NCBI GenBank assembly: GCA_014800895.1
Contig: JAAVFG010000055.1
Span: forward strand, 1-64,000
Source of the DNA: Bacteroidales bacterium
GTDB lineage: Bacteria; Bacteroidota; Bacteroidia; Bacteroidales; Muribaculaceae
Reading direction: 5' to 3'
Length of the DNA stretch: 64,000 bases
A model generated the notes under the pieces. It was not told the DNA's origin. It saw nothing but the letters and a program-made list of their open reading frames with translations, and ran no database searches. A program made the position numbers and the translations under genes. Below, piece after piece: positions 1 to 64,000 of this stretch (position 1 is the first letter of the stretch; the number at the start of each line of letters is the position of its first letter).

Positions 1-1432
1 CATCGATCTCTACGTTATCGCCAGGCATTACCATCTCTACGCCTTCGGGAAGAGTGATCTCACCGGTTACGTCAAGAGTACGGATATAGAACTGAGGACG
101 ATATTTGTTGTGGAACGGATTGTGACGGCCACCCTCTTCTTTCTTCAAGATATAAACCTGTGCCTTGAAGTGATCGTGAGCTTTAATCTGTCCGGGATGA
201 CAGAGCACCATACCACGTTTGATCTCATTCTTATCAACACCACGAAGGATAAGACCTACGTTATCACCAGCCTCACCCTGATCGAGGAGCTTACGGAACA
301 TCTCAATACCTGTTACAGTAGTCTTACGGTCTTGACCAAGACCGAGGATCTGTACCTCATCACCTACCTTAACGATACCAGTCTCGATACGACCGGTTAC
401 TACAGTACCACGCCCTGTGATTGAGAATACATCCTCAACAGGCAAAAGGAAGGGCTTGTCGATATCGCGGGGAGGAAGGGGAATCCAATTGTCAATCGCA
501 TCAATTAATTCCCAAATTGATTTTTTCCAATATTTATTGCCGTTAAGCGCGCCAAGTGCAGAACCACGGATGACAGGAGTATTGTCGCCATCATATTCAT
601 ACTGATCAAGAAGGTCGCGCATGTCCAATTCAACAAGCTCGAGCATCTCCTCATCGTCTACGATATCGCACTTGTTGAGAAAAACAATCAAGCGAGGTAC
701 GTTCACCTGACGAGAGAGAAGGATGTGCTCGCGAGTCTGAGGCATTGGTCCTTCATTAGCAGCAACTACGATGATCGCACCGTCCATCTGAGCAGCACCG
801 GTTACCATGTTCTTCACATAGTCAGCGTGTCCCGGGCAGTCAACGTGAGCATAGTGACGATATGCAGTCTGATACTCAACGTGTGCAGTATTGATTGTAA
901 TACCACGCTCTTTCTCCTCAGGAGCGTTATCGATAGAATCGAATGAACGAAGTTCTGAGAGACCCTGCTCTGCAAGAACCTTAGTGATTGCAGCAGTAAG
1001 AGTAGTCTTACCGTGATCCACATGACCAAGCGTACCGATGTTCACGTGCGGTTTTACTCCTATGGTATTAATATAATTATCGTCGTAATAATCCTCATCG
1101 TAGTCATCATACTCATCCGCAATCTCTTCTTCTTTCTTTGCCCATGAGTATCCGCACTGAGGACATTCAAAAACATATACTTTATTGTTAGAGAATTCAT
1201 CTGCCACTTTGTCAATGAATTTCTTTATATCGTCCCCATATATAAAGTCTAAAGTGGCTCCTGCAAAGACTCCAGCTACAGTCCCAAATCCAGGAATTAC
1301 AGATCCGACATAAGCTAAAACAGCTTTCATACCACCTGTCTTTGCAAGAGTGGAAAGCGTTTTTCTTGTGGCAGAAGGGGAGAAAACGCCTCCTACAGTA
1401 TTACCACAATGTGGACAAACTTCTGTAATCAT
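1..1432 (-). CDS. EF-Tu paralog with N-terminal zinc-ribbon/glycine-rich extension (partial, C-terminus beyond window start)
   Basis: Manual reverse translation from ATG at 1432-1430: [15 protein letters not shown]...[35 protein letters not shown]...[41 protein letters not shown], then in frame [30 protein letters not shown]...[12 protein letters not shown]...NKCD...SALGALNG...[11 protein letters not shown]. No internal stop; the ORF leaves the window. Confidence 0.9.
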
Positions 1433-1500
1433 TATAAAATATTATATTTATTGATGACTTTTGTAGTCTCCAAAGAAGTGTCTGAAGATTTACAGATTAT

Positions 1501-1896
1501 TTAGAAAAGATTCAAATCAGAGTCTGATACACTCCCGAACCAAGACTCCAATCTTGTGCGTGCTTTATATTTGGTATTCTCAGTAATGTTACTCCAAATA
1601 GTTCTCAAAGCCATCAATAAAGCAGCTCCATCATCCGAAAATCCTGCAAATGGGATTGCATCCGGCACAAGATCTACAGGTAATATAAAATACCCCAATG
1701 CGCCAAGCACAATCGCTTTATCTTTCATTGGCACCTCTCCATCCATTAGAGCATAGTAAAGCAATAAAGCTGAATACGCCGTTTTAATTCCTGCCTTCTT
1801 CGCATATTTACCTATTTTTTCAAATAGATTAGATTGAGAATAATTCCCAACATACTGCTTTAAGGCTTCTAAAGTTGGCTTTTTTATATTTCCCAT
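1501..1896 (-). CDS. DUF1232 (YkvA-like) small membrane-associated protein
   Basis: Motif ALGYFILPVDLVPDAIPFAGFSDDGAAL typical of DUF1232; same strand and just upstream of the EF-Tu fusion. Confidence 0.8.
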   Translation of the reverse strand: MGNIKKPTLEALKQYVGNYSQSNLFEKIGKYAKKAGIKTAYSALLLYYALMDGEVPMKDKAIVLGALGYFILPVDLVPDAIPFAGFSDDGAALLMALRTIWSNITENTKYKARTRLESWFGSVSDSDLNLF

Positions 1897-1912
1897 ATTA
1901 CGTTATTGTTAT

Positions 1913-2134
1913 TTATCCGATTCGTTCCACGTTCAGATATGACATATTGAGCGCCCCGGCTTTCTTGATATCAATTCCGTAGATGCGCATGAAGGCATCG
2001 GCTACGGGCTGACCGCCGTTGGAGAGGACGGGATTGCTCATTGAGTTGGAGACTACATCAACGGTCATGCCGCGCTCAAGACGGATGCCGTTGGCGTTTT
2101 TCGGGGTTTTTACTGTTATTCTGAAAAGTGGCAT
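1913..2134 (-). CDS. small DUF6140-like protein
   Basis: 73 aa MPLFRITVKTPKNANGIRLERGMTVDVVSNSMSNPVLSNGG...; 16 bp upstream of the DUF1232 gene, same strand. Confidence 0.6.
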   Translation of the reverse strand: MPLFRITVKTPKNANGIRLERGMTVDVVSNSMSNPVLSNGGQPVADAFMRIYGIDIKKAGALNMSYLNVERIG

Positions 2135-2158
2135 AGTTAGTTATGTTTTTATTGTTAC

Positions 2159-2225
2159 GGACGCACCTGAGGTACGTCCCTACATTGTCGGATGTTTACG
2201 GACACACCTGGGGTACGTCCCTACA
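2159..2225. repeat. Two copies of REP-like imperfect palindrome GGACGCACCTGGGGTACGTCCCTACA
   Basis: 2159-2184 and 2200-2225; further copies at 47703, 55244, 55884(-) and 59580(-). Confidence 0.85.
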
Positions 2226-2294
2226 TTCAGGATTAGGTTGGTGTAGAAATCCATGGGTGTAAAAATCCGTGGGTCTACGACTCCATGGGTATAC

Positions 2295-2323
2295 AAAAAG
2301 GAGAGGGGATTCAGTCTCTCTCC
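2295..2323 (-). terminator. Rho-independent terminator of the minus-strand ncRNA
   Basis: Minus strand GGAGAGAGACTGAATCCCCTCTCCTTTTT. Confidence 0.7.
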
Positions 2324-2533
2324 GATGTTAAACCAGGCATCGCCAAACGCCTAAACTATATTCGGAAAGAAAGAATAAATGCCCTCTCCATGAAGTCTGT
2401 ATGCGGAGGTACGGATAGAGGGGGAAGCTTGGCTTACCTGTCTATCCCGACATGATCGCATGGACCACATGGAAGAGCGTTGATCCTTCTTTCTATTATA
2501 GTTATCCAAGATTTGGCGATTTCGGTTTAACAT
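2324..2533 (-). ncRNA. Rod-like structured small RNA, candidate 6S-like RNA
   Basis: GTTAAACC..ATCGCCAAA (2327-2347) pairs with TTTGGCGAT..GGTTTAAC (2512-2531). Nested pairings follow: CTATA/TATAG, AAAGAA/TTCTTT, CTCTCCATG/CATGGAAGAG, TATGCG/CGCATG, GGATAG/CTATCC. An intrinsic terminator follows on the minus strand. Confidence 0.55.
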
Positions 2534-2895
2534 AGAAAGAAAGCTAACGCTTTTCCAGTCCCTTCAGGATTTCTCCCCTAAAGGTTTTGCTAAGTTAGTG
2601 AAATTTTTTGAATCTCGTTGCTAACTTTAGATTTTTTTAGGGTAAAAACCGTTTTTTCGCATGAATTTCCGGGAGTGGGCATTTATTGCGAGAGTAAATT
2701 TAATGTAAAATATGTGTTGTCAGAAGGGGTAATAACGAGCTATTTAATAGTTTTTTCAGGAAGTGAGGGAAATGAGGGAATTTTTCCGCGATATTGCGAT
2801 GTTTTTGGTAATTTTCTTACTGACAAGTTGAGAATACTTGATTGCTGCCTCTGTTTATTCTGGGGATAAAAAGCTTTATACCCTTTGTATTGGTG

Positions 2896-3035
2896 TTTTT
2901 TATCACAGATTTTTAAGGGATTCTCTCAGATGCGTCACAGATATTTAGATATCTTTTTAGGTATGTAGGGGATTTTAAATCCTTGAAAGGATTTGGATAA
3001 GCACAGATTCCATCCGGAGAGGCACCTGTGATCCA
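2896..3035. repeat. ~140-bp dispersed repeat, copy 1
   Basis: TATCACAGATTTTTAAGGGATTCTCTCAGATG...GGGGATTTTAAATCCTTGAAAGGATTTGGATAAGCACAGATTCCATCCGG; same block at 3095 and 3530. Confidence 0.85.
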
Positions 3036-3094
3036 TTAGTGAAAATCAGATTATGTATGTGATAATATAGCTTTGAATACATGAAAGGTTCTTA

Positions 3095-3230
3095 TTTTTT
3101 ATCACAGATTTTTAAGGGATTCTCTCAGATGCTCACAGACTTTTAGATATCTTTTAGGTAATTAGGGGATTTTAAATCCTTGAAAGGATTTTGGATATGC
3201 ACGGATTCCATCCGGCTGCGCTCCGTGTCT
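3095..3230. repeat. ~140-bp dispersed repeat, copy 2; partial inverted segment follows to ~3362
   Basis: Same block as copy 1; then CTCAAAATCCTTTTAAGGATTTAAAATC...CATCTGTGATAAGG in inverted sense. Confidence 0.85.
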
Positions 3231-3529
3231 CATCTCAAAATCCTTTTAAGGATTTAAAATCTTCAACCTATCCAATCAATGACTATCCCACAAACCTATC
3301 CAAGAAGAAAATCCCCCATCTGTGAAGCATCCGTGTAAATCCGCGCCTCATCTGTGATAAGGAAAAATTAGATAGTAGGATTTAATTTCAGACAACAGGA
3401 CAGGGGAACATTTTGATTAATTGTTAAATGCACGTTGAAACTCCTAAACCCCCGTCCTTGTAAAGGATTAGAGCAATAGGAGGAGTAGAGATGAGGAAAG
3501 TAAAAATTTAAACAGCCGTATATTATTAT

Positions 3530-3668
3530 TTATATCACGGATTTTTAAGGGATTATCTCAGATGCTTCACAGACTTTTAGATATCTTTTGGGTTATGAAG
3601 GGGATTTTAAATCCTTGAAAGGATTTTGGATAAGCACGATTTCCATTCGGAGCGGCGTCTGTGATTTA
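3530..3668. repeat. ~140-bp dispersed repeat, copy 3
   Basis: TATCACGGATTTTTAAGGGATTATCTCAGATGC...GGATTTTAAATCCTTGAAAGGATTTTGGATAAGCACGATTTCCATTCGG. Confidence 0.85.
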
Positions 3669-3753
3669 TGTTAGTGAATTGTTGGAGACAAAGATATTAA
3701 TTCTTTGAAATATGAAACTATTATTCTAATTTTAAGAAAAATTTTTATTCCCT

Positions 3754-4170
3754 ATGGTTGAACTAAGTATCAATAAATTGACCCATGATATCATTGGAGC
3801 GGTGTATGAGGTGAAAAGGATTCTTGGTAATCATCTCTATGAAAGGGCTTACGAACTGGCTTTGAAAAAGGAGATTGAGGCTTTGGGTTATAACTGTGAT
3901 AACCAGGTAGCGATGCCCGTTTTGTATAAAGGATACGAGATACAAAATGCTTATAAGATAGATTTATTAGTCGAGGGCGCGATACCTCTTGAATTAAAAA
4001 CTCTACCATTTATGGGGAATAAGGAGGTCAGCCAGTTATTATGCTATATGTCCTTAGGCGCTTTTAATCTTGGATATCTAATTAATTTTCATGCACAGGA
4101 TATGAAGCCGAGGATTATCCCTGATAAATATGATGTTCTTTCAAATGGTATTTATAGGGTGGTTTTGTAA
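3754..4170 (+). CDS. GxxExxY-family protein (PD-(D/E)XK-like)
   Basis: HDIIGAVYEVKRILGNHLYERAYELALKKEIEALGY...YKIDLLVEGAIPLELK...QLLCYMSLGAFNLGYLINF is typical of the GxxExxY family. Confidence 0.85.
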   Translation: MVELSINKLTHDIIGAVYEVKRILGNHLYERAYELALKKEIEALGYNCDNQVAMPVLYKGYEIQNAYKIDLLVEGAIPLELKTLPFMGNKEVSQLLCYMSLGAFNLGYLINFHAQDMKPRIIPDKYDVLSNGIYRVVL

Positions 4171-4277
4171 GAATTCAAAATAACTTGTATGGAGAAGTTT
4201 ATTAGCTGTTGATGCACCCCTGCATTAGTATGTGTCAGAGATTATTCACATTGAGATATTTTATAGATCTGAAGTTG

Positions 4278-4372
4278 TTTTAATCACAGATAGGTCACGG
4301 ATTTTCACGGATAGGTCACAGATAGCATCCGGAAGGAGTCCGTGAAAAATCCCATATCCTTTTAAGGATAAA
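4278..4372. repeat. CACAGATAGGTCACGGATTTTCACGG-type repeat flanking the GxxExxY gene
   Basis: AATCACAGATAGGTCACGGATTTTCACGGATAGGTCACAGATAGCATCCGGAAGGAGTCCGTGAAAAATCC..ATCCTTTTAAGGAT; shares words with copies 1-3. Confidence 0.65.
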
Positions 4373-4578
4373 TATCCCTGGATCATGCTAATGATCTAAA
4401 ATTCTGAGAAGAATCTGTGATCATTAATATTGATGATAATAGTAATAGAAGTATAATCAGCCGCCAAACTCTTATAATTAAAAGAATATAATAGAAAGTA
4501 AAGTCCGCCTTTTTTTATTAACTTTACTCGTGAATTGGGAAGGGAATGGATTTGTAACAGGGGAGAAATAATTAAATT

Positions 4579-6312
4579 ATGACTAAGTACGAGATTATAG
4601 ATATTGCTTATAAATCACGGCTATTTTTTAATACTGAGGGGGAATATCGGGAATTGTGGGGTGTCTCTTTCGAGACTGTATCCGATCATCGTGACGATCC
4701 GAAGGCGGTGGGGAGATATTATGATATCCTTGATAAGTGGTGCCGTGAATGGATCGCACAGTCCTTGGAGGAAATCGTGGAGGAATATAGTAACGCCTCT
4801 GAGGTTTATCTTAATCTCAACTGGGAGGGTAGAAGCCAGATGGCTCTCCGGAAGCGATTCTGCCGTATGCTCTTCCGTATCGCCGCTACACGCGGACGCT
4901 CACTGTCGCAGGAGGAGAAGGAGATATTCAGATATAAGGATGGAGACGATAATCTGACGGCTGAATTTTTCCCTGAAGGAAAGGGGGAGCCGGAGAGCAT
5001 ATCGGTGCCTTTTATTCTTCTTTTTGCCTTCGATATCGTGCGTCCCGGCAGGGGAACGAATGGAAAGGGGAGGGATATCAGGAAGGAGCACGTACGAAAG
5101 TCACTGACGCTTTTTGAAGATCTTATCAAATTGCTCCGCGAGGATATGCCGACTCTTGGAAGCACATCCAAGCCGATTGCGTTTGATGAGACTCTCGAGA
5201 ATATAAGAGTTGCCATGGGAGACAGTCAGGATTTGATGTTGTGCAGCCCGTTATGGTTTTACTATCAGTTGGAAGTGGTGAAATATGCTTGCCTTTCTAT
5301 TGTGGATATGGACTTGAGGAGAAGCGTCGGTCATAATTTGGTTGCTCCTGATCTTCCGGGAATATGGATAGATGATAAGGATGGAGGAAAGTCAAGATTT
5401 TGGATTTTCCCTCATAATCTTGGAGAGACCTTTTGCTTTACCTTCAATCATGAAAAAAGGGAGATAGATCTCTATCCCGTCAATTTCTCGGTAGCCACTG
5501 CGCCGTCGGTTGATCAACTCAGAAATGGTGTGATTATCAGCGCTAAAGGGGTAACGAAAGTGGTGGGTAATCCGGATGGAAAATTGGAGCGGAGCGAAAT
5601 AGCGACCATGCAGTTGACTTATCTTCCGGAGGAGGGGATAGTTGAAAAAGTGGTGTTTGAAAAATCCTCCGGGGAGAATCCGGAATGGTTTGACTGGAAC
5701 TGTTTCCGGCGTTTGGATACCGGGAGCGAACAATACAAGGAGATTTCTTTATTCCTGAGAGACTTATATGGGGAGCGTTCGACGGTAAATATAAATTTCA
5801 GGAATCATGGGAGACTCTTCACTGACATAGTGAATAATCTGATCGGCCGCGACAGGGAGTATCTATATATCTATGACTATGCGAAGCCATCGTTTAAGTT
5901 GATAGAGAGGGAGGGGATTTTCTACTATAAGGAACAATATAATGGAGAAGCGCTATCATTATCTCTTTTTGATCTGGAGCTGTCGGAAGAGCATCCTTTA
6001 TACCTATTGCCTACGAAGCTGCAGGCGAAAATAGAGAGGGAGGATAGGGAATATGAGAAGCGCTTTACGTCATCCCTCAGAAGCGAAAGGGGAGATAAAC
6101 ATGAGCGTCCGTCAGCGTGGATGAGGAGGCTGGCAGAGTTAATGACAGAGCCGGAAAATATCGCGAATGTATCCTTAATAAACTCCCCAACAAGAGACTT
6201 ACTCTTATATTTTCATGATTTTGACATGACTATCCCGATTGATGTCGGTGAGCTTGTGAAGTATGGGGGAAGAAAGATTACCGGCAGAGCTCTTCAATCT
6301 CCCATCCGGTAA
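4579..6312 (+). CDS. hypothetical protein (577 aa), no family recognised
   Basis: Long uninterrupted ORF; opposing ORFs on this interval are short. Confidence 0.75.
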   Translation: MTKYEIIDIAYKSRLFFNTEGEYRELWGVSFETVSDHRDDPKAVGRYYDILDKWCREWIAQSLEEIVEEYSNASEVYLNLNWEGRSQMALRKRFCRMLFRIAATRGRSLSQEEKEIFRYKDGDDNLTAEFFPEGKGEPESISVPFILLFAFDIVRPGRGTNGKGRDIRKEHVRKSLTLFEDLIKLLREDMPTLGSTSKPIAFDETLENIRVAMGDSQDLMLCSPLWFYYQLEVVKYACLSIVDMDLRRSVGHNLVAPDLPGIWIDDKDGGKSRFWIFPHNLGETFCFTFNHEKREIDLYPVNFSVATAPSVDQLRNGVIISAKGVTKVVGNPDGKLERSEIATMQLTYLPEEGIVEKVVFEKSSGENPEWFDWNCFRRLDTGSEQYKEISLFLRDLYGERSTVNINFRNHGRLFTDIVNNLIGRDREYLYIYDYAKPSFKLIEREGIFYYKEQYNGEALSLSLFDLELSEEHPLYLLPTKLQAKIEREDREYEKRFTSSLRSERGDKHERPSAWMRRLAELMTEPENIANVSLINSPTRDLLLYFHDFDMTIPIDVGELVKYGGRKITGRALQSPIR

Positions 6313-7843
6313 GGCCGCGATCTGCTTCCCGCGATGAGAAGTTAGCACCGATAAGAAAAACCTTGCGGTTATCAGCCCGGTATTGACCTGCGTAGTCCCG
6401 GTTATGGATCTGCTCCATTGCCTCTGTTTCATTACGGTCATATTTGAATTCAAATATATAGATGTATTCAGTGGTCTTTACCTCCAGATCGCTACGTCCC
6501 CGATATGAATGTCGCTCTGCCAAGGTATCGGTGTCGCATAGAGTGCAAAGCAACCATACGATATTGCGATAGTTGTCTTCATTCTGTGATTCATAAGGCA
6601 ATGATTTGAGTAAGGATTTAAGTCGCTCCATAAATTCCTCCGGCTCACCTTTTACAAGGTTTAATTTGAAATTAAGCAGAGAGAAAGGGAAGGAAGATAA
6701 TTCGCCTTTGGGTATATAAAGCGGCATCAGACGACGTGCAAACCCAATCTCAACCTCATGATTAGGGAAGCGAAGTTTATACATCCTTAGCCTGGGGTCG
6801 TAGTAGTCGATGGTTAGATATCCGGTCTGAAACATTAGTCCGATAGGGGATCCTGTATCAAATCCGGCTTCCAGCAGATCCTCCCGATCGGAATACTGAT
6901 GGTCGAAATCGGGTAATACAATACCACTCTCCTTCACTCTTCTTGCGAGAAATGTTGGAGTGCCCGTTTCAAACCAAAATGCCTCAATCCTCCTTTCGCT
7001 CAATGCCAGCATCACGCTGTAAGGATTATAGAGTCTGGATCCTTCCTCGCTGAAACGATAGCCGTCATAGTAATAACGAAGGGAGCCGACAGTAGACTCA
7101 TAACTTTCACAAAGTCGCACCGATAAATCATTGATACTACCCTCAAAATTGGAGGTTAGTTCATGCTCGGTCCAGCCGCAAATGTCGGCAAAGTCATTAT
7201 TAAGTGAAATATCATTTATATTATTGAGGTCTGAAAAAATGGAGACCTTATTAAATCTTGCCACTCCTGTAAGAAAGGCGAAGCGGATATAGGAATCCAT
7301 TGACTTGAGGTTGCCGAAGAAACCTTTAAGAATCGCCTGGTTTTTCTCAAACAACTCCTTCCTATCCTCAATTTCAAGCAAGGGCTTATCATATTCGTCT
7401 ACCAAAATAACTACCTTACGCCCCGTACGTTCGAATGCCTCTCTTATCAGGCGCGCGAATCGTCCAGAAATAGAGTCGGATTTGATGGAAATGGAATACT
7501 GTCGTTCATAATCTTCAAGAAGACGGTTAAGCAAATGGGGCAAACCATCCTCATCAAGGAAATTTTCGGAGTTGAGGTCGAAGTGCAACACCGGTGATGG
7601 ATTCCAGTCCAAATCAGCTTTGTCAACATAAAGACCTTTAAACAGATCACGTTTGCCATCGAAAAAAGCGTGTAAAGTAGACAGAAACAGACTCTTCCCG
7701 AAACGCCTCGGACGACTCAGGAAATAATACTTCGAATGGTTAAGAAGTTTGGGAATAAAGTGGGTTTTATCCACATATGTAAAACCTCCGTTTATAATTT
7801 CTGAAAATGTCTGTATTCCAATCGGATATTTTTCTGCTGCCAT
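6278..7843 (-). CDS. AAA-ATPase-like protein with C-terminal PD-(D/E)XK nuclease-like domain (DUF1703 type)
   Basis: YPIGIQTFSEIINGGFTYVDKTHFIPKLL..YFLSRPRRFGKSLFLSTL..., VVILVDEYDKPL, C-terminal YIYIFEFKYDRNETEAMEQIHNRDYAGQY. Confidence 0.9.
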   Translation of the reverse strand: MAAEKYPIGIQTFSEIINGGFTYVDKTHFIPKLLNHSKYYFLSRPRRFGKSLFLSTLHAFFDGKRDLFKGLYVDKADLDWNPSPVLHFDLNSENFLDEDGLPHLLNRLLEDYERQYSISIKSDSISGRFARLIREAFERTGRKVVILVDEYDKPLLEIEDRKELFEKNQAILKGFFGNLKSMDSYIRFAFLTGVARFNKVSIFSDLNNINDISLNNDFADICGWTEHELTSNFEGSINDLSVRLCESYESTVGSLRYYYDGYRFSEEGSRLYNPYSVMLALSERRIEAFWFETGTPTFLARRVKESGIVLPDFDHQYSDREDLLEAGFDTGSPIGLMFQTGYLTIDYYDPRLRMYKLRFPNHEVEIGFARRLMPLYIPKGELSSFPFSLLNFKLNLVKGEPEEFMERLKSLLKSLPYESQNEDNYRNIVWLLCTLCDTDTLAERHSYRGRSDLEVKTTEYIYIFEFKYDRNETEAMEQIHNRDYAGQYRADNRKVFLIGANFSSREADRGLTGWEIEELCR

Positions 7844-7874
7844 AACTTCGCCTTTTCTGCAAATTTAATATAAA

Positions 7875-8067
7875 AGTAGCTACTAAAAAATTAATCGATA
7901 TATGTTTACAAAGTAGTTGAAAAAATCTTGAACGATAAAACTTGTTCTTTTCGGCATCTTAGCCCTTGCAGTTCAGTCGCATAGCCCGCTATGCTCCTTC
8001 TCTCCGCGGACTAATCTGCTCGAAAATTACTTCGTTTTATCTATTCATTAATTTTTAGCAGCTACTT
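7875..8067. mobile_element. ~193-bp MITE-like element with terminal inverted repeats
   Basis: Ends AGTAGCTACTAAAAAATTAAT (7875-7895) and ATTAATTTTTAGCAGCTACT (~8047-8067). Inner arms GATAAAACTTGTTCTTTTCG / CGAAAATTACTTCGTTTTATC. Left-end-like copy at 40009-40040. Confidence 0.6.
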
Positions 8068-8099
8068 AATTTTCTACTTCAACAAAGGAGATGATGGAC

Positions 8100-10004
8100 T
8101 TATAGCCCGTCAATATACTCTTTCAGTTTCCGATAGAAGGGATGTCGGCAGAGGGTGGAGGTATCGCCGACTATCAGGAGCTTCATGCGGGCGCGCGTCA
8201 TGGCTACATTCATGCGTCGAAGATCGCGCAGAAAACCGATGTCGCCATCTTCATTGCTCCTCACCAAGGAGATTACGATGATATCCCTCTCCTGTCCCTG
8301 AAACCCATCTACGGTGTTTACAGATATCATTGAGCGGAAGGGCTTGAAGAAGGATAGGCGACCGATAAGATGTCGAAGATATTTTACCTGTGCCCGATAG
8401 GGTGAGATCAGCCCTATATCCAATCGCTCGTCAAGGAAACGCTGTTTGCCGATTTTATTGATATAGTTTTGTAAGGTAAGGAGCGTGAGCTGTGCTTCCT
8501 CCTTATTGATGCGTCCGAAAGAATTACCAGCCAATGATTCGCGGTAAGCCCGGGTATCGTCACCCTCATCGGCTATCTCCGCAAGTTCGCTGATCATCTC
8601 GGAAGTGTCAATCCATTCGATAGGTGTGTCAAGCTCGAGGATGCCACGATTGCGAGCATCGGGAGAAGCCGTCATAGCGCCGCCATAAAACCAATCGGAA
8701 GAGAATCGCATGATATCCTCATTCATACGGTATTGGGTGGTAAGGAGAGTTACAGCCTCGGGGTGGTTATCTACGAGGCGTTCCATCATTGACCTTCCCA
8801 ATCCCTGCTTCATCGCGTCAAAACTCTTAACAGTGGGAGGAAGCTGGCAATGGTCGCCGGCAAGAACCACTCTTCCCGCGCGTCGTATAGGTATCCAGCA
8901 AGCCGGCTCGAGAGCCTGCGCCGCTTCATCTATGAAGAGGGTGGAGAAACGCATGCCGGAGAGAATACGGTTGGCACTTCCTGTAAGAGTGGAGGCAATG
9001 ACATGAGCCGTATTGAAAAGATCATGATTAATACGGATTTCCAATTCCGTGGCGCGCCCTTTCAGGCGATCCATCTTCTGATGCCACTGGTCGCTACCTT
9101 TCTTGCGGGCACCCCTAAGCTCGCGGATTGCTTTCCGGATGCTCCATAGCGAAGGATAATCGGGATGATCCTCGAAGCGGCGCTCATAAGTGAAGGAAAG
9201 CATCTTATCGTTGACACGCGCCGGATTACCGATACGCAAGACATGGATGCCGCGATCCACTAATTTCTCACATATCCAGTCGACCGCCATATTGCTCTGT
9301 GCGCAGACCAGAACCTGACTCTCACGACGTAAAGTCTCGTTGATAGCTTCCACGAGGGTAGTTGTCTTACCCGTACCCGGAGGACCGTGGACTATAGCCA
9401 CATCCTTAGCCCTCAAAACCTTATTCACCCCCTCCGCCTGCGACTCATTAAGATAAGGGAAACGCATGGGAGCGAGGGTGTATTCAGCGGCTTTCTTACC
9501 GGAATAGAAGAGGTCGCGCAGTTCTGCCAGTCTCCCCTTTGCATTGATGGCACGGTCGAGCGCCTCAAACATAGCGCGGAATGTCGTTTCATCAAAAGAT
9601 ATTGTGACCGCCACCGAGGCTGCCTCCTCCAGACGATTCACCATTGCCGATTCGGGGATAGAGACTGCCATCCGATTGCCGTCAACGTATGAGACAGTTC
9701 CGGTAAAAGCAATTTTCGGGCTAGATCCTGAGTCACCGGAGCTGATAACAAATGCTACCGGCTTCCCAAACTCAAAATGGTGGTCATCCTCAGTGTCCGA
9801 AAGGCGCTCGACCTCCAGTATACGCTGATTGAGGGAATTGTAATATACCCGTCCGGGGCGCACCTCAAGCCATGCATCCCCCTTCTCGGCAAGACGCTGC
9901 AGACCGATCTTCTTGGAGAGAGCGGAATGAGAACGCTTCTCCTCCTCATATTCGAGAAGAAGGAGACGGCGCAATTCGGCAAGTTCCTTTTGTGCTTTAT
10001 CCAT
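8100..10004 (-). CDS. Superfamily 1 DNA/RNA helicase, IGHMBP2-like
   Basis: Walker A VHGPPGTGKTTTLVEAI; FIDEAAQALEP; LAGDHCQLPPTV; VNTVDGFQGQERDIIVISLVRSN; MNVAMTRARMKLLIVGD. Confidence 0.93.
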   Translation of the reverse strand: MDKAQKELAELRRLLLLEYEEEKRSHSALSKKIGLQRLAEKGDAWLEVRPGRVYYNSLNQRILEVERLSDTEDDHHFEFGKPVAFVISSGDSGSSPKIAFTGTVSYVDGNRMAVSIPESAMVNRLEEAASVAVTISFDETTFRAMFEALDRAINAKGRLAELRDLFYSGKKAAEYTLAPMRFPYLNESQAEGVNKVLRAKDVAIVHGPPGTGKTTTLVEAINETLRRESQVLVCAQSNMAVDWICEKLVDRGIHVLRIGNPARVNDKMLSFTYERRFEDHPDYPSLWSIRKAIRELRGARKKGSDQWHQKMDRLKGRATELEIRINHDLFNTAHVIASTLTGSANRILSGMRFSTLFIDEAAQALEPACWIPIRRAGRVVLAGDHCQLPPTVKSFDAMKQGLGRSMMERLVDNHPEAVTLLTTQYRMNEDIMRFSSDWFYGGAMTASPDARNRGILELDTPIEWIDTSEMISELAEIADEGDDTRAYRESLAGNSFGRINKEEAQLTLLTLQNYINKIGKQRFLDERLDIGLISPYRAQVKYLRHLIGRLSFFKPFRSMISVNTVDGFQGQERDIIVISLVRSNEDGDIGFLRDLRRMNVAMTRARMKLLIVGDTSTLCRHPFYRKLKEYIDGL

Positions 10005-10097
10005 TTCCGTGTTATTTCATAGAAAAATTTGATAAGGAAATCCTTAATCTAAAGTGAGGGGCAAAATATTAAATATTTCTATAATGAGGAGGAAAAA

Positions 10098-11345
10098 TTA
10101 AATTTCCGCTTTATACACAGCATTCCGGAGCGCTTTAAGATTCACACGCGCCGCCTCGATCTCCTTTTCCAAATCAAGGATATGCTGTCCAAGCGAAGAG
10201 GAGGAGACTCTGGCATAATCACGGCGCAATGATTTTAATTCCTCCGACATCTCGTTTAATCTCTTCTCCGCCTCGAGGTATTTGCGCATGGCGGCGCGGC
10301 CGCCCGAAGTCTGGAAATCATCAAGGGAAGTCATCACTACTCCTCCCTTCATGGGGAAATAGAAATCAACTTTCTTTTTCTTCTCCACACTGATATTTCT
10401 GACAGACTCGATTAATTCCGTATAATCCTCTTCCGGATCCTGTGTGGCATGGAAGTCGGAGATAAGAGCGAGGTCGGCGATATTCGCCTCCTCCTCGTCA
10501 GGATCATAATTCCTGCGGGTATCATTCACTTTAAAGAGATAGACCGTAAGATTCTCTCCGAGCTGATTACGGTCGGTAGCCCACCATCCTACACCGTTCA
10601 GTTCGTCAATAGCCAGAAGATAATCATCGAAAGGTGAATTGTAAGGCATACCCATATTCATAGGTTGGAGATATTCGCCAGTGGCGGCATCGCGGGTAGC
10701 GATAAAGATATCATATCCTCCTAAAGATTCCTCTCCATCGGAAGCATAATATAAAGTCACGCCATCAGCCATCATGAAAGGGAACTCGGCATTGCCTCCA
10801 TTTCGCAGCTCATCAGGCGCGGAGACGGGCTCGCTCCATTTGCCGTCAGTGAGGCGGATAGACTCCATGATATTGAAGAAGCCTGTGGAGTCGGGCTGAG
10901 CCCACATTTTGAAATCCTCTCCTTCGTTGGTGAAAACGTATTCCACATCATTCGCCTTATGAGGGAGGGAAGATGCATCGCTCAGATAGCCGGCGCTTGC
11001 AGGGAGGCGGTATGCCTTGAAGAACGCAGCCTTATCGACAGAGATAGAATCAAGCACCGTTATTTTCTCCACACGCTCTATAAAACTCTTTGCCAAATTA
11101 AGCTGCGACTGAAGCAAGGATGACTCCTCCTTTTCAATCAGATCATCCCCCTTCATCTTCTTACGAGCGTTGGCTAACTGTCGGGCAGCCTCAGCGAAGT
11201 CATAGCGCTGGTATGCCGCCCTCGCATCGCTGATATATTCATCAAATGACTCTGCGCTGACACCGGGGGCGAAAGCGGCAATCGAGAAGAGCAGTAAAAA
11301 AGGGGATATTTTTGATTTCATATAATGACTCTGTCTATTTTCCAT
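10098..11345 (-). CDS. PD40 (WD40-like beta-propeller) secreted protein; start probably 11321
   Basis: Signal peptide MKSKISPFLLLFSIAAFAPGVSA; EFPFMMADGVTLYYASDGEESLGGYDIFIATRD is PD40-like. Confidence 0.7.
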   Translation of the reverse strand: MENRQSHYMKSKISPFLLLFSIAAFAPGVSAESFDEYISDARAAYQRYDFAEAARQLANARKKMKGDDLIEKEESSLLQSQLNLAKSFIERVEKITVLDSISVDKAAFFKAYRLPASAGYLSDASSLPHKANDVEYVFTNEGEDFKMWAQPDSTGFFNIMESIRLTDGKWSEPVSAPDELRNGGNAEFPFMMADGVTLYYASDGEESLGGYDIFIATRDAATGEYLQPMNMGMPYNSPFDDYLLAIDELNGVGWWATDRNQLGENLTVYLFKVNDTRRNYDPDEEEANIADLALISDFHATQDPEEDYTELIESVRNISVEKKKKVDFYFPMKGGVVMTSLDDFQTSGGRAAMRKYLEAEKRLNEMSEELKSLRRDYARVSSSSLGQHILDLEKEIEAARVNLKALRNAVYKAEI

Positions 11346-11405
11346 TGCAAAGATAGCAGATTAAAGATAAGACCCCAAAGAGAAATTAAAAAAATTGGCT
11401 GAAAT

Positions 11406-11437
11406 TTTGCTGTATGGGGTATTAAAGATTAAATTTG
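11406..11437 (+). promoter_or_regulatory. Bacteroidota-type promoter upstream of clpS
   Basis: TTTG (11406-11409) - N20 - TAAATTTG (11430-11437). Confidence 0.65.
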
Positions 11438-11489
11438 CATAAAAAGTAAAAAACAATCTATAACTAACTGCTTAAATATAATTATTAAG

Positions 11490-11804
11490 ATGTCACAGTT
11501 TAATCCCGAATATAAGGAACGTGTCCGGACTCACATCCGTCCGCCCCAGAAATATAGCGTAGTTTTGCATAATGACGATTTCACCCCCATGGATTTTGTC
11601 ACTATGATATTGATGGAAATATATAGCAAATCGCATACGGAGGCGTTGGAACTTATGCTTAAAGTGCATAATACTGGTAAAGCTGTCGTAGGTGACTATC
11701 CGTTAGATATAGCCAACACCTTATGCGAGATCACTATCGAGTCGGCGCGTGAGGAGGGATATCCCCTTAAAGTGACAGTAGAGAAAGTAGATCTGCCGTT
11801 TTAA
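11490..11804 (+). CDS. clpS: ATP-dependent Clp protease adaptor ClpS
   Basis: YSVVLHNDDFTPMDFVTMIL...HNTGKAVVGDYPLDIA. Confidence 0.95.
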   Translation: MSQFNPEYKERVRTHIRPPQKYSVVLHNDDFTPMDFVTMILMEIYSKSHTEALELMLKVHNTGKAVVGDYPLDIANTLCEITIESAREEGYPLKVTVEKVDLPF

Positions 11805-11935
11805 TCGATTGTCAAACTATATTGTAATCGAAGGGCGCACGGATTATCGCTTAGCCTACTAAGCACCTTAACTTTAAATAAGATTGAATAAATCATAAAC
11901 TGATTTTACACATTTACTGAAGATTTTTAGACGAT

Positions 11936-14311
11936 ATGTCAAAACAGATAAGCTTAACACCTGACTTAGGACTCTGCTCTGTAGCAGCGCAGGATCTGGC
12001 ATGCCGGCTCCGCCATAGAATACTTACACCGGAACATCTCCTCATGGTGATTCTCTCTCTCCCTTCTATTCATAAAGAGATGATGAATTGCAGCAAGATA
12101 AAAGGGGAACCATTCCGGTCGCTCGCCCGATATATATCGGAGGAGTTGAATAATATACGTTCAAATAATGAATTTGAGATAGAGGAGGTGATCGCCTCCA
12201 ATGCCTTCACCACATATTTTGATGATGCTGCGGCGCATGCCATATCTTCATCAAAGGATAAAGTGTCGATATACCATTGGCTCAGGGTTCTCTTCGAGGA
12301 CCGGGAGGAGCTGACGTTCGCATCGACCCTTCTACGGGATTGTCTTGATGCAAAAAGTTTCGGCACATGGTTTAGCTCCATATTAGAGAGGGAAAAGGCA
12401 ATCTCCGAGGAAGCTGAGATGATAAGCGGCGAGGAGGTGAAGAAGAATTTGGAAGATATGGACGAATTTCTTCGTGTCGCGACCGGTTCGACGGATGAAG
12501 ATGAGAAATGGGAAAGTTGGGAAACTGACGAGTTTTATGGCGTCTCGGATTCATCTACCGACTGGAAATCGGAGGTGGTCTGCATTAATGACACCCTTGA
12601 AGGACGCAATCCCCTTATCGGACGAGAGGAGGAGCTGGAGCGCACTATTCAGATACTATGCCGAAAAGATAAGAATAATCCTCTTCATATCGGCGACCCG
12701 GGCGTAGGAAAGACTGCGCTTATTTATGGACTCGCACGGATGATAGAGGATGGGAGAGTGCCCGAGCGATTGAAAGGAGCCAAGATATACCAGATGGATA
12801 TGGGGGCAATGATAGCCGGCACCCAATATCGCGGTGAATTTGAAGAGAAGCTGAGAAGAGTACTGGAAGGAGCTTCCGCTGAGGGAAACGCGATTATTTA
12901 TATCGATGAGATCCATACAATGGTGGGCGCAGGGGCGGTCAGAGACAGCTCGTTGGATGCCTCCAATATGCTGAAGAAATATCTTGAAGGTGACAAACTC
13001 CGCTTCATCGGGGCTACCACATACGAAGAATTCAAGAAATCCATCCAGAAGCATAAAGCCCTTTCCCGCCGTTTCCAGGAGATAGAGGTGAAAGAACCCT
13101 CTGAGGAGGAGGCGATTAAAATTCTGAATAATCTAATACCCGGCTATTCCGCCTATCATGGAGTGGAATATTCGGGAGATGTTGCGGAATATTCCGTAAA
13201 GATGAGCCGCCGTCATATTCATGGCCGTTCACTGCCCGACAAGGCTATAGATCTGATAGATGAGGCAGGTGCCTACCGCCTCCTTCATCCCGATCCGGAA
13301 TCGGGCGAGAAGATAGTGGATGTGAACCTACTTGCTGAAGTTCTGGCGCGAGTCTGCAAGGTAGATGCGTTGGCGATGAAACGCGAAAGTATGGAATATT
13401 GCATCTCTCTTACCGACCGCTTGCTGAAGCATGTCTATGGGCAGGATGAGGCGGTAAGGGATGTTGCGGAAGCTGTGCTGATGTCGCAGGCGGGATTGAC
13501 AGATGAGCACAAGCCTATGGGCTCTTTCCTCTTTGTCGGACCGACAGGTGTGGGAAAAACCGAACTGGCAAAAATGCTGGCTAAGGAGATGGGTATCGGA
13601 TTGGTGAGATTCGATATGTCGGAATATGCCGAGAAACACACTATTGCCAAGTTAATCGGTTCGCCGGCAGGATATGTCGGTTATGATGACGGAGGACTGC
13701 TTACGGATGCTATCCGCAAGACCCCGAACTGTGTGCTTCTCCTTGACGAGATAGAGAAAGCACATCCCGACATCTATAATATCCTTCTGCAGGTGATGGA
13801 TTACGCGACTTTGACCGACAATCAGGGACGCACAGCTGATTTCTCCAATGTCATTCTTATTATGACGAGCAATGCCGGAGCACAACATGCCAATAAGGCG
13901 TCGGTCGGTTTTGCAAGCCGGACATCTGCGGGAGAGGCGATGCTGAAAGAGGTGAAAAGGGTATTCAAACCGGAGTTTCTCAACCGTCTGAGCGGAATAG
14001 AGGTATTTCATGACATGGATCGCGAAATGGCGAGACTCATACTTGATAAGTCGCTCCGGGCATTGGAGGATATGCTTTCGGCGCGCAACATTAATATTGA
14101 GATGGATGAGGATGTACGGGAGTGGCTGATGGATAAGGGATTTACTCCCGAATATGGAGCCCGCGAACTGGAGCGTGTCATCACACGCTATCTCAAGAAA
14201 CCGCTCAGCAAGGAAATCCTTTTGGGAGGATTGAAAAACGGCGGGGAGGTGAAGGTAAAACTGAAGGGGGATAGCATTTCAATAGAAGCGAGGAAAGGAG
14301 GAGAAAAATGA
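11936..14311 (+). CDS. clpA: ATP-dependent Clp protease ATP-binding subunit ClpA
   Basis: Two AAA modules (GDPGVGKTALIYGLA, GPTGVGKTELAKMLA); adjacent to clpS. Confidence 0.95.
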   Translation: MSKQISLTPDLGLCSVAAQDLACRLRHRILTPEHLLMVILSLPSIHKEMMNCSKIKGEPFRSLARYISEELNNIRSNNEFEIEEVIASNAFTTYFDDAAAHAISSSKDKVSIYHWLRVLFEDREELTFASTLLRDCLDAKSFGTWFSSILEREKAISEEAEMISGEEVKKNLEDMDEFLRVATGSTDEDEKWESWETDEFYGVSDSSTDWKSEVVCINDTLEGRNPLIGREEELERTIQILCRKDKNNPLHIGDPGVGKTALIYGLARMIEDGRVPERLKGAKIYQMDMGAMIAGTQYRGEFEEKLRRVLEGASAEGNAIIYIDEIHTMVGAGAVRDSSLDASNMLKKYLEGDKLRFIGATTYEEFKKSIQKHKALSRRFQEIEVKEPSEEEAIKILNNLIPGYSAYHGVEYSGDVAEYSVKMSRRHIHGRSLPDKAIDLIDEAGAYRLLHPDPESGEKIVDVNLLAEVLARVCKVDALAMKRESMEYCISLTDRLLKHVYGQDEAVRDVAEAVLMSQAGLTDEHKPMGSFLFVGPTGVGKTELAKMLAKEMGIGLVRFDMSEYAEKHTIAKLIGSPAGYVGYDDGGLLTDAIRKTPNCVLLLDEIEKAHPDIYNILLQVMDYATLTDNQGRTADFSNVILIMTSNAGAQHANKASVGFASRTSAGEAMLKEVKRVFKPEFLNRLSGIEVFHDMDREMARLILDKSLRALEDMLSARNINIEMDEDVREWLMDKGFTPEYGARELERVITRYLKKPLSKEILLGGLKNGGEVKVKLKGDSISIEARKGGEK

Positions 14312-15222
14312 GGATAAAAAAGAGGGATACTGACTACGTGAAGCTCGTGGATCGACATATGGAGGCGGCTCATTATGGCTGGATCCCCAATACATATGTA
14401 TATAAATTGGATTCTGACAGCAACTGGTTTCCGGATCCGAGGATGTCGGTTGTACCTGTTATAGGTAATAATCCGATGGATACTTTGGGAGATGAGGGGA
14501 TGGTAGCATTCGGAGGTGATCTTTCGGTGAGTCGTCTTCTCACAGCATATAAATATGGATTCTTTCCATGGGGAACAGCAGACAATCCGGAGCGTCAATG
14601 GCACTGTCCGCTGATGCGCTTTGTGTTATTCCCTGAGGAGGTGCATATATCACATTCCATGCGTACGCTTCTGAATAAGGATAAATATTATGCCACCTTC
14701 AACCGCAATTTCGAGTCAGTGATAAGGAATTGCAGCGAAGTGGACGGTCGGAATAAAGAGGCGGGGTATTGGCTCGGCGACGATCATATAGAGTCGTATA
14801 CAGCACTCCATAAGATAGGCGCGGCGGCATCTGTTGAAATATGGGAAAAGGGTCGCCCGGAGGAGGCAGGTCCCGTCGGAGGATTATATGGAGTCATTTC
14901 CGGCAACTCCTTTATCGGCGAGAGTATGTTCTCTTTGGTGCCCTCCGGGAGTAAAATGGCATTGATCGCTCTATGCGGGTATATGAAAGGGAAAGGGGGA
15001 CTGATAGATCTCCAGATACATACGCCTCATCTCGAGAGTATGGGAGGAAGATATATCACTTATTCTGACTATATCAGGATTGTCAATCCCGAGGCGTATG
15101 CTGAAAATCTCTCCCTGCGATATCATCCATGTTTCACTTTCGGGGAAAGGGAGGCAATACTTGACCAACCCTCTATCTTCCGTATCGATCCCACTCTCCA
15201 CCTTATCCCTATCGGGGAATGA
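14308..15222 (+). CDS. aat: leucyl/phenylalanyl-tRNA--protein transferase
   Basis: WFPDPRM..EGMVAFGGDLSVSRLLTAYKYGFFPWG...GGLYGVISGNSFIGESMFS...LIDLQIHTPHLESMGGRYI; start overlaps clpA stop. Confidence 0.95.
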   Translation: MRIKKRDTDYVKLVDRHMEAAHYGWIPNTYVYKLDSDSNWFPDPRMSVVPVIGNNPMDTLGDEGMVAFGGDLSVSRLLTAYKYGFFPWGTADNPERQWHCPLMRFVLFPEEVHISHSMRTLLNKDKYYATFNRNFESVIRNCSEVDGRNKEAGYWLGDDHIESYTALHKIGAAASVEIWEKGRPEEAGPVGGLYGVISGNSFIGESMFSLVPSGSKMALIALCGYMKGKGGLIDLQIHTPHLESMGGRYITYSDYIRIVNPEAYAENLSLRYHPCFTFGEREAILDQPSIFRIDPTLHLIPIGE

Positions 15223-15290
15223 TCCTAATCCTAATCCTAATCGAATAGGAGACTCTATAAGAAATTCAACTAAACTAAATAACCTTATAC

Positions 15291-18200
15291 ATGAAAATCA
15301 AAGAAGTAATATCCGCAGGCGCTTTGCTTCTGAGCGTGACAAGTTATCTGCCGGCAGCAGGAGCGGTGCCCGAAGATGGAGGCGTCTATGTCATAGCCGA
15401 TGTGACTTGGCCCGATATGTACGCCTATGTTTATGATGAGTCAAGCGGGACAGCGATTGCAAATCATGAATGGCCCGGCGAGCAGATGACAAAAGATGAT
15501 GAGACCGGTTTCTGGTATTACCGTGTGCCGGAGCATCTCCATAAGGGTCAGGCGATATTCAGCAGCACAAGGAACTCCAATCCACGCTATCCCGCCAACC
15601 AGCAGCCAGGACTTCCTATCAACGGGAAATCAATGATCTATTCTCCCGTTAATAACAGTTGGGAAGAATATGTCTATAGTGTTCCCGAGCCGGGAGATGA
15701 TATCACCTGGAGCCTGCATTTCCATAATACAGAGAATTGGGAGAACATACATGTGCATATACATGGCGGAGGTATTGATATGGAAGGAGAATTGGAATCT
15801 TTTCTTAACTCCGTAATATTTGACTATGAGTTTACAGCGCCAGAGAATGTCGCTTTGACATGTTCTTTCTATACCCTTTCAGATGGAGAGATACAGTCAT
15901 CCACCCCTTTGTTCACGGCTAAGACAGGACATGTCTACACGATAAGCGGAGATAAAGGGCTGAAATCAGAATATGATCCTAACAATGTCCTCCCGGAGAT
16001 AGAATATTGGCTTGAGCCGGCGGTGCCCACAGCAAAGGATGTGGCGCGTCTCTATTTCAACAGAGCCTACAACACGACAGGGAAACTGCGTTATTCCGAT
16101 ACGATTCATGTCCACGCCGGACTGATAAAGCAGGGAGCTGCTGATTCAGACTGGACCGGAGCGCCCGATTGGTTCGCGCCCGATGAGAAATTCTTTATGA
16201 AGCAGGACGAAAAACGTCCCGACCTCTTCTATATAGATTTTGAGCCGTCGATAGCCGAATGGTTTGGGGTCGATAAAGATCAGTCCTATTCCAAGTTGGC
16301 ATTAATCTTCCGGGATGGAGACAAGACGCAGCATGCCAATGACCAATTTCTCCCTCTGCGTGTCACACTCCCCGCAGGCGAAGGACTGGGAGCTGTACTT
16401 GATTACGAAGTGGATGATACTGACAGAGTCGTAATAAATTCGGAAAAAGGGAAGATATACCTAACTCCATGGAGTAAAGATATCGTGAAGGTATTTACGC
16501 TTCTCAACTCTGATGAAGGTCGTGAGGAGAGACGCACCATCTCCGTAATTTCAGACGAAGAGAAGGAAACGTATGAGATAGACCGAGCCTTCTTCAATAT
16601 CAATGAAGATGACCGGACCATCCGTTTCTCTATTCCTGAAGGAGTGGAGGTAGAGATCAATAAATCCACTTCAATCCTTTCATTCTTTAATCAAGGCGAC
16701 AGCTCGACTCCGGCGCTGGAGGAATTGGGAGGTCTATCCAATAAGAGAGGTAACGTCACAGTGACATTCCAGGGGATGAACGACCGCGCATTTTACGGCG
16801 GAGGTTACAACGGCAATCTCATCAACTGGGAGGGACAGACGATGCTGATGGATAATAACCAGCAGGGCAACTGGGGACAAGGTGCATCTTTAGCCCGTAA
16901 TATATGTATACCCTTCTACCTCTCCACCGAAGGATACGGAGTCTACTTCGATGATCATTATGAAGGCGCGAGAATCATACCATCGCAATATGGGAGCAGT
17001 TACAGCAGCCGCAGTCAGGATCCGATCTCATATTATTTTGTGGGAGGAGGCGATATGGAAAAGGTAATGCAGAATTACACCACTCTGACCGGTCGTCAGG
17101 CATTGCCTCCCTTCTGGGCTTTGGGCTATATCACATCCAAATTCAGTTTCAAGTCACGTCAGGAGGCTGAAAATGCCGTTAAGAGCACGAAAGATATCAA
17201 TATTCCGATTGATGGAATAGTATTCGATATCCATTGGCAGACAGGAGACGTAGGTCAGGGCACAAGCGGAATGGGACGCATCGACTGGGAGCGTTCCGCA
17301 TATCCCGAGCCGGAAGAGATGTTGAAGGGACTGAGAGAACAGAACGTGCATACAATAGCCATTACAGAGCCCTATTTCACCACCCGCAGCGGTAACTACG
17401 ATTATCTCCGCGACAACGGTTATCTCGCAGATGAGGATGTAAGTAATATGGGTTGGCTGGAAAGCAGCAAGGTAGGACTTCTCGACATCACCAATCCCGA
17501 TGCTGCACGATGGTATCAGGAGCTGTATAAAGCCCGTACAAAAGAGGGAATCGAGAGCTGGTGGCTCGACCTTGGCGAGCCGGAGCGCCACGATGCCGAC
17601 TCCCGGTATAAAGAGGGCACAAAGGAGCAGGTGCATAATGAATATGGTCTTCTATGGAATGCCGCAGCATATTCAGCTATCAAGGAGGCGCAGCCCGACA
17701 AGAGATTTATCACTATGCCTCGTGCCGGCACTTCCGGTATGCAGCGTTACAATGCCTTCCCCTGGACCGGAGATATAGCCCGCAGCTGGGCGGGACTGAA
17801 AGCGCAGGTGCCCGCTCTCGTCAGCGGAGCGATGTCCGGTATCAGTTATCTTGGTTCGGATATAGGCGGCTTCATTGACGAAGAGGTCGGCACTATCCCC
17901 AATCTCTACCGCAGATGGGTGCAGTTGGGCGTATTTTATCCCTCCATGCGTACACATTCTCAGAAATATCCCGAGGTATTCCTTCCGCAGTATGAACAGA
18001 TACGCGATGATGTGCGCGATGCGATAAATCTCCGTTACGCATATCTCCCTTATCTCTATTCGCAGTCATACGCATATACACGCTATGGCACACCGATAGC
18101 ACGCCCGGCAAACTATATGGATGAGAACAAGAGCCGACTGAAAAATGAGATAGGTGCATATTACTGGGGACCTGATATGTATGTGGCTCCCGTACTGGAT

Positions 18201-19247
18201 GAGTCAACAGTCAAAACAGTAAACTTCCCTGAAGGAGACTGGCTGGATATGAATGATTTCACCACGGTATATCGCGGAGGGTCTAAAGTGGAATACAATG
18301 CTCCTACAAATGTAATACCTCATTTCATGAGGCGAGGATCATTCATCACCCGTTACCGTCAGGATACATTCACATCTACAGCAGAGATAAAAGAGAATGA
18401 ACTTATAGTAGATTATTTCGCGACCAAGAGCGTGACAGCCGATGGAAGCGTTCTCTATGAGGATAATCATGAGGATGTGAACAGTATTAGCGACGGCTCA
18501 TATCTGCTCACCACCTTTAGCGGAAGCCTTCTGGGAGAGGGAGAGAATAAGCAGTTGGCTATCGACATAGATTATGAAGGAAACGGTTGGGAGGGTATGC
18601 CCGAGCACCGCGACATAATTATCCGTATACATGATTTCCCTCTCTCAACTGATTATGAGGGACTGTCAGCCGAGTCCATACGGCTTGAGTCCCTGGAGTC
18701 TGAACCCGAAGAGCCGGAAATTGAAGAGCCGGAAAACGGCGATGAGCAGGAGGAGACGGAAGAGCCTGAAAATAGTGAGGAGGCTCCGGCAAGAATGAAA
18801 GGTAAAGGAATACTGACCACGACTCCTTTTGTAAAGGTAAACAACGTGTCTGACCTGACCGTTATGGAGGGACATTCCTTCTATCATGATACGGAAGGAG
18901 GACATTTCTATCTTCGCATCCCCTCTGTGAAGGCTCACACTCCCTTCACGCTTACAATGGGGAATCCGGAAGATACCTCAGGTATCGGGGAGAATATCGG
19001 CGGAGGTATGACCCTGGCATGCGGAAACGGTGTGATAACTTATTCGGCTCCCGCAGGCGTAAAAGATCTGAAGCTGATATTATATAGCGTTATGGGAGCT
19101 GAGGCAGAACGCCATGTTTCGCTTGCCGCCGACGGATATGCTTCTCAGATCAGACTCTCTGTTCCGTCAGGTGTCTATATCGCAACCCTTACAGGTCGTG
19201 ACTCGACAGGGAAGAAGGTAAGCAAGACCATAAAGATAATGAAGTAA
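15291..19247 (+). CDS. Glycoside hydrolase family 31 alpha-glucosidase with N-terminal starch-binding-like modules and a C-terminal sorting-like domain
   Basis: GH31 signatures WWLDLGEPERH, FITMPRAGTSGMQRYNAFPWTGDIARSW; N-terminal MYAYVYDESSGTAIANHEWPGEQMTKDDETGFWYYRVPE; C-terminal GVYIATLTGRDSTGKKVSKTIKIMK. Confidence 0.92.
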   Translation: MKIKEVISAGALLLSVTSYLPAAGAVPEDGGVYVIADVTWPDMYAYVYDESSGTAIANHEWPGEQMTKDDETGFWYYRVPEHLHKGQAIFSSTRNSNPRYPANQQPGLPINGKSMIYSPVNNSWEEYVYSVPEPGDDITWSLHFHNTENWENIHVHIHGGGIDMEGELESFLNSVIFDYEFTAPENVALTCSFYTLSDGEIQSSTPLFTAKTGHVYTISGDKGLKSEYDPNNVLPEIEYWLEPAVPTAKDVARLYFNRAYNTTGKLRYSDTIHVHAGLIKQGAADSDWTGAPDWFAPDEKFFMKQDEKRPDLFYIDFEPSIAEWFGVDKDQSYSKLALIFRDGDKTQHANDQFLPLRVTLPAGEGLGAVLDYEVDDTDRVVINSEKGKIYLTPWSKDIVKVFTLLNSDEGREERRTISVISDEEKETYEIDRAFFNINEDDRTIRFSIPEGVEVEINKSTSILSFFNQGDSSTPALEELGGLSNKRGNVTVTFQGMNDRAFYGGGYNGNLINWEGQTMLMDNNQQGNWGQGASLARNICIPFYLSTEGYGVYFDDHYEGARIIPSQYGSSYSSRSQDPISYYFVGGGDMEKVMQNYTTLTGRQALPPFWALGYITSKFSFKSRQEAENAVKSTKDINIPIDGIVFDIHWQTGDVGQGTSGMGRIDWERSAYPEPEEMLKGLREQNVHTIAITEPYFTTRSGNYDYLRDNGYLADEDVSNMGWLESSKVGLLDITNPDAARWYQELYKARTKEGIESWWLDLGEPERHDADSRYKEGTKEQVHNEYGLLWNAAAYSAIKEAQPDKRFITMPRAGTSGMQRYNAFPWTGDIARSWAGLKAQVPALVSGAMSGISYLGSDIGGFIDEEVGTIPNLYRRWVQLGVFYPSMRTHSQKYPEVFLPQYEQIRDDVRDAINLRYAYLPYLYSQSYAYTRYGTPIARPANYMDENKSRLKNEIGAYYWGPDMYVAPVLDESTVKTVNFPEGDWLDMNDFTTVYRGGSKVEYNAPTNVIPHFMRRGSFITRYRQDTFTSTAEIKENELIVDYFATKSVTADGSVLYEDNHEDVNSISDGSYLLTTFSGSLLGEGENKQLAIDIDYEGNGWEGMPEHRDIIIRIHDFPLSTDYEGLSAESIRLESLESEPEEPEIEEPENGDEQEETEEPENSEEAPARMKGKGILTTTPFVKVNNVSDLTVMEGHSFYHDTEGGHFYLRIPSVKAHTPFTLTMGNPEDTSGIGENIGGGMTLACGNGVITYSAPAGVKDLKLILYSVMGAEAERHVSLAADGYASQIRLSVPSGVYIATLTGRDSTGKKVSKTIKIMK

Positions 19248-19281
19248 GAAGAGATATAAAGAGTGTCTTTAAGTCTCCATC

Positions 19282-19331
19282 AAAAAAAGCAGCTGCATCG
19301 ACATCATATGTCGCGATGCAGCTGTTTTTTT
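19282..19331. terminator. Bidirectional intrinsic terminator
   Basis: AAAAAAAGCAGCTGCATCG...CGATGCAGCTGTTTTTTT between convergent genes. Confidence 0.85.
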
Positions 19332-19362
19332 CTATGTTATGATGGAGGGGTAAAAAAGCGGG

Positions 19363-20703
19363 TTAGAAAGAGAAAGCGCACATTGCGTTAACGCGCCATG
19401 CGTTACGAGATGCTCCCGAGATATTAGCGCGTCGTCCATAGTCGAGTTCGGCGGCTGCGCTTACACGCGGTAGGATATTCCAAAAGGCGGTAAGACAAGC
19501 GAATGTACCATTTTTATAATCATCCGCGGGCGCGGGATCACGCAGCGAGAGATGCGTCTGACTGGCAGCGGCCGAGATAAAGAAATCAGGTCGGAAATTA
19601 TATTGAAGTCCGGCACACCATCCGATAGTCATTGGTGCGTAAAGAGTGCCGGAGATTTGAGGATCCTGGACAAGATCATATCTGCCATAAACCATATCTC
19701 CACCTAATCCGGCAATACCACGCCCGATTGAAAAATTGGCATAAACTGTCAGAGATCGTGAGGGATGGCTTACAGAGCTGAGGTGCAGACCCCATCCTAC
19801 AGGATTATGATTCTTATTGTTGGTAAGGTCGCGATAGGGGAGGGTGCGAAGCACACCGCTTAGACGCACATGTTGACCGGGAGCCCATTCATATTGGGCG
19901 AGGGCTGCCAGATCAGGAAGCCATTCGCTGCGTGGCTTGGCGGATGTTCCCGTCTGGTCGATAGCAGAGGCAGGGGTCTCCAAAGAAACGCCCACATACC
20001 ATTTCTTTCGGAAACAGGGCATATAACGCACAAGGACGGAGGTATTGGAGAATTTATTATTATTTCCCGCGGCATCAATCACCACCGGCTGAGCGGCAGG
20101 GTCGGAGAATGTCGAGGTAGCATATCCGATAGTGAAATCCCTCACCGTAGCATATGCCTTTTTCAGTTTGAGATCCCGACTCTGGTAACCGGTGAAATCA
20201 GTCTCGATATATAGCTGGTAATTACCCAAAGTTCTGTTATATCCTATCACACGAAAGAATAGTCCTGTGCCGGCAGGGGTAGAAGAAAAATGCCTCATGG
20301 AGAGAGGATTCGCAGGTATAGGGATAGTGTAAGGGGCAAAGGAGGGGGTAGGCATGGCGCCGTTCCAGTCGTAATAAGCGCGCATGCGCACGCTTCCGCC
20401 GATACCCATGGAGAGACCTCCCTCTTTGCTCATGAAGAGGAAATAGGGAGCATCAGGATCCTGAAAATGGCGGAACTGATCATAATAGAAAGTCTGCACC
20501 ACACGGATTATGGAATCGCGGGTGGCAGCCTCCAGTGTCTTATCCTGCGGCTTACCGTCAATGTAAACGATTTTAGTAGAAGCCGCTTTCATTGAAATTA
20601 ATGAATCTGTATGAGCGGCAGAAGCGGATAACGCTAATGAGGTAAAAGCTGCCGCCGCAGTACACAATATGGAAAACTTTCTTGCTAATACTGATAAATT
20701 CAT
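19363..20703 (-). CDS. Outer-membrane porin-like beta-barrel protein
   Basis: Signal peptide from MNLSVLARKFSILCTAAAAFTSLALSASA; alternating amphipathic strands; terminal ...NAMCAFSF. ORF track start 20754; likely start 20703. Confidence 0.7.
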   Translation of the reverse strand: MNLSVLARKFSILCTAAAAFTSLALSASAAHTDSLISMKAASTKIVYIDGKPQDKTLEAATRDSIIRVVQTFYYDQFRHFQDPDAPYFLFMSKEGGLSMGIGGSVRMRAYYDWNGAMPTPSFAPYTIPIPANPLSMRHFSSTPAGTGLFFRVIGYNRTLGNYQLYIETDFTGYQSRDLKLKKAYATVRDFTIGYATSTFSDPAAQPVVIDAAGNNNKFSNTSVLVRYMPCFRKKWYVGVSLETPASAIDQTGTSAKPRSEWLPDLAALAQYEWAPGQHVRLSGVLRTLPYRDLTNNKNHNPVGWGLHLSSVSHPSRSLTVYANFSIGRGIAGLGGDMVYGRYDLVQDPQISGTLYAPMTIGWCAGLQYNFRPDFFISAAASQTHLSLRDPAPADDYKNGTFACLTAFWNILPRVSAAAELDYGRRANISGASRNAWRVNAMCAFSF

Positions 20704-20870
20704 GATGTGAAATAATTTATGAGTAGAAAAACAGAGTAAAATTACATCGTTCAAATCTAATATGCAAAAACTAAAGGATATATTACAAAGTATTACCCTG
20801 TAAAGACCGACTCAATTCACTATCCCGGAAAAAGACTGCACATAATGATAAATAATGTGCAGATATTTTA

Positions 20871-20898
20871 TTGTTTTAGAAATATTTTATTAACTTTG
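20871..20898 (+). promoter_or_regulatory. Candidate promoter for etfBA-acd
   Basis: TTG (20871-20873) ... TAACTTTG (20891-20898). Confidence 0.45.
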
Positions 20899-21038
20899 CT
20901 TCCCCGAATACTTTGTCAGCGGTAAAGAATGTCCTGAAAAGGAATAAAGTCGTTGGGAAAGAGGATGGGAGGACAGGGGAGAAGCTGAGGAATTTGGAAA
21001 TAACGAGGAATATAAATAAACTAAACATAATCTAAGTT

Positions 21039-21908
21039 ATGAGTTTAAACATCATTGTATTGGCCAAGCAGGTTCCTGATACACGCAATGTCGGGAAAGA
21101 CGCCATGAAAGAAGACGGCACGATCAACCGCGCCGCGCTGCCGGCAATCTTCAATCCTGAAGACCTCAACGCCCTTGAGCAGGCATTGAAACTGAAGGAT
21201 ATGTATCCCGGCACGACAGTAACTCTCCTGACCATGGGTCCGGGTCGCGCGGCGGAAATCATCCGCGAGGGCCTTTACAGAGGTGCAGATGGCGGAATCG
21301 TTCTCTCCGACCGAGCATTCGCCGGCGCCGACACATTGGCTACCAGCTACGCATTGAGCATGGCATGCCGTAAGATTGGAAAATATGACCTGATCATCGG
21401 TGGCCGTCAGGCTATTGACGGTGATACAGCCCAGGTAGGTCCGCAGATCGCCGAGAAGCTCGGTCTTCCTCAGGTGACATACGCAGAGGATATCATCTCG
21501 GTAGAGAATGGCAAGGCTCTTATCAAGCGTCGTATCGAGAGCGGCGTGGAGACAGTCAAGGCTCCTCTCCCCTTGGTAGTGACCGTTAACGGCTCCGCTG
21601 ATGCATGCCGTCCCCGCAATGCCAAGAATGTGCAGAAATATAAATATGCCGCCTCTCCCTCAGAGGTAGGAGCTGATGAGGCTAAGAAAGAATTCATCGA
21701 GAAACGCCCCTATCTCGGCATCCAGGAGTGGAATACCCAGACTGTAGAAGCGGATCTCGCTCAGTGCGGTCTCGCCGGTTCTCCCACAAAGGTGAAGGGA
21801 ATTGAGAACGTTGTATTCACTGCAAAAGATGCGCGCCGCGTAGAGAGTAATGATGAGGAGCTTGAAGGCCTCATCAAGGAATTAATCGCTAACCACACAA
21901 TCGGCTAA
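21039..21908 (+). CDS. etfB: electron transfer flavoprotein subunit beta
   Basis: IVLAKQVPDTRNV...TLLTMGPGRAAEIIREGLYRGADGGIVLSDRAFAGADTLATSYAL...GRQAIDGDTAQVGPQIAE. Confidence 0.95.
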   Translation: MSLNIIVLAKQVPDTRNVGKDAMKEDGTINRAALPAIFNPEDLNALEQALKLKDMYPGTTVTLLTMGPGRAAEIIREGLYRGADGGIVLSDRAFAGADTLATSYALSMACRKIGKYDLIIGGRQAIDGDTAQVGPQIAEKLGLPQVTYAEDIISVENGKALIKRRIESGVETVKAPLPLVVTVNGSADACRPRNAKNVQKYKYAASPSEVGADEAKKEFIEKRPYLGIQEWNTQTVEADLAQCGLAGSPTKVKGIENVVFTAKDARRVESNDEELEGLIKELIANHTIG

Positions 21909-21912
21909 GACA

Positions 21913-22941
21913 ATGGCAACTGACAAGAATAATTTGATCGTATACTGCGAGTATGAAGACGGCAAGATTGCCGATGTCAGCCTCGAACTCCTCACAAAAG
22001 GACGTGCACTCGCCGACCAGCTCGGTATCAAACTGGAGGCTGTAGTGGCAGGTGATAATCTTAAGGATATAGAGAAGCAGATTTTCCCCTACGGTGTTGA
22101 CCGTGTCTATAAGGTGGAAGATGCGCGTCTCTATCCCTATACCTCTCTTCCCCACAGCTCCATCCTTATCAATCTTTTCAAGGAGATAGAGCCCCGTATC
22201 GCTTTCATGGGTGCGACTTCAATCGGTCGTGACCTTGGTCCGCGTGTATCATCCGCTCTCCACAGCGGTCTGACAGCTGACTGTACTTCTCTCGAGATCG
22301 GCGACCACAAGGATGCGAAGGGTAATGAATATAAGGATCTTCTTCTTCAGATCCGTCCTGCTTTCGGTGGTAACATCGTGGCAACTATCGTCAATCCCGA
22401 GTGCCGTCCTCAGATGGCTACAGTTCGCGAGGGCGTGATGAAGAAAGAGGTGAAGGATTCAAACTATTCCGGAGAGGTTGTAGAGCTTGATGTAAACAAA
22501 TACACCAAGCCCGAGGACTATGTTGTAGAGGTAATCGACCGCAACATCGAGAAATCAAAAGTAAATCTCAAGGGAAGCCCCATTATCATATGCGGTGGCT
22601 ACGGCATGGGTAGCAAGGAGAACTTCGAGATGCTGGAGCAGCTTGCCGACGTATTGGGCGGTGAGGTAGGCGCTACACGTGCCGCTGTAGATGCAGGTTG
22701 GGCAGACCATGACCGTCAGATTGGTCAGACAGGTGTGACCGTGCGTCCCAAGCTTTACATCGCTTGCGGTGTGTCAGGACAGATCCAGCATATAGCAGGT
22801 ATGCAGGACTCATCCATTATCATCTCAATCAACACCGATCCCAACGCCCCCATCAATTCCATCGCCGACTATGTCATCACCGGCAAAGTGGAGGATGTAG
22901 TGCCCAAATTAATCAAGTATTACAAAAAGAATTCGAAATAA
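21913..22941 (+). CDS. etfA: electron transfer flavoprotein subunit alpha
   Basis: FMGATSIGRDLGPRVSSALHSGLTADCTSLEI; GGEVGATRAAVDAGWADHDRQIGQTGVTVRPKLYIACGVSGQIQHIAGMQDS. Confidence 0.96.
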   Translation: MATDKNNLIVYCEYEDGKIADVSLELLTKGRALADQLGIKLEAVVAGDNLKDIEKQIFPYGVDRVYKVEDARLYPYTSLPHSSILINLFKEIEPRIAFMGATSIGRDLGPRVSSALHSGLTADCTSLEIGDHKDAKGNEYKDLLLQIRPAFGGNIVATIVNPECRPQMATVREGVMKKEVKDSNYSGEVVELDVNKYTKPEDYVVEVIDRNIEKSKVNLKGSPIIICGGYGMGSKENFEMLEQLADVLGGEVGATRAAVDAGWADHDRQIGQTGVTVRPKLYIACGVSGQIQHIAGMQDSSIIISINTDPNAPINSIADYVITGKVEDVVPKLIKYYKKNSK

Positions 22942-22945
22942 CGCC

Positions 22946-24649
22946 ATGGCAAATTTCTATAATGACAATCCGGCGTTCAAGCTTCATCTCAACCATCCCT
23001 TGATGGAGAAGATCGTGAAGCTGAAAGAGCGCAACTTCGCAGATGCGGAAAAATATGACTACGCGCCCCTCAACTATGAGGATGCAATCGACAGCTATGA
23101 TCGCGTGCTCGACATCGTGGGCGAGCTTTGCGGCGATATCATCGCAGAGAACGCTGAGGATGTGGATCATCAGGGACCCAAGGTTGTGAACAACCGCGTG
23201 GTTTATGCCGATGGCACAAAAAAGAATCTTGAGGCATGTCGCAAAGCAGGCCTTATGGGTATGTCAATGCCTCGCCGTCTCGGCGGTCTCAATTTCCCGA
23301 TCACTCCTTACATCATGGCAGCCGATATGGTGAGCCGTGCGGATGCAGGTTTCGAGAACCTCTGGGGTCTTCAGGATTGTGCCGAGACTATCTATGAGTT
23401 TGCGGACGATGCACAGAAGGAGAAATATATCCCCCGCGTATGCCAGGGTGAGACAATGTCAATGGACCTTACCGAGCCCGATGCCGGATCAGACCTTCAG
23501 TCGGTAATGCTCAAAGCCACTCAGAAAGAGGATGGCACATGGGTGCTCAATGGCGTGAAACGCTTCATCACTAACGGCGACTCCGACATTCACCTTGTAC
23601 TTGCTCGTTCAGAGGAGGGCACAAAGGATGGCCGCGGACTCTCAATGTTCATCTACGACAAGCGCAACGGCGGCGTGGATGTACGCCGTATAGAGAACAA
23701 GATGGGTATCAAGGGCAGTCCGACATGTGAGCTCGTTTACAAGGATGCTCCCGCAGAGCTCGTAGGCAGCCGTCGTCTCGGTCTTATCAAGTATGTGATG
23801 GCGCTGATGAACGGTGCGCGTCTCGGTATCGCCGCACAGAGCGTCGGTATCAGCGAGGCTGCGTATAGGGAGGCACTCCAGTATGCCAAGGAGCGTAAGC
23901 AGTTTGGCAAGGAGATCATCAACTTCCCTGCGGTAGCTGAGATTCTCTCCACAATGAAGGCGAAACTTGATGCAAGCCGCACGCTTCTTTACGCATGCTC
24001 ACGCTTCGTGGATATCTACAAGATCTATGATGATATCGCCAAAGAGCGTAAGCTTGAAGTAGAGGAGAAGAAAGAGGCTAAATACTACAGCCGTCTTGCC
24101 GATGCCTTCACACCCCTTGCAAAGGGTATGACATCAGAATTCTGCAACCAGAACGCATACGATGCCATTCAGATTCATGGCGGTAGCGGCTTCATGAAGG
24201 ATTACGCCTGCGAGCGTATCTATCGTGACGCGCGTATCACATCAATCTATGAAGGAACCACTCAGCTTCAGGTAGTGGCAGCAATCCGCCACGTCACCAC
24301 CGGCACATATCTCAACTGGATCAAGGAGCAGCAGACTATGGAAGTTTCAGCCGAGGATGAGAATGTGAAGGCTACCCTCGACTTCATGACTCAGCAGTAT
24401 GCCGCAGCCGTGGAGAAAGTGACAGGGGAGAAGAACGATGAGCTTCTCGACTTCATGGCACGTCGTCTTGTAGAGATGGCAGGTTATATCGTGATGGGTT
24501 ACCTCCTTCTTTTCGACGCACAGCGCGACGAGGAGAGCCGCAAGTCGCTCCATGTATTCGTCAAGATGGGAGAGGCGGAGGTAGCGAAGCATGTAAGCTT
24601 CATTGAGAATTTTATGCCCTCACAGCTCACAGATTATTTGTATAAATAA
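22946..24649 (+). CDS. acyl-CoA dehydrogenase family protein
   Basis: MSMDLTEPDAGSDLQSV...KRFITNGDSDIHLVLARS...IQIHGGSGFMKDYACERIYRDARITSIYEGTTQLQ. Confidence 0.95.
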   Translation: MANFYNDNPAFKLHLNHPLMEKIVKLKERNFADAEKYDYAPLNYEDAIDSYDRVLDIVGELCGDIIAENAEDVDHQGPKVVNNRVVYADGTKKNLEACRKAGLMGMSMPRRLGGLNFPITPYIMAADMVSRADAGFENLWGLQDCAETIYEFADDAQKEKYIPRVCQGETMSMDLTEPDAGSDLQSVMLKATQKEDGTWVLNGVKRFITNGDSDIHLVLARSEEGTKDGRGLSMFIYDKRNGGVDVRRIENKMGIKGSPTCELVYKDAPAELVGSRRLGLIKYVMALMNGARLGIAAQSVGISEAAYREALQYAKERKQFGKEIINFPAVAEILSTMKAKLDASRTLLYACSRFVDIYKIYDDIAKERKLEVEEKKEAKYYSRLADAFTPLAKGMTSEFCNQNAYDAIQIHGGSGFMKDYACERIYRDARITSIYEGTTQLQVVAAIRHVTTGTYLNWIKEQQTMEVSAEDENVKATLDFMTQQYAAAVEKVTGEKNDELLDFMARRLVEMAGYIVMGYLLLFDAQRDEESRKSLHVFVKMGEAEVAKHVSFIENFMPSQLTDYLYK

Positions 24650-24668
24650 AATATTTTTTGTAAATTTG
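24637..24668 (+). promoter_or_regulatory. Promoter of rpsF-rpsR-rplI
   Basis: TTTG (24637-24640) - N20 - TAAATTTG (24661-24668). Confidence 0.65.
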
Positions 24669-24670
24669 CG

Positions 24671-24713
24671 GCGGTTTTCGCAGAAAGGGATACTTTCAGG
24701 TGAAAACCGCCGT
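24671..24713 (+). promoter_or_regulatory. Stable hairpin at 5' end of the rpsF leader (candidate r-protein autoregulatory leader)
   Basis: GGCGGTTTTCGCAGAAAGGGATACTTTCAGGTGAAAACCGCC: 10-bp stem with nested GAAAG/CTTTC. Confidence 0.55.
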
Positions 24714-24744
24714 AAATTTTTTAAACACCAAATAGGTAAAACGT

Positions 24745-25131
24745 ATGAATAATTACGAGACCGTTTTCATTTTAACTCCCGTTTTGTCTGATGATCAGAT
24801 GAAGGAAGCGGTAGAAAAATTCAAGGATGTTCTGACATCTAACGGTGCACAGATCGTCAACGAAGAGCTCTGGGGCCTTCGTAAGCTCGCTTATCCTATC
24901 CAGAAGAAATCCACAGGTTTCTACAATCTGGTAGAATTCGAGGCAGATCCTACAATAGTAAAGAAGCTTGAGACCGCCTTCCGTCGTGACGAGCGCGTGC
25001 TTCGCTTCCTTACCTTCCGTCTTGACAAATACGCGAAGGAGTATGCCGACAAGCGTCGCAAAGTGAGAGCAGAGAAAGCAAGTGAGAAACCCGCTGAGGC
25101 TGCGGCTGAGGCTAAAACACAGGAGGCATAA
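24745..25131 (+). CDS. rpsF: 30S ribosomal protein S6
   Basis: [29 protein letters not shown]...[23 protein letters not shown]. Confidence 0.97.
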
Positions 25132-25133
25132 TC

Positions 25134-25400
25134 ATGGCAGCACAGAACGAAATCCGTTATCTTACTCCCCTCTCAGTAGATACAAAGAAGAAGAAATATT
25201 GCCGTTTCAAACGCAGCGGCATCAAGTATATCGACTATAAGGATCCTGAGTTCCTTAAGAAGTTCCTCAACGAGCAGGGTAAGATTCTTCCTCGCCGTAT
25301 CACAGGTACTTCCTTGAAGTTCCAGCGTCGTGTGGCACAGGCTGTAAAGCGTGCCCGTCACCTCGCACTTCTTCCTTATGTAACTGACTTGATGAAGTAA
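25134..25400 (+). CDS. rpsR: 30S ribosomal protein S18
   Basis: [64 protein letters not shown]. Confidence 0.98.
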
Positions 25401-25430
25401 AATAACCGTTTTTAATTAAAGCACAACACA

Positions 25431-25874
25431 ATGAAGATTATACTTAAAGAGAATGTAGCCGGCTTAGGTTACAAAGATGATGTTGTTGAGGTTAAGGACG
25501 GTTACGGCCGCAATTACCTCATCCCCCAGGGAATGGCTATCCTCGCATCAAAGGCAGCTCTCAAGCAGCTTGAGGAGGATCAGAAACAGCGTGCTCATAA
25601 GATCGCTAAGCTTCACGCAGAGGCAGAGGCTGCTGCAGCGGCTCTCGAGGGCTTGAAGCTTACTATCGGTGCGAAGACAAGCGCAACAGGTACTGTATTC
25701 GGTTCTGTTAACGCTATCCAGATTGCAGACGCTCTTGAGAAGGCCGGTCACAATGTTGACCGCAAGCTCATCGTTATCAAGGAGCCTGTAAAGGAGGTCG
25801 GCACTTACAAGGCTACTATCAAATTCCTCAAGGATGTTATCGCTGAGGTTGAGTTTGAAGTGGTTTCTGAGTAA
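25431..25874 (+). CDS. rplI: 50S ribosomal protein L9
   Basis: MKIILKENVAGLGYKDDVVEVKDGYGRNYLIPQGMA. Confidence 0.97.
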   Translation: MKIILKENVAGLGYKDDVVEVKDGYGRNYLIPQGMAILASKAALKQLEEDQKQRAHKIAKLHAEAEAAAAALEGLKLTIGAKTSATGTVFGSVNAIQIADALEKAGHNVDRKLIVIKEPVKEVGTYKATIKFLKDVIAEVEFEVVSE

Positions 25875-25893
25875 GAAATTTCAAAAGCAAGAT

Positions 25894-25925
25894 AAAAAGC
25901 CGCAGGATTTCCTGCGGCTTTTTTT
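25894..25925 (+). terminator. Intrinsic terminator
   Basis: AAAAAGCCGCAGGATTTCCTGCGGCTTTTTTT. Confidence 0.9.
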
Positions 25926-25931
25926 ATAATA

Positions 25932-26462
25932 TTGAATATGACTACAGTCTCTAAATATTCTGATGTCGGCGGATACATGGCGACAGCCATGCCGTTGCTC
26001 CTGATTGGCTTGATGATAGTCTTGATTTATCTGACAGTGGATGCTCTTAGCGGGGGATGGGATAGCTCCTACTCCTTCTTGATGTTATGCCTGACGTTCA
26101 TGTTGGCATTGCTCTCCGGATGGCTGGCTTTTTTCTCCTTCAAGCAATACAGCAAAAAGGAAATAGATGGGAATATAATGAGATATTATCTCCCGTATCT
26201 ACCTTTTCTTGTCGTAACAAAGAATATGGAAGATTTTGATCGAAAGGTCTATGTAAAGACATACGACAGGCACAGGAGGATAGTAGACGGCATATGGCTG
26301 GTAAAAGATGGAAAGCTCCGGCTTGAAATGTATAGCGATGTATTCAGCAACCTTGAGGAATTGGGTAAGGCTATAAAACTTCCCTCTAATAAAATCGATG
26401 AGCCAATTCTCTCCCTCACACTTATCGCCTATCAGATCGGGCTGAAGCGTGTAAAAATATGA
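25932..26462 (+). CDS. hypothetical membrane protein
   Basis: Two N-terminal hydrophobic segments (AMPLLLIGLMIVLIYLTV; FLMLCLTFMLALLSGWLAFF). Confidence 0.6.
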   Translation: MNMTTVSKYSDVGGYMATAMPLLLIGLMIVLIYLTVDALSGGWDSSYSFLMLCLTFMLALLSGWLAFFSFKQYSKKEIDGNIMRYYLPYLPFLVVTKNMEDFDRKVYVKTYDRHRRIVDGIWLVKDGKLRLEMYSDVFSNLEELGKAIKLPSNKIDEPILSLTLIAYQIGLKRVKI

Positions 26463-26479
26463 TACTATCTTCCCCTGTT

Positions 26480-27679
26480 TTATTCCCGAAGCAGCCATTT
26501 AGGAATATCCACTATTCTTATTCCTTCGAAATCTGACTCTTCGTTTCGTGTACGCGCCAGTAGAAGTTTAGGGTAAGCATCACGAATCTGAAGTAGCGGT
26601 TCTACTTCGCGGGAGAAGGTCTGTTCAGAAGAAATGTCATCACTAACCTGAATGTAAATTTTCTCACTCCCCTTCATAGCTACAAAGTCTATTTCCTTTT
26701 GGTATAATTTCCCAACGTAAACCTCGTATCCCCGTCGAAGCAGTTCAATAAACACTATGTTTTCAAGCATACGACCCCAGTCCATGTTTCTTTTACCGAG
26801 CTCTGCAAATCGTATTCCTGTATCCGCAAGATAGTATTTACTCAACGATTGGAGATAATTCTTCCCCTTTATATCATATCGCTTGCCTTCATAAAATACG
26901 AAGGCGTTGCAAAGATAATTGATATAATGACTCACTGTTATATGATTGGTAGGCGTGCCGGTATTTGTTATTGCATTGCTGATATTCCGTGAAGAAGAAA
27001 TATTGCCGATGTTATCCATAAGGTATTGGCTTATACGTTTCATTGTTATTGGATTACCAAGTCTATATTTATCTATAAGGTCGCGTATTAGGATAGTCTC
27101 ATACACTTCCCGTATATATTTTTCCTGGTCAGCTTTTCTTGCATAGGGATACGCTCCGGAGAGCCCTCCTATTTGGATAAAGTCTGTAAAAGCTCTATCA
27201 ATATTTTCGTCTGTTATCTCAAAGTAAGCACAGTATTCCTTAAAACTGAAGGGGAAAACATGGATCTCAATATGACGCCCGGTAAATAGCGTGGCAAGAT
27301 CACTACTCAAGAGGAACGCATTTGAACCGGTAAGGTATATATCATATTTTTCTTCAGAATGGAGACTGTTTATAGTAAGTTCAAATCCCTTACATAACTG
27401 GACTTCATCAATCATAAGAAAATTATTGACACCCTCTTTATATTGTTGTTCTACATATTCGTTAAGAGCATGGTATTCCTTGAGCCTTTCAAATCTAAGT
27501 TTAGTCAAGTCGATTTCAATTATGTTTGCGGTGGGATTACTCTGTCGAATATGAGAAGCAAAAGCGTTTAGCAGTTTTGATTTTCCTGAGCGTCTGATAC
27601 CTGTTATAATTTTTATATCGGGAGTATTTATTACATCAGTCAATTGGTTGATATAATGCGGTCTACTAATGAGTTTCAT
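26480..27679 (-). CDS. ATP-binding protein, AAA_14/DUF4143 type
   Basis: IKIITGIRRSGKSKLLNAF; FLMIDEVQLCKGFE; IYLTGSNAFLLSSDLATLFTGRHIEIHVFPFSFKEY; C-terminal KEIDFVAMKGSEKIYIQVS. Confidence 0.92.
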   Translation of the reverse strand: MKLISRPHYINQLTDVINTPDIKIITGIRRSGKSKLLNAFASHIRQSNPTANIIEIDLTKLRFERLKEYHALNEYVEQQYKEGVNNFLMIDEVQLCKGFELTINSLHSEEKYDIYLTGSNAFLLSSDLATLFTGRHIEIHVFPFSFKEYCAYFEITDENIDRAFTDFIQIGGLSGAYPYARKADQEKYIREVYETILIRDLIDKYRLGNPITMKRISQYLMDNIGNISSSRNISNAITNTGTPTNHITVSHYINYLCNAFVFYEGKRYDIKGKNYLQSLSKYYLADTGIRFAELGKRNMDWGRMLENIVFIELLRRGYEVYVGKLYQKEIDFVAMKGSEKIYIQVSDDISSEQTFSREVEPLLQIRDAYPKLLLARTRNEESDFEGIRIVDIPKWLLRE

Positions 27680-27867
27680 ATTGTTTCAATTTACAAATTG
27701 AATTTTTTTTTGATTTTGGAAAACATTGCAAATATATAAAATATTTTCTAAATCGGAAAGAGGCAATGATAGAAGGCGGCAAAAATGTTTGTGGATTTAT
27801 CAATCCTCTATAAATATAATCATGGGGCGGGAATGATTATGTCACTTTTTTTTTATCTCTTTTTTTG

Positions 27868-27875
27868 TTATCTTT
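27868..27875 (+). promoter_or_regulatory. -7 element (TATCTTTG) of candidate dnaN promoter
   Basis: TATCTTTGCC preceded by a T-rich tract; no clear -33 TTTG. Confidence 0.4.
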
Positions 27876-27971
27876 GCCAAAGATATACCCTATATGGAAA
27901 GCTGAATGGAAAGATAATCATGATCAGCGGAAAAATGGGGTAAATGTAATAGCAAATTATAAAAACAATAT

Positions 27972-29093
27972 ATGAGATTCAATGTATCAGGTAAGACCTT
28001 TCAGACGCAGCTGCAGGCTGTGGCAAAGGTCATAAATGCCAAGAATGCCCTTTCTATCCTTGATAATTTCCTTATCAAAGTGGAGGGCGACAGAATGAGC
28101 ATTACGGGAAGCGATCAGGAAAATGTGCTGACCGCCTATATGGAAATCAACGATAGCGAGAAAGATGGAGAGATCGCTCTCTCCGCCAAGCGCCTTCTTG
28201 AAGTCATTAAGGAGATTAACAATCAGCCGCTGACATTCAATATCAATGACGAAACCAAAGAGGTGGAGATCAGTTTCCTTAACGGTCATTTCACTTTCAT
28301 GGGGGTAGATGCTGCGGAATATCCTCTGAGCCGCGAGCCGGAGGCAGACGCGCATACCATTATCTTCCCGACATCTGTGGTGCAGAAAGGTATTGAGAAT
28401 ACTCTCTTCGCGGTCGGCACTGACAAGCTCCGTCCTGTCATGACCGGTATCTGCTGGGATATACATGAGGGCGACATTACATTTGTCAGCTCGGATACAC
28501 ATAAGCTCGTAAGATACATCAACCGCACTTTCGCGCCCGGTTTCCATGCTAATTTTATCATGCCCTCCAAGCCGGCTTCAATCCTCGGAAGCATTATCGG
28601 AAAGGATGACGCAGATATCAAGCTGACATTCGACAGCAAGGGAGCGGTATTCGAAATCGGCGATTATCTCCTCAGCTGTCTCTTCATCAAGGGTGCATAT
28701 CCCAATTATAACCGTGTGATCCCTCAGGATTCTCCATTCAAGATGACCGTTGACCGCCAGAGCTTCATCACCGCTCTCCGACGTGCCTGCATCTTCGCGC
28801 AGAAAGCTTCCAATCTCGTGGTGCTTGACCTTGACGCCAGCGGTGTCAGAATATCTGCGCAAGATCCCGATTACTCCACATCCGCGGAAGAGAAAGTGGC
28901 ATGTGATTATGAAGGAAACGATATTAGTATCGGCTTTAACGGTCAGTTCATGATTGAGATTCTCTCGGTCCTCAAGGATGACACCGTTAACCTTGCCCTA
29001 TCCGGACCGACTCGCCCCGGCGTATATACCCCGCTTACCCAAGGAGAGGGAGAAGAGATATTGATAATCCAGATGCCTGTACAGATGTTATGA
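27972..29093 (+). CDS. dnaN: DNA polymerase III subunit beta (sliding clamp)
   Basis: Full-length clamp-like protein; C-terminal ...EEILIIQMPVQML. Confidence 0.95.
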   Translation: MRFNVSGKTFQTQLQAVAKVINAKNALSILDNFLIKVEGDRMSITGSDQENVLTAYMEINDSEKDGEIALSAKRLLEVIKEINNQPLTFNINDETKEVEISFLNGHFTFMGVDAAEYPLSREPEADAHTIIFPTSVVQKGIENTLFAVGTDKLRPVMTGICWDIHEGDITFVSSDTHKLVRYINRTFAPGFHANFIMPSKPASILGSIIGKDDADIKLTFDSKGAVFEIGDYLLSCLFIKGAYPNYNRVIPQDSPFKMTVDRQSFITALRRACIFAQKASNLVVLDLDASGVRISAQDPDYSTSAEEKVACDYEGNDISIGFNGQFMIEILSVLKDDTVNLALSGPTRPGVYTPLTQGEGEEILIIQMPVQML

Positions 29094-29860
29094 AACTGAA
29101 TCTCACACGTCCGCTTATATTTTTCGATCTCGAGACCACCGGCACAAACATTGTGAAGGACCGTATCGTGGAATTAAGTTATATAAAGGTCTATCCCGAC
29201 GGAAGAGAGGAGTCGAAATCCCGCCGTCTTAATCCGGAAATGCATATTCCGGAGGGTGCCACGGCAGTGCATCATATCTCAGATGAGGATGTGGCGAATG
29301 AGCCTACATTCCGTCAAGTGTCCAAAGCTCTTCTTGAGATATTCGAAGGGTGCGACATAGCAGGATATAACAGCAATAAATTTGATGTTCCGCTTCTGAT
29401 TGAGGAGTTTGCGAGAGTCGGCATCAACTTTGATATTTCCGACCGTAAATTTGTAGATGTGCAGAATATCTTCCATAAAATGGAGCAGCGCACGTTGGTA
29501 GCCGCCTACCGTTTCTATTGCAACAAGGAGCTGGAAGGCGCACACTCCGCATTGGCTGATACCCAAGCTACATATGAAGTGCTTAAAAGCCAGCTTGACC
29601 GTTATCCGGATCTGGAAAACGACGTTGAGAAATTGGCAGACTTCTCACGCGCCGGAAGAGGCATAGATCTTGCCGCCCGCTTCGTGCTTGACGATAATGA
29701 CGTGCCGGTGATGAATTTCGGCAAGCATAAAGGTCAGCCGGTGAAGGAGGTGTTCAGGAAAGAGCCCTCATTCTATGCCTGGATGATGCAGGGGGAATTT
29801 GCGCGTAACACTAAAGATGTAGCCACCCGCTTCTACAATGAAGTGAGAAACGGTAAATGA
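29090..29860 (+). CDS. 3'-5' exonuclease (DnaQ-like, DEDD)
   Basis: IFFDLETTGTNIVKDRIVELSYIK...GYNSNKFDVPLLIEEF...HSALADTQATYEV. Confidence 0.93.
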   Translation: MKLNLTRPLIFFDLETTGTNIVKDRIVELSYIKVYPDGREESKSRRLNPEMHIPEGATAVHHISDEDVANEPTFRQVSKALLEIFEGCDIAGYNSNKFDVPLLIEEFARVGINFDISDRKFVDVQNIFHKMEQRTLVAAYRFYCNKELEGAHSALADTQATYEVLKSQLDRYPDLENDVEKLADFSRAGRGIDLAARFVLDDNDVPVMNFGKHKGQPVKEVFRKEPSFYAWMMQGEFARNTKDVATRFYNEVRNGK

Positions 29861-29929
29861 GGAATGATAGATTTTTCTGCAACTAAGCAGAAAGTGTAAT
29901 TTAGGGTAGAGGAGGGGAATTGCGAAATT

Positions 29930-31144
29930 ATGAGTCAGTTACTGAAAGGGAAACATATAGTATTAGGGATAACCGGAGGAATCGCAGCATATAAATCCGC
30001 GATGCTGCTTCGCCTCTTCGTAAAAGAGGGAGCGGAAGTGCAGGTGGTTATGACGCCCGCCGCTAAGGAATTTATCACTCCCGTAACGCTTTCGGCATTG
30101 AGTGGGAAGCCTGTGGTCAGTGAGTTTTTCACTGCCAATACCGGAGAATGGCACAGTCATGTCGACTTGGGTCTATGGGCTGATCTGATGGTGATTGCTC
30201 CCGCCACAGCCTCCACACTCGGCAAGATGGCAAACGGCATAGCGGACAATATGCTCGTCACTACCTATCTTTCCGCCAAGGAGCATGTGATGGTGGCTCC
30301 GGCAATGGATCTCGATATGTATGCTTCCCCTTCCACTAAGCGCAACCTTTCCACATTGGCGGCAGACGGCGTAGAGATAATTGAGGCGAAAAGCGGCGAG
30401 TTGGCTTCTCACTTAGTGGGGAAGGGACGCATGGCAGAGCCCGAGGAGATACTGCAGCGCGTCATAGCCTATTTCTCAAAAGAGAGGGATATGGAAGGTC
30501 TGACTGTGGGAATTACTTTGGGTCCGACACACGAAATGATTGATCCCGTACGTTTTATCGGAAATTATTCCACCGGCAAGATGGGATTTGCCATAGCCGA
30601 AGAGTGTGCCTCAAGAGGGGCAAAGGTGATAGCTGTTGCCGGACCTACCTCTATCAAGCCCTCCAATCCTGCTATTACGGTGGAGAGTGTCACCGGCGCT
30701 ACAGAAATGTTTGAAGCCGTAGAAAGTAATCTTGCCGGTTGTGACATCTGGGTCTTTAGTGCGGCGGTTGCTGATTATCGTCCAGAGTATGTAGCGGATC
30801 ATAAGATCAAACGCGAAGGAGTGGATGAGATGACGCTAAGGCTCGTACGCAATCCTGATATCGCCGCTTATGCGGGAGCACACAGAGATCAGGGACAGAC
30901 AATGATCGGTTTTTCGCTTGAGACAGATAATGCGCTTGCCAATGCCCGAAAGAAGCTCGAGAAGAAAAATCTCGATATGGTCGTGCTCAATACCTTGGCG
31001 GATGAAGGCGCAGGTTTCGGCACGGATACCAACAAAGTCACCATCCTGAATAGCCGGGGAGAGGAGAAAACCTTCCCCTTGAAGAGTAAAAGAGAGGTGG
31101 CGACAGACATCGTGGATTCTATCATGCGTTACAGAAAAGGGTGA
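29930..31144 (+). CDS. coaBC: phosphopantothenoylcysteine decarboxylase / phosphopantothenate--cysteine ligase
   Basis: LGITGGIAAYKSAMLLRLFVKEGAEVQVVMTPAAKEFI; NYSTGKMGFAIAEECASRGAKVIAVAGPTS. Confidence 0.96.
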   Translation: MSQLLKGKHIVLGITGGIAAYKSAMLLRLFVKEGAEVQVVMTPAAKEFITPVTLSALSGKPVVSEFFTANTGEWHSHVDLGLWADLMVIAPATASTLGKMANGIADNMLVTTYLSAKEHVMVAPAMDLDMYASPSTKRNLSTLAADGVEIIEAKSGELASHLVGKGRMAEPEEILQRVIAYFSKERDMEGLTVGITLGPTHEMIDPVRFIGNYSTGKMGFAIAEECASRGAKVIAVAGPTSIKPSNPAITVESVTGATEMFEAVESNLAGCDIWVFSAAVADYRPEYVADHKIKREGVDEMTLRLVRNPDIAAYAGAHRDQGQTMIGFSLETDNALANARKKLEKKNLDMVVLNTLADEGAGFGTDTNKVTILNSRGEEKTFPLKSKREVATDIVDSIMRYRKG

Positions 31145-31229
31145 TAGACCAAGGGTGATGAAAAATTAGCCCGAGATGATTTAAAATAACAAAGGGGAAA
31201 ATTACCATAGGGGATAAAAGATTAACAGG

Positions 31230-32150
31230 ATGAAGAAAAGAATAATCTCCGGAGTATCCCTTGCCATAGCAGGGATGATCGGGAGTATTCCGGGGGTAGC
31301 TCAGGAATTCAGATGCAATGTGGAGGTGAATAGCCAGCAGATAGAGGGTACGAACAAAACCGTATTCGAACAGCTGCAGGAGGCTATGAATTCATATATG
31401 AATGAGACAAAATTCTCACCTGCCACATTCGCACCTAATGAGAAAATAGAATGTAAACTGTTCCTGACTGTAGCGGAGTATAATGACGACCGTATCAAGG
31501 GGGACCTTCAGGTACAGTTGTCCAGACCCGTATATAACACAAACTATACCACCACACTTTTCAATTTCCGCGACTCAAAGGTAGAATTTGATTACCGCGA
31601 AGGAGATCCCCTCGTCTTCAACGAGAACACCGAAGAGGGAAATCTCACCGCCATAATGGATTATTATGCCTATCTGCTTTTGGGTATAGACTTTGATTCA
31701 TTTTCTCCAAACGGAGGTCAGCAGTTCTTCGACCGTGCCGCCTCGATAGTGCAGCAGATGCAGAGTAGCGGCGAGACGGGATGGCGCACATTCGAGGACA
31801 CAAAAAACCGTGCTGCTGTATTGAGCAGCTATACCGATGCCAATACCTCGGGCATACGGAAATTGCTCTACGACTATCATCGCAAGGGACTTGACGAGAT
31901 GGTCACGAGTACGGACAAGGGGAGAGCCACGATTACGGAGAGCCTGGGGGAATTGAAGAAGATATATGATAATGCTCCGATGTCGGTGGCATTATCCATT
32001 TTTCGAGATTCAAAACTGGATGAATTGGTGAATCTTTATTCCGAGTCTCCACAGACCGAAAGAGAGGGGGTATACGAGCTTCTTCAGCCTATCTTCCCGA
32101 CTGAATCTGAAAGACTCAATAAAATCCGCAAGCCGGATAATAAAAGGTAA
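31230..32150 (+). CDS. DUF4835 / PorD-like type IX secretion protein
   Basis: Signal peptide; QEFRCNVEVNSQQIEGTNKTVFEQLQEAMNSYMNETKFSPATFAPNEKIEC. Confidence 0.88.
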   Translation: MKKRIISGVSLAIAGMIGSIPGVAQEFRCNVEVNSQQIEGTNKTVFEQLQEAMNSYMNETKFSPATFAPNEKIECKLFLTVAEYNDDRIKGDLQVQLSRPVYNTNYTTTLFNFRDSKVEFDYREGDPLVFNENTEEGNLTAIMDYYAYLLLGIDFDSFSPNGGQQFFDRAASIVQQMQSSGETGWRTFEDTKNRAAVLSSYTDANTSGIRKLLYDYHRKGLDEMVTSTDKGRATITESLGELKKIYDNAPMSVALSIFRDSKLDELVNLYSESPQTEREGVYELLQPIFPTESERLNKIRKPDNKR

Positions 32151-32174
32151 AAAAGAATTTTTGACAGAATTGCC

Positions 32175-33899
32175 ATGCTTGAAAAACTAACCATAAGGAA
32201 TTACGCATTGATAGATAGCCTTGAGCTGGATTTCCACGACGGACTGACCATCCTTACAGGAGAGACCGGAGCGGGAAAATCCATCATGCTCGGAGCCTTG
32301 TCGCTCCTGCTCGGAGGGAGAGCCGACACAAGGGTGATCTCCGACGGCGGGAGCAAATCTATAGTGGAGGCGCTCTTCACCGGGATTGATGAAGGACTGA
32401 AAGAATACTTCGACCGCAACGATCTCGAATGGAACGGGGGGGAAGCGATCGTGCGCCGCGAGATAGCGCAGAACGGCAGGTCGCGCGCATTTATCAACGA
32501 CCGCCCCGTCACATTAGGGATACTCTCCCAACTTGCCGAGCAACTGATAGATATCCATTCCCAGCATGCCAATGCGAGGATAAATGATCCGCAGGTGCAG
32601 CTGGAGATTATAGATGTGATAGCCGACAATGAGAGTCTGCGCAAGGATTATCTTGAAGAATTTGCAGCCTATATCAATCTTCGCAGCCGTATCCACCGTA
32701 TGCGCGAGAGCATTGAGAAGGCGAAAGAGAACAGTGAGTTCATGCGCTTCCAGCTTGAGCAGCTGAATAAACTGAATCCAAAGAAAGGTGAGCTCGAACA
32801 GATAGAGGCACGCTTCGAATTGCTCAGCGATGCAGATGAGATAAAGGAAAGAATGTCGGCGGCAGCCTCGCTTATCGGAGGTTATGACGAGGGTATACTC
32901 GACCGTCTCGGCGAGGCGAAATCGCTCATAAGCGGTATGGACATGAGGATGTTCGAAGGTCCTGATGATGCCGACCGTAGGGAAGAGGATGGGGAAGAGA
33001 ACGCAAGAGAGGAGGAACGCCCTCCCCGTATGGCTGAGCGCCTTGACAGTGCTTTTATAGAATTGAAAGATATATATGAGACCCTCTCCGACTATGCCGC
33101 CTCCATAGAGTCCGACCCGATGGCATTGGCTAAGGCGTCTTCCCGGATGAATGCCTATTATGAGGCAGTGAAACGTTTCCGGGTGAAGAATGCCGAGGAG
33201 CTTGTGACGCTCAGGGATGAACTGAGCGAGAAACTCCTTTCGATAGATGAGGGCGATAGCGAGCTTCCCGAACTTGAAAAAGCGTATAAGGCAAAGGGGA
33301 AGGTATTGAAAGAGAGGGCAGACCTTCTCACTGCTTCCCGACATCATGCCGCCGAAGAATTTGCCGCCCTCCTGAATGATACCGCCCGTCCGCTCGGATT
33401 GAAGAATATGGAGTTTTCCGTCGGTTTTCAGCTCGGCAAGCTCTCCTCCTCCGGACAGGACAGGGTGGAATTCCTCTGTGCCTTCAATAAGAATCAGTCA
33501 GCCGGACCCGTGGCGAAGATAGCCTCAGGAGGAGAGATTTCGCGTCTTATGCTTTCCATGAAGCGTATCCTTGCATCGCGTATGAATCTCCCTACGATTA
33601 TTTTTGACGAGGTAGATACGGGAGTCTCAGGAGAGATAGCGGACAAGATGGGAGATATGATGGTGGAGATGAGCCGTTCGATGCAGGTGCTCACCATCAC
33701 GCATCTTCCGCAGGTAGCGGCGAAGGGGAGGAGTCATTTTAAAGTTTATAAAAATGACGGAGCCGGCAGAACAAATACCCATGTGCGCGAATTAAAAGAG
33801 GAGGAGCGCATCAGGGAGATAGCCGGGATGATGAGCGGCAGCAACGTCAGCGACGCCGCTTTGGATAATGCCCGGACTCTTCTGAAAGGAGACCTCTGA
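32175..33899 (+). CDS. recN: DNA repair protein RecN
   Basis: MLEKLTIRNYALIDSLELDFHDGLTILTGETGAGKSIMLGALSLLLGGRAD; IASGGEISRLMLSMKRIL; IIFDEVDTGVSGEIADKMG. Confidence 0.96.
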   Translation: MLEKLTIRNYALIDSLELDFHDGLTILTGETGAGKSIMLGALSLLLGGRADTRVISDGGSKSIVEALFTGIDEGLKEYFDRNDLEWNGGEAIVRREIAQNGRSRAFINDRPVTLGILSQLAEQLIDIHSQHANARINDPQVQLEIIDVIADNESLRKDYLEEFAAYINLRSRIHRMRESIEKAKENSEFMRFQLEQLNKLNPKKGELEQIEARFELLSDADEIKERMSAAASLIGGYDEGILDRLGEAKSLISGMDMRMFEGPDDADRREEDGEENAREEERPPRMAERLDSAFIELKDIYETLSDYAASIESDPMALAKASSRMNAYYEAVKRFRVKNAEELVTLRDELSEKLLSIDEGDSELPELEKAYKAKGKVLKERADLLTASRHHAAEEFAALLNDTARPLGLKNMEFSVGFQLGKLSSSGQDRVEFLCAFNKNQSAGPVAKIASGGEISRLMLSMKRILASRMNLPTIIFDEVDTGVSGEIADKMGDMMVEMSRSMQVLTITHLPQVAAKGRSHFKVYKNDGAGRTNTHVRELKEEERIREIAGMMSGSNVSDAALDNARTLLKGDL

Positions 33900-33967
33900 T
33901 AATCCCCGAATGTTTCTGAGGAGAAGCCTCGGATAATGTTTTAAAAAGAAAGGAAGTCATAGATAAT

Positions 33968-34708
33968 ATGGAAAAAGGAAATTACATATATGGTATTCGT
34001 GCCGTAATCGAGGCGATCGAATCCGGTAAGAACATAGACAAGGTCTTGATGCGCCGCGACCTCAGCGGCGATCTCTCCCGCGAACTATTAGCGAAAATCA
34101 GGGAATACGGGATAGTGATGCAGCGTGTGCCGCAGGAGAAGCTCAACCGCATCACGATGAAGAATCATCAGGGAGCGATCGCATTGCTCTCCCCCGTAAG
34201 CTATCAGCGGCTGGAGAATCTTGTTCCGCTCTTCTATGAAGAGGGACGCAATCCGCTGGTATTGGTTTTGGACGGCATCACCGACACCCGCAATTTCGGG
34301 GCGATAGGCAGGACAGCCGACTGCGCCGGAGTCGACGCTATCGTCATCCCGGAGAGAAACAGCGTCAGCGTCACTCCCGACGCTATGAAAACCTCAGCCG
34401 GAGGATTGCTTTATGTGCCTGTATGCAGGGAGAAGTCCACGCTCGAAGCTGTAAAATTCCTCAAATCGAACGGCTATCGTCTTGTGGCGGCAACAGAGAA
34501 AGGAGCTGAGGATTACACACATGCCGATTATACCGTTCCCGTGGCTATCGTGATGGGAAACGAGGAGACAGGCATCAGTGATGATGTATTGAGACAATGC
34601 GACGACCTCGCAGCCATACCCATTTGCGGCAATATCGGCTCCCTCAATGTTTCGGTGGCAGCCGGAGTTATGCTCTATGAGGCAGTGCGTCAGCGTCGTA
34701 ATTTGTAA
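33968..34708 (+). CDS. rlmB: 23S rRNA (guanosine-2'-O-)-methyltransferase RlmB
   Basis: YIYGIRAVIEAIESGKNIDKVLM...LVLDGITDTRNFGAIGRTADCAGVDAIVIPERNS...GNEETGISDDVLRQCDDLAAIPICGNIGSLNVSVAAGVMLYE. Confidence 0.95.
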   Translation: MEKGNYIYGIRAVIEAIESGKNIDKVLMRRDLSGDLSRELLAKIREYGIVMQRVPQEKLNRITMKNHQGAIALLSPVSYQRLENLVPLFYEEGRNPLVLVLDGITDTRNFGAIGRTADCAGVDAIVIPERNSVSVTPDAMKTSAGGLLYVPVCREKSTLEAVKFLKSNGYRLVAATEKGAEDYTHADYTVPVAIVMGNEETGISDDVLRQCDDLAAIPICGNIGSLNVSVAAGVMLYEAVRQRRNL

Positions 34709-34733
34709 TATTCAAAGTAATTTGCTAATTTTG
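34702..34733 (+). promoter_or_regulatory. Promoter upstream of nusB
   Basis: TTTG (34702-34705) - N20 - TAATTTTG (34726-34733). Confidence 0.65.
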
Positions 34734-34820
34734 TAAATCTCTGTATCGTGCAGAGTCCACGCCTCGGAGGAGGTGGCGGAATAAAATGACCTCGGAGGAG
34801 GTCGAAAAAAGAAAAGAGAT

Positions 34821-36218
34821 ATGATAAATCGTGTATTGATCAGAATAAAGGCTATACAGATTCTGTATTCCTATTTGTTGGTAGAAAAGAAATTCTCATT
34901 CGAGAGCATGCCTTCTGCTCCGACCAAGGAGAAAAGGTTTGCCTTCTCTCTATACATGGATATGCTCATGCTTCTCTATAGCATATCGCGATCCATTAAG
35001 CGGCGCGGAGGAAGCATGCCGTTGGCGGATACACGATTCATAAAACGCCTCGGCAGCGATGATCAGTTCAAATCGCTCCTTGCCAAATACCGCACATGTA
35101 ATTTCTCATTGGAGTCTGCCGCTGAGCGTCTGGCGGAGAATATAAAGGAATCATCATATTATAAGAATTGGCTCAAGGCATATGAAGGGGGCGACCCCGG
35201 AGCGGAGACGCAGGTATGGAAAGATATCTTCAATATCTTCGTCGTTCCCGACAAGGGTCTCGCCGATGCCTTCGCGCAGCGCGAAAACTATACACTAAAG
35301 GGTGTGGAGCGTATGCAGCAGATGATGGAGACCACTTTCTCCAATTTCCTCGCATCTCAGGATGACGGAAAGGATGCCGAGAAGGCTTTGACGCGCTCCC
35401 TCGACGAGGCGCGAGACCTCTATTTCCTCCTTCTCTCCCTCCCCGCGGAGTTGGCGGAGCTGCGCCATAGGCAGATTGAGGACAACCGTCAGAAATATAT
35501 CACTTCGCATGAGGATCTCAATCCGAATATGAAGTTTGTGGAGAGTCCGTTGGTGGAGGCTATCCAAAATAACGAGACGATCAATAATTATCTTGAGAAA
35601 AACAAGCTTTCCTGGGGGCAGAATGATGGCTACATGCTCGAGGCTCTCCTGAAGGCTGTCATGGAGTCTGATTTCTATGCCGAATATATGGAAGATCCCG
35701 TTTCCTCTCCCGCCAAGGATATGGAATTCTGGAAAAACGTATATCGCAAGATAATCCTTCAGAATAAGGATTTTCTTGAGGCTATGGAGGATAGATCCGT
35801 GTTCTGGAATGATGACCTTGATATCATGAGCACTTTTGCTATCAAGACGCTCCGTAAGATGTCGGAGGGGGATCCCAATGCTATCCTTGATAAATTCAAG
35901 GATGACGAGGACAGACGTTTCGGCTTCGACCTGATCAAGAGTGTGTTGCGTAACAAGGATGAATACCGCGGCTATATAGATGATGCCCTTCAGGAGCAGC
36001 GCTGGGACCGCGACCGTCTGGCATTCATGGATGTGCTCATCATCGAGACAGCGTTGGCGGAGATCCTCAATTTCCCGAAGATACCTCTTCAGGTCAGCAT
36101 CAACGAATACATCGAGATAGCCAAGAGCTATTCATCCGCCAAATCAGGCGCATTTGTCAATGGTCTGTTGGGCAGCGTGCTCCGACAGCTCAAGGAGAAT
36201 GGCAAACTGCTCAAATGA
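34821..36218 (+). CDS. nusB: transcription antitermination protein NusB, long form
   Basis: N-terminal MINRVLIRIKAIQILYSYL; C-terminal RDRLAFMDVLIIETALAEILNFPKIPLQVSINEYIEIAKSYSSAKSGAFVNGLLGSVL. Confidence 0.92.
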   Translation: MINRVLIRIKAIQILYSYLLVEKKFSFESMPSAPTKEKRFAFSLYMDMLMLLYSISRSIKRRGGSMPLADTRFIKRLGSDDQFKSLLAKYRTCNFSLESAAERLAENIKESSYYKNWLKAYEGGDPGAETQVWKDIFNIFVVPDKGLADAFAQRENYTLKGVERMQQMMETTFSNFLASQDDGKDAEKALTRSLDEARDLYFLLLSLPAELAELRHRQIEDNRQKYITSHEDLNPNMKFVESPLVEAIQNNETINNYLEKNKLSWGQNDGYMLEALLKAVMESDFYAEYMEDPVSSPAKDMEFWKNVYRKIILQNKDFLEAMEDRSVFWNDDLDIMSTFAIKTLRKMSEGDPNAILDKFKDDEDRRFGFDLIKSVLRNKDEYRGYIDDALQEQRWDRDRLAFMDVLIIETALAEILNFPKIPLQVSINEYIEIAKSYSSAKSGAFVNGLLGSVLRQLKENGKLLK

Positions 36219-36264
36219 GAGACAACCATATCAGTGATAATAATAGAAAATAAAACAACAGATA

Positions 36265-36582
36265 ATGACAACATTAGAAATGATTCTCCTGCAGGCAGAA
36301 GCAGGACAGGGAAGCAGCTGGACAGGCATGCTGATGATTGTGGCGATGATCGCCATCTTCTATTTCTTCATGATCCGTCCGCAGCAGAAGAAGCAGAAAG
36401 AGATTAAGAATCAGCGTGATGCCATGAAGAATGGCGATAAAGTGATCACTGCCGGAGGAATACATGGCAAGATCAAGGAGATAAATGACAACACTATCAT
36501 TATGGAAGTGGCTCAGGGAGTATCTCTGAAGGTCAACAAGGATTCGGTATATCCTATCAATACTGACGCTGCGAAGAAATAA
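36265..36582 (+). CDS. yajC: preprotein translocase subunit YajC
   Basis: MIVAMIAIFYFFMIRPQQKKQKEIKNQRDAMKNGDKVITAGGIHGKI. Confidence 0.95.
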   Translation: MTTLEMILLQAEAGQGSSWTGMLMIVAMIAIFYFFMIRPQQKKQKEIKNQRDAMKNGDKVITAGGIHGKIKEINDNTIIMEVAQGVSLKVNKDSVYPINTDAAKK

Positions 36583-36635
36583 ATTCCCTTGACGCTATAG
36601 CAGGTAGCGGAGCGGGGTGATCCAAAATACTCCTG

Positions 36636-37613
36636 ATGAAAAAAAGGATAGCTTTGATAAAAGAAGAATGGCGTAGAGTGAAATCCTCACAAGGTTTTCA
36701 CAACGCCATTGTCTTTTTATTATTTGTGGTTGTGGCAGCCATCTTTTGGTTTATCCTCGCTATGAACGACAGCGTTACGGATACTGTTGACGTGGAGCTC
36801 CGGCTCGTGAACGTGCCCGATTCGGTCACATTCATTACTGAGCCCCCGAAGGATATACATGTCACTCTCCGGGATAAAGGCACCACTATCCTGCGAACAT
36901 CGGTGCTCAATCACCCCGTGATGTATATCAATTTCCGCGATTTTACCAATGGCTCCAGTTTCCGTTACACAAAGAGCGATCTGGACGCGGGTCTCAAGGC
37001 AATATTCGGAAGTCAGGCGCAGATAGGATCGGTTAGCATCGACTCCCTCTCCTTACGCTATACCACAGGGAAAGGTGTGAGGGTGCCGGTCGTAGTCAAG
37101 GCTGAGGTCACGGCTTCTGCCGGAAATGTCATATCCGGGCTTCCCGAGTCATTGGTGAGAGTGGTCAGGGCATACTCCGCTGTCAATCCCGATCTTGATA
37201 CCATCAGTCATGTCTTTACAAATCCGATCATAAAACGCAACCTTTCCGAAACCACCGAGATAGAAGTCCCTCTGCAATCCATGCCAGGAGTAAGGTTTAT
37301 TCCCTCGAAGGTAATAGTGAGGATTCCGGTCGAACCGTTGGTGAAAAAGGAGGCTTTGGTTACTGTCAGGGCTGAGGGAGTGCCCGCTAATCTGGAGTTG
37401 CTTCTCTTCCCCGCGATGGTGCCGGTGTCATACTATGTTCCGATGTCAAGATTCGGGGACGAGGATATCCCTGTGGAGGTGACGGTCCATTTCAGTGAGA
37501 TTGATGAAACGCCCGTGAGCCGCCTTCCGCTCTCCATCCATACAACAGAAAACTATGCTGTCTCTCCCCAGCTTACGGTGAAGGATGTGGAATATACCAT
37601 TGTCAGCAACTAA
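36636..37613 (+). CDS. YbbR-like domain protein
   Basis: N-terminal TM anchor; VDVELRLVNVPDSVTFITEPPKDIHVTLRDKGTTIL repeats. Confidence 0.85.
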   Translation: MKKRIALIKEEWRRVKSSQGFHNAIVFLLFVVVAAIFWFILAMNDSVTDTVDVELRLVNVPDSVTFITEPPKDIHVTLRDKGTTILRTSVLNHPVMYINFRDFTNGSSFRYTKSDLDAGLKAIFGSQAQIGSVSIDSLSLRYTTGKGVRVPVVVKAEVTASAGNVISGLPESLVRVVRAYSAVNPDLDTISHVFTNPIIKRNLSETTEIEVPLQSMPGVRFIPSKVIVRIPVEPLVKKEALVTVRAEGVPANLELLLFPAMVPVSYYVPMSRFGDEDIPVEVTVHFSEIDETPVSRLPLSIHTTENYAVSPQLTVKDVEYTIVSN

Positions 37614-37626
37614 AAGCGCGATAGCA

Positions 37627-38214
37627 ATGAAAGAGGCAAGGTTGATTGGACTGACCGGAGGGATAGGGAGCGGAAAGAGCGTGGTGGCCCGCGTGTTGCG
37701 TCTCAAAGGGTATCGCGTATATGACTGCGATATGGAGGCCAAGCGTCTGATGGAGCAATCGGAAAGGATTGTTTCCGGTCTGACAGATCGTTTCGGTAAA
37801 GATTGCTACACTGAGGAAGGGCACCTCAACCGCCCCTTCCTGGCTGAAAAGATCTTCAATGATAAGGAGGATAGGGAATGGCTTAATCATCTTGTCCATT
37901 CCGCCGTGCGTGATGATCTTGTCAGATGGCTCTACGAAAGAAAAGGGATCTCATTTGTGGAGTCGGCTATTCTGCACACATCCTCGCTCGATGAGTATTG
38001 TAATCAGGTCTGGGTAGTGGATGCTCCCTTAGAGCTGAGGATTGATCGGGCAATGATGAGAGGGGGGATAGATTTAAATAATCTTCTGGCGCGCATAGAG
38101 AGTCAGAGGGGGGAATTGGAGGAGATAGATGGAGAAAAAATAAGGATAATCAATAATTCCGGCAGCGAATCCCTGCTCCTGCAGATCGACCTCCTGCTGG
38201 ATAAAACAGAATAA
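37627..38214 (+). CDS. coaE: dephospho-CoA kinase
   Basis: MKEARLIGLTGGIGSGKSVVARVLRLKGYRVYDCDMEAKRLM; ORF track start 37585, likely start 37627. Confidence 0.95.
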   Translation: MKEARLIGLTGGIGSGKSVVARVLRLKGYRVYDCDMEAKRLMEQSERIVSGLTDRFGKDCYTEEGHLNRPFLAEKIFNDKEDREWLNHLVHSAVRDDLVRWLYERKGISFVESAILHTSSLDEYCNQVWVVDAPLELRIDRAMMRGGIDLNNLLARIESQRGELEEIDGEKIRIINNSGSESLLLQIDLLLDKTE

Positions 38215-38215
38215 T

Positions 38216-38647
38216 ATGTTACGTACAGTTCTTTCAGTGACAGGTCGTCCGGGCTTGTTCAATATCGTTTCTCAAGGTAAGGGATCATTAATCGTAGAGG
38301 AATTGGGAAGCAAGAAGCGTCTCCCCATCCATGCGCGCGACAAAGTGGTATCGCTCGGTGATATAGCTATGTATACAGAGTCGGGAGATACTCCTCTCGG
38401 GGAGATACTCGACAAAGTGTATGCCCACTTCGACGGCAAGGAGATCGATGTCAAGACCCTTGTAAAGGAGGATGGTCTGAAAAAAGCCTTTGAGGAGATT
38501 GTTGAGGATTACGACCGCGACCGTGTCTACAACAACGACATCAAGAAACTCTTCACATGGTATAACATCCTCATAAAAAACGGTTTCACCAAGTTTACCA
38601 AAGAGGAGGAAACTTCTGAGGTGAAGGATGAGGCTCAGAAGGACTAA
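38216..38647 (+). CDS. DUF5606 family protein
   Basis: MLRTVLSVTGRPGLFNIVSQGKGSLIVEEL...KRLPIHARDKVVSLGDIAMYT. Confidence 0.85.
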   Translation: MLRTVLSVTGRPGLFNIVSQGKGSLIVEELGSKKRLPIHARDKVVSLGDIAMYTESGDTPLGEILDKVYAHFDGKEIDVKTLVKEDGLKKAFEEIVEDYDRDRVYNNDIKKLFTWYNILIKNGFTKFTKEEETSEVKDEAQKD

Positions 38648-38677
38648 AAAGAGAAAGAGGGACTTTTGAAGTATTAT

Positions 38678-38729
38678 AAAAATAAAAAGGTCACATTCAA
38701 AAATTGAATGTGACCTTTTTATTTTTATA
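38678..38729. terminator. Long perfect-stem bidirectional terminator
   Basis: AAAAATAAAAAGGTCACATTCAA-AAA-TTGAATGTGACCTTTTTATTTTT between convergent genes. Confidence 0.9.
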
Positions 38730-38767
38730 GATATTATCCTCAGGGTAATTCCAAGGTTCCGGATCTT

Positions 38768-40000
38768 TTAGAATAGGAACATCACTCTTGCCTGAATAAT
38801 ATTCTGATTTCTGTCTGCGGCAAATGAAGCATCCCGTAGAGTGGTATAGCTATATCTAAGGCGACAGGTGATATATTTATTAAGATAATAGTTGAGGGTA
38901 ACGGAATAATCGTTGGAGATACCTCCGAGGATTCCTGCCTTATGATCAGATGCTTTTGTATAGTCATATCCAAGCACCCATTCCAAAGTTCCTTTACCGG
39001 GAGATGCGATAGCGGCAGTGCCATGCGAATAGCTATAGCAACGGTCGCCTATGATCAGCCCCTTTAGAATAGCATACACACCATGCGCCTTGTATGAGGG
39101 GAGGCCTCCATTCCTGGAAACATTCATGAAATAATATTGGGATTCAAGGGCAAACCTATCCTTTGATAAAAGGATGTCGGGTGAGAGTTTCACTAACCCT
39201 TTGGCATCATTAACAGTGGCTTTAAGTAAAGTCACGTTATTGACCAAAGTAGGGAAATTTGCTGAATAGTCAAAATAACCTTTAGATACCTTTGACTCCC
39301 CGTTTTCGGAAAGGAGAATAGTATGTTCCGGCGTCTGATATAAAGAGGAGAAGCCAATCTGAGCAATCTCTCCCGGAGAGTGGAACGGTCTCCATGCAAA
39401 ACGCTGCATGGCTCCTACGCTTATCTTACCTCTTTGTCCCGGTGTCAGTTTTAGTCCGGAAGGGGGTGTGAAAAGGGAGGCGGCTATAAATATATCATTC
39501 TTATCAAAAACATATCTCAGTCCGAGATTGAATCCTGTTGTTTTAAAGAAAGAGTCGGACGTAGGATTGATCATTGTCGCTCTCCATGCGCTTGTATAGC
39601 CTGAATCGAGACCGAATTGATGTATGAAATATCCGAGTCGGAAGCTATTATGTTGGTCAAGATTATATGCGATATATATGTCCTTGGCACTCAAAGAGCC
39701 CATACCGTATCCGATCATAATGGTTGCGGAAAACTTTCCGTAAGAAGCTGTCCCTCCAAGGCGAGTGTCGGGAAGAGCAACGCCATCGGAAAAGCCGTCA
39801 TTATTGGGAGCGAAAACAGCTCCGTCAAAAAATAATCTTCCTGTGGGGCGGAAAGAGAAGGTAGGTGCTGTTTTTGCACTATCATCATTCTTTTCCTTAG
39901 ATAGGATATTCTTTGTTGAGTCTGAATTTTGAGGAGGTAATTCCGAGAGGGTAGTGGTGGGCAATAAAGATAATGCCAATGTTGCAAAAAATGTATTCAT
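38768..40000 (-). CDS. Outer-membrane porin-like protein, paralog A
   Basis: FRPTGRLFFDGAVFAPNNDGFSDGVALPDTRLGGTASYGKFSATIMIGYGMGSLSAKDIYIAYN; C-terminal aromatic ...ARVMFLF; close paralog of 40205..41422. Confidence 0.8.
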   Translation of the reverse strand: MNTFFATLALSLLPTTTLSELPPQNSDSTKNILSKEKNDDSAKTAPTFSFRPTGRLFFDGAVFAPNNDGFSDGVALPDTRLGGTASYGKFSATIMIGYGMGSLSAKDIYIAYNLDQHNSFRLGYFIHQFGLDSGYTSAWRATMINPTSDSFFKTTGFNLGLRYVFDKNDIFIAASLFTPPSGLKLTPGQRGKISVGAMQRFAWRPFHSPGEIAQIGFSSLYQTPEHTILLSENGESKVSKGYFDYSANFPTLVNNVTLLKATVNDAKGLVKLSPDILLSKDRFALESQYYFMNVSRNGGLPSYKAHGVYAILKGLIIGDRCYSYSHGTAAIASPGKGTLEWVLGYDYTKASDHKAGILGGISNDYSVTLNYYLNKYITCRLRYSYTTLRDASFAADRNQNIIQARVMFLF

Positions 40001-40148
40001 AACTGATAAGTAGCTACAAATAATTAATCTATATATGTTATAGTGAAATCTCTAATTAGAACGTAATATTCCTTTTTTTATTGAATGAAAAGAGATATGA
40101 AAATTAGGCTCCATCCACTAAATCATGAATACATATGTCAGGAAAATG

Positions 40149-40182
40149 AAAGAGAGTGGAGGATAATACCGCCACTCTCTTT
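40149..40182 (-). terminator. Intrinsic terminator
   Basis: AAAGAGAGTGGAGGATAATACCGCCACTCTCTTT. Confidence 0.8.
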
Positions 40183-40204
40183 ATAGTGAAATAATAAGCT
40201 GTTT

Positions 40205-41422
40205 TTAGAATTTAAACATCACACGCGCCTGAATCATATTGACATGACGGTTTGGAGCAAATGATGCGAGACGGTCTGTTGTGTAATTATAGCGTAAACG
40301 GCAGATGATATATTTATTCAGGTAATAATTGAAAGTGACTGAGTAATCATTTGATATACCTCCGGCGATACCGGCTTTCCTATCATACGCATCAGTTATA
40401 TCATAACCGATCACACATTCAAGAGTCTTGGGGGAGGGTGTAGCCAGACCCGCATCCCCATGTGAATAGCCATATTTGGAATCACCGAGTATCAAAGCGC
40501 GGAGAGATGCGTAGCCACCATGAGCATTATAAGAATGGAGTCCATTTTTACGGTCAACATTCATAAAATAATATTGACCCTCAAGAGCGAAGCGGTCTTT
40601 GGCAAGTATCAACTCAGGAGACATCTTGAAAACGGCCTTGGCATTTGTCACGGTAGCTTGCAACATGCTGACATTATTGACCTTTGTGGGGAAATTAGCA
40701 GAGAAGTTGAAGAAACCCGGTGATGTGTGAACTTCTCCGGGAGTATCATTATCATCAAGATGTTCTGCTGACTGATACCAAGTGGAGATACCGATCTGAA
40801 CGACGTTACCGTCAGAGCGTATCGGACGCCATACGAATCTTTCCATCGCTCCGACACTGATTTTACCCTGCTGACCGGGAGTCAGAGAGAGGCTCTGGCT
40901 TGATGCGAAAAGAGAGGCACCGAGGAAGAACTGTCCCTTATCATAGAGGTATCCCAAACCGAGATTACGTCCGGTGGCGTTGAAGAATGTATCGGAAGTA
41001 GGCGCGATCATGGTCGGTTTCATTGAGCTTGAGGTCGCGGCATTGAGACCGAACTGATGCACAAAGTATCCTAACTTGAATGAGTTATATTCATTAGGCT
41101 TGAAACCGATATAGACATCCTTGAGACTGAGTTTGCTCATACCATAGCCTATATCAAGTTTGGCAGAGAATTTGCCGTAGGTGGCAGTACCTCCAAGACG
41201 GATATCGGGTAACGCTACGCCATCAGAGAATCCATTTTTATTTGGAGCGAAAAGAGCACCGTCAAAGAGTATACGTCCCGCGGGCTTAAAGGTGAGTTTC
41301 GGTTTTGAAGCTTCCGGAGCCACCTCTTGTGGAGGGGGAGCTGTAGCAGCATCCTGAGCGAAAGATTTTAAACCGGTGGTCATGAGGAGAAGAGATGCTG
41401 CGGATAGGAAAAGTTTTTTCAT
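40205..41422 (-). CDS. Outer-membrane porin-like protein, paralog B
   Basis: MKKLFLSAASLLLMTTGLKSFAQ signal peptide; FKPAGRILFDGALFAPNKNGFSDGVALPDIRLGG; terminal ARVMFKF. Confidence 0.82.
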   Translation of the reverse strand: MKKLFLSAASLLLMTTGLKSFAQDAATAPPPQEVAPEASKPKLTFKPAGRILFDGALFAPNKNGFSDGVALPDIRLGGTATYGKFSAKLDIGYGMSKLSLKDVYIGFKPNEYNSFKLGYFVHQFGLNAATSSSMKPTMIAPTSDTFFNATGRNLGLGYLYDKGQFFLGASLFASSQSLSLTPGQQGKISVGAMERFVWRPIRSDGNVVQIGISTWYQSAEHLDDNDTPGEVHTSPGFFNFSANFPTKVNNVSMLQATVTNAKAVFKMSPELILAKDRFALEGQYYFMNVDRKNGLHSYNAHGGYASLRALILGDSKYGYSHGDAGLATPSPKTLECVIGYDITDAYDRKAGIAGGISNDYSVTFNYYLNKYIICRLRYNYTTDRLASFAPNRHVNMIQARVMFKF

Positions 41423-41624
41423 GGGTTTGAATTTTAAGGTTTCTGATACGGATCTAACCGATAGAAAACAGTGAGTTTTAATTTTTTTTCTTATGCATAT
41501 TTTAACAGATTTTTGTATTTATAGTTTTGAAATGTTACATGTTTTAAAACATATTTGATTTTATAGTAAATATTGAAATATTATTGTTAAAAATAGAAAA
41601 ATAGCAAACCTTAAAATCAATAGT

Positions 41625-42935
41625 ATGAAAAAACTCGTCACCTTGACGGCAATCGCTGCCTTCTCGTTTCTTTTTCCTATAGTGTCTTATTCTCAGGCAC
41701 AGCGTTCTCAGGAGTTTAAGGATAAGTATAAACTTAAAGAGGCTGTTGTACTGAGCCGCCATAATATACGCTCTCCGTTATCAGACGACAAGAGTGCGCT
41801 TGGACGCATGACTCCACACAAATGGCATAAATGGAGTTCCGGAAAAAGTGAGTTGTCAAGCAGGGGAGGAGCTCTGGAGACCATGATGGGACAGTATTTC
41901 CGTAAATGGGCGGTTGATGCGGGACTCTTCAATGAGAATCATGAGCCTTCGGCCACAGATGTCAATGTGACAGCCAATTCCATGCAGCGTTGCATCGCGA
42001 CAGCTCAATATTTCTCTTCAGGTTTCATGCCGGTCGGAGGGATAAAAGTGAATCATAAGTATTCTCCTTCAAAGATGGATCCCCTCTTCAATCCGCAAAT
42101 CACAAAATCCAGCCCGGCTTTCCGTGCAGAGGCGATGAAGCAGATCAATGCGATGGGAGGTAAAAAGGGGATTGTAGGAATCAATGAAAAGATTGAGCCT
42201 GAATATCAGCTTATGATGGAGGTGCTGGATGTTAAGGATTCACCGATGGCAAAAGAGAATGATCCTACTCTTAAGGCATTGCAGAATTATAATACAGAGA
42301 TTGTTCTCGACAAATGGGGCGAACCATCTATGAAGAGCGGAAGTGCATTGAAAGAGCTTAATGCTGCCAGTGATGCCTTCATCCTGCAATACTATGAGGA
42401 GCCCGATACATTGGTGGCTGCTTTCGGACATAAGCTCACACGCAAGGATTGGGAAAAGCTTGCTCATGTTAAGGATGTATATCAGGATGTTCTCTTTACA
42501 GCTCCTATCGTGGCTGTAAATGTAGCGAAGCCTCTGATTCAATATATGTTTGACGAGTTGCAGAGTCCCGATCGTAAATTCACATTCCTTGTAGGACATG
42601 ACAGCAATCTCTCAAGTGTGGCGACAGCCCTGGGTATTGAGGAATATGAAGTGCCGAATGCTATTGAGAAGAAGACACCTATCGGTTCTAAAATGGTGAT
42701 CGAGAAGTTTGTCGGAGCTGACGGCGAGGAATATGCGGATATCAATCTGGTCTATCAGAGTGTTGATCAGCTTCGCAATATGGAGCTTCTGGATCTGGAC
42801 AATCCTCCGATGATTTACCCTCTTTCTCTTAAAGGTCTTCAGAAAAATGCCGATGGTCTTTACAAGATGAAGGATGTGGCAGATAGATTCGAGAGTGCCC
42901 TTCGTGCATATGAGGCTATTCCTGACGGCGAATAA
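41625..42935 (+). CDS. Histidine-type (acid) phosphatase, phytase/MINPP-like, secreted
   Basis: Signal peptide; VVLSRHNIRSPLSDDKSALGRMTPHKW (RHxxRxP) and FLVGHDSNLSSVATALG (HD motif). Confidence 0.88.
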   Translation: MKKLVTLTAIAAFSFLFPIVSYSQAQRSQEFKDKYKLKEAVVLSRHNIRSPLSDDKSALGRMTPHKWHKWSSGKSELSSRGGALETMMGQYFRKWAVDAGLFNENHEPSATDVNVTANSMQRCIATAQYFSSGFMPVGGIKVNHKYSPSKMDPLFNPQITKSSPAFRAEAMKQINAMGGKKGIVGINEKIEPEYQLMMEVLDVKDSPMAKENDPTLKALQNYNTEIVLDKWGEPSMKSGSALKELNAASDAFILQYYEEPDTLVAAFGHKLTRKDWEKLAHVKDVYQDVLFTAPIVAVNVAKPLIQYMFDELQSPDRKFTFLVGHDSNLSSVATALGIEEYEVPNAIEKKTPIGSKMVIEKFVGADGEEYADINLVYQSVDQLRNMELLDLDNPPMIYPLSLKGLQKNADGLYKMKDVADRFESALRAYEAIPDGE

Positions 42936-42954
42936 TCAAGAAGAATTTTCAGTA

Positions 42955-42993
42955 AAAAAAAAGACGTGGAATCGGTGACGGTTCCGCGTCTTT
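42955..42993 (+). terminator. Intrinsic terminator
   Basis: AAAAGACGTGGAATCGGTGACGGTTCCGCGTCTTT. Confidence 0.75.
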
Positions 42994-43090
42994 AACATTA
43001 TTTGATGGTGGTACTATTCAACAGCCTAAAGGGGTAGGTTGTTCTAATTATAAAAATAGTCAAGACCTGATTAAAAAGTGCCGGTAATAA

Positions 43091-43107
43091 TTGGCACGCT
43101 TTTTGAA
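43091..43107 (+). promoter_or_regulatory. Candidate sigma-54-type promoter upstream of htpG
   Basis: TTGGCACG-CTTT-TTGAA; GG (43093-43094) and GA (43105-43106) separated by 10 nt as in -24/-12 promoters (consensus GC at -12). Confidence 0.45.
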
Positions 43108-43161
43108 TGATAAAGATTTAAAAACTAATATAAACGATAGAAATATAAAAATATAGCAATT

Positions 43162-45114
43162 ATGGCAACAGGAAAAATCGGGGTAACAACCGAAAATATC
43201 TTCCCCGTAATCAAAAAATTCTTATACAGCGATAATGAAATCTTCTTGCGTGAGCTTGTCTCCAACGCGATAGATGCCACCCAGAAACTCAAGACCCTCT
43301 CTTCATTCGGAGAATTCAAGGGAGAGCTCGGAGAGATGGATGTAAAGGTGAAAGTCGACAAGGAAGCCGGCACCCTTACTATCTCCGACCATGGTATCGG
43401 CATGGATGAGGAGGATGTGAATAAATACATCAATCAGATAGCCTTCTCCGGCGCCGAGGAGTTTCTTGAGAAATATAAAGACACGGCAAATAGCATAATC
43501 GGGCATTTCGGACTCGGTTTCTACTCCGCCTTCATGGTGGCTAAGAAAGTCGAGATCCGCTCTCTCTCCTACAAGGAGGGGGCAAAGGGCGTGAAATGGG
43601 TATGCGACGGTTCGCCCGAATATGAGATGTCGGAAATCGACAAGAGCGAGCGAGGCACTGATATCATCCTCTATATTGACGACGAGAGCAAGGAATATCT
43701 CGAGCAGAGCCGTATCGACACCCTCCTCAAGAAATACTGCCGTTTCCTCCCTGTGCCTGTCATCAGCGGCAAGGTAAAGGAATGGAAAGATGGCAAATAT
43801 GTAGACACCGATAAGGATAATGTGGTCAATGCCACAGAGCCTCTCTGGACCAAGAAGCCCTCGGAACTTACCGACAAGGACTATCTTGAATTCTACCATG
43901 AGCTCATGCCCGCCCAGGAGGATCCTATGTTCTGGATTCATCTCAATGTCGACTACCCATTCTCCCTCACCGGTATCCTTTACTTCCCGAAAGTGAAGAG
44001 CAACATCGACCTTCAGAAAAACCGTATACAGCTTTATTGCAATCAGGTATATGTCACCGACCAGGTGGAGGGCGTAGTGCCGGAGTTCATGATGCTCATG
44101 CAGGGTGTGATCGACTCCCCCGATATTCCTCTTAACGTCAGCCGAAGCTATCTGCAGGCAGACTCCCAGGTGAAGAAGATATCAAGCTATATCTCCAAGA
44201 AAGTGGCTGAGAAGCTTGACAAGATGTTCAAGGAAGACAGAGCCGCTTTCGAGGCTAAATGGGATGATATCGAGGTCTTCATAAAGTATGGTATGCTGAC
44301 GGATGAGAAATTCTATGAGAGCGCCAAGAAATTCTTCCTCCTGAAGGATGTCAACGGTAAGTATTACACTCTTGACGAATACCGCACATTGGTAGAAGGC
44401 AATCAAACAGATAAGGAGGGGACCGTTATCTATCTCTACGCTACCGACAAGACCGCGCAGCACTCCTACATTCAGGCAGCCGAAGAGAAAGGCTATTCAG
44501 TGCTTCTGCTCAACGGTCAGCTTGACCAGCACATCATCGGTCTGTTGGAAAGCAAACTGGAGAAAGTTCGTTTCGGGCGTGTCGACTCCGCCACTCCGGA
44601 GCGTCTGATTGAGAAAGAGGATGCGCAGAAGAGCAGTCTGACAGCCGAGCAGAACACACTTCTTACCGAGCTCTTCCGTGTGGATCTCCCCGTGATAGAG
44701 AAAGCCAACTTCATCGTGGAGATAGCTTCTCTCTCACCCAATGATGCGCCTGCCACTGTCACACAGAATGAGATGATGCGTCGTATGAAAGAGATGGCGG
44801 CGATGCAGCCCGGCATGAGTTTCTACGGAGATATGCCTGATTCCTATTCATTGGTAGTGAATGCGGAGCAGCCGGCAGTAAAGAAGATTCTTGAGGATGC
44901 CGAGAAAGCGATCGAGATTCCCGCCGCGAGCGATGAAGAGAAGAAGGATGAGAAAGTAGAGATCAAGAAGCCGGATGAGGCAGTCGTTAAGGCATATGCG
45001 GAGAAAGTGCCTGCCATCAAGCAGATCATTGACCTCGCGCTCCTCCAGAGCGGACTTCTTAAAGGTGAGGCACTCTCTCGCTTCATCAAGAGAAGTGCAG
45101 AAATGTTAGGATAA
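43162..45114 (+). CDS. htpG: molecular chaperone HtpG (Hsp90)
   Basis: IFLRELVSNAIDATQKL...ISDHGIGMDEEDVNKYINQIAFSGAEEFLEKY...IGHFGLGFYSAFMVA. Confidence 0.97.
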   Translation: MATGKIGVTTENIFPVIKKFLYSDNEIFLRELVSNAIDATQKLKTLSSFGEFKGELGEMDVKVKVDKEAGTLTISDHGIGMDEEDVNKYINQIAFSGAEEFLEKYKDTANSIIGHFGLGFYSAFMVAKKVEIRSLSYKEGAKGVKWVCDGSPEYEMSEIDKSERGTDIILYIDDESKEYLEQSRIDTLLKKYCRFLPVPVISGKVKEWKDGKYVDTDKDNVVNATEPLWTKKPSELTDKDYLEFYHELMPAQEDPMFWIHLNVDYPFSLTGILYFPKVKSNIDLQKNRIQLYCNQVYVTDQVEGVVPEFMMLMQGVIDSPDIPLNVSRSYLQADSQVKKISSYISKKVAEKLDKMFKEDRAAFEAKWDDIEVFIKYGMLTDEKFYESAKKFFLLKDVNGKYYTLDEYRTLVEGNQTDKEGTVIYLYATDKTAQHSYIQAAEEKGYSVLLLNGQLDQHIIGLLESKLEKVRFGRVDSATPERLIEKEDAQKSSLTAEQNTLLTELFRVDLPVIEKANFIVEIASLSPNDAPATVTQNEMMRRMKEMAAMQPGMSFYGDMPDSYSLVVNAEQPAVKKILEDAEKAIEIPAASDEEKKDEKVEIKKPDEAVVKAYAEKVPAIKQIIDLALLQSGLLKGEALSRFIKRSAEMLG

Positions 45115-45142
45115 ATATAGTAAGTAGATTTTTATAAATAGG

Positions 45143-45180
45143 ATGAGCCAAGCTTTCGCTTTATCGGAAGCTTGGCTCAT
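45143..45180. terminator. Hairpin between convergent htpG and ABC permease genes
   Basis: ATGAGCCAAGCTTTCGCTTTATCGGAAGCTTGGCTCAT, 13-bp stem, no clear U tract. Confidence 0.55.
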
Positions 45181-45206
45181 TGTTTGAAGACCGACCGCTC
45201 CGCGGC

Positions 45207-46457
45207 TTACTCCTCATACCTCATGGACTCGGCGGGGGAGAGCTTAGAGGCGAAGAGGGATGGAAGGATCAGGGAGAGGTAAATGATAAGCAATACCGCG
45301 ATATTGAGGATCAGGAAGAGTGTCCAGTTGAATTCCACAGGTACGAAGTCGATATAGTAGGCATCAGCATCAAGTGGGAGAAGATGCCAGCGGTCCTGAC
45401 AGTATAGAAATGCCAGCATCACGCCATTCCCGATAAGCAGACCGGTGATGGCTATGCGAATAGCCATGTAGATAAAGACTTGTCTCACTTTACCACGCGA
45501 TGCGCCCAAAGAGCGCAGCAGACCGATAAACCGCTTTTTGTCAAGAATAATGATCAACATTCCGGATATCAGCGTTATAGCCGCGACAAAAGTCATGAGG
45601 ATAAGGATCACGATGACATTGGTGTCTAAAAGTGAAAGCCATCTGAAATATCCGGCTCCCTGCGATAGAGCATTGTCCACACGGTAATAACGGTATACCC
45701 TCCCATCCCCCAAGGCAGACAAGAGTTCATTCTGAAGCTTGGATGAATACTCCTCCAGACGGTTGAAGTCATCCACTTCCACTGAAATGGAAGTGCCTTG
45801 TCCTTTGGAGATGCCGCCCAATTCCTGAATGAGTCCGAGATTTCCATAAATGTAGATATCGTCGTAGGAATCAAAATGAGAATTATATATTCCCGCAATC
45901 TCCAGACGTCTCACCCTTACATCGTCAGAGATGAAGTAAGTGTCGATCTTATCCCCTTTCCGGAGGTTAAGCTGGTCGGCGGCTATCCGGGAAATGACCA
46001 CCTGCAGTTTAAGTGAATTTTCCGGAAGAGATGAATCGGGGAGAGTCCCCTCCGTCAGATTCCGTGAGATGAAATTATTAAGATGATCAGCTCCCAACGA
46101 CCGGAGATAGACCCCCTTGAAATTATCGTCGGTCTTGAGGATGGCAGGGATGGAAGCCTCAACGGTAAAATCCTTTATAAAGGGAGTTTCCTCAAGAAGC
46201 TTGGCGAGGGATGGTGTCATTGAGACGATATTCTCTTCCCCCTCCGCCTGCGGCACGGCATAGAGAGTGATATGGGAGTTGAAGCCCACGACTTTCTCAC
46301 GGATCTCTCTCTTGAACCCGAGCACGATGGCGATAGCCGCAATCATCACAGCTACGGATAGAGCCACAGCCGTAACCGCAACTTTTATAGCCGGCGAACT
46401 TTTCCTTCCTCCCGATGAGAGTGACAGGCGTCGCGCAAGAAATAAAGGATAATTCAT
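45207..46457 (-). CDS. FtsX-like ABC transporter permease (LolC/E type)
   Basis: MNYPLFLARRLSL...SPAIKVAVTAVALSVAVMIAAIAIVLGFKREIREKVVGFNSHI; LISGMLIIILDKKRFIGLLRSLGASRGKVRQVFIYMA. Confidence 0.92.
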   Translation of the reverse strand: MNYPLFLARRLSLSSGGRKSSPAIKVAVTAVALSVAVMIAAIAIVLGFKREIREKVVGFNSHITLYAVPQAEGEENIVSMTPSLAKLLEETPFIKDFTVEASIPAILKTDDNFKGVYLRSLGADHLNNFISRNLTEGTLPDSSLPENSLKLQVVISRIAADQLNLRKGDKIDTYFISDDVRVRRLEIAGIYNSHFDSYDDIYIYGNLGLIQELGGISKGQGTSISVEVDDFNRLEEYSSKLQNELLSALGDGRVYRYYRVDNALSQGAGYFRWLSLLDTNVIVILILMTFVAAITLISGMLIIILDKKRFIGLLRSLGASRGKVRQVFIYMAIRIAITGLLIGNGVMLAFLYCQDRWHLLPLDADAYYIDFVPVEFNWTLFLILNIAVLLIIYLSLILPSLFASKLSPAESMRYEE

Positions 46458-46531
46458 CTTACTGAATACCGGATTTTGTAATAACTTTATTTAATTAAAA
46501 CGTAGAATTTGCGATTTTATTAATATTTAAT

Positions 46532-46632
46532 TATATCGGGCATCGAGCCCGATATAAGTAGCGGAAGCCGGGATGCTCCCGACCCCAGTTCGCCCCCGGT
46601 GCGTCCCGGCGTTCTCCCCACATGGGCTTCCT
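46532..46632. other. GC-rich, highly structured intergenic element upstream of cysE
   Basis: ATATCGGGC-ATCGA-GCCCGATAT hairpin (46532-46554); stem GCCGGGATGC (46567-46576) / GCGTCCCGGC (46601-46610); alternative outer pairing GGAAGCC/GGGCTTCC, then T-rich tract. Confidence 0.5.
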
Positions 46633-46705
46633 TTATTACATCTCTTTCTTTTTTTAACCATTAGGGTGCCGAAAATTGTTAATAATTTAAAGAAGAAAAT
46701 AAGCT

Positions 46706-47617
46706 ATGATAAATGATAATTTAGATAAAAGTCTTTCGGACGCTGTCAGCCGATTGGCACAGCAGAGTGTGGATGAACAGAAGATGACTCCCTGCTGCGG
46801 CACAGGCTATTTCCCTTCAGTGCCCGCATTAAAAGAGGCGATGGACCTTGTGAAAGAGGTAATCTTCCCCGACTTTCTTGAACGCCGCCGCCTCTCCTCC
46901 ACACTCCGCACTTATAATATCGGAGTAGGAGTGGAACGTATACATATCCTCTTGGCTAAGGAGATACGCCATGCCTTGGGATTTGACTGCGAAATGTCGG
47001 AGAAATACACCACCGAGCAGGCGCGCAACCTTGCCACGCAATTCATAGAGACGCTCCCCTCGATAAAACGACTGCTCTATAAGGATATCCAGGCGGTATA
47101 CAATAATGACCCGGCAGTAGATAATTACGGCGAGATAATCCTCTGTTATCCGGTCGTGACGGCAATGGTGCATTACCGTGTGGCACATTCACTGTTGCAG
47201 TTGGGCGTCCCGGTAATCCCGCGCGTGCTTACCGAACTCGCCCACTCCGAGACAGGAATAGATATCAATCCAGGCGCACAGATAGGAGAATACTTCGCTA
47301 TCGACCATGGTACAGGCGTAGTGATAGGGGAGACATGTATCATCGGTAATCATGTCACTCTCTACCAGGGTGTCACCTTGGGAGCGAAGAATTTTACCCT
47401 TGATGAAGCGGGACATCCGATAAACACCCCGCGTCATCCGATTATCGAGGATAATGTCACGATCTATTCCAATGCCTCAGTGCTCGGACGCATCACGGTG
47501 GGAGCCGGATCAGTGATCGGGGGCAACGTATGGCTCACCAACTCCGTGCCTGCAGGGTCGCGTATTCTCCAGCGGAAGGCAGTCTCCGCTACTTTTACTG
47601 ACGGCGCCGGAATTTAG
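46706..47617 (+). CDS. cysE: serine O-acetyltransferase
   Basis: IDINPGAQIGEYFAIDHGTGVVIGETCIIGNHVTLYQGVTLGAKNF...RHPIIEDNVTIYSNASVLGRITVGAGSVIGGNVWL left-handed beta-helix. Confidence 0.93.
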   Translation: MINDNLDKSLSDAVSRLAQQSVDEQKMTPCCGTGYFPSVPALKEAMDLVKEVIFPDFLERRRLSSTLRTYNIGVGVERIHILLAKEIRHALGFDCEMSEKYTTEQARNLATQFIETLPSIKRLLYKDIQAVYNNDPAVDNYGEIILCYPVVTAMVHYRVAHSLLQLGVPVIPRVLTELAHSETGIDINPGAQIGEYFAIDHGTGVVIGETCIIGNHVTLYQGVTLGAKNFTLDEAGHPINTPRHPIIEDNVTIYSNASVLGRITVGAGSVIGGNVWLTNSVPAGSRILQRKAVSATFTDGAGI

Positions 47618-47649
47618 CCGGATTTTGCTGAAAATATTTTTGCGCGAAA

Positions 47650-47681
47650 TTTGGAAGAGTAGGTTTGAATTATTAACTTTG
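47650..47681 (+). promoter_or_regulatory. Promoter of gcv operon
   Basis: TTTG (47650-47653) - N20 - TAACTTTG (47674-47681). Confidence 0.65.
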
Positions 47682-47702
47682 AGATAGAAATACTCACAGG
47701 AC

Positions 47703-47728
47703 GGACGCACCTGGGGTACGTCCCTACA
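47703..47728 (+). repeat. REP-like palindrome in gcvT leader
   Basis: GGACGCACCTGGGGTACGTCCCTACA. Confidence 0.85.
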
Positions 47729-47730
47729 AA

Positions 47731-47782
47731 GTCGATGTAGAAAGTCGATATAGAAAGTCGATATAGAAAGTCGATGTAGAAA
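47731..47782 (+). repeat. Four tandem 13-bp repeats GTCGAT(G/A)TAGAAA
   Basis: Units at 47731, 47744, 47757 and 47770. Confidence 0.95.
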
Positions 47783-47805
47783 GATAAATCTAATACCTTA
47801 AAATC

Positions 47806-48900
47806 ATGGAAAAAGAATTGCAGCTCACCTGCCTTCACGACCGTCATGTAGCGCTCGGAGCATTGATGTCTCCTTTCGGCGGTTTTGATATGCCGATCCA
47901 ATATGCCGGAATCGCGGAAGAACATAACGCGGTGCGTCAGCATGTCGGTGTTTTTGATGTCTCTCACATGGGGGAGGTGAGAGTGACAGGCAAGGATGCT
48001 TTGCGCTTTGTAAATCATATCTTCACAAATGATGTCGACGGCGCTCCCGACGGCCAGATCTATTACGGGATGATGTGCCGCGAAGATGGAGGCACGGTAG
48101 ATGACCTTCTTGTCTACAAAGTGAAGGATGATGAATATTTCTTAGTTATCAATGCTTCTAACATAGATAAGGATATAGATTGGATCCGACAGAATGCCGA
48201 AGGATTCGAAGTGGAGATTATCGACGAGTGTCTCGTATATGGCGAAGTGGCTATCCAGGGTCCCGAAAGCGAGAAAGTGATGGAGGATGTGCTCGGGCTT
48301 GATGTGAAGGATATCCCATTCTATAACTTCCGCATTATCCCGGCAGAGGGAGAGGATATCATCGTAAGCCGCACGGGATATACGGGCGAGGATGGTTTTG
48401 AAATCTACGGTTCGCATGATTATATCCGCAAGGTCTGGGATCGTCTGATGGAAGCCGGCGTGCAGCCCTGCGGACTCGGATGCCGCGACACTCTCCGTTT
48501 TGAGGTCGGACTTCCACTCTATGGCGACGAGCTCGCGGATGATATCTCGCCGATCGAGGCATCCCTCTCGATTTTCGTCAAGCTCGACAAACCGGAATTC
48601 ATTGGTAAGGAAGCCCTCGCGCGTCAGAAAGCGGAGGGTGTGACACGCCGCATCGTCGGATTGGAGTTAGAGGGGAATGCAATCCCCCGCCACGGCTATC
48701 ACGTTGAGGTAAACGGCGAGAAAGTAGGAGAGGTCACTACCGGCTATCGGTCCATATCGACAGGGAAGAGCGTCGCGATGGCGATGATTGACAAGCCGTT
48801 TGACAAACTCGGCACTGAAGTGGAGGTGCGCATCCGCAAGAAGACTTTCCCAGCAAAGGTGGTGAAGAAGAAATTCTATGAGAAAAACTATAAAAAATAA
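47806..48900 (+). CDS. gcvT: glycine cleavage system aminomethyltransferase GcvT
   Basis: FGGFDMPIQYAGIAEEHNAVRQHVGVFDVSHMGEVRVTGKDA. Confidence 0.97.
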   Translation: MEKELQLTCLHDRHVALGALMSPFGGFDMPIQYAGIAEEHNAVRQHVGVFDVSHMGEVRVTGKDALRFVNHIFTNDVDGAPDGQIYYGMMCREDGGTVDDLLVYKVKDDEYFLVINASNIDKDIDWIRQNAEGFEVEIIDECLVYGEVAIQGPESEKVMEDVLGLDVKDIPFYNFRIIPAEGEDIIVSRTGYTGEDGFEIYGSHDYIRKVWDRLMEAGVQPCGLGCRDTLRFEVGLPLYGDELADDISPIEASLSIFVKLDKPEFIGKEALARQKAEGVTRRIVGLELEGNAIPRHGYHVEVNGEKVGEVTTGYRSISTGKSVAMAMIDKPFDKLGTEVEVRIRKKTFPAKVVKKKFYEKNYKK

Positions 48901-48905
48901 ATATT

Positions 48906-49286
48906 ATGAGCAAGATCGATAAGACATGTCGCTATGCGGAGTCGCATGAGTGGGTGAGAGTAGATGAAGAGGTAGCCGTTATCGGTATCAGTGACTACGC
49001 TCAGCATGCCCTTGGCAATATAGTATATGTAGACCTTCCCGAGGAGGGAGATGAGGTAGAGGCAGGAGAGGAATTCGGAGCTGTCGAGTCAGTGAAGGCA
49101 GCCAGCGACCTCTATTCTCCCGTGTCAGGAACGGTGATAGCCGTAAACACAGAGCTTGAGGATAAGCCCGAGCTCCTCAATCAGGATGCTTTCGGCACAT
49201 GGATCATCAAGGTCGCCATGTCCGACCCCTCAGAGGTGGATAAGCTTCTTGACGATGAGGCTTACTCCAAACTTTGCGAAGAGTAA
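48906..49286 (+). CDS. gcvH: glycine cleavage system protein H
   Basis: RYAESHEWVRVDEEVAVIGISDYAQHALGNIVYVDLPEEGDEVEAGEEFGAVESVKAASDLYSPVSG. Confidence 0.97.
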   Translation: MSKIDKTCRYAESHEWVRVDEEVAVIGISDYAQHALGNIVYVDLPEEGDEVEAGEEFGAVESVKAASDLYSPVSGTVIAVNTELEDKPELLNQDAFGTWIIKVAMSDPSEVDKLLDDEAYSKLCEE

Positions 49287-49375
49287 TCTGAAGAAAAGAT
49301 AGCGGACGCTCCATGCAGTGGCGTCCGCTGTTGTTTTCCACTTTTAATTCATATCATGAAACACTTTTTTTATTT

Positions 49376-50698
49376 ATGAGTAACCGCTATATACCCCACA
49401 CGGATGAGGATATCCGGGCAATGCTCGAAAAGATAGGGGTCAATACCGTAGATGACCTCTTTGCCGATATCCCTTCCGAGGTGATTTTCAGAGAGGAATA
49501 TGATATCCCCTCCGCGATGTCAGAGATCGAACTCCGCCGACATTTCAAGGAGCTTGGAGAGAAAAACCGGAGTCTTACCATCTTTGCCGGCAACGGAGTG
49601 TATGATCATTACGCGCCGTCAGTGATTCCTCATCTTTTGGAGCGTTCAGAGTTTTACACCGCCTATACTCCCTATCAGCCCGAGATCTCTCAGGGCACAC
49701 TGCAATATATCTTCGAGTATCAGAGCATGATCAGCGAACTGACAGGACTCGAATCCACCAATGCCTCAATGTATGACGGAGCCACCTCCGCTGCCGAAGC
49801 TCTCTTCATGATGGTGGCATCCGCCAAGAAAAGAAATAAAGTGCTCCTCTCCGACACGCTTCCTCCCCATGTGTTGAAAGTGGCTGAGACTTATGCCCGT
49901 TTCCATGGTATAGAGGTTGCATGGATTCCCGAGAAAGAGGGTGTGACTGACAAAGAAGCAATGGCTCGTCTTCTTGAAGGAGGAGATGTGGCGGGAGTGC
50001 TCCTTGCCCAGCCTAATCGTTATGGTATAATCGAAGATCAGGAGGGAGTGGCAGACACTATCCATGCCGCGAAGGGATTGATGGCGATGTATGTCGACCC
50101 TTCCGCCTTGGCTGTGCTCCGCTCTCCCGGCGAATGGGGTGCGGATATAGCGTGTGGCGACGGTCAGTCATTAGGAATGCCGATGCAGTTTGGCGGTCCA
50201 TACCTCGGTTTCCTCTCATGCCGTCAGAGCCTGATAAGAAAGATGCCCGGTCGCGTGGTCGGCGCCACTACCGACGCTTCCGGTAAACGTTGCTATGTAC
50301 TCACACTCCAGGCACGAGAGCAGCATATACGCCGCGAGAAAGCCACAAGTAACATCTGCTCAAACCAGAGCCTCATGGCGCTTTACGCCACAATCTATCT
50401 CTCATTGATGGGGGAGAATGGACTCCGGGAGGTGAATATATTGGCGGCGGATGGCGCGCATTATCTCTATAATCGTTTGATAGAGAGCGGTAAGTTCCAC
50501 CCCGTATTTGACAAGCCCTTCCTGAAGGAATTTGTCGTAGCCACTGATCTTGATATTGAGAAAGTGAACAGTCATCTTCTCGAGCACGGCATCATGGGAG
50601 GAATCGAGATAGCGCCCGGCAGGCTGATGTTTGCCGTCACCGAGAAGCGCACGAAAGAGGAAATCGATCAATTAATCACTTTAATGCTGGAGGCCTGA
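49376..50698 (+). CDS. gcvPA: glycine dehydrogenase (decarboxylating) subunit 1
   Basis: MSNRYIPHTDEDIRAMLEKIGV...YDGATSAAEALFM...; likely start 49376 within ORF 49313..50698. Confidence 0.95.
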   Translation: MSNRYIPHTDEDIRAMLEKIGVNTVDDLFADIPSEVIFREEYDIPSAMSEIELRRHFKELGEKNRSLTIFAGNGVYDHYAPSVIPHLLERSEFYTAYTPYQPEISQGTLQYIFEYQSMISELTGLESTNASMYDGATSAAEALFMMVASAKKRNKVLLSDTLPPHVLKVAETYARFHGIEVAWIPEKEGVTDKEAMARLLEGGDVAGVLLAQPNRYGIIEDQEGVADTIHAAKGLMAMYVDPSALAVLRSPGEWGADIACGDGQSLGMPMQFGGPYLGFLSCRQSLIRKMPGRVVGATTDASGKRCYVLTLQAREQHIRREKATSNICSNQSLMALYATIYLSLMGENGLREVNILAADGAHYLYNRLIESGKFHPVFDKPFLKEFVVATDLDIEKVNSHLLEHGIMGGIEIAPGRLMFAVTEKRTKEEIDQLITLMLEA

Positions 50699-50709
50699 GA
50701 GGAGAGAAA

Positions 50710-52176
50710 ATGAAAGTATATGATAAGTTGATATTCGAGCTTTCACGTCCCGGACGCAAAGGCTACGAATTGCCTCAGAATAGATTTGAGAAAAACGCAT
50801 TGAAAGATCTCCCCGCAGATCTGCTGCGCAAGGAGGAGCCGGAATTGCCGGAGGTGAGCGAACTGGATGTAGTGCGTCATTTCACCAATCTCTCATCAAA
50901 GAACTTCGGAGTCGACACCGGTTTCTATCCCTTGGGCTCATGCACGATGAAGTATAATCCCAAGATAAATGAGGAAGTGGCGGCGATGCCTGAATTTACC
51001 GCCCTTCATCCCCTCCAGCCCGCCGATTCTGCGCAGGGCGCATTGGAATTATATTATAACCTTCAGAAGGCACTCTCCAATATAGCCGGACTGGCGGAGT
51101 TCACACTCAATCCTTATGCGGGAGCGCATGGTGAGCTGACCGGTCTGATGGTGATGCGCCAGTATCACATATCACGCGGCGATGAGAAGAGAAGGAAAGT
51201 GATTGTGCCCGATTCGGCTCACGGCACAAATCCCGCCTCCGCAATGGTGGCTGGTCTGGAAGTGGTGGAGGTGAAATCAAAACCGAACGGCTCGATAGAT
51301 GTCGAGGATCTCAAGCCGCTGCTTGATGAAAACGTTGCCGGCATTATGATGACCAATCCCAACACTCTCGGAATGTTCGAGACCGAGATTATGGAGATAG
51401 CCAAGTTAGTGCATGAGGCAGGCGGACTCCTTTATTATGATGGAGCCAACCTCAATCCGATGCTCGGAAAGGTGCGTCCCGGAGATATGGGATTTGATAT
51501 AATGCATATCAATCTTCACAAGACATTCTCCACACCTCATGGTGGCGGCGGTCCGGGTTCGGGCCCTGTGGGAGTGGCTGCTCATCTCGTGGATCTTCTC
51601 CCCAATCCGAGAGTGAAGAAAGATGCCGACGGAAAATTCTATGTGGAGAGCGGCGAAAAGTCGCTTGGCTCAATCTCATCATTCCTCGGCAATTTCGGAG
51701 TGATGATGAAGGCTTACGCCTATATCCTATCCTTAGGGAAAGAGAATATAAAGAATGTCGGACCTATGGCTACCCTCAACGCCAACTATATCAAGGAGTC
51801 GCTCAAGGATGACTACCTCCTTCCGATAGAGGGAGCGTGCAAGCATGAGTTTGTATTTGACGGTCTGAAAGATAAGTCTACCGGAGTGACCACCCTCAAT
51901 GTAGCCAAGCGACTGCTTGATTACGGGTTCCATGCTCCTACCATCTATTTCCCCCTACTCTTCCATGAGTCGATGATGATTGAGCCGACCGAGACCGAAA
52001 GCAAGGAGACCCTTGATGAATTTATCGAGGTGATGCACAAAGTGGCGAAGGAGGCGAAGGAGGATCCCGAAATGGTGAAGAGTGCGCCTCACACCACTCT
52101 TATCTCACACCCCGACGAGACTACCGCGGCAAAGAAGCCGATCCTCAGCTACCGTCAGCTCAAAGCCAATTCATGA
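50710..52176 (+). CDS. gcvPB: glycine dehydrogenase (decarboxylating) subunit 2
   Basis: GFYPLGSCTMKYNPKINEEVAAMPEFTALHP...NLHKTFSTPHGGGGPGSGPVGV. Confidence 0.97.
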   Translation: MKVYDKLIFELSRPGRKGYELPQNRFEKNALKDLPADLLRKEEPELPEVSELDVVRHFTNLSSKNFGVDTGFYPLGSCTMKYNPKINEEVAAMPEFTALHPLQPADSAQGALELYYNLQKALSNIAGLAEFTLNPYAGAHGELTGLMVMRQYHISRGDEKRRKVIVPDSAHGTNPASAMVAGLEVVEVKSKPNGSIDVEDLKPLLDENVAGIMMTNPNTLGMFETEIMEIAKLVHEAGGLLYYDGANLNPMLGKVRPGDMGFDIMHINLHKTFSTPHGGGGPGSGPVGVAAHLVDLLPNPRVKKDADGKFYVESGEKSLGSISSFLGNFGVMMKAYAYILSLGKENIKNVGPMATLNANYIKESLKDDYLLPIEGACKHEFVFDGLKDKSTGVTTLNVAKRLLDYGFHAPTIYFPLLFHESMMIEPTETESKETLDEFIEVMHKVAKEAKEDPEMVKSAPHTTLISHPDETTAAKKPILSYRQLKANS

Positions 52177-52195
52177 TTTATAATTTCTGATAATT

Positions 52196-53551
52196 ATGGA
52201 AGCAGATCTTATTATCATAGGAGCGGGTCCCGGAGGCTATGAGACAGCTGTGGAGGCTGCCAAAAACGGATTGAAAACTATCCTTTTCAATGGCAACAGA
52301 CTGGGTGGGACATGTCTCAACGAGGGATGTATACCGACCAAATGCCTCTGCAAGGATTCGGAGATAGTGGCTCAATTCCGTGAGGCTGACCGTTTCGGTA
52401 TCGATGATTTCACCTTCACTGTGGATTACCATAAGATACTCGAGCGCAAGGAGAATGTGGTGGCTACACTCCGCGAGGGCATTGCAACGCTGCTGAAGAT
52501 GGCGGGAGTGACCGTGGTAAATGCGGAGGCATCTTTCAAGGATAGCCGGACGGTGGTTGCCGACGGTGAGGAATACACCGCCGGGAATATCATAATCGCT
52601 ACCGGGAGCGTATCAAGGTCATTGCCGATATCCGGTGCGGATCTTGACTGCGTGATGGATTCCACCGCCATACTTGATATAGACTATATCCCCGAGTCGC
52701 TGACTATTATCGGCGGAGGAGTGATAGGTATAGAATTTGCATCTATCTTCGCCAATCTCGGTGCGAAGGTGACGGTGATAGAATATATGAAGCAGATTCT
52801 GCCGCCCTTTGATTCCGATATCGCCAAGCGTATGAAGCAGGCTCTCTCCAAGCGTGGGATAGAGATACTGACAGGAGCCGCCGCCAAATCCATTGAGAAG
52901 ACTGACGAGGGTATAAGAGTGGTATATGAAGCGAAGGGGAAAGAGGGGGAGGTGATCTCTTCCGATATCCTCATGGCTGTAGGACGCGCACCAAGGGTGG
53001 AGGGTCTCAACCTGGAAGCGGCAGGTGTGGAGTATTCTCCTAAAGGGATTGCCGTCAATGACAGTATGCAGACCAACGTGCCCGGTATCTATGCCATCGG
53101 CGATGTCAACGGCAGAATGATGCTTGCTCATGTGGCATCCTTCCAGGGTAAGCATGCGCTCCATACTATCCTCGGGAAAGAGGATGACATACAATTCCAA
53201 TATGTCCCCTCGGCGGTGTTCTCGCTGCCGGAGTGCGGCATGGGCGGTCTGACGGAGGAGCAATGCAAGGCTCAGGGTATCGCCTATACCGTTGGAAAGG
53301 CGATGTATGGCGGCAACGGCAGGGCGTTGACGATGGCAGAGGATAGCGGTCTCTGCAAGCTTATTTTCTCTAAGGAGGACCATCGCCTTATCGGAGCGCA
53401 TATAATGGGAGCAGAGGCGGCTATGTTGGCTCAGGAGTGTGTCAATTTCATGACAGCGGGCGCCACGGCGGAGTCAATATCGCAGACCATCTTCGGACAT
53501 CCCACTCTCAGCGAGCTGATTCTCACCGCTACGGGAGCTGCGAGATTTTGA
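52196..53551 (+). CDS. lpdA: dihydrolipoyl dehydrogenase
   Basis: IIGAGPGGYETAVEAAKNGLKTILFNGNRLGGTCLNEGCIPTKCLC; VGRAPRVEGLNL; IYAIGDVNGRMMLAHVA. Confidence 0.96.
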   Translation: MEADLIIIGAGPGGYETAVEAAKNGLKTILFNGNRLGGTCLNEGCIPTKCLCKDSEIVAQFREADRFGIDDFTFTVDYHKILERKENVVATLREGIATLLKMAGVTVVNAEASFKDSRTVVADGEEYTAGNIIIATGSVSRSLPISGADLDCVMDSTAILDIDYIPESLTIIGGGVIGIEFASIFANLGAKVTVIEYMKQILPPFDSDIAKRMKQALSKRGIEILTGAAAKSIEKTDEGIRVVYEAKGKEGEVISSDILMAVGRAPRVEGLNLEAAGVEYSPKGIAVNDSMQTNVPGIYAIGDVNGRMMLAHVASFQGKHALHTILGKEDDIQFQYVPSAVFSLPECGMGGLTEEQCKAQGIAYTVGKAMYGGNGRALTMAEDSGLCKLIFSKEDHRLIGAHIMGAEAAMLAQECVNFMTAGATAESISQTIFGHPTLSELILTATGAARF

Positions 53552-53552
53552 T

Positions 53553-53616
53553 AAAATGACATCTTGTCAAAATGACATCTTGTCAAAATGACAAAATGAC
53601 TTCTTGATAAAATAAG
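53553..53616 (+). repeat. Short tandem repeat AAAATGACATCTTGTC with variants, directly after lpdA
   Basis: AAAATGACATCTTGTC x2, then AAAATGAC AAAATGACTTCTTGATAAAATAAG. Confidence 0.9.
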
Positions 53617-53648
53617 AAAGCGGCATGGCTCTCAGCCATGCCGCTTTT
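53617..53648. terminator. Intrinsic terminator
   Basis: AAAGCGGCATGGCTCTCAGCCATGCCGCTTTT. Confidence 0.9.
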
Positions 53649-53668
53649 ATCATAAGCCCTGTGCGGGA

Positions 53669-55180
53669 TTAATATTCGATCAGAACGTCGCCTGTCATGT
53701 CGGCGGGACGACCCATACCCATGAGATGGAGGATAGAGGGAGCCACGTCGGCAAGACGACCATCCTTCAGCTTCGCGTCCTTATGCTCGCCGATATAGAT
53801 GAAGGGGACGGGATTGAGGGAGTGAGCGGTGTTGGGTGTGCCATCCTCGTTGAGGGCATGGTCGGCATTGCCGTGGTCGGCGATGATGATAGTCTCATAA
53901 CCGTGAGCCTTGGCAGCCTCAACCACCTTCTCCACGCATTTGTCGAGAGTCTCCACAGCCTTCTGGATAGCGGAGTAGACACCTGTATGACCCACCATGT
54001 CGCCGTTAGCGAAATTCACCACTATGAAGTCGAACTTCTCGCTGTCGATAGCGTCAACGAGTTTTTCGGTCACCTCAGGCGCTGACATCTCAGGCTTGAG
54101 GTCGTATGTTGCAACCTTGGGAGAGGGGACAAGGATACGCTCCTCACCCTCGTAGGGAGCCTCACGGCCGCCGTTGAAGAAGAATGTCACATGGGCATAC
54201 TTCTCTGTCTCCGCGATATGAAGCTGCTTCTTACCCTCCTTGGAGAGGTACTCGCCGAGAGTGTCAGGCACATCCTGCTTGTCGAAGAGGATGTGTACCC
54301 CCTTGAATGAATTATCGTAAGGAGTCATGCAGTAATACTGCAGGCCGGGGATGGGTTTCATGCCATCCTCCTCATGCTGGGTGAGGACAACGGTGAGCTC
54401 CTTGGCGCGGTCGTTGCGGTAGTTGAAGAAGATCACTACATGACCCTCGCCGATTGTGCCGTCTACCGTATCGTTTACGATAGGCTTGATAAACTCGTCA
54501 GTCACGCCCTCGGCATAAGATTCCTCGACAGCTTTCACAACGTTGTCTGTCTTCTTCCCCGTGCCGAATACGAGAAGGTCGTAAGCCTCTTTGACACGCT
54601 CCCAGCGTTTGTCACGGTCCATAGCGTAGAAACGGCCGATAACTGATGCGATCTTGCCGGCGCTCTTCTTGCAGTGGTCCTCTACCTCCTGAAGGAAGCC
54701 TGCGCCGCTCTTGGGGTCAGTGTCACGACCATCCATGAAGCAATGGATAAATACCTTGTCAAGATCATAATCCTTTGCTGTGTCGCAAAGTGCGTAGAGA
54801 TGATCGAGAGATGAGTGTACGCCTCCGGCGGAGGTGAGACCCATGAAATGGATAGGCACGTTATGCTCCTTGGCGTAAGAGAAAGCGGATTTGATCTCGG
54901 GGTTCTCCTTGAATGACCCGTCAGCGATGGCGCGGTTGATCTTCACGAGGTCCTGGTAAACGATACGACCCGCGCCGATATTGAGGTGACCCACCTCCGA
55001 ATTACCCATCTGACCGTCGGGGAGACCTACATTCTCGCCGCTCGCCTGGAGCTTGGAGTGGGGATACTCGGCAAGGAGAGAATCCATGTAGGGGGTGGGG
55101 GTGTTGAAGATAGCATCATCCTTCTTATGGTCGCCGATGCCATAACCGTCGAGGATGATAAGTAGAGATTTCTTTGACAT
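53669..55180 (-). CDS. gpmI: 2,3-bisphosphoglycerate-independent phosphoglycerate mutase
   Basis: [31 protein letters not shown]...[24 protein letters not shown]...[16 protein letters not shown]. Confidence 0.96.
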
Positions 55181-55213
55181 ATCTATAAAATTTTATATTA
55201 TTAGTTTTATTTG

Positions 55214-55297
55214 GGCGTACGCACCGGGGGTAAGTTGTATAGGCGGACGCACCGGGGGTACGTCCCTACAAAGCTTGTGGGGGTACATCCCTACAAA
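55214..55297. repeat. Cluster of one full and two partial REP-like units
   Basis: CGTACGCACCGGGGGTA, GGACGCACCGGGGGTACGTCCCTACA, GGGGGTACATCCCTACA. Confidence 0.8.
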
Positions 55298-55303
55298 GGT
55301 AAA

Positions 55304-55334
55304 ACAACCCGACCTGCATGACAGATCGGGCTGT
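55304..55334 (-). terminator. Intrinsic terminator of rplS
   Basis: Minus strand AGCCCGATCTGTCATGCAGGTCGGGTTGTTTT. Confidence 0.75.
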
Positions 55335-55354
55335 AATATTTCTCATGCAAAATA

Positions 55355-55717
55355 TTATTTTGCTTTCTTGACAATGCGCTCTTTGATACGAGCCTTCTTG
55401 CCGGTGAGTTTGCGGAGATAGTAAAGTTTTGCACGACGTACCTTACCGAATTTCACTACCTTTACAGACTCGATGAAGGGAGACTCCATCGGGAAGATAC
55501 GCTCCACGCCGATACCGTCAGAAACCTTGCGGACAGTGAAACGTTTCTTGTCGCCGTGACCTGCGATTTTGATCACAACACCGCGATACTGCTGGATACG
55601 CTCCTTGTTACCCTCTTTGATACGGTAAGCGACGTTCACTGTGTCGCCGGGGCCGAAAGCGTCAATGTCTTTTTTAGGAGTGGCAAAAGCCTCCTCTGCG
55701 ATTTTAATTAAATCCAT
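55355..55717 (-). CDS. rplS: 50S ribosomal protein L19
   Basis: [93 protein letters not shown]. Confidence 0.98.
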
Positions 55718-55883
55718 TTTACCTTATAATAATTTAGGGTTACTTTGCAATGTAAATAAGTTACTTCAAATGCTATCCAAGCATTTTTCTTATCAGAGAT
55801 TGCAAAACTGCCACAAAGTTACAAATTTTTATTTGAATATCAAAGCAGTAGATAAAAAAATCTATATTTTTGATTGTCGACTT

Positions 55884-55935
55884 TGTAGGGACGTACCCAA
55901 GGTGCGTCCGTCTTTATAAGTTTTGTAGGGACATC
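55884..55935 (-). repeat. REP-like unit (inverted) plus partial unit
   Basis: TGTAGGGACGTACCCAAGGTGCGTCC and TTTGTAGGGACATC. Confidence 0.8.
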
Positions 55936-55940
55936 TTACG

Positions 55941-55977
55941 AAAAAAGACCTTCGCCATATGACGAAGGTCCTTTTTA
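55941..55977 (-). terminator. Intrinsic terminator
   Basis: AAAAAAGACCTTCGCCATATGACGAAGGTCCTTTTT. Confidence 0.85.
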
Positions 55978-55992
55978 TGAAGTTTAGTAGGA

Positions 55993-58900
55993 TTAGTTAT
56001 GTTTGATAGTCAGCTGCCAGTTGCCACCGTTACGTTTAAGTGTGAATGTTACATTTCCACCGGTTGCCAGTGACATGTCGCCGCCACCGCTGGAAAGATT
56101 AACGGTTCTGTCAGTAAGTCCGGTGCCGGCACCACCTAAGTTTATTCCGCTCCAATCTGATTCGGGTCCGGAAATTTTGAAGTTCTCTGTATTCATGTTG
56201 GCTACTGTCAGAGTGAAGGTCTCATTGTCAGTAGAACTGAATTTATAAGTGTTATTGACGTTCCAGCCGCTGATACCACCTCTTAGATATATAGCATCAA
56301 CTGTCGTGGGAGTCGGAGGTGTCGGAGTGTCCAAATCATACTCATAAGTATACTCGTTAACCGGTACCACTTGCATATCACCAGTCTCAAATCCGTTACC
56401 ATGGAATTTAATTCCGGTACATCTGCTATCTATTTTAGCAGTCCAGAGACCATCTGATACCTTTTGCATATCCTGACCGGGCCAGGGATGTCCGTACTCG
56501 TTATTACCATTACTACTGTTCCAAGCGTATACCTTAACATTAGTATAGGATGCTTTTGTCTTGAAGTAGATAGTCAGCATCTCCGGTACGGGATCCGGCT
56601 CAACCGGTTCCTCCGTTGATTCTACAAATGTTACTTTTGCACTTCCGCCGCCGGGCTGATAATCGCAGACCCAAGTACCTCCGAGGTTTGTGTCCACACC
56701 GTCAATCTCGTCTCCGATAACCTTCCATCCGGTCATCGCGCTCAGACGGTTGTTGGTGCTATAGATTGTCGCGCCATTCTCGCCTTTCGACATTGTGTGC
56801 CAGATACCATCCTTATCACGGAAGGTGAAGATCACATAATAATCATTCGGGTTGGTGGTCGGAGACTCGTAAGAGAAGTAGAAGTTCTGAGTGCCACTGC
56901 CTGTACCAGCCGCATTACCCATGGTGATATAGTTACCGATAGCCTTACCGGGCCAGTTGGTCACCGCGTTCTTATTGCCATTCTCATCCAATGAGTAGAG
57001 GAATACGTGAGTAGCTCCCTGCACATTGAAGTAGGTGCGGAGGTAAGTGTTGGAGGGAACTGTCACATTCACACAACGAACAGACATCGCCCAACCTGGA
57101 GAATAGTTACGTCCTTCCACCTCGGCATTATCGTAAGAAGCGATATTACCGGAGAATTTCAGATATTTGAGCCAGTTGCCGATATGGTCTTTCTCCAGAC
57201 CGTCAGCCTGAGTAGCAGTCCAGTAATATCCGGCACGGCTGTCACCATCCTTGACGCCACTGCTATTATAATGACGGCTGCGGGGGAAGAATACTGTCTG
57301 ACCTGCGGTATTTGTGAAGTAAGTCTGATAGTAGTTGCCGGTACGGGATGTAATAAAGTTGGGGTTGTTTCGGAGAGTATTCCAAACCTCAGTACGGGGC
57401 ACTTCAAATCCGGGAGGACAAAGGTCGGTATACATCTGGGGTTCACCACCGTTATTATATTTCGCAGCTCGGTAGTAACCGCCACGAGCCTCGTTAGAAC
57501 GACCGTAATAAGTCATCTCGCTGCCGTTTACAACTGATTCAATGTAATACTCGGCGCTCGTAGCACCAAGGTTACGGTCGAGCCAGTAATATTTTCCTGC
57601 CGGACCTTCCACCACCTCATAGTAGTAGAAGAAATTCGTTTCCGACTTATCCACACGGTGTGCGGTAGAAGTAGAACGGAAATAAGCGGGATTATCAAAG
57701 AAACCGGTGTGATAGAGGTCGATTTCATAAGCAGTCCAGTTATTCTCGCCGGGCTTGGAGAGCTCGAAGCGGAGAGTACCGACCTCATAATTCCAGTTGG
57801 CTGCCACTCCATCATGTGTTACAGTGAAGTCGGCGGTGCCTGTCACATTGCTTCCTGAAGTCTTAGAGAGGGTGATGCCGGTCAGACCCTGTGTTGACAC
57901 TCGCCAGTCGTAAGCCGCGCCATCATTAAGATTCTTGAACGACAGATTGTAAGTGTAGGTCCAGCGGGCAGCCTGACCACCGTAGTTGACGGGGAAGTGG
58001 AGACCCTCGTTACGTACCTTTCCATTATTCTGCTCTACTGAGAGACCGTCGATCTTCGTATTATCAGCAATGAAAGTCCAGTAGTTGTCATTTGTAGTAT
58101 CACCGGTCCGGAATTTTTCAACACCGGTATTGTCACGGATGATAAGCTGGGCGGTGCAAAGCTCTGAAGCATCGAAGTCGCGAGTCCATCTTACAGGTAC
58201 TTCACGGGTGAGACCTTTCCATGTTACTGTAATAGTTGCGCTAAGCTCACCGGGCTCGGGAGTCCGCTCAAAGGTAACGGGAACGCGAAGAACACTACCT
58301 CTGTAACCATCTATACCTGGTATAGCCTCGCCAACATTTTCAGCTGCATTTGTTGCAGCGATGTTTCCAAACTTCAGCCAGCTGACATTAGAAGAGAGTG
58401 AGATAGCTCTATTAGCTGCATTAAGCTCTGCCTCATCCGGAGAATAAACTTTGATATAGAGATATGGACGGGTAGCATCAGTGGTAGGTGCGCCGTTATG
58501 TACTAACTGTGCGCTGACACCGAGCTCACGGCTACCGTCAGTAATCATGTTGAATGACTGAGGGGAGTAGTCATAGATAGTCGCCTTGATAAGCGAGGTC
58601 GGATTCTTGGACGCTGCGGTAGGATTAGCGTCTCCTTTACCGAGCACTTCCTCAATGATCACCTGATAGTGATGGTTGGAGAGAATATCAAGGGAGGTGA
58701 ATTTCTTTGTAGCCTCGTCGTAACTTTCAAACTCAAGACGATAGAAATAATCAGTGCCTTCGAAAGGAGCTTTCACGATCATGAAAGGACGCACCTGATT
58801 ATCACGTCCGGGATTGAGAGTGCGGTGAACATAAGCGGCGTCCTCACCGATGAAAGTAATGGATGCTGCGGAAGTAGCCTGCTCAGCATATGTCTTATCC

Positions 58901-59526
58901 AAAATCGCACCAGACACTACGCTTGAGGTCTCGGCAGTGCCATACACTTCTACGGGATAGACAGTAGTGCCGGGAGTCCATACGCCCTGCGCATTCTTAG
59001 TGCCATCCGTAACGGTCACTTTCGCTGCGTTGCGGCGGAGAGACACCAGGTTTCCGCTCTGAAGGGATGCAAGGTCAATGGAGCCTGCCATTGACATATT
59101 ATTGCCGTTGAGAAGGTCTTTAGTCTCGAGAGCAAGCAGAGAAGCCTCGGGGAGTCCCTTGAGGTTGGAGGCTGTCACTGAAGCGGGAGCGTTGGCGATG
59201 AAATAGAATTTCAAACCGCTCTTGACGCGAATATTCTGATCGAGCTTGGTGCGAAGCTGATACTGGCTGCCGTTCTGAGTCAGTTCGCTATCTGTGATAG
59301 AGTAGGGGAGAACATCCTCCACACCCTGATCGCTGAGCACGAGCATCATGATATTGCTTACCCCATTCTCGTCAGCACGGGTCTTCACTGTCTCCATCTC
59401 CGGGACGGCAAGGTTGACAGTGACCTCCCCGTCGGGACCGAAGCCCGACGGAGCGTCAAATTCATCGTAGCTGCAGGCTGTCATGGCGAGCAGCAGCGTA
59501 CTATATGTGAATAATTTCTTTATCAT
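55993..59526 (-). CDS. Fimbrial/adhesin-like lipoprotein with FISUMP-like and C-terminal starch-binding-like modules
   Basis: Lipobox LLLAMTAC; VKTRADENG; FISUMP-like YYWLDRNLGATSAEYY..LCPPGFEVPRTEVWNTL..GYYWTATQ..MSVRCVNV; WPGKAIGN and HPWPGQDMQKVSDGLWTAKI (CBM26-like); SusE/F-like C-terminus. Confidence 0.75.
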   Translation of the reverse strand: MIKKLFTYSTLLLAMTACSYDEFDAPSGFGPDGEVTVNLAVPEMETVKTRADENGVSNIMMLVLSDQGVEDVLPYSITDSELTQNGSQYQLRTKLDQNIRVKSGLKFYFIANAPASVTASNLKGLPEASLLALETKDLLNGNNMSMAGSIDLASLQSGNLVSLRRNAAKVTVTDGTKNAQGVWTPGTTVYPVEVYGTAETSSVVSGAILDKTYAEQATSAASITFIGEDAAYVHRTLNPGRDNQVRPFMIVKAPFEGTDYFYRLEFESYDEATKKFTSLDILSNHHYQVIIEEVLGKGDANPTAASKNPTSLIKATIYDYSPQSFNMITDGSRELGVSAQLVHNGAPTTDATRPYLYIKVYSPDEAELNAANRAISLSSNVSWLKFGNIAATNAAENVGEAIPGIDGYRGSVLRVPVTFERTPEPGELSATITVTWKGLTREVPVRWTRDFDASELCTAQLIIRDNTGVEKFRTGDTTNDNYWTFIADNTKIDGLSVEQNNGKVRNEGLHFPVNYGGQAARWTYTYNLSFKNLNDGAAYDWRVSTQGLTGITLSKTSGSNVTGTADFTVTHDGVAANWNYEVGTLRFELSKPGENNWTAYEIDLYHTGFFDNPAYFRSTSTAHRVDKSETNFFYYYEVVEGPAGKYYWLDRNLGATSAEYYIESVVNGSEMTYYGRSNEARGGYYRAAKYNNGGEPQMYTDLCPPGFEVPRTEVWNTLRNNPNFITSRTGNYYQTYFTNTAGQTVFFPRSRHYNSSGVKDGDSRAGYYWTATQADGLEKDHIGNWLKYLKFSGNIASYDNAEVEGRNYSPGWAMSVRCVNVTVPSNTYLRTYFNVQGATHVFLYSLDENGNKNAVTNWPGKAIGNYITMGNAAGTGSGTQNFYFSYESPTTNPNDYYVIFTFRDKDGIWHTMSKGENGATIYSTNNRLSAMTGWKVIGDEIDGVDTNLGGTWVCDYQPGGGSAKVTFVESTEEPVEPDPVPEMLTIYFKTKASYTNVKVYAWNSSNGNNEYGHPWPGQDMQKVSDGLWTAKIDSRCTGIKFHGNGFETGDMQVVPVNEYTYEYDLDTPTPPTPTTVDAIYLRGGISGWNVNNTYKFSSTDNETFTLTVANMNTENFKISGPESDWSGINLGGAGTGLTDRTVNLSSGGGDMSLATGGNVTFTLKRNGGNWQLTIKHN

Positions 59527-59576
59527 GGTTAGTTATTTTCTATTAAGTATCATTCTCAAATTAATGTTTTTTCCTC

Positions 59577-59605
59577 TTTGTAGGGACGCACCCGAGGTGC
59601 GTCCG
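59577..59605 (-). repeat. REP-like unit (inverted)
   Basis: TTTGTAGGGACGCACCCGAGGTGCGTCC. Confidence 0.85.
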
Positions 59606-59632
59606 CATTCATTAATTATCAATCGTACTTAT

Positions 59633-62422
59633 TTAAGGATTAATAGTCGCCTCATAACGCTGAGTCAGAGGATTCCAGATGAAGTTGGAGACAGATGTGG
59701 GATGCTCATTGGTCTCAATGCTGTTATATTTCACCTTCAATACTGTTCCACCTGCTTTAGTCGGAGTGAATGTGAATACTCTGTTATACATAGATCCGGG
59801 CCAAGTCTGACCTTTGGTCTTGCTTACTTCCTCAATGGTAGCGCCCGAGCCATTCACGGTCCATACCCAGCAGGTAGCGTTGGTGTTGAAGAGGATTGCA
59901 TAATTCTTGCCAACTTCAAATGTCGAGGTAGTAGTCTCATGATCACCACCGTTATTCTCCTCATCCGGATCTTCGGAAGTGAAACGTTTTGCAGCTGATG
60001 CTACGTCAAAGTAACCCTCTTTGGTAGGATAGTCGAAGAGAGCCACACCCGGCTGAAGATGCGCGGGATAACGGTTCTGACCATCAAATCCGCCATGATC
60101 GTTGGCGCGGCAGTCGGTAAACATAACAAGAGCTTTACCCGGCTCTGCCACACCTGAAAGGTCGAAATACCACCAACCGGCAGCCGCTTTCTCAGGATCG
60201 GGATCAGGAAGCATCTCGATACCGGGCCAGTTGGAAGGGATATTTGTACCTGTACAAACGGTACATGCGCCCGTTCTTGCTTTCAGTTGATCTCTATGAC
60301 CCTTCGCAAAGTCTACCTCAATATAATGCTTGGCGAAATTGGGATCTCCTTTCTGAGCCTTCCAGCTTGAATTGAAGTTGAAGAAATGGCTTGTAGCATT
60401 TACTGTGCCGGGATTGTTGGGATAGTTGTCAGCGTTTGGAGTAGTGGACCAACCCTTAAAGGCGATAGCACCTGTGAAGTCATACTCCATAGCGGCGGTT
60501 TCCTGGTCATCAGGACCCTGACCCACGATCTGACCGCGTGTACCGCCATTGGTATAGTTGAAACCGGCGGGAAGCTGGAGACACTGATATACGAAGATGT
60601 GGGGATGGCTCCAGCCCTGTGCCTTCAGGTGGATACGGTAATTATCATATGAAGTGCGGACATATAGATTGACAGTGCTCTCAATGGGGTTAGTGCCATC
60701 CATTACAGGATTACCGTTCTGATCCACACCTTTGATATGAATCTTCATGTCATGATTATCCTGCCAGAGCTCCTCCGCGCTGTTAAGGTCGGTATAGCGG
60801 ACATAGAAAGTCAACTCGCCTGTAGCCGGAACTGGGATGGGTGTGTTCTCTTCGATCTCGGTAGCGTCAGCTGCCGAGCCGCTCTGAAGTTTAAGCACCG
60901 TCGCCGCAGAAGCGGGCCAATCCACTTTGCTGATGGTGATATACTTCATATTGGTGGAGACAGGCACCGCGATAGAGTTGGCATAGTCGCCCGACTGCTT
61001 ACAAGCGTTTACGTCAATAGTGATCATCTCATCGGAGAGGATATAATCGGAGTAGTCAAAGTTGGCAACCTCGATCTTCTTCACGATTGTTCCGGCGGTA
61101 AGAGTGAAATATCTCCAATCGTCAGTTTGCTTAATAGCATTAAATTCCGAATGGTCGATTTCAGGATTTACAGTAATGATAAGTACGCCCGGACGTTCGG
61201 GATCATTCTCAACCTTGTAGATATCCTGACCCTCATATTTGGGAGATGTGAAAGTCACATCGGTATTTGATTCATATTTCAGTTCGGTATCGAAACCGGC
61301 GGCGATAGATACCGCGGTCTTATCCACCTTGAGCCAGTAGCTGCCGTTGAGCGAGCCGGCGAGAACAGAGGGAGTCCAGGGCTGAACCTCAAGATTGAAC
61401 TTACCCTCGGGAGTACCTACAAAATCATAGAACTGTGAACGCTCCACGATACGACCCTTAGCGGTATCGGTATGACCAAGAACGAGCTCCTTCTTCTCAG
61501 AGCCTACTTCCATCACCAATTTGGTGCGGTCGGTATCAGTCTGAACGAGACGCTCCGGCACATAGAACACTGTCTGCCATACCCAAGGGGTCTGCCCGTC
61601 GGGAGTCATCTCGGTGAGATTCTTGCGGTCAACATTCAAATCGTTGAGAGCGGAAGAGGAGGCATTGGCGGGGATAGCGTAGTAGCCGCCGTCAATATCA
61701 GTGCTGCCTTTACCGTCAGGAGCGGTAACATTCTCGATAAGGGAGGATGCGAGCGCATGGTCGGTAACGGTAACTTTTCCCATTACATCCTTGGGACGAA
61801 GGTCATTGAGCAGGCTCACACGCACCTTAGCCACAGCGAATCGGAGATCAGCCTTAACCTTGATTGAAGAGCCGGCAGTGACTGAAATAGTGCGGTTAGT
61901 TCCTACGGGATTGAACGTGCCGGAGCCGTTATCTACCTGCATGCGCTCTGTGGGGCATGACATCGGCAGACCGGAAGCAGCGATATCATCAGGAACAGTA
62001 GCCTGAGCGGCAAGAAGCTGCGTCTTGGTGGTATTATCACTTATAGATGAGTTGGCAACGGCAAACATCTCATAGTCGCCGTTCTCAAGATCACGACGGA
62101 CGCGATAACCTTTATAGCCCTCTACGGAGCCTGCAATCTCAGTGCCCTCAGTGAGGTCGATTACGATAGGATTCTCGCTGCCATCCTTATACATGAACAG
62201 TCGAAGATTCTTGAAAGCCGCCTCATTGCCATTGAAATCATTTACATTCCCGATAGCACGGGTGGTATAGGTCGGAGCGGAACCTTCCGGAACGTAGGGC
62301 ACGTAAATCACGAGACCCTCTTCGGAAGCATCATTCTTTCCGGGGAGCACATCATCGCTGCAGGATGCCAGAAGCGACACCGAAGCGACAAGCGCGAATG
62401 TATTTCTTATGAAAAGTTTCAT
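59633..62422 (-). CDS. Fimbrial (Mfa/FimB-like) lipoprotein with C-terminal starch-binding-like modules
   Basis: Lipobox SLLASC; TTRAIGNVND; NLRLFMYKDGSENP...; C-terminal GTNIPSNWPGIEMLPDPDPEKAAAGWWYFDLSG and TKGQTWPGSMYNRVFTFTP. Confidence 0.75.
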   Translation of the reverse strand: MKLFIRNTFALVASVSLLASCSDDVLPGKNDASEEGLVIYVPYVPEGSAPTYTTRAIGNVNDFNGNEAAFKNLRLFMYKDGSENPIVIDLTEGTEIAGSVEGYKGYRVRRDLENGDYEMFAVANSSISDNTTKTQLLAAQATVPDDIAASGLPMSCPTERMQVDNGSGTFNPVGTNRTISVTAGSSIKVKADLRFAVAKVRVSLLNDLRPKDVMGKVTVTDHALASSLIENVTAPDGKGSTDIDGGYYAIPANASSSALNDLNVDRKNLTEMTPDGQTPWVWQTVFYVPERLVQTDTDRTKLVMEVGSEKKELVLGHTDTAKGRIVERSQFYDFVGTPEGKFNLEVQPWTPSVLAGSLNGSYWLKVDKTAVSIAAGFDTELKYESNTDVTFTSPKYEGQDIYKVENDPERPGVLIITVNPEIDHSEFNAIKQTDDWRYFTLTAGTIVKKIEVANFDYSDYILSDEMITIDVNACKQSGDYANSIAVPVSTNMKYITISKVDWPASAATVLKLQSGSAADATEIEENTPIPVPATGELTFYVRYTDLNSAEELWQDNHDMKIHIKGVDQNGNPVMDGTNPIESTVNLYVRTSYDNYRIHLKAQGWSHPHIFVYQCLQLPAGFNYTNGGTRGQIVGQGPDDQETAAMEYDFTGAIAFKGWSTTPNADNYPNNPGTVNATSHFFNFNSSWKAQKGDPNFAKHYIEVDFAKGHRDQLKARTGACTVCTGTNIPSNWPGIEMLPDPDPEKAAAGWWYFDLSGVAEPGKALVMFTDCRANDHGGFDGQNRYPAHLQPGVALFDYPTKEGYFDVASAAKRFTSEDPDEENNGGDHETTTSTFEVGKNYAILFNTNATCWVWTVNGSGATIEEVSKTKGQTWPGSMYNRVFTFTPTKAGGTVLKVKYNSIETNEHPTSVSNFIWNPLTQRYEATINP

Positions 62423-62451
62423 GAGCTGTTATATTTGATGTGCTAAGTAAT

Positions 62452-63579
62452 TTAAAAATCAAAATCCTCCTTATCATGATTATTCCAGGGAGAAGCGGTC
62501 ACTTCAATAACGACGCCGCCTGTCGGGGGCTCATAGATATGGAAAGTATAGACGTGATTGCGGAGCACACCTGCCCAGTCGCCTGTGGAAGATGATGAGC
62601 TGTCTACTTCCTTATCTCCGTTATAGGAGGTAAATGCAATCTTGATGTTGCGCAAACCGTCTGGCATGGTATAGCTGTCCTTTGCGGTAAGGGAAATAAT
62701 CTTGCGAGCTTCGTTATTTGCGGGTACGCCGGTGAAATCACGCTCGAAGGTATAGAACTCATAAGCCGGTTTGCCATTCACCTCGGCATTAGCAGCTGAA
62801 AGAGTCTGAGTGAAAGTGTTATTGGCAGCCGCGGGTGAGTAGGGGACGAGAGTGCCGTTAAACCATGCCGCGGGCTGCGGAGTGATATAGCCTGTAAGGA
62901 GGCTCTCAAGACCAACCTTACCGATGATGCCACCCTCCACTTCATCCACGATAACGATCTTCGCCATTGCGCGGGTCATCTCGGTGACAGGAAGATTCAT
63001 CGGCGAATTATAATGGATATGATCGATATATTTCGCAAGGAAATCCTCCGAAACCTTTGCAACGCCAGCCATGGGGAAATCCTTGTCAGATGCGGGCTTC
63101 CATGCCTCCACACTTCCGCCGGCAGCTACAGTCTGCGGCCATTTGATGGTAAGGTTTGCCATATCGGCGAAGTTCTTGCCCTGAATATTGAAATCCTTGT
63201 TGGCATATTCAGGCACGGAGAAGATGCCGGTAAAGAAACCGTTCTTGTAATTCTCCTTATTGAACTTTGCAGAGACGGAAGGTCCCCAGGTGGGAGTGAA
63301 GTAAGTAGCGTTGATAGCGGTGTTGGCATTGCCTCCGCCATAGACCCAGTCTTTCTGAGTTCCGGAGCCGTCAATGTCGTAAGTGGCGAAATAGAGACGG
63401 TTCTCGTCGATAGCATCATAAGGATCGATATTCTCCCCGGCACGTGTGGCATCAGTGCGGAGAGACATCACAACGTCGAAATCTCCTTCAAGACGGTCGT
63501 TGGACATATCTTTGTCGGAGCAACCGGTAGCGAATGCCATTACCGGAAGCAGAGCTGAAATCTTAATAATCTTTTTCAT
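62452..63579 (-). CDS. Fimbrillin-family (Mfa-like) lipoprotein
   Basis: Lipobox MAFATGC; DATRAGENIDPYDA; MTRAMAKIVIVDEVEGG; WAGVLRNHVYTFHIYEPPTGGVVIEVTASPWN. Confidence 0.82.
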   Translation of the reverse strand: MKKIIKISALLPVMAFATGCSDKDMSNDRLEGDFDVVMSLRTDATRAGENIDPYDAIDENRLYFATYDIDGSGTQKDWVYGGGNANTAINATYFTPTWGPSVSAKFNKENYKNGFFTGIFSVPEYANKDFNIQGKNFADMANLTIKWPQTVAAGGSVEAWKPASDKDFPMAGVAKVSEDFLAKYIDHIHYNSPMNLPVTEMTRAMAKIVIVDEVEGGIIGKVGLESLLTGYITPQPAAWFNGTLVPYSPAAANNTFTQTLSAANAEVNGKPAYEFYTFERDFTGVPANNEARKIISLTAKDSYTMPDGLRNIKIAFTSYNGDKEVDSSSSSTGDWAGVLRNHVYTFHIYEPPTGGVVIEVTASPWNNHDKEDFDF

Positions 63580-63603
63580 ATCTATTCTTCAGTAACCGGT
63601 TAA

Positions 63604-64000
63604 TTATTTCCATTCGATATTGTTTACGACAACTCTCCAGTTGTTGACATAGATCTCAAAAACGAGAATATCCTCTTCGGGGCGGAGAGTGAAGTCAAGA
63701 TTGTAAGTGTCCTGACGGTCGAGATATTCCTGATCGGACATCTTGGGAGCGACAGCTTCCTTTCCTGCAAGGATGAGGTCGATGAGCTTCATGTCCACGA
63801 GCTTGATACCGCTCTCATGTAGAGTGATCTTGAGATTGGCATCGGAATTCTCCATCAGACGAGCCACATGGAACTGTGAGACACCCGCTTCGGTAGTCTT
63901 CTCCTGCTCGCCGCCCTGACCGTCAGGAAGGGGAAGCTGAGTGGATGTGTAGCTTACCGGGTTGTATTTAATCGTGGAGCCTGACACCTCATTCTTATGA
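63604..64000 (-). CDS. Fimbrial-type protein, C-terminal part (5' end beyond window)
   Basis: Ends DILVFEIYVNNWRVVVNNIEWK; the frame stays open upstream of the GTG at 63987 to the window edge. Confidence 0.6.
   Translation of the reverse strand, partial: HKNEVSGSTIKYNPVSYTSTQLPLPDGQGGEQEKTTEAGVSQFHVARLMENSDANLKITLHESGIKLVDMKLIDLILAGKEAVAPKMSDQEYLDRQDTYNLDFTLRPEEDILVFEIYVNNWRVVVNNIEWK

Follow-up and report, generated by a model that had tools for sequence, protein, structure and literature searches.

A type V pilus operon of gut Bacteroidales with predicted alpha-glucan-binding tip subunits

Do type V pili of gut Bacteroidales carry tips that hold polysaccharides? Very little is known of the ligands of gut type V pili, some of which have lectin domains, according to a 2025 review (PMC12632263), and a review of 2021 described their part in colonisation by Bacteroides as mostly unknown (PMC8551831). 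The question is raised by a locus at the end of a 64,000-nt window (the whole stretch of DNA that was analysed, contig C55), where the original prediction had read two very large lipoproteins, with fimbrial N-termini and carbohydrate-binding modules at their C-termini, as a candidate starch-adhesive pilus tip. The evidence presented here is best explained by a type V pilus, of the same kind as Mfa1 and Fim, with an alpha-glucan-binding tip, a reading that we regard as fairly probable.

The two lipoproteins are encoded by the final two genes of a five-gene operon on the minus strand (the strand of all operon features given below), which extends beyond the edge of the window and contains both a fimbrillin and a Mfa2/FimB-family anchor, as a type V pilus operon should. 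The first gene (g1) encodes a 499-aa fimbrillin (Fimbrillin_C, 1.7e-9, above the Pfam cut-off), and the second (g2; 63604..64000 in the window, whole gene C55:63604-64641) a 345-aa Mfa2-type anchor (PF08842, 4.6e-48, above the cut-off). The third (g3; 62452..63579) encodes a 375-aa adaptor or tip-base lipoprotein in the position of mfa3/fimC, to which the FimD model gave a sub-threshold match (1.4e-5). These are followed by g4 (59633..62422), a 929-aa lipoprotein and candidate tip subunit in the position of mfa4/fimD, and by g5 (55993..59526), a 1177-aa lipoprotein and candidate tip adhesin in the position of mfa5/fimE. Both are open reading frames with lipobox signal peptides (C18 in g5), and the two large lipoproteins thus stand as originally described. 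A terminator hairpin (GACCTTCGTCATATGGCGAAGGTC, then a T run) lies 3' of g5 at 55947..55970, and neither a susC/susD gene nor an amylase gene was found within the pilus operon. As a separate observation, a REP-like palindrome (GGGACGYACC-NNN-GGTRCGTCC) occurs at window positions 2159, 2200, 47703, 55245, 55889 and 59584, five of these with exact cores and one with a mismatch, with one of the copies in the g4-g5 interval; genome-wide there are 21 sites, frequently in close pairs, compared to none for the reversed control.

Five genes with roles in the same order and a Mfa2-family anchor also make up the Mfa1 fimbriae of Porphyromonas gingivalis (mfa1-mfa5), which share with the present operon a large last subunit and an arginine site near residue 50 (PMC5954841, PMC7835359). 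That last subunit, Mfa5, has 1228 aa (PMC7835359), and the earlier premise that the tips of known type V pili are small was therefore wrong. Mfa5 has both a vWA domain and, at its C-terminus, a T9SS signal, neither of which was matched in g5 by Pfam or NCBIfam models; g5 instead has FISUMP-like and CBM26 modules. Likewise, Mfa4, the protein to which the pilin fold of g4 is nearest, consists of a two-domain pilin alone (333 aa), whereas g4 has approximately 580 residues more.

The original prediction had proposed a survey of homologues, and a single genome scan with g5 returned 59 loci, the majority in Muribaculaceae MAGs, alongside a few from isolates and some from Bacteroides. All are labelled as gut-type Bacteroidales save one (L079), which is labelled Lachnospiraceae and has an operon of the same kind. 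Approximately 55 further pilus operons were recovered from gut Bacteroidales in this way, providing 54 aligned homologues of g4 and 56 of g5. Where contigs extend far enough, most loci repeat the order g1-g2-g3-g4-g5, some of them with additional g3-like genes, and the gap between g4 and g5 is mostly <100 bp.

Pfam gave no fimbrial match to the N-termini of the window's own g4 and g5, and phmmer searches with the full-length proteins against the PDB returned no match; family profiles were therefore required. The g5 profile matched solved type V pilins (PG49/Mfa4, 1.9e-12; Mfa3, 7.4e-8; also 4jrf), as did the profiles of g4 (3up6, 9.7e-6; also PG49) and g3 (4jrf, 3e-10; FimA, 8e-4). Foldseek comparisons of AlphaFold models led to the same fold, with Mfa4 of P. 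gingivalis as the best PDB match to g4 (1.1e-9; mean pLDDT 84) and the Bacteroidales fimbrial proteins 3r4r (4.3e-8) and 4gpv, with FimA 4q98 (2.5e-6), as matches to g5 (mean pLDDT 82.7); generic beta-sandwich proteins dominate these whole-model searches after the pilin matches, and the searches thus test the pilin fold and not the single C-terminal modules. By profiles and models, therefore, the fimbrial N-termini first suggested are two-domain type V pilin folds, at approximately aa 36-350 of g4 (61373..62317) and aa 33-330 of g5 (58537..59430). In two g4 homologues (L074, from Muribaculaceae Isolate-037, and L088, from Barnesiella sp. WM24) the Pfam model P_gingi_FimA scored above its own cut-off, and there FimA and CBM26 models both exceed their cut-offs within one polypeptide. 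The pilin fold of g5 is followed by a middle region of beta-sandwich strands in the AlphaFold model (approximately aa 331-620; 57667..58536), for which a weak BACON-like match was seen in homologue L122 (E 0.0032, below the cut-off). Measured from the C-terminus, the pilin motif xNHx[YF] is at a median of 60 residues in g1 and 36 in g3, against 912 in g5; the g5 chain therefore has no pilin donor strand at its end and is instead continued past the pilin fold into predicted binding modules.

A further likeness is to the FimA fimbriae (fimA-E) of P. gingivalis, the NCBIfam model of their tip adhesin FimD matching homologues of g5 at 5e-19 and of g4 at 5e-12. All of these matches remain far below the equivalog threshold (NF052322, 170 bits), the best being 68.5 bits for a paralogous g5. 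To our knowledge, no FimD contains a CBM26.

Type V pilins are lipoproteins that are cleaved after an arginine, as in Mfa1, where Rgp acts at Arg49 (PMC5954841). Candidate processing sites of this kind lie 32-34 residues beyond the lipobox in both proteins of the window: Arg55 of g4, in TYTTRAIGN (62258..62260), is kept in >90% of 54 homologues, and Arg50 of g5, in TVKTRADEN (59377..59379) and 32 residues past the lipid cysteine, is invariant in 13 and present in >90% of 56 homologues. Across the loci, a [TS]R[AGSTV] site was found in 26 of 28 g1, 26 of 28 g3, 36 of 37 g4 and 42 of 44 g5 sequences. Its median spacing from the lipid cysteine is 31-35 residues in these four families; only three of 25 anchors (g2) have such a site, at 52-54 residues. 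The anchor is a better contrast than the lipobox control (24/37), because that control is unclean: off-frame ORFs and further fimbrial genes are among its members. The subunit precursors are thus lipoproteins with an arginine processing site that the anchor lacks, a distribution to be expected if g3, g4 and g5 join the fibre while g2 remains in the membrane. One gene for a clostripain-family protease is present in the same genome.

The carbohydrate-binding part of the original prediction was borne out most directly in g5, which matched the Pfam CBM26 model at 6.4e-12 (45.9 bits, above the curated 28.1) and so belongs to the family, as does the paralogous g4 of a second operon described below (59.7 bits). 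The g4 of the window scored below the curated cut-off (3.8e-4, 21.0 bits). Four modules can be delimited. In g5, WPG2 (aa 986-1044, with Y1000, W1002 and W1015; 56395..56571) is the CBM26 above the cut-off, and among PDB sequences it matched Ruminococcus bromii Amy16 (E 1.1e-6) and Amy4 (E 0.0014); WPG1 (aa 825-945; 56692..57054), a core CBM26-like module with the aromatic pair Tyr844/Trp858, is below the cut-off (E 0.0055 as a fragment) and could be structural. In g4, a large CBM26-like module (aa 589-822; 59957..60658; E 4.8e-5 as a fragment) has an insertion that separates the Tyr612 strand from Trp732-Pro-Gly, and a C-terminal WPG module (aa 836-929, WPG at 874; 59636..59917) is poorly modelled, with pLDDT mostly 32-75. 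An Inhibitor_I42 match at the g4 C-terminus was set aside as chance, being sub-threshold and seen in one of 54 members.

Among the homologues, CBM26 was detected by Pfam in the C-terminal tails of 47 of 54 g4 and 24 of 56 g5 sequences, with best E-values of 1.5e-22 and 1.6e-18, respectively, and it is the only recurrent Pfam family across the 110 tail sequences. The g4 count is free of direct selection bias, because the loci were gathered with g5. The aromatic pairs are also conserved: position 844 of g5 is Y or F and position 858 is W or F in all 56 homologues, and positions 612 and 732 of g4 are each aromatic in 53 of 54. Tyr60 and Trp72 form the maltotriose platform of Sas20d1 (PMC9112005), and the g4 and g5 pairs appear to correspond to these residues, as matched by motif rather than by superposition. 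Since there are only 12 CBM26 matches in the whole genome, and two of the carrier ORFs lie in its two fimbrial operons, chance co-occurrence of module and pilus is excluded. Of the other CBM26 proteins in the genome, those whose partner domain can be recognised are alpha-glucan enzymes, namely GH13 amylases and a GH31 enzyme; within the window, a GH31 alpha-glucosidase-like protein with CBM26 at its N-terminus is found at 15291-19247. The CBM26 modules of R. bromii Amy16/Amy4 and Sas20, which share with g5 both a sequence match and the Tyr...Trp-Pro-Gly aromatic pair, are part of amylases or amylosome proteins, whereas here they are found on pilus subunits without an enzyme. This pairing suggests a pilus that would hold the cell to starch.

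The FISUMP-like (Fib_succ_major) domain predicted for g5 is located at aa 625-820 (57067..57654), where the match is below the cut-off in the window (E 6.2e-6 in the whole protein, 3e-7 and 31.3 bits as a fragment, against a cut-off of 33.9) and above it in homologue L122 (Pfam). A search of PDB sequences with this domain yielded nothing useful, and we know of no ligand for it. It is 59-76% identical between g5 and its five nearest homologues, compared to 33-45% for the first pilin domain, and in the comparison with L065 the identities are 76% for FISUMP, 72% for WPG1 and 42% for the first pilin domain. FISUMP and WPG1 thus form the best conserved block of g5, and WPG2 and the last domain vary among homologues; the protein is therefore built as a pilin followed by a constant head and then an exchangeable tail. 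A rival reading takes the C-terminal domain as the target of a diversity-generating retroelement (DGR), giving variable recognition rather than a fixed ligand. C-type-lectin folds are found in DGR targets (PMC8144416), and Bacteroides tip pilins are reported to be acted on by DGRs, according to work cited in a review (PMC12632263). However, the genome assembly contains no reverse transcriptase, the operon contains no template repeat, and the FISUMP block is conserved rather than hypervariable, all of which make a DGR target extremely improbable.

The last domain of g5 (aa 1070-1177; 55996..56319; low model confidence) had been described as SusE/F-like. Neither the SusE nor the SusF_SusE Pfam profile matched g5. 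What it shares with SusE-family (PF14292) lipoproteins is only their C-terminal domain, to which the final 108 residues of g5 correspond; the lipoproteins concerned belong to SusC-SusD-SusE-GH43 loci, and the g5 C-terminus also matches BT3088 (SGBPdex) with E 0.0044. A Kelch-like top match for the same C-terminus was rejected as a summed-repeat artefact. Many Muribaculaceae proteins that are secreted and lack an assigned function (L131, L132, L134, L142 and L143) contain the module too, and some of these end in a C-terminal signal of the type YFNLQGVK...GIFI... The shared SusE domain, together with the fact that g4 and g5 are lipoproteins with CBM and SusE-type modules, would fit proteins that remain lipid-anchored at the surface as glycan binders like SusE/SusF and never enter a pilus. 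SusE and SusF, however, are not pilins and are encoded with SusC and SusD; g4 and g5 have pilin folds and the arginine site, stand in an operon with fimbrillin and Mfa2 genes, and have no adjoining susC/susD, which leaves a purely surface-anchored function quite improbable.

Because the SusE-type domain is also found in GH43 (non-starch) loci, it does not point to starch, and its distribution argues that it may be a general polysaccharide-binding domain rather than a starch-specific one. Of the starch-adhesive pilus tip first proposed, then, type V tip subunits with glycan-binding C-termini find good support in the operon, the pilin fold, the arginine site and CBM26, and the adhesion to starch is a reasonable reading of CBM26 to which the SusE-type domain adds nothing. 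Several observations would also suit tip adhesins with another ligand, the WPG and FISUMP modules binding host mucin glycans, the capsule or exopolysaccharide of neighbouring cells, or a protein receptor. FISUMP, which together with WPG1 shows the highest conservation in g5, may determine the main ligand; the variable g5 tail suggests diverse ligands; the GH43 loci just mentioned lead the same way; and P. gingivalis type V fimbriae attach to other microbes and to host cells (PMC7835359). Against this, CBM26 is the one family that recurs in the 110 tails, and its aromatic pair is kept, so that a ligand other than starch is considered rather unlikely.

The preferred reading, an alpha-glucan-binding type V pilus, takes the operon, pilin folds, arginine site and modules, which are established from sequence and model, and places them in the following mechanism. 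The fimbrillin g1 would polymerise into the shaft, anchored by g2, and g3, g4 and g5 would form the distal complex. Each of these three would be exported as a lipoprotein and then cleaved at the conserved arginine, which would release it from the membrane and open its strand-exchange groove. Mfa3 links Mfa4 and Mfa5 (PMC5954841), and by analogy g3 probably joins g4 and g5. Architecture and gene position put g4 and g5 at the tip of the fibre; because glycan-binding modules replace a terminal donor strand, we infer that both would terminate the fibre and present these modules, CBM26-type in g4 and g5, with the FISUMP-like and SusE-type domains additionally in g5. The CBM26 Tyr/Trp pairs would then hold alpha-1,4-glucan chains, giving the cell a long-range tether to starch or glycogen, with a possible role in feeding. 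Tip pilins with C-terminal binding domains, some of them lectin domains, have already been described (PMC12632263); in the literature searched, for which coverage was incomplete, no type V tip with a starch-binding module was found. The parts are ordinary, and what appears to be both unusual and conserved is their combination in a type V pilus whose tips are predicted to bind alpha-glucan. The conserved CBM26 tip gives a concrete and cheap ligand prediction (starch, amylopectin or glycogen), and the question of what gut type V pili hold becomes a direct binding question. If the prediction is true, pili would stand alongside SusCD systems and amylosomes as a gut bacterial means of holding insoluble polysaccharide. 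A broader proposal, to which we give slightly less than even weight, is that Muribaculaceae and related bacteria possess type V pili of a dedicated line, in which both tip subunits would be racks of exchangeable glycan-binding modules on a constant FISUMP/CBM26 head, gripping dietary starch or glycogen at a distance for foraging and not for host adhesion.

Among 198 genomes of the family, the Mfa2 anchor was found in 125 and a relative of g5 in only 10 (single-sequence search); pili of this kind are therefore a subset of type V pili. Across the order, the g4 profile was matched in two of 294 genomes, a figure that may be an under-count, with at most two candidates scored per genome. The genome of the window itself contains a second, diverged pilus operon with the same gene order (contig C7:54525-66666; L016, L034), whose g4 has CBM26 (59.7 bits) and whose g5 has FISUMP. 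The fimbrillin gene of this second operon has an OmpA/DUF3868-like gene upstream of it, and an array of G+C-rich repeats in both orientations, with the core GCCGCGGAGCGGTCAGTCCTTGTTT, is found upstream of the operon (L016:14685-16072). Finally, at loci L078, L080 and L083, two g4-g5 pairs of a single contig are oppositely oriented and face each other.
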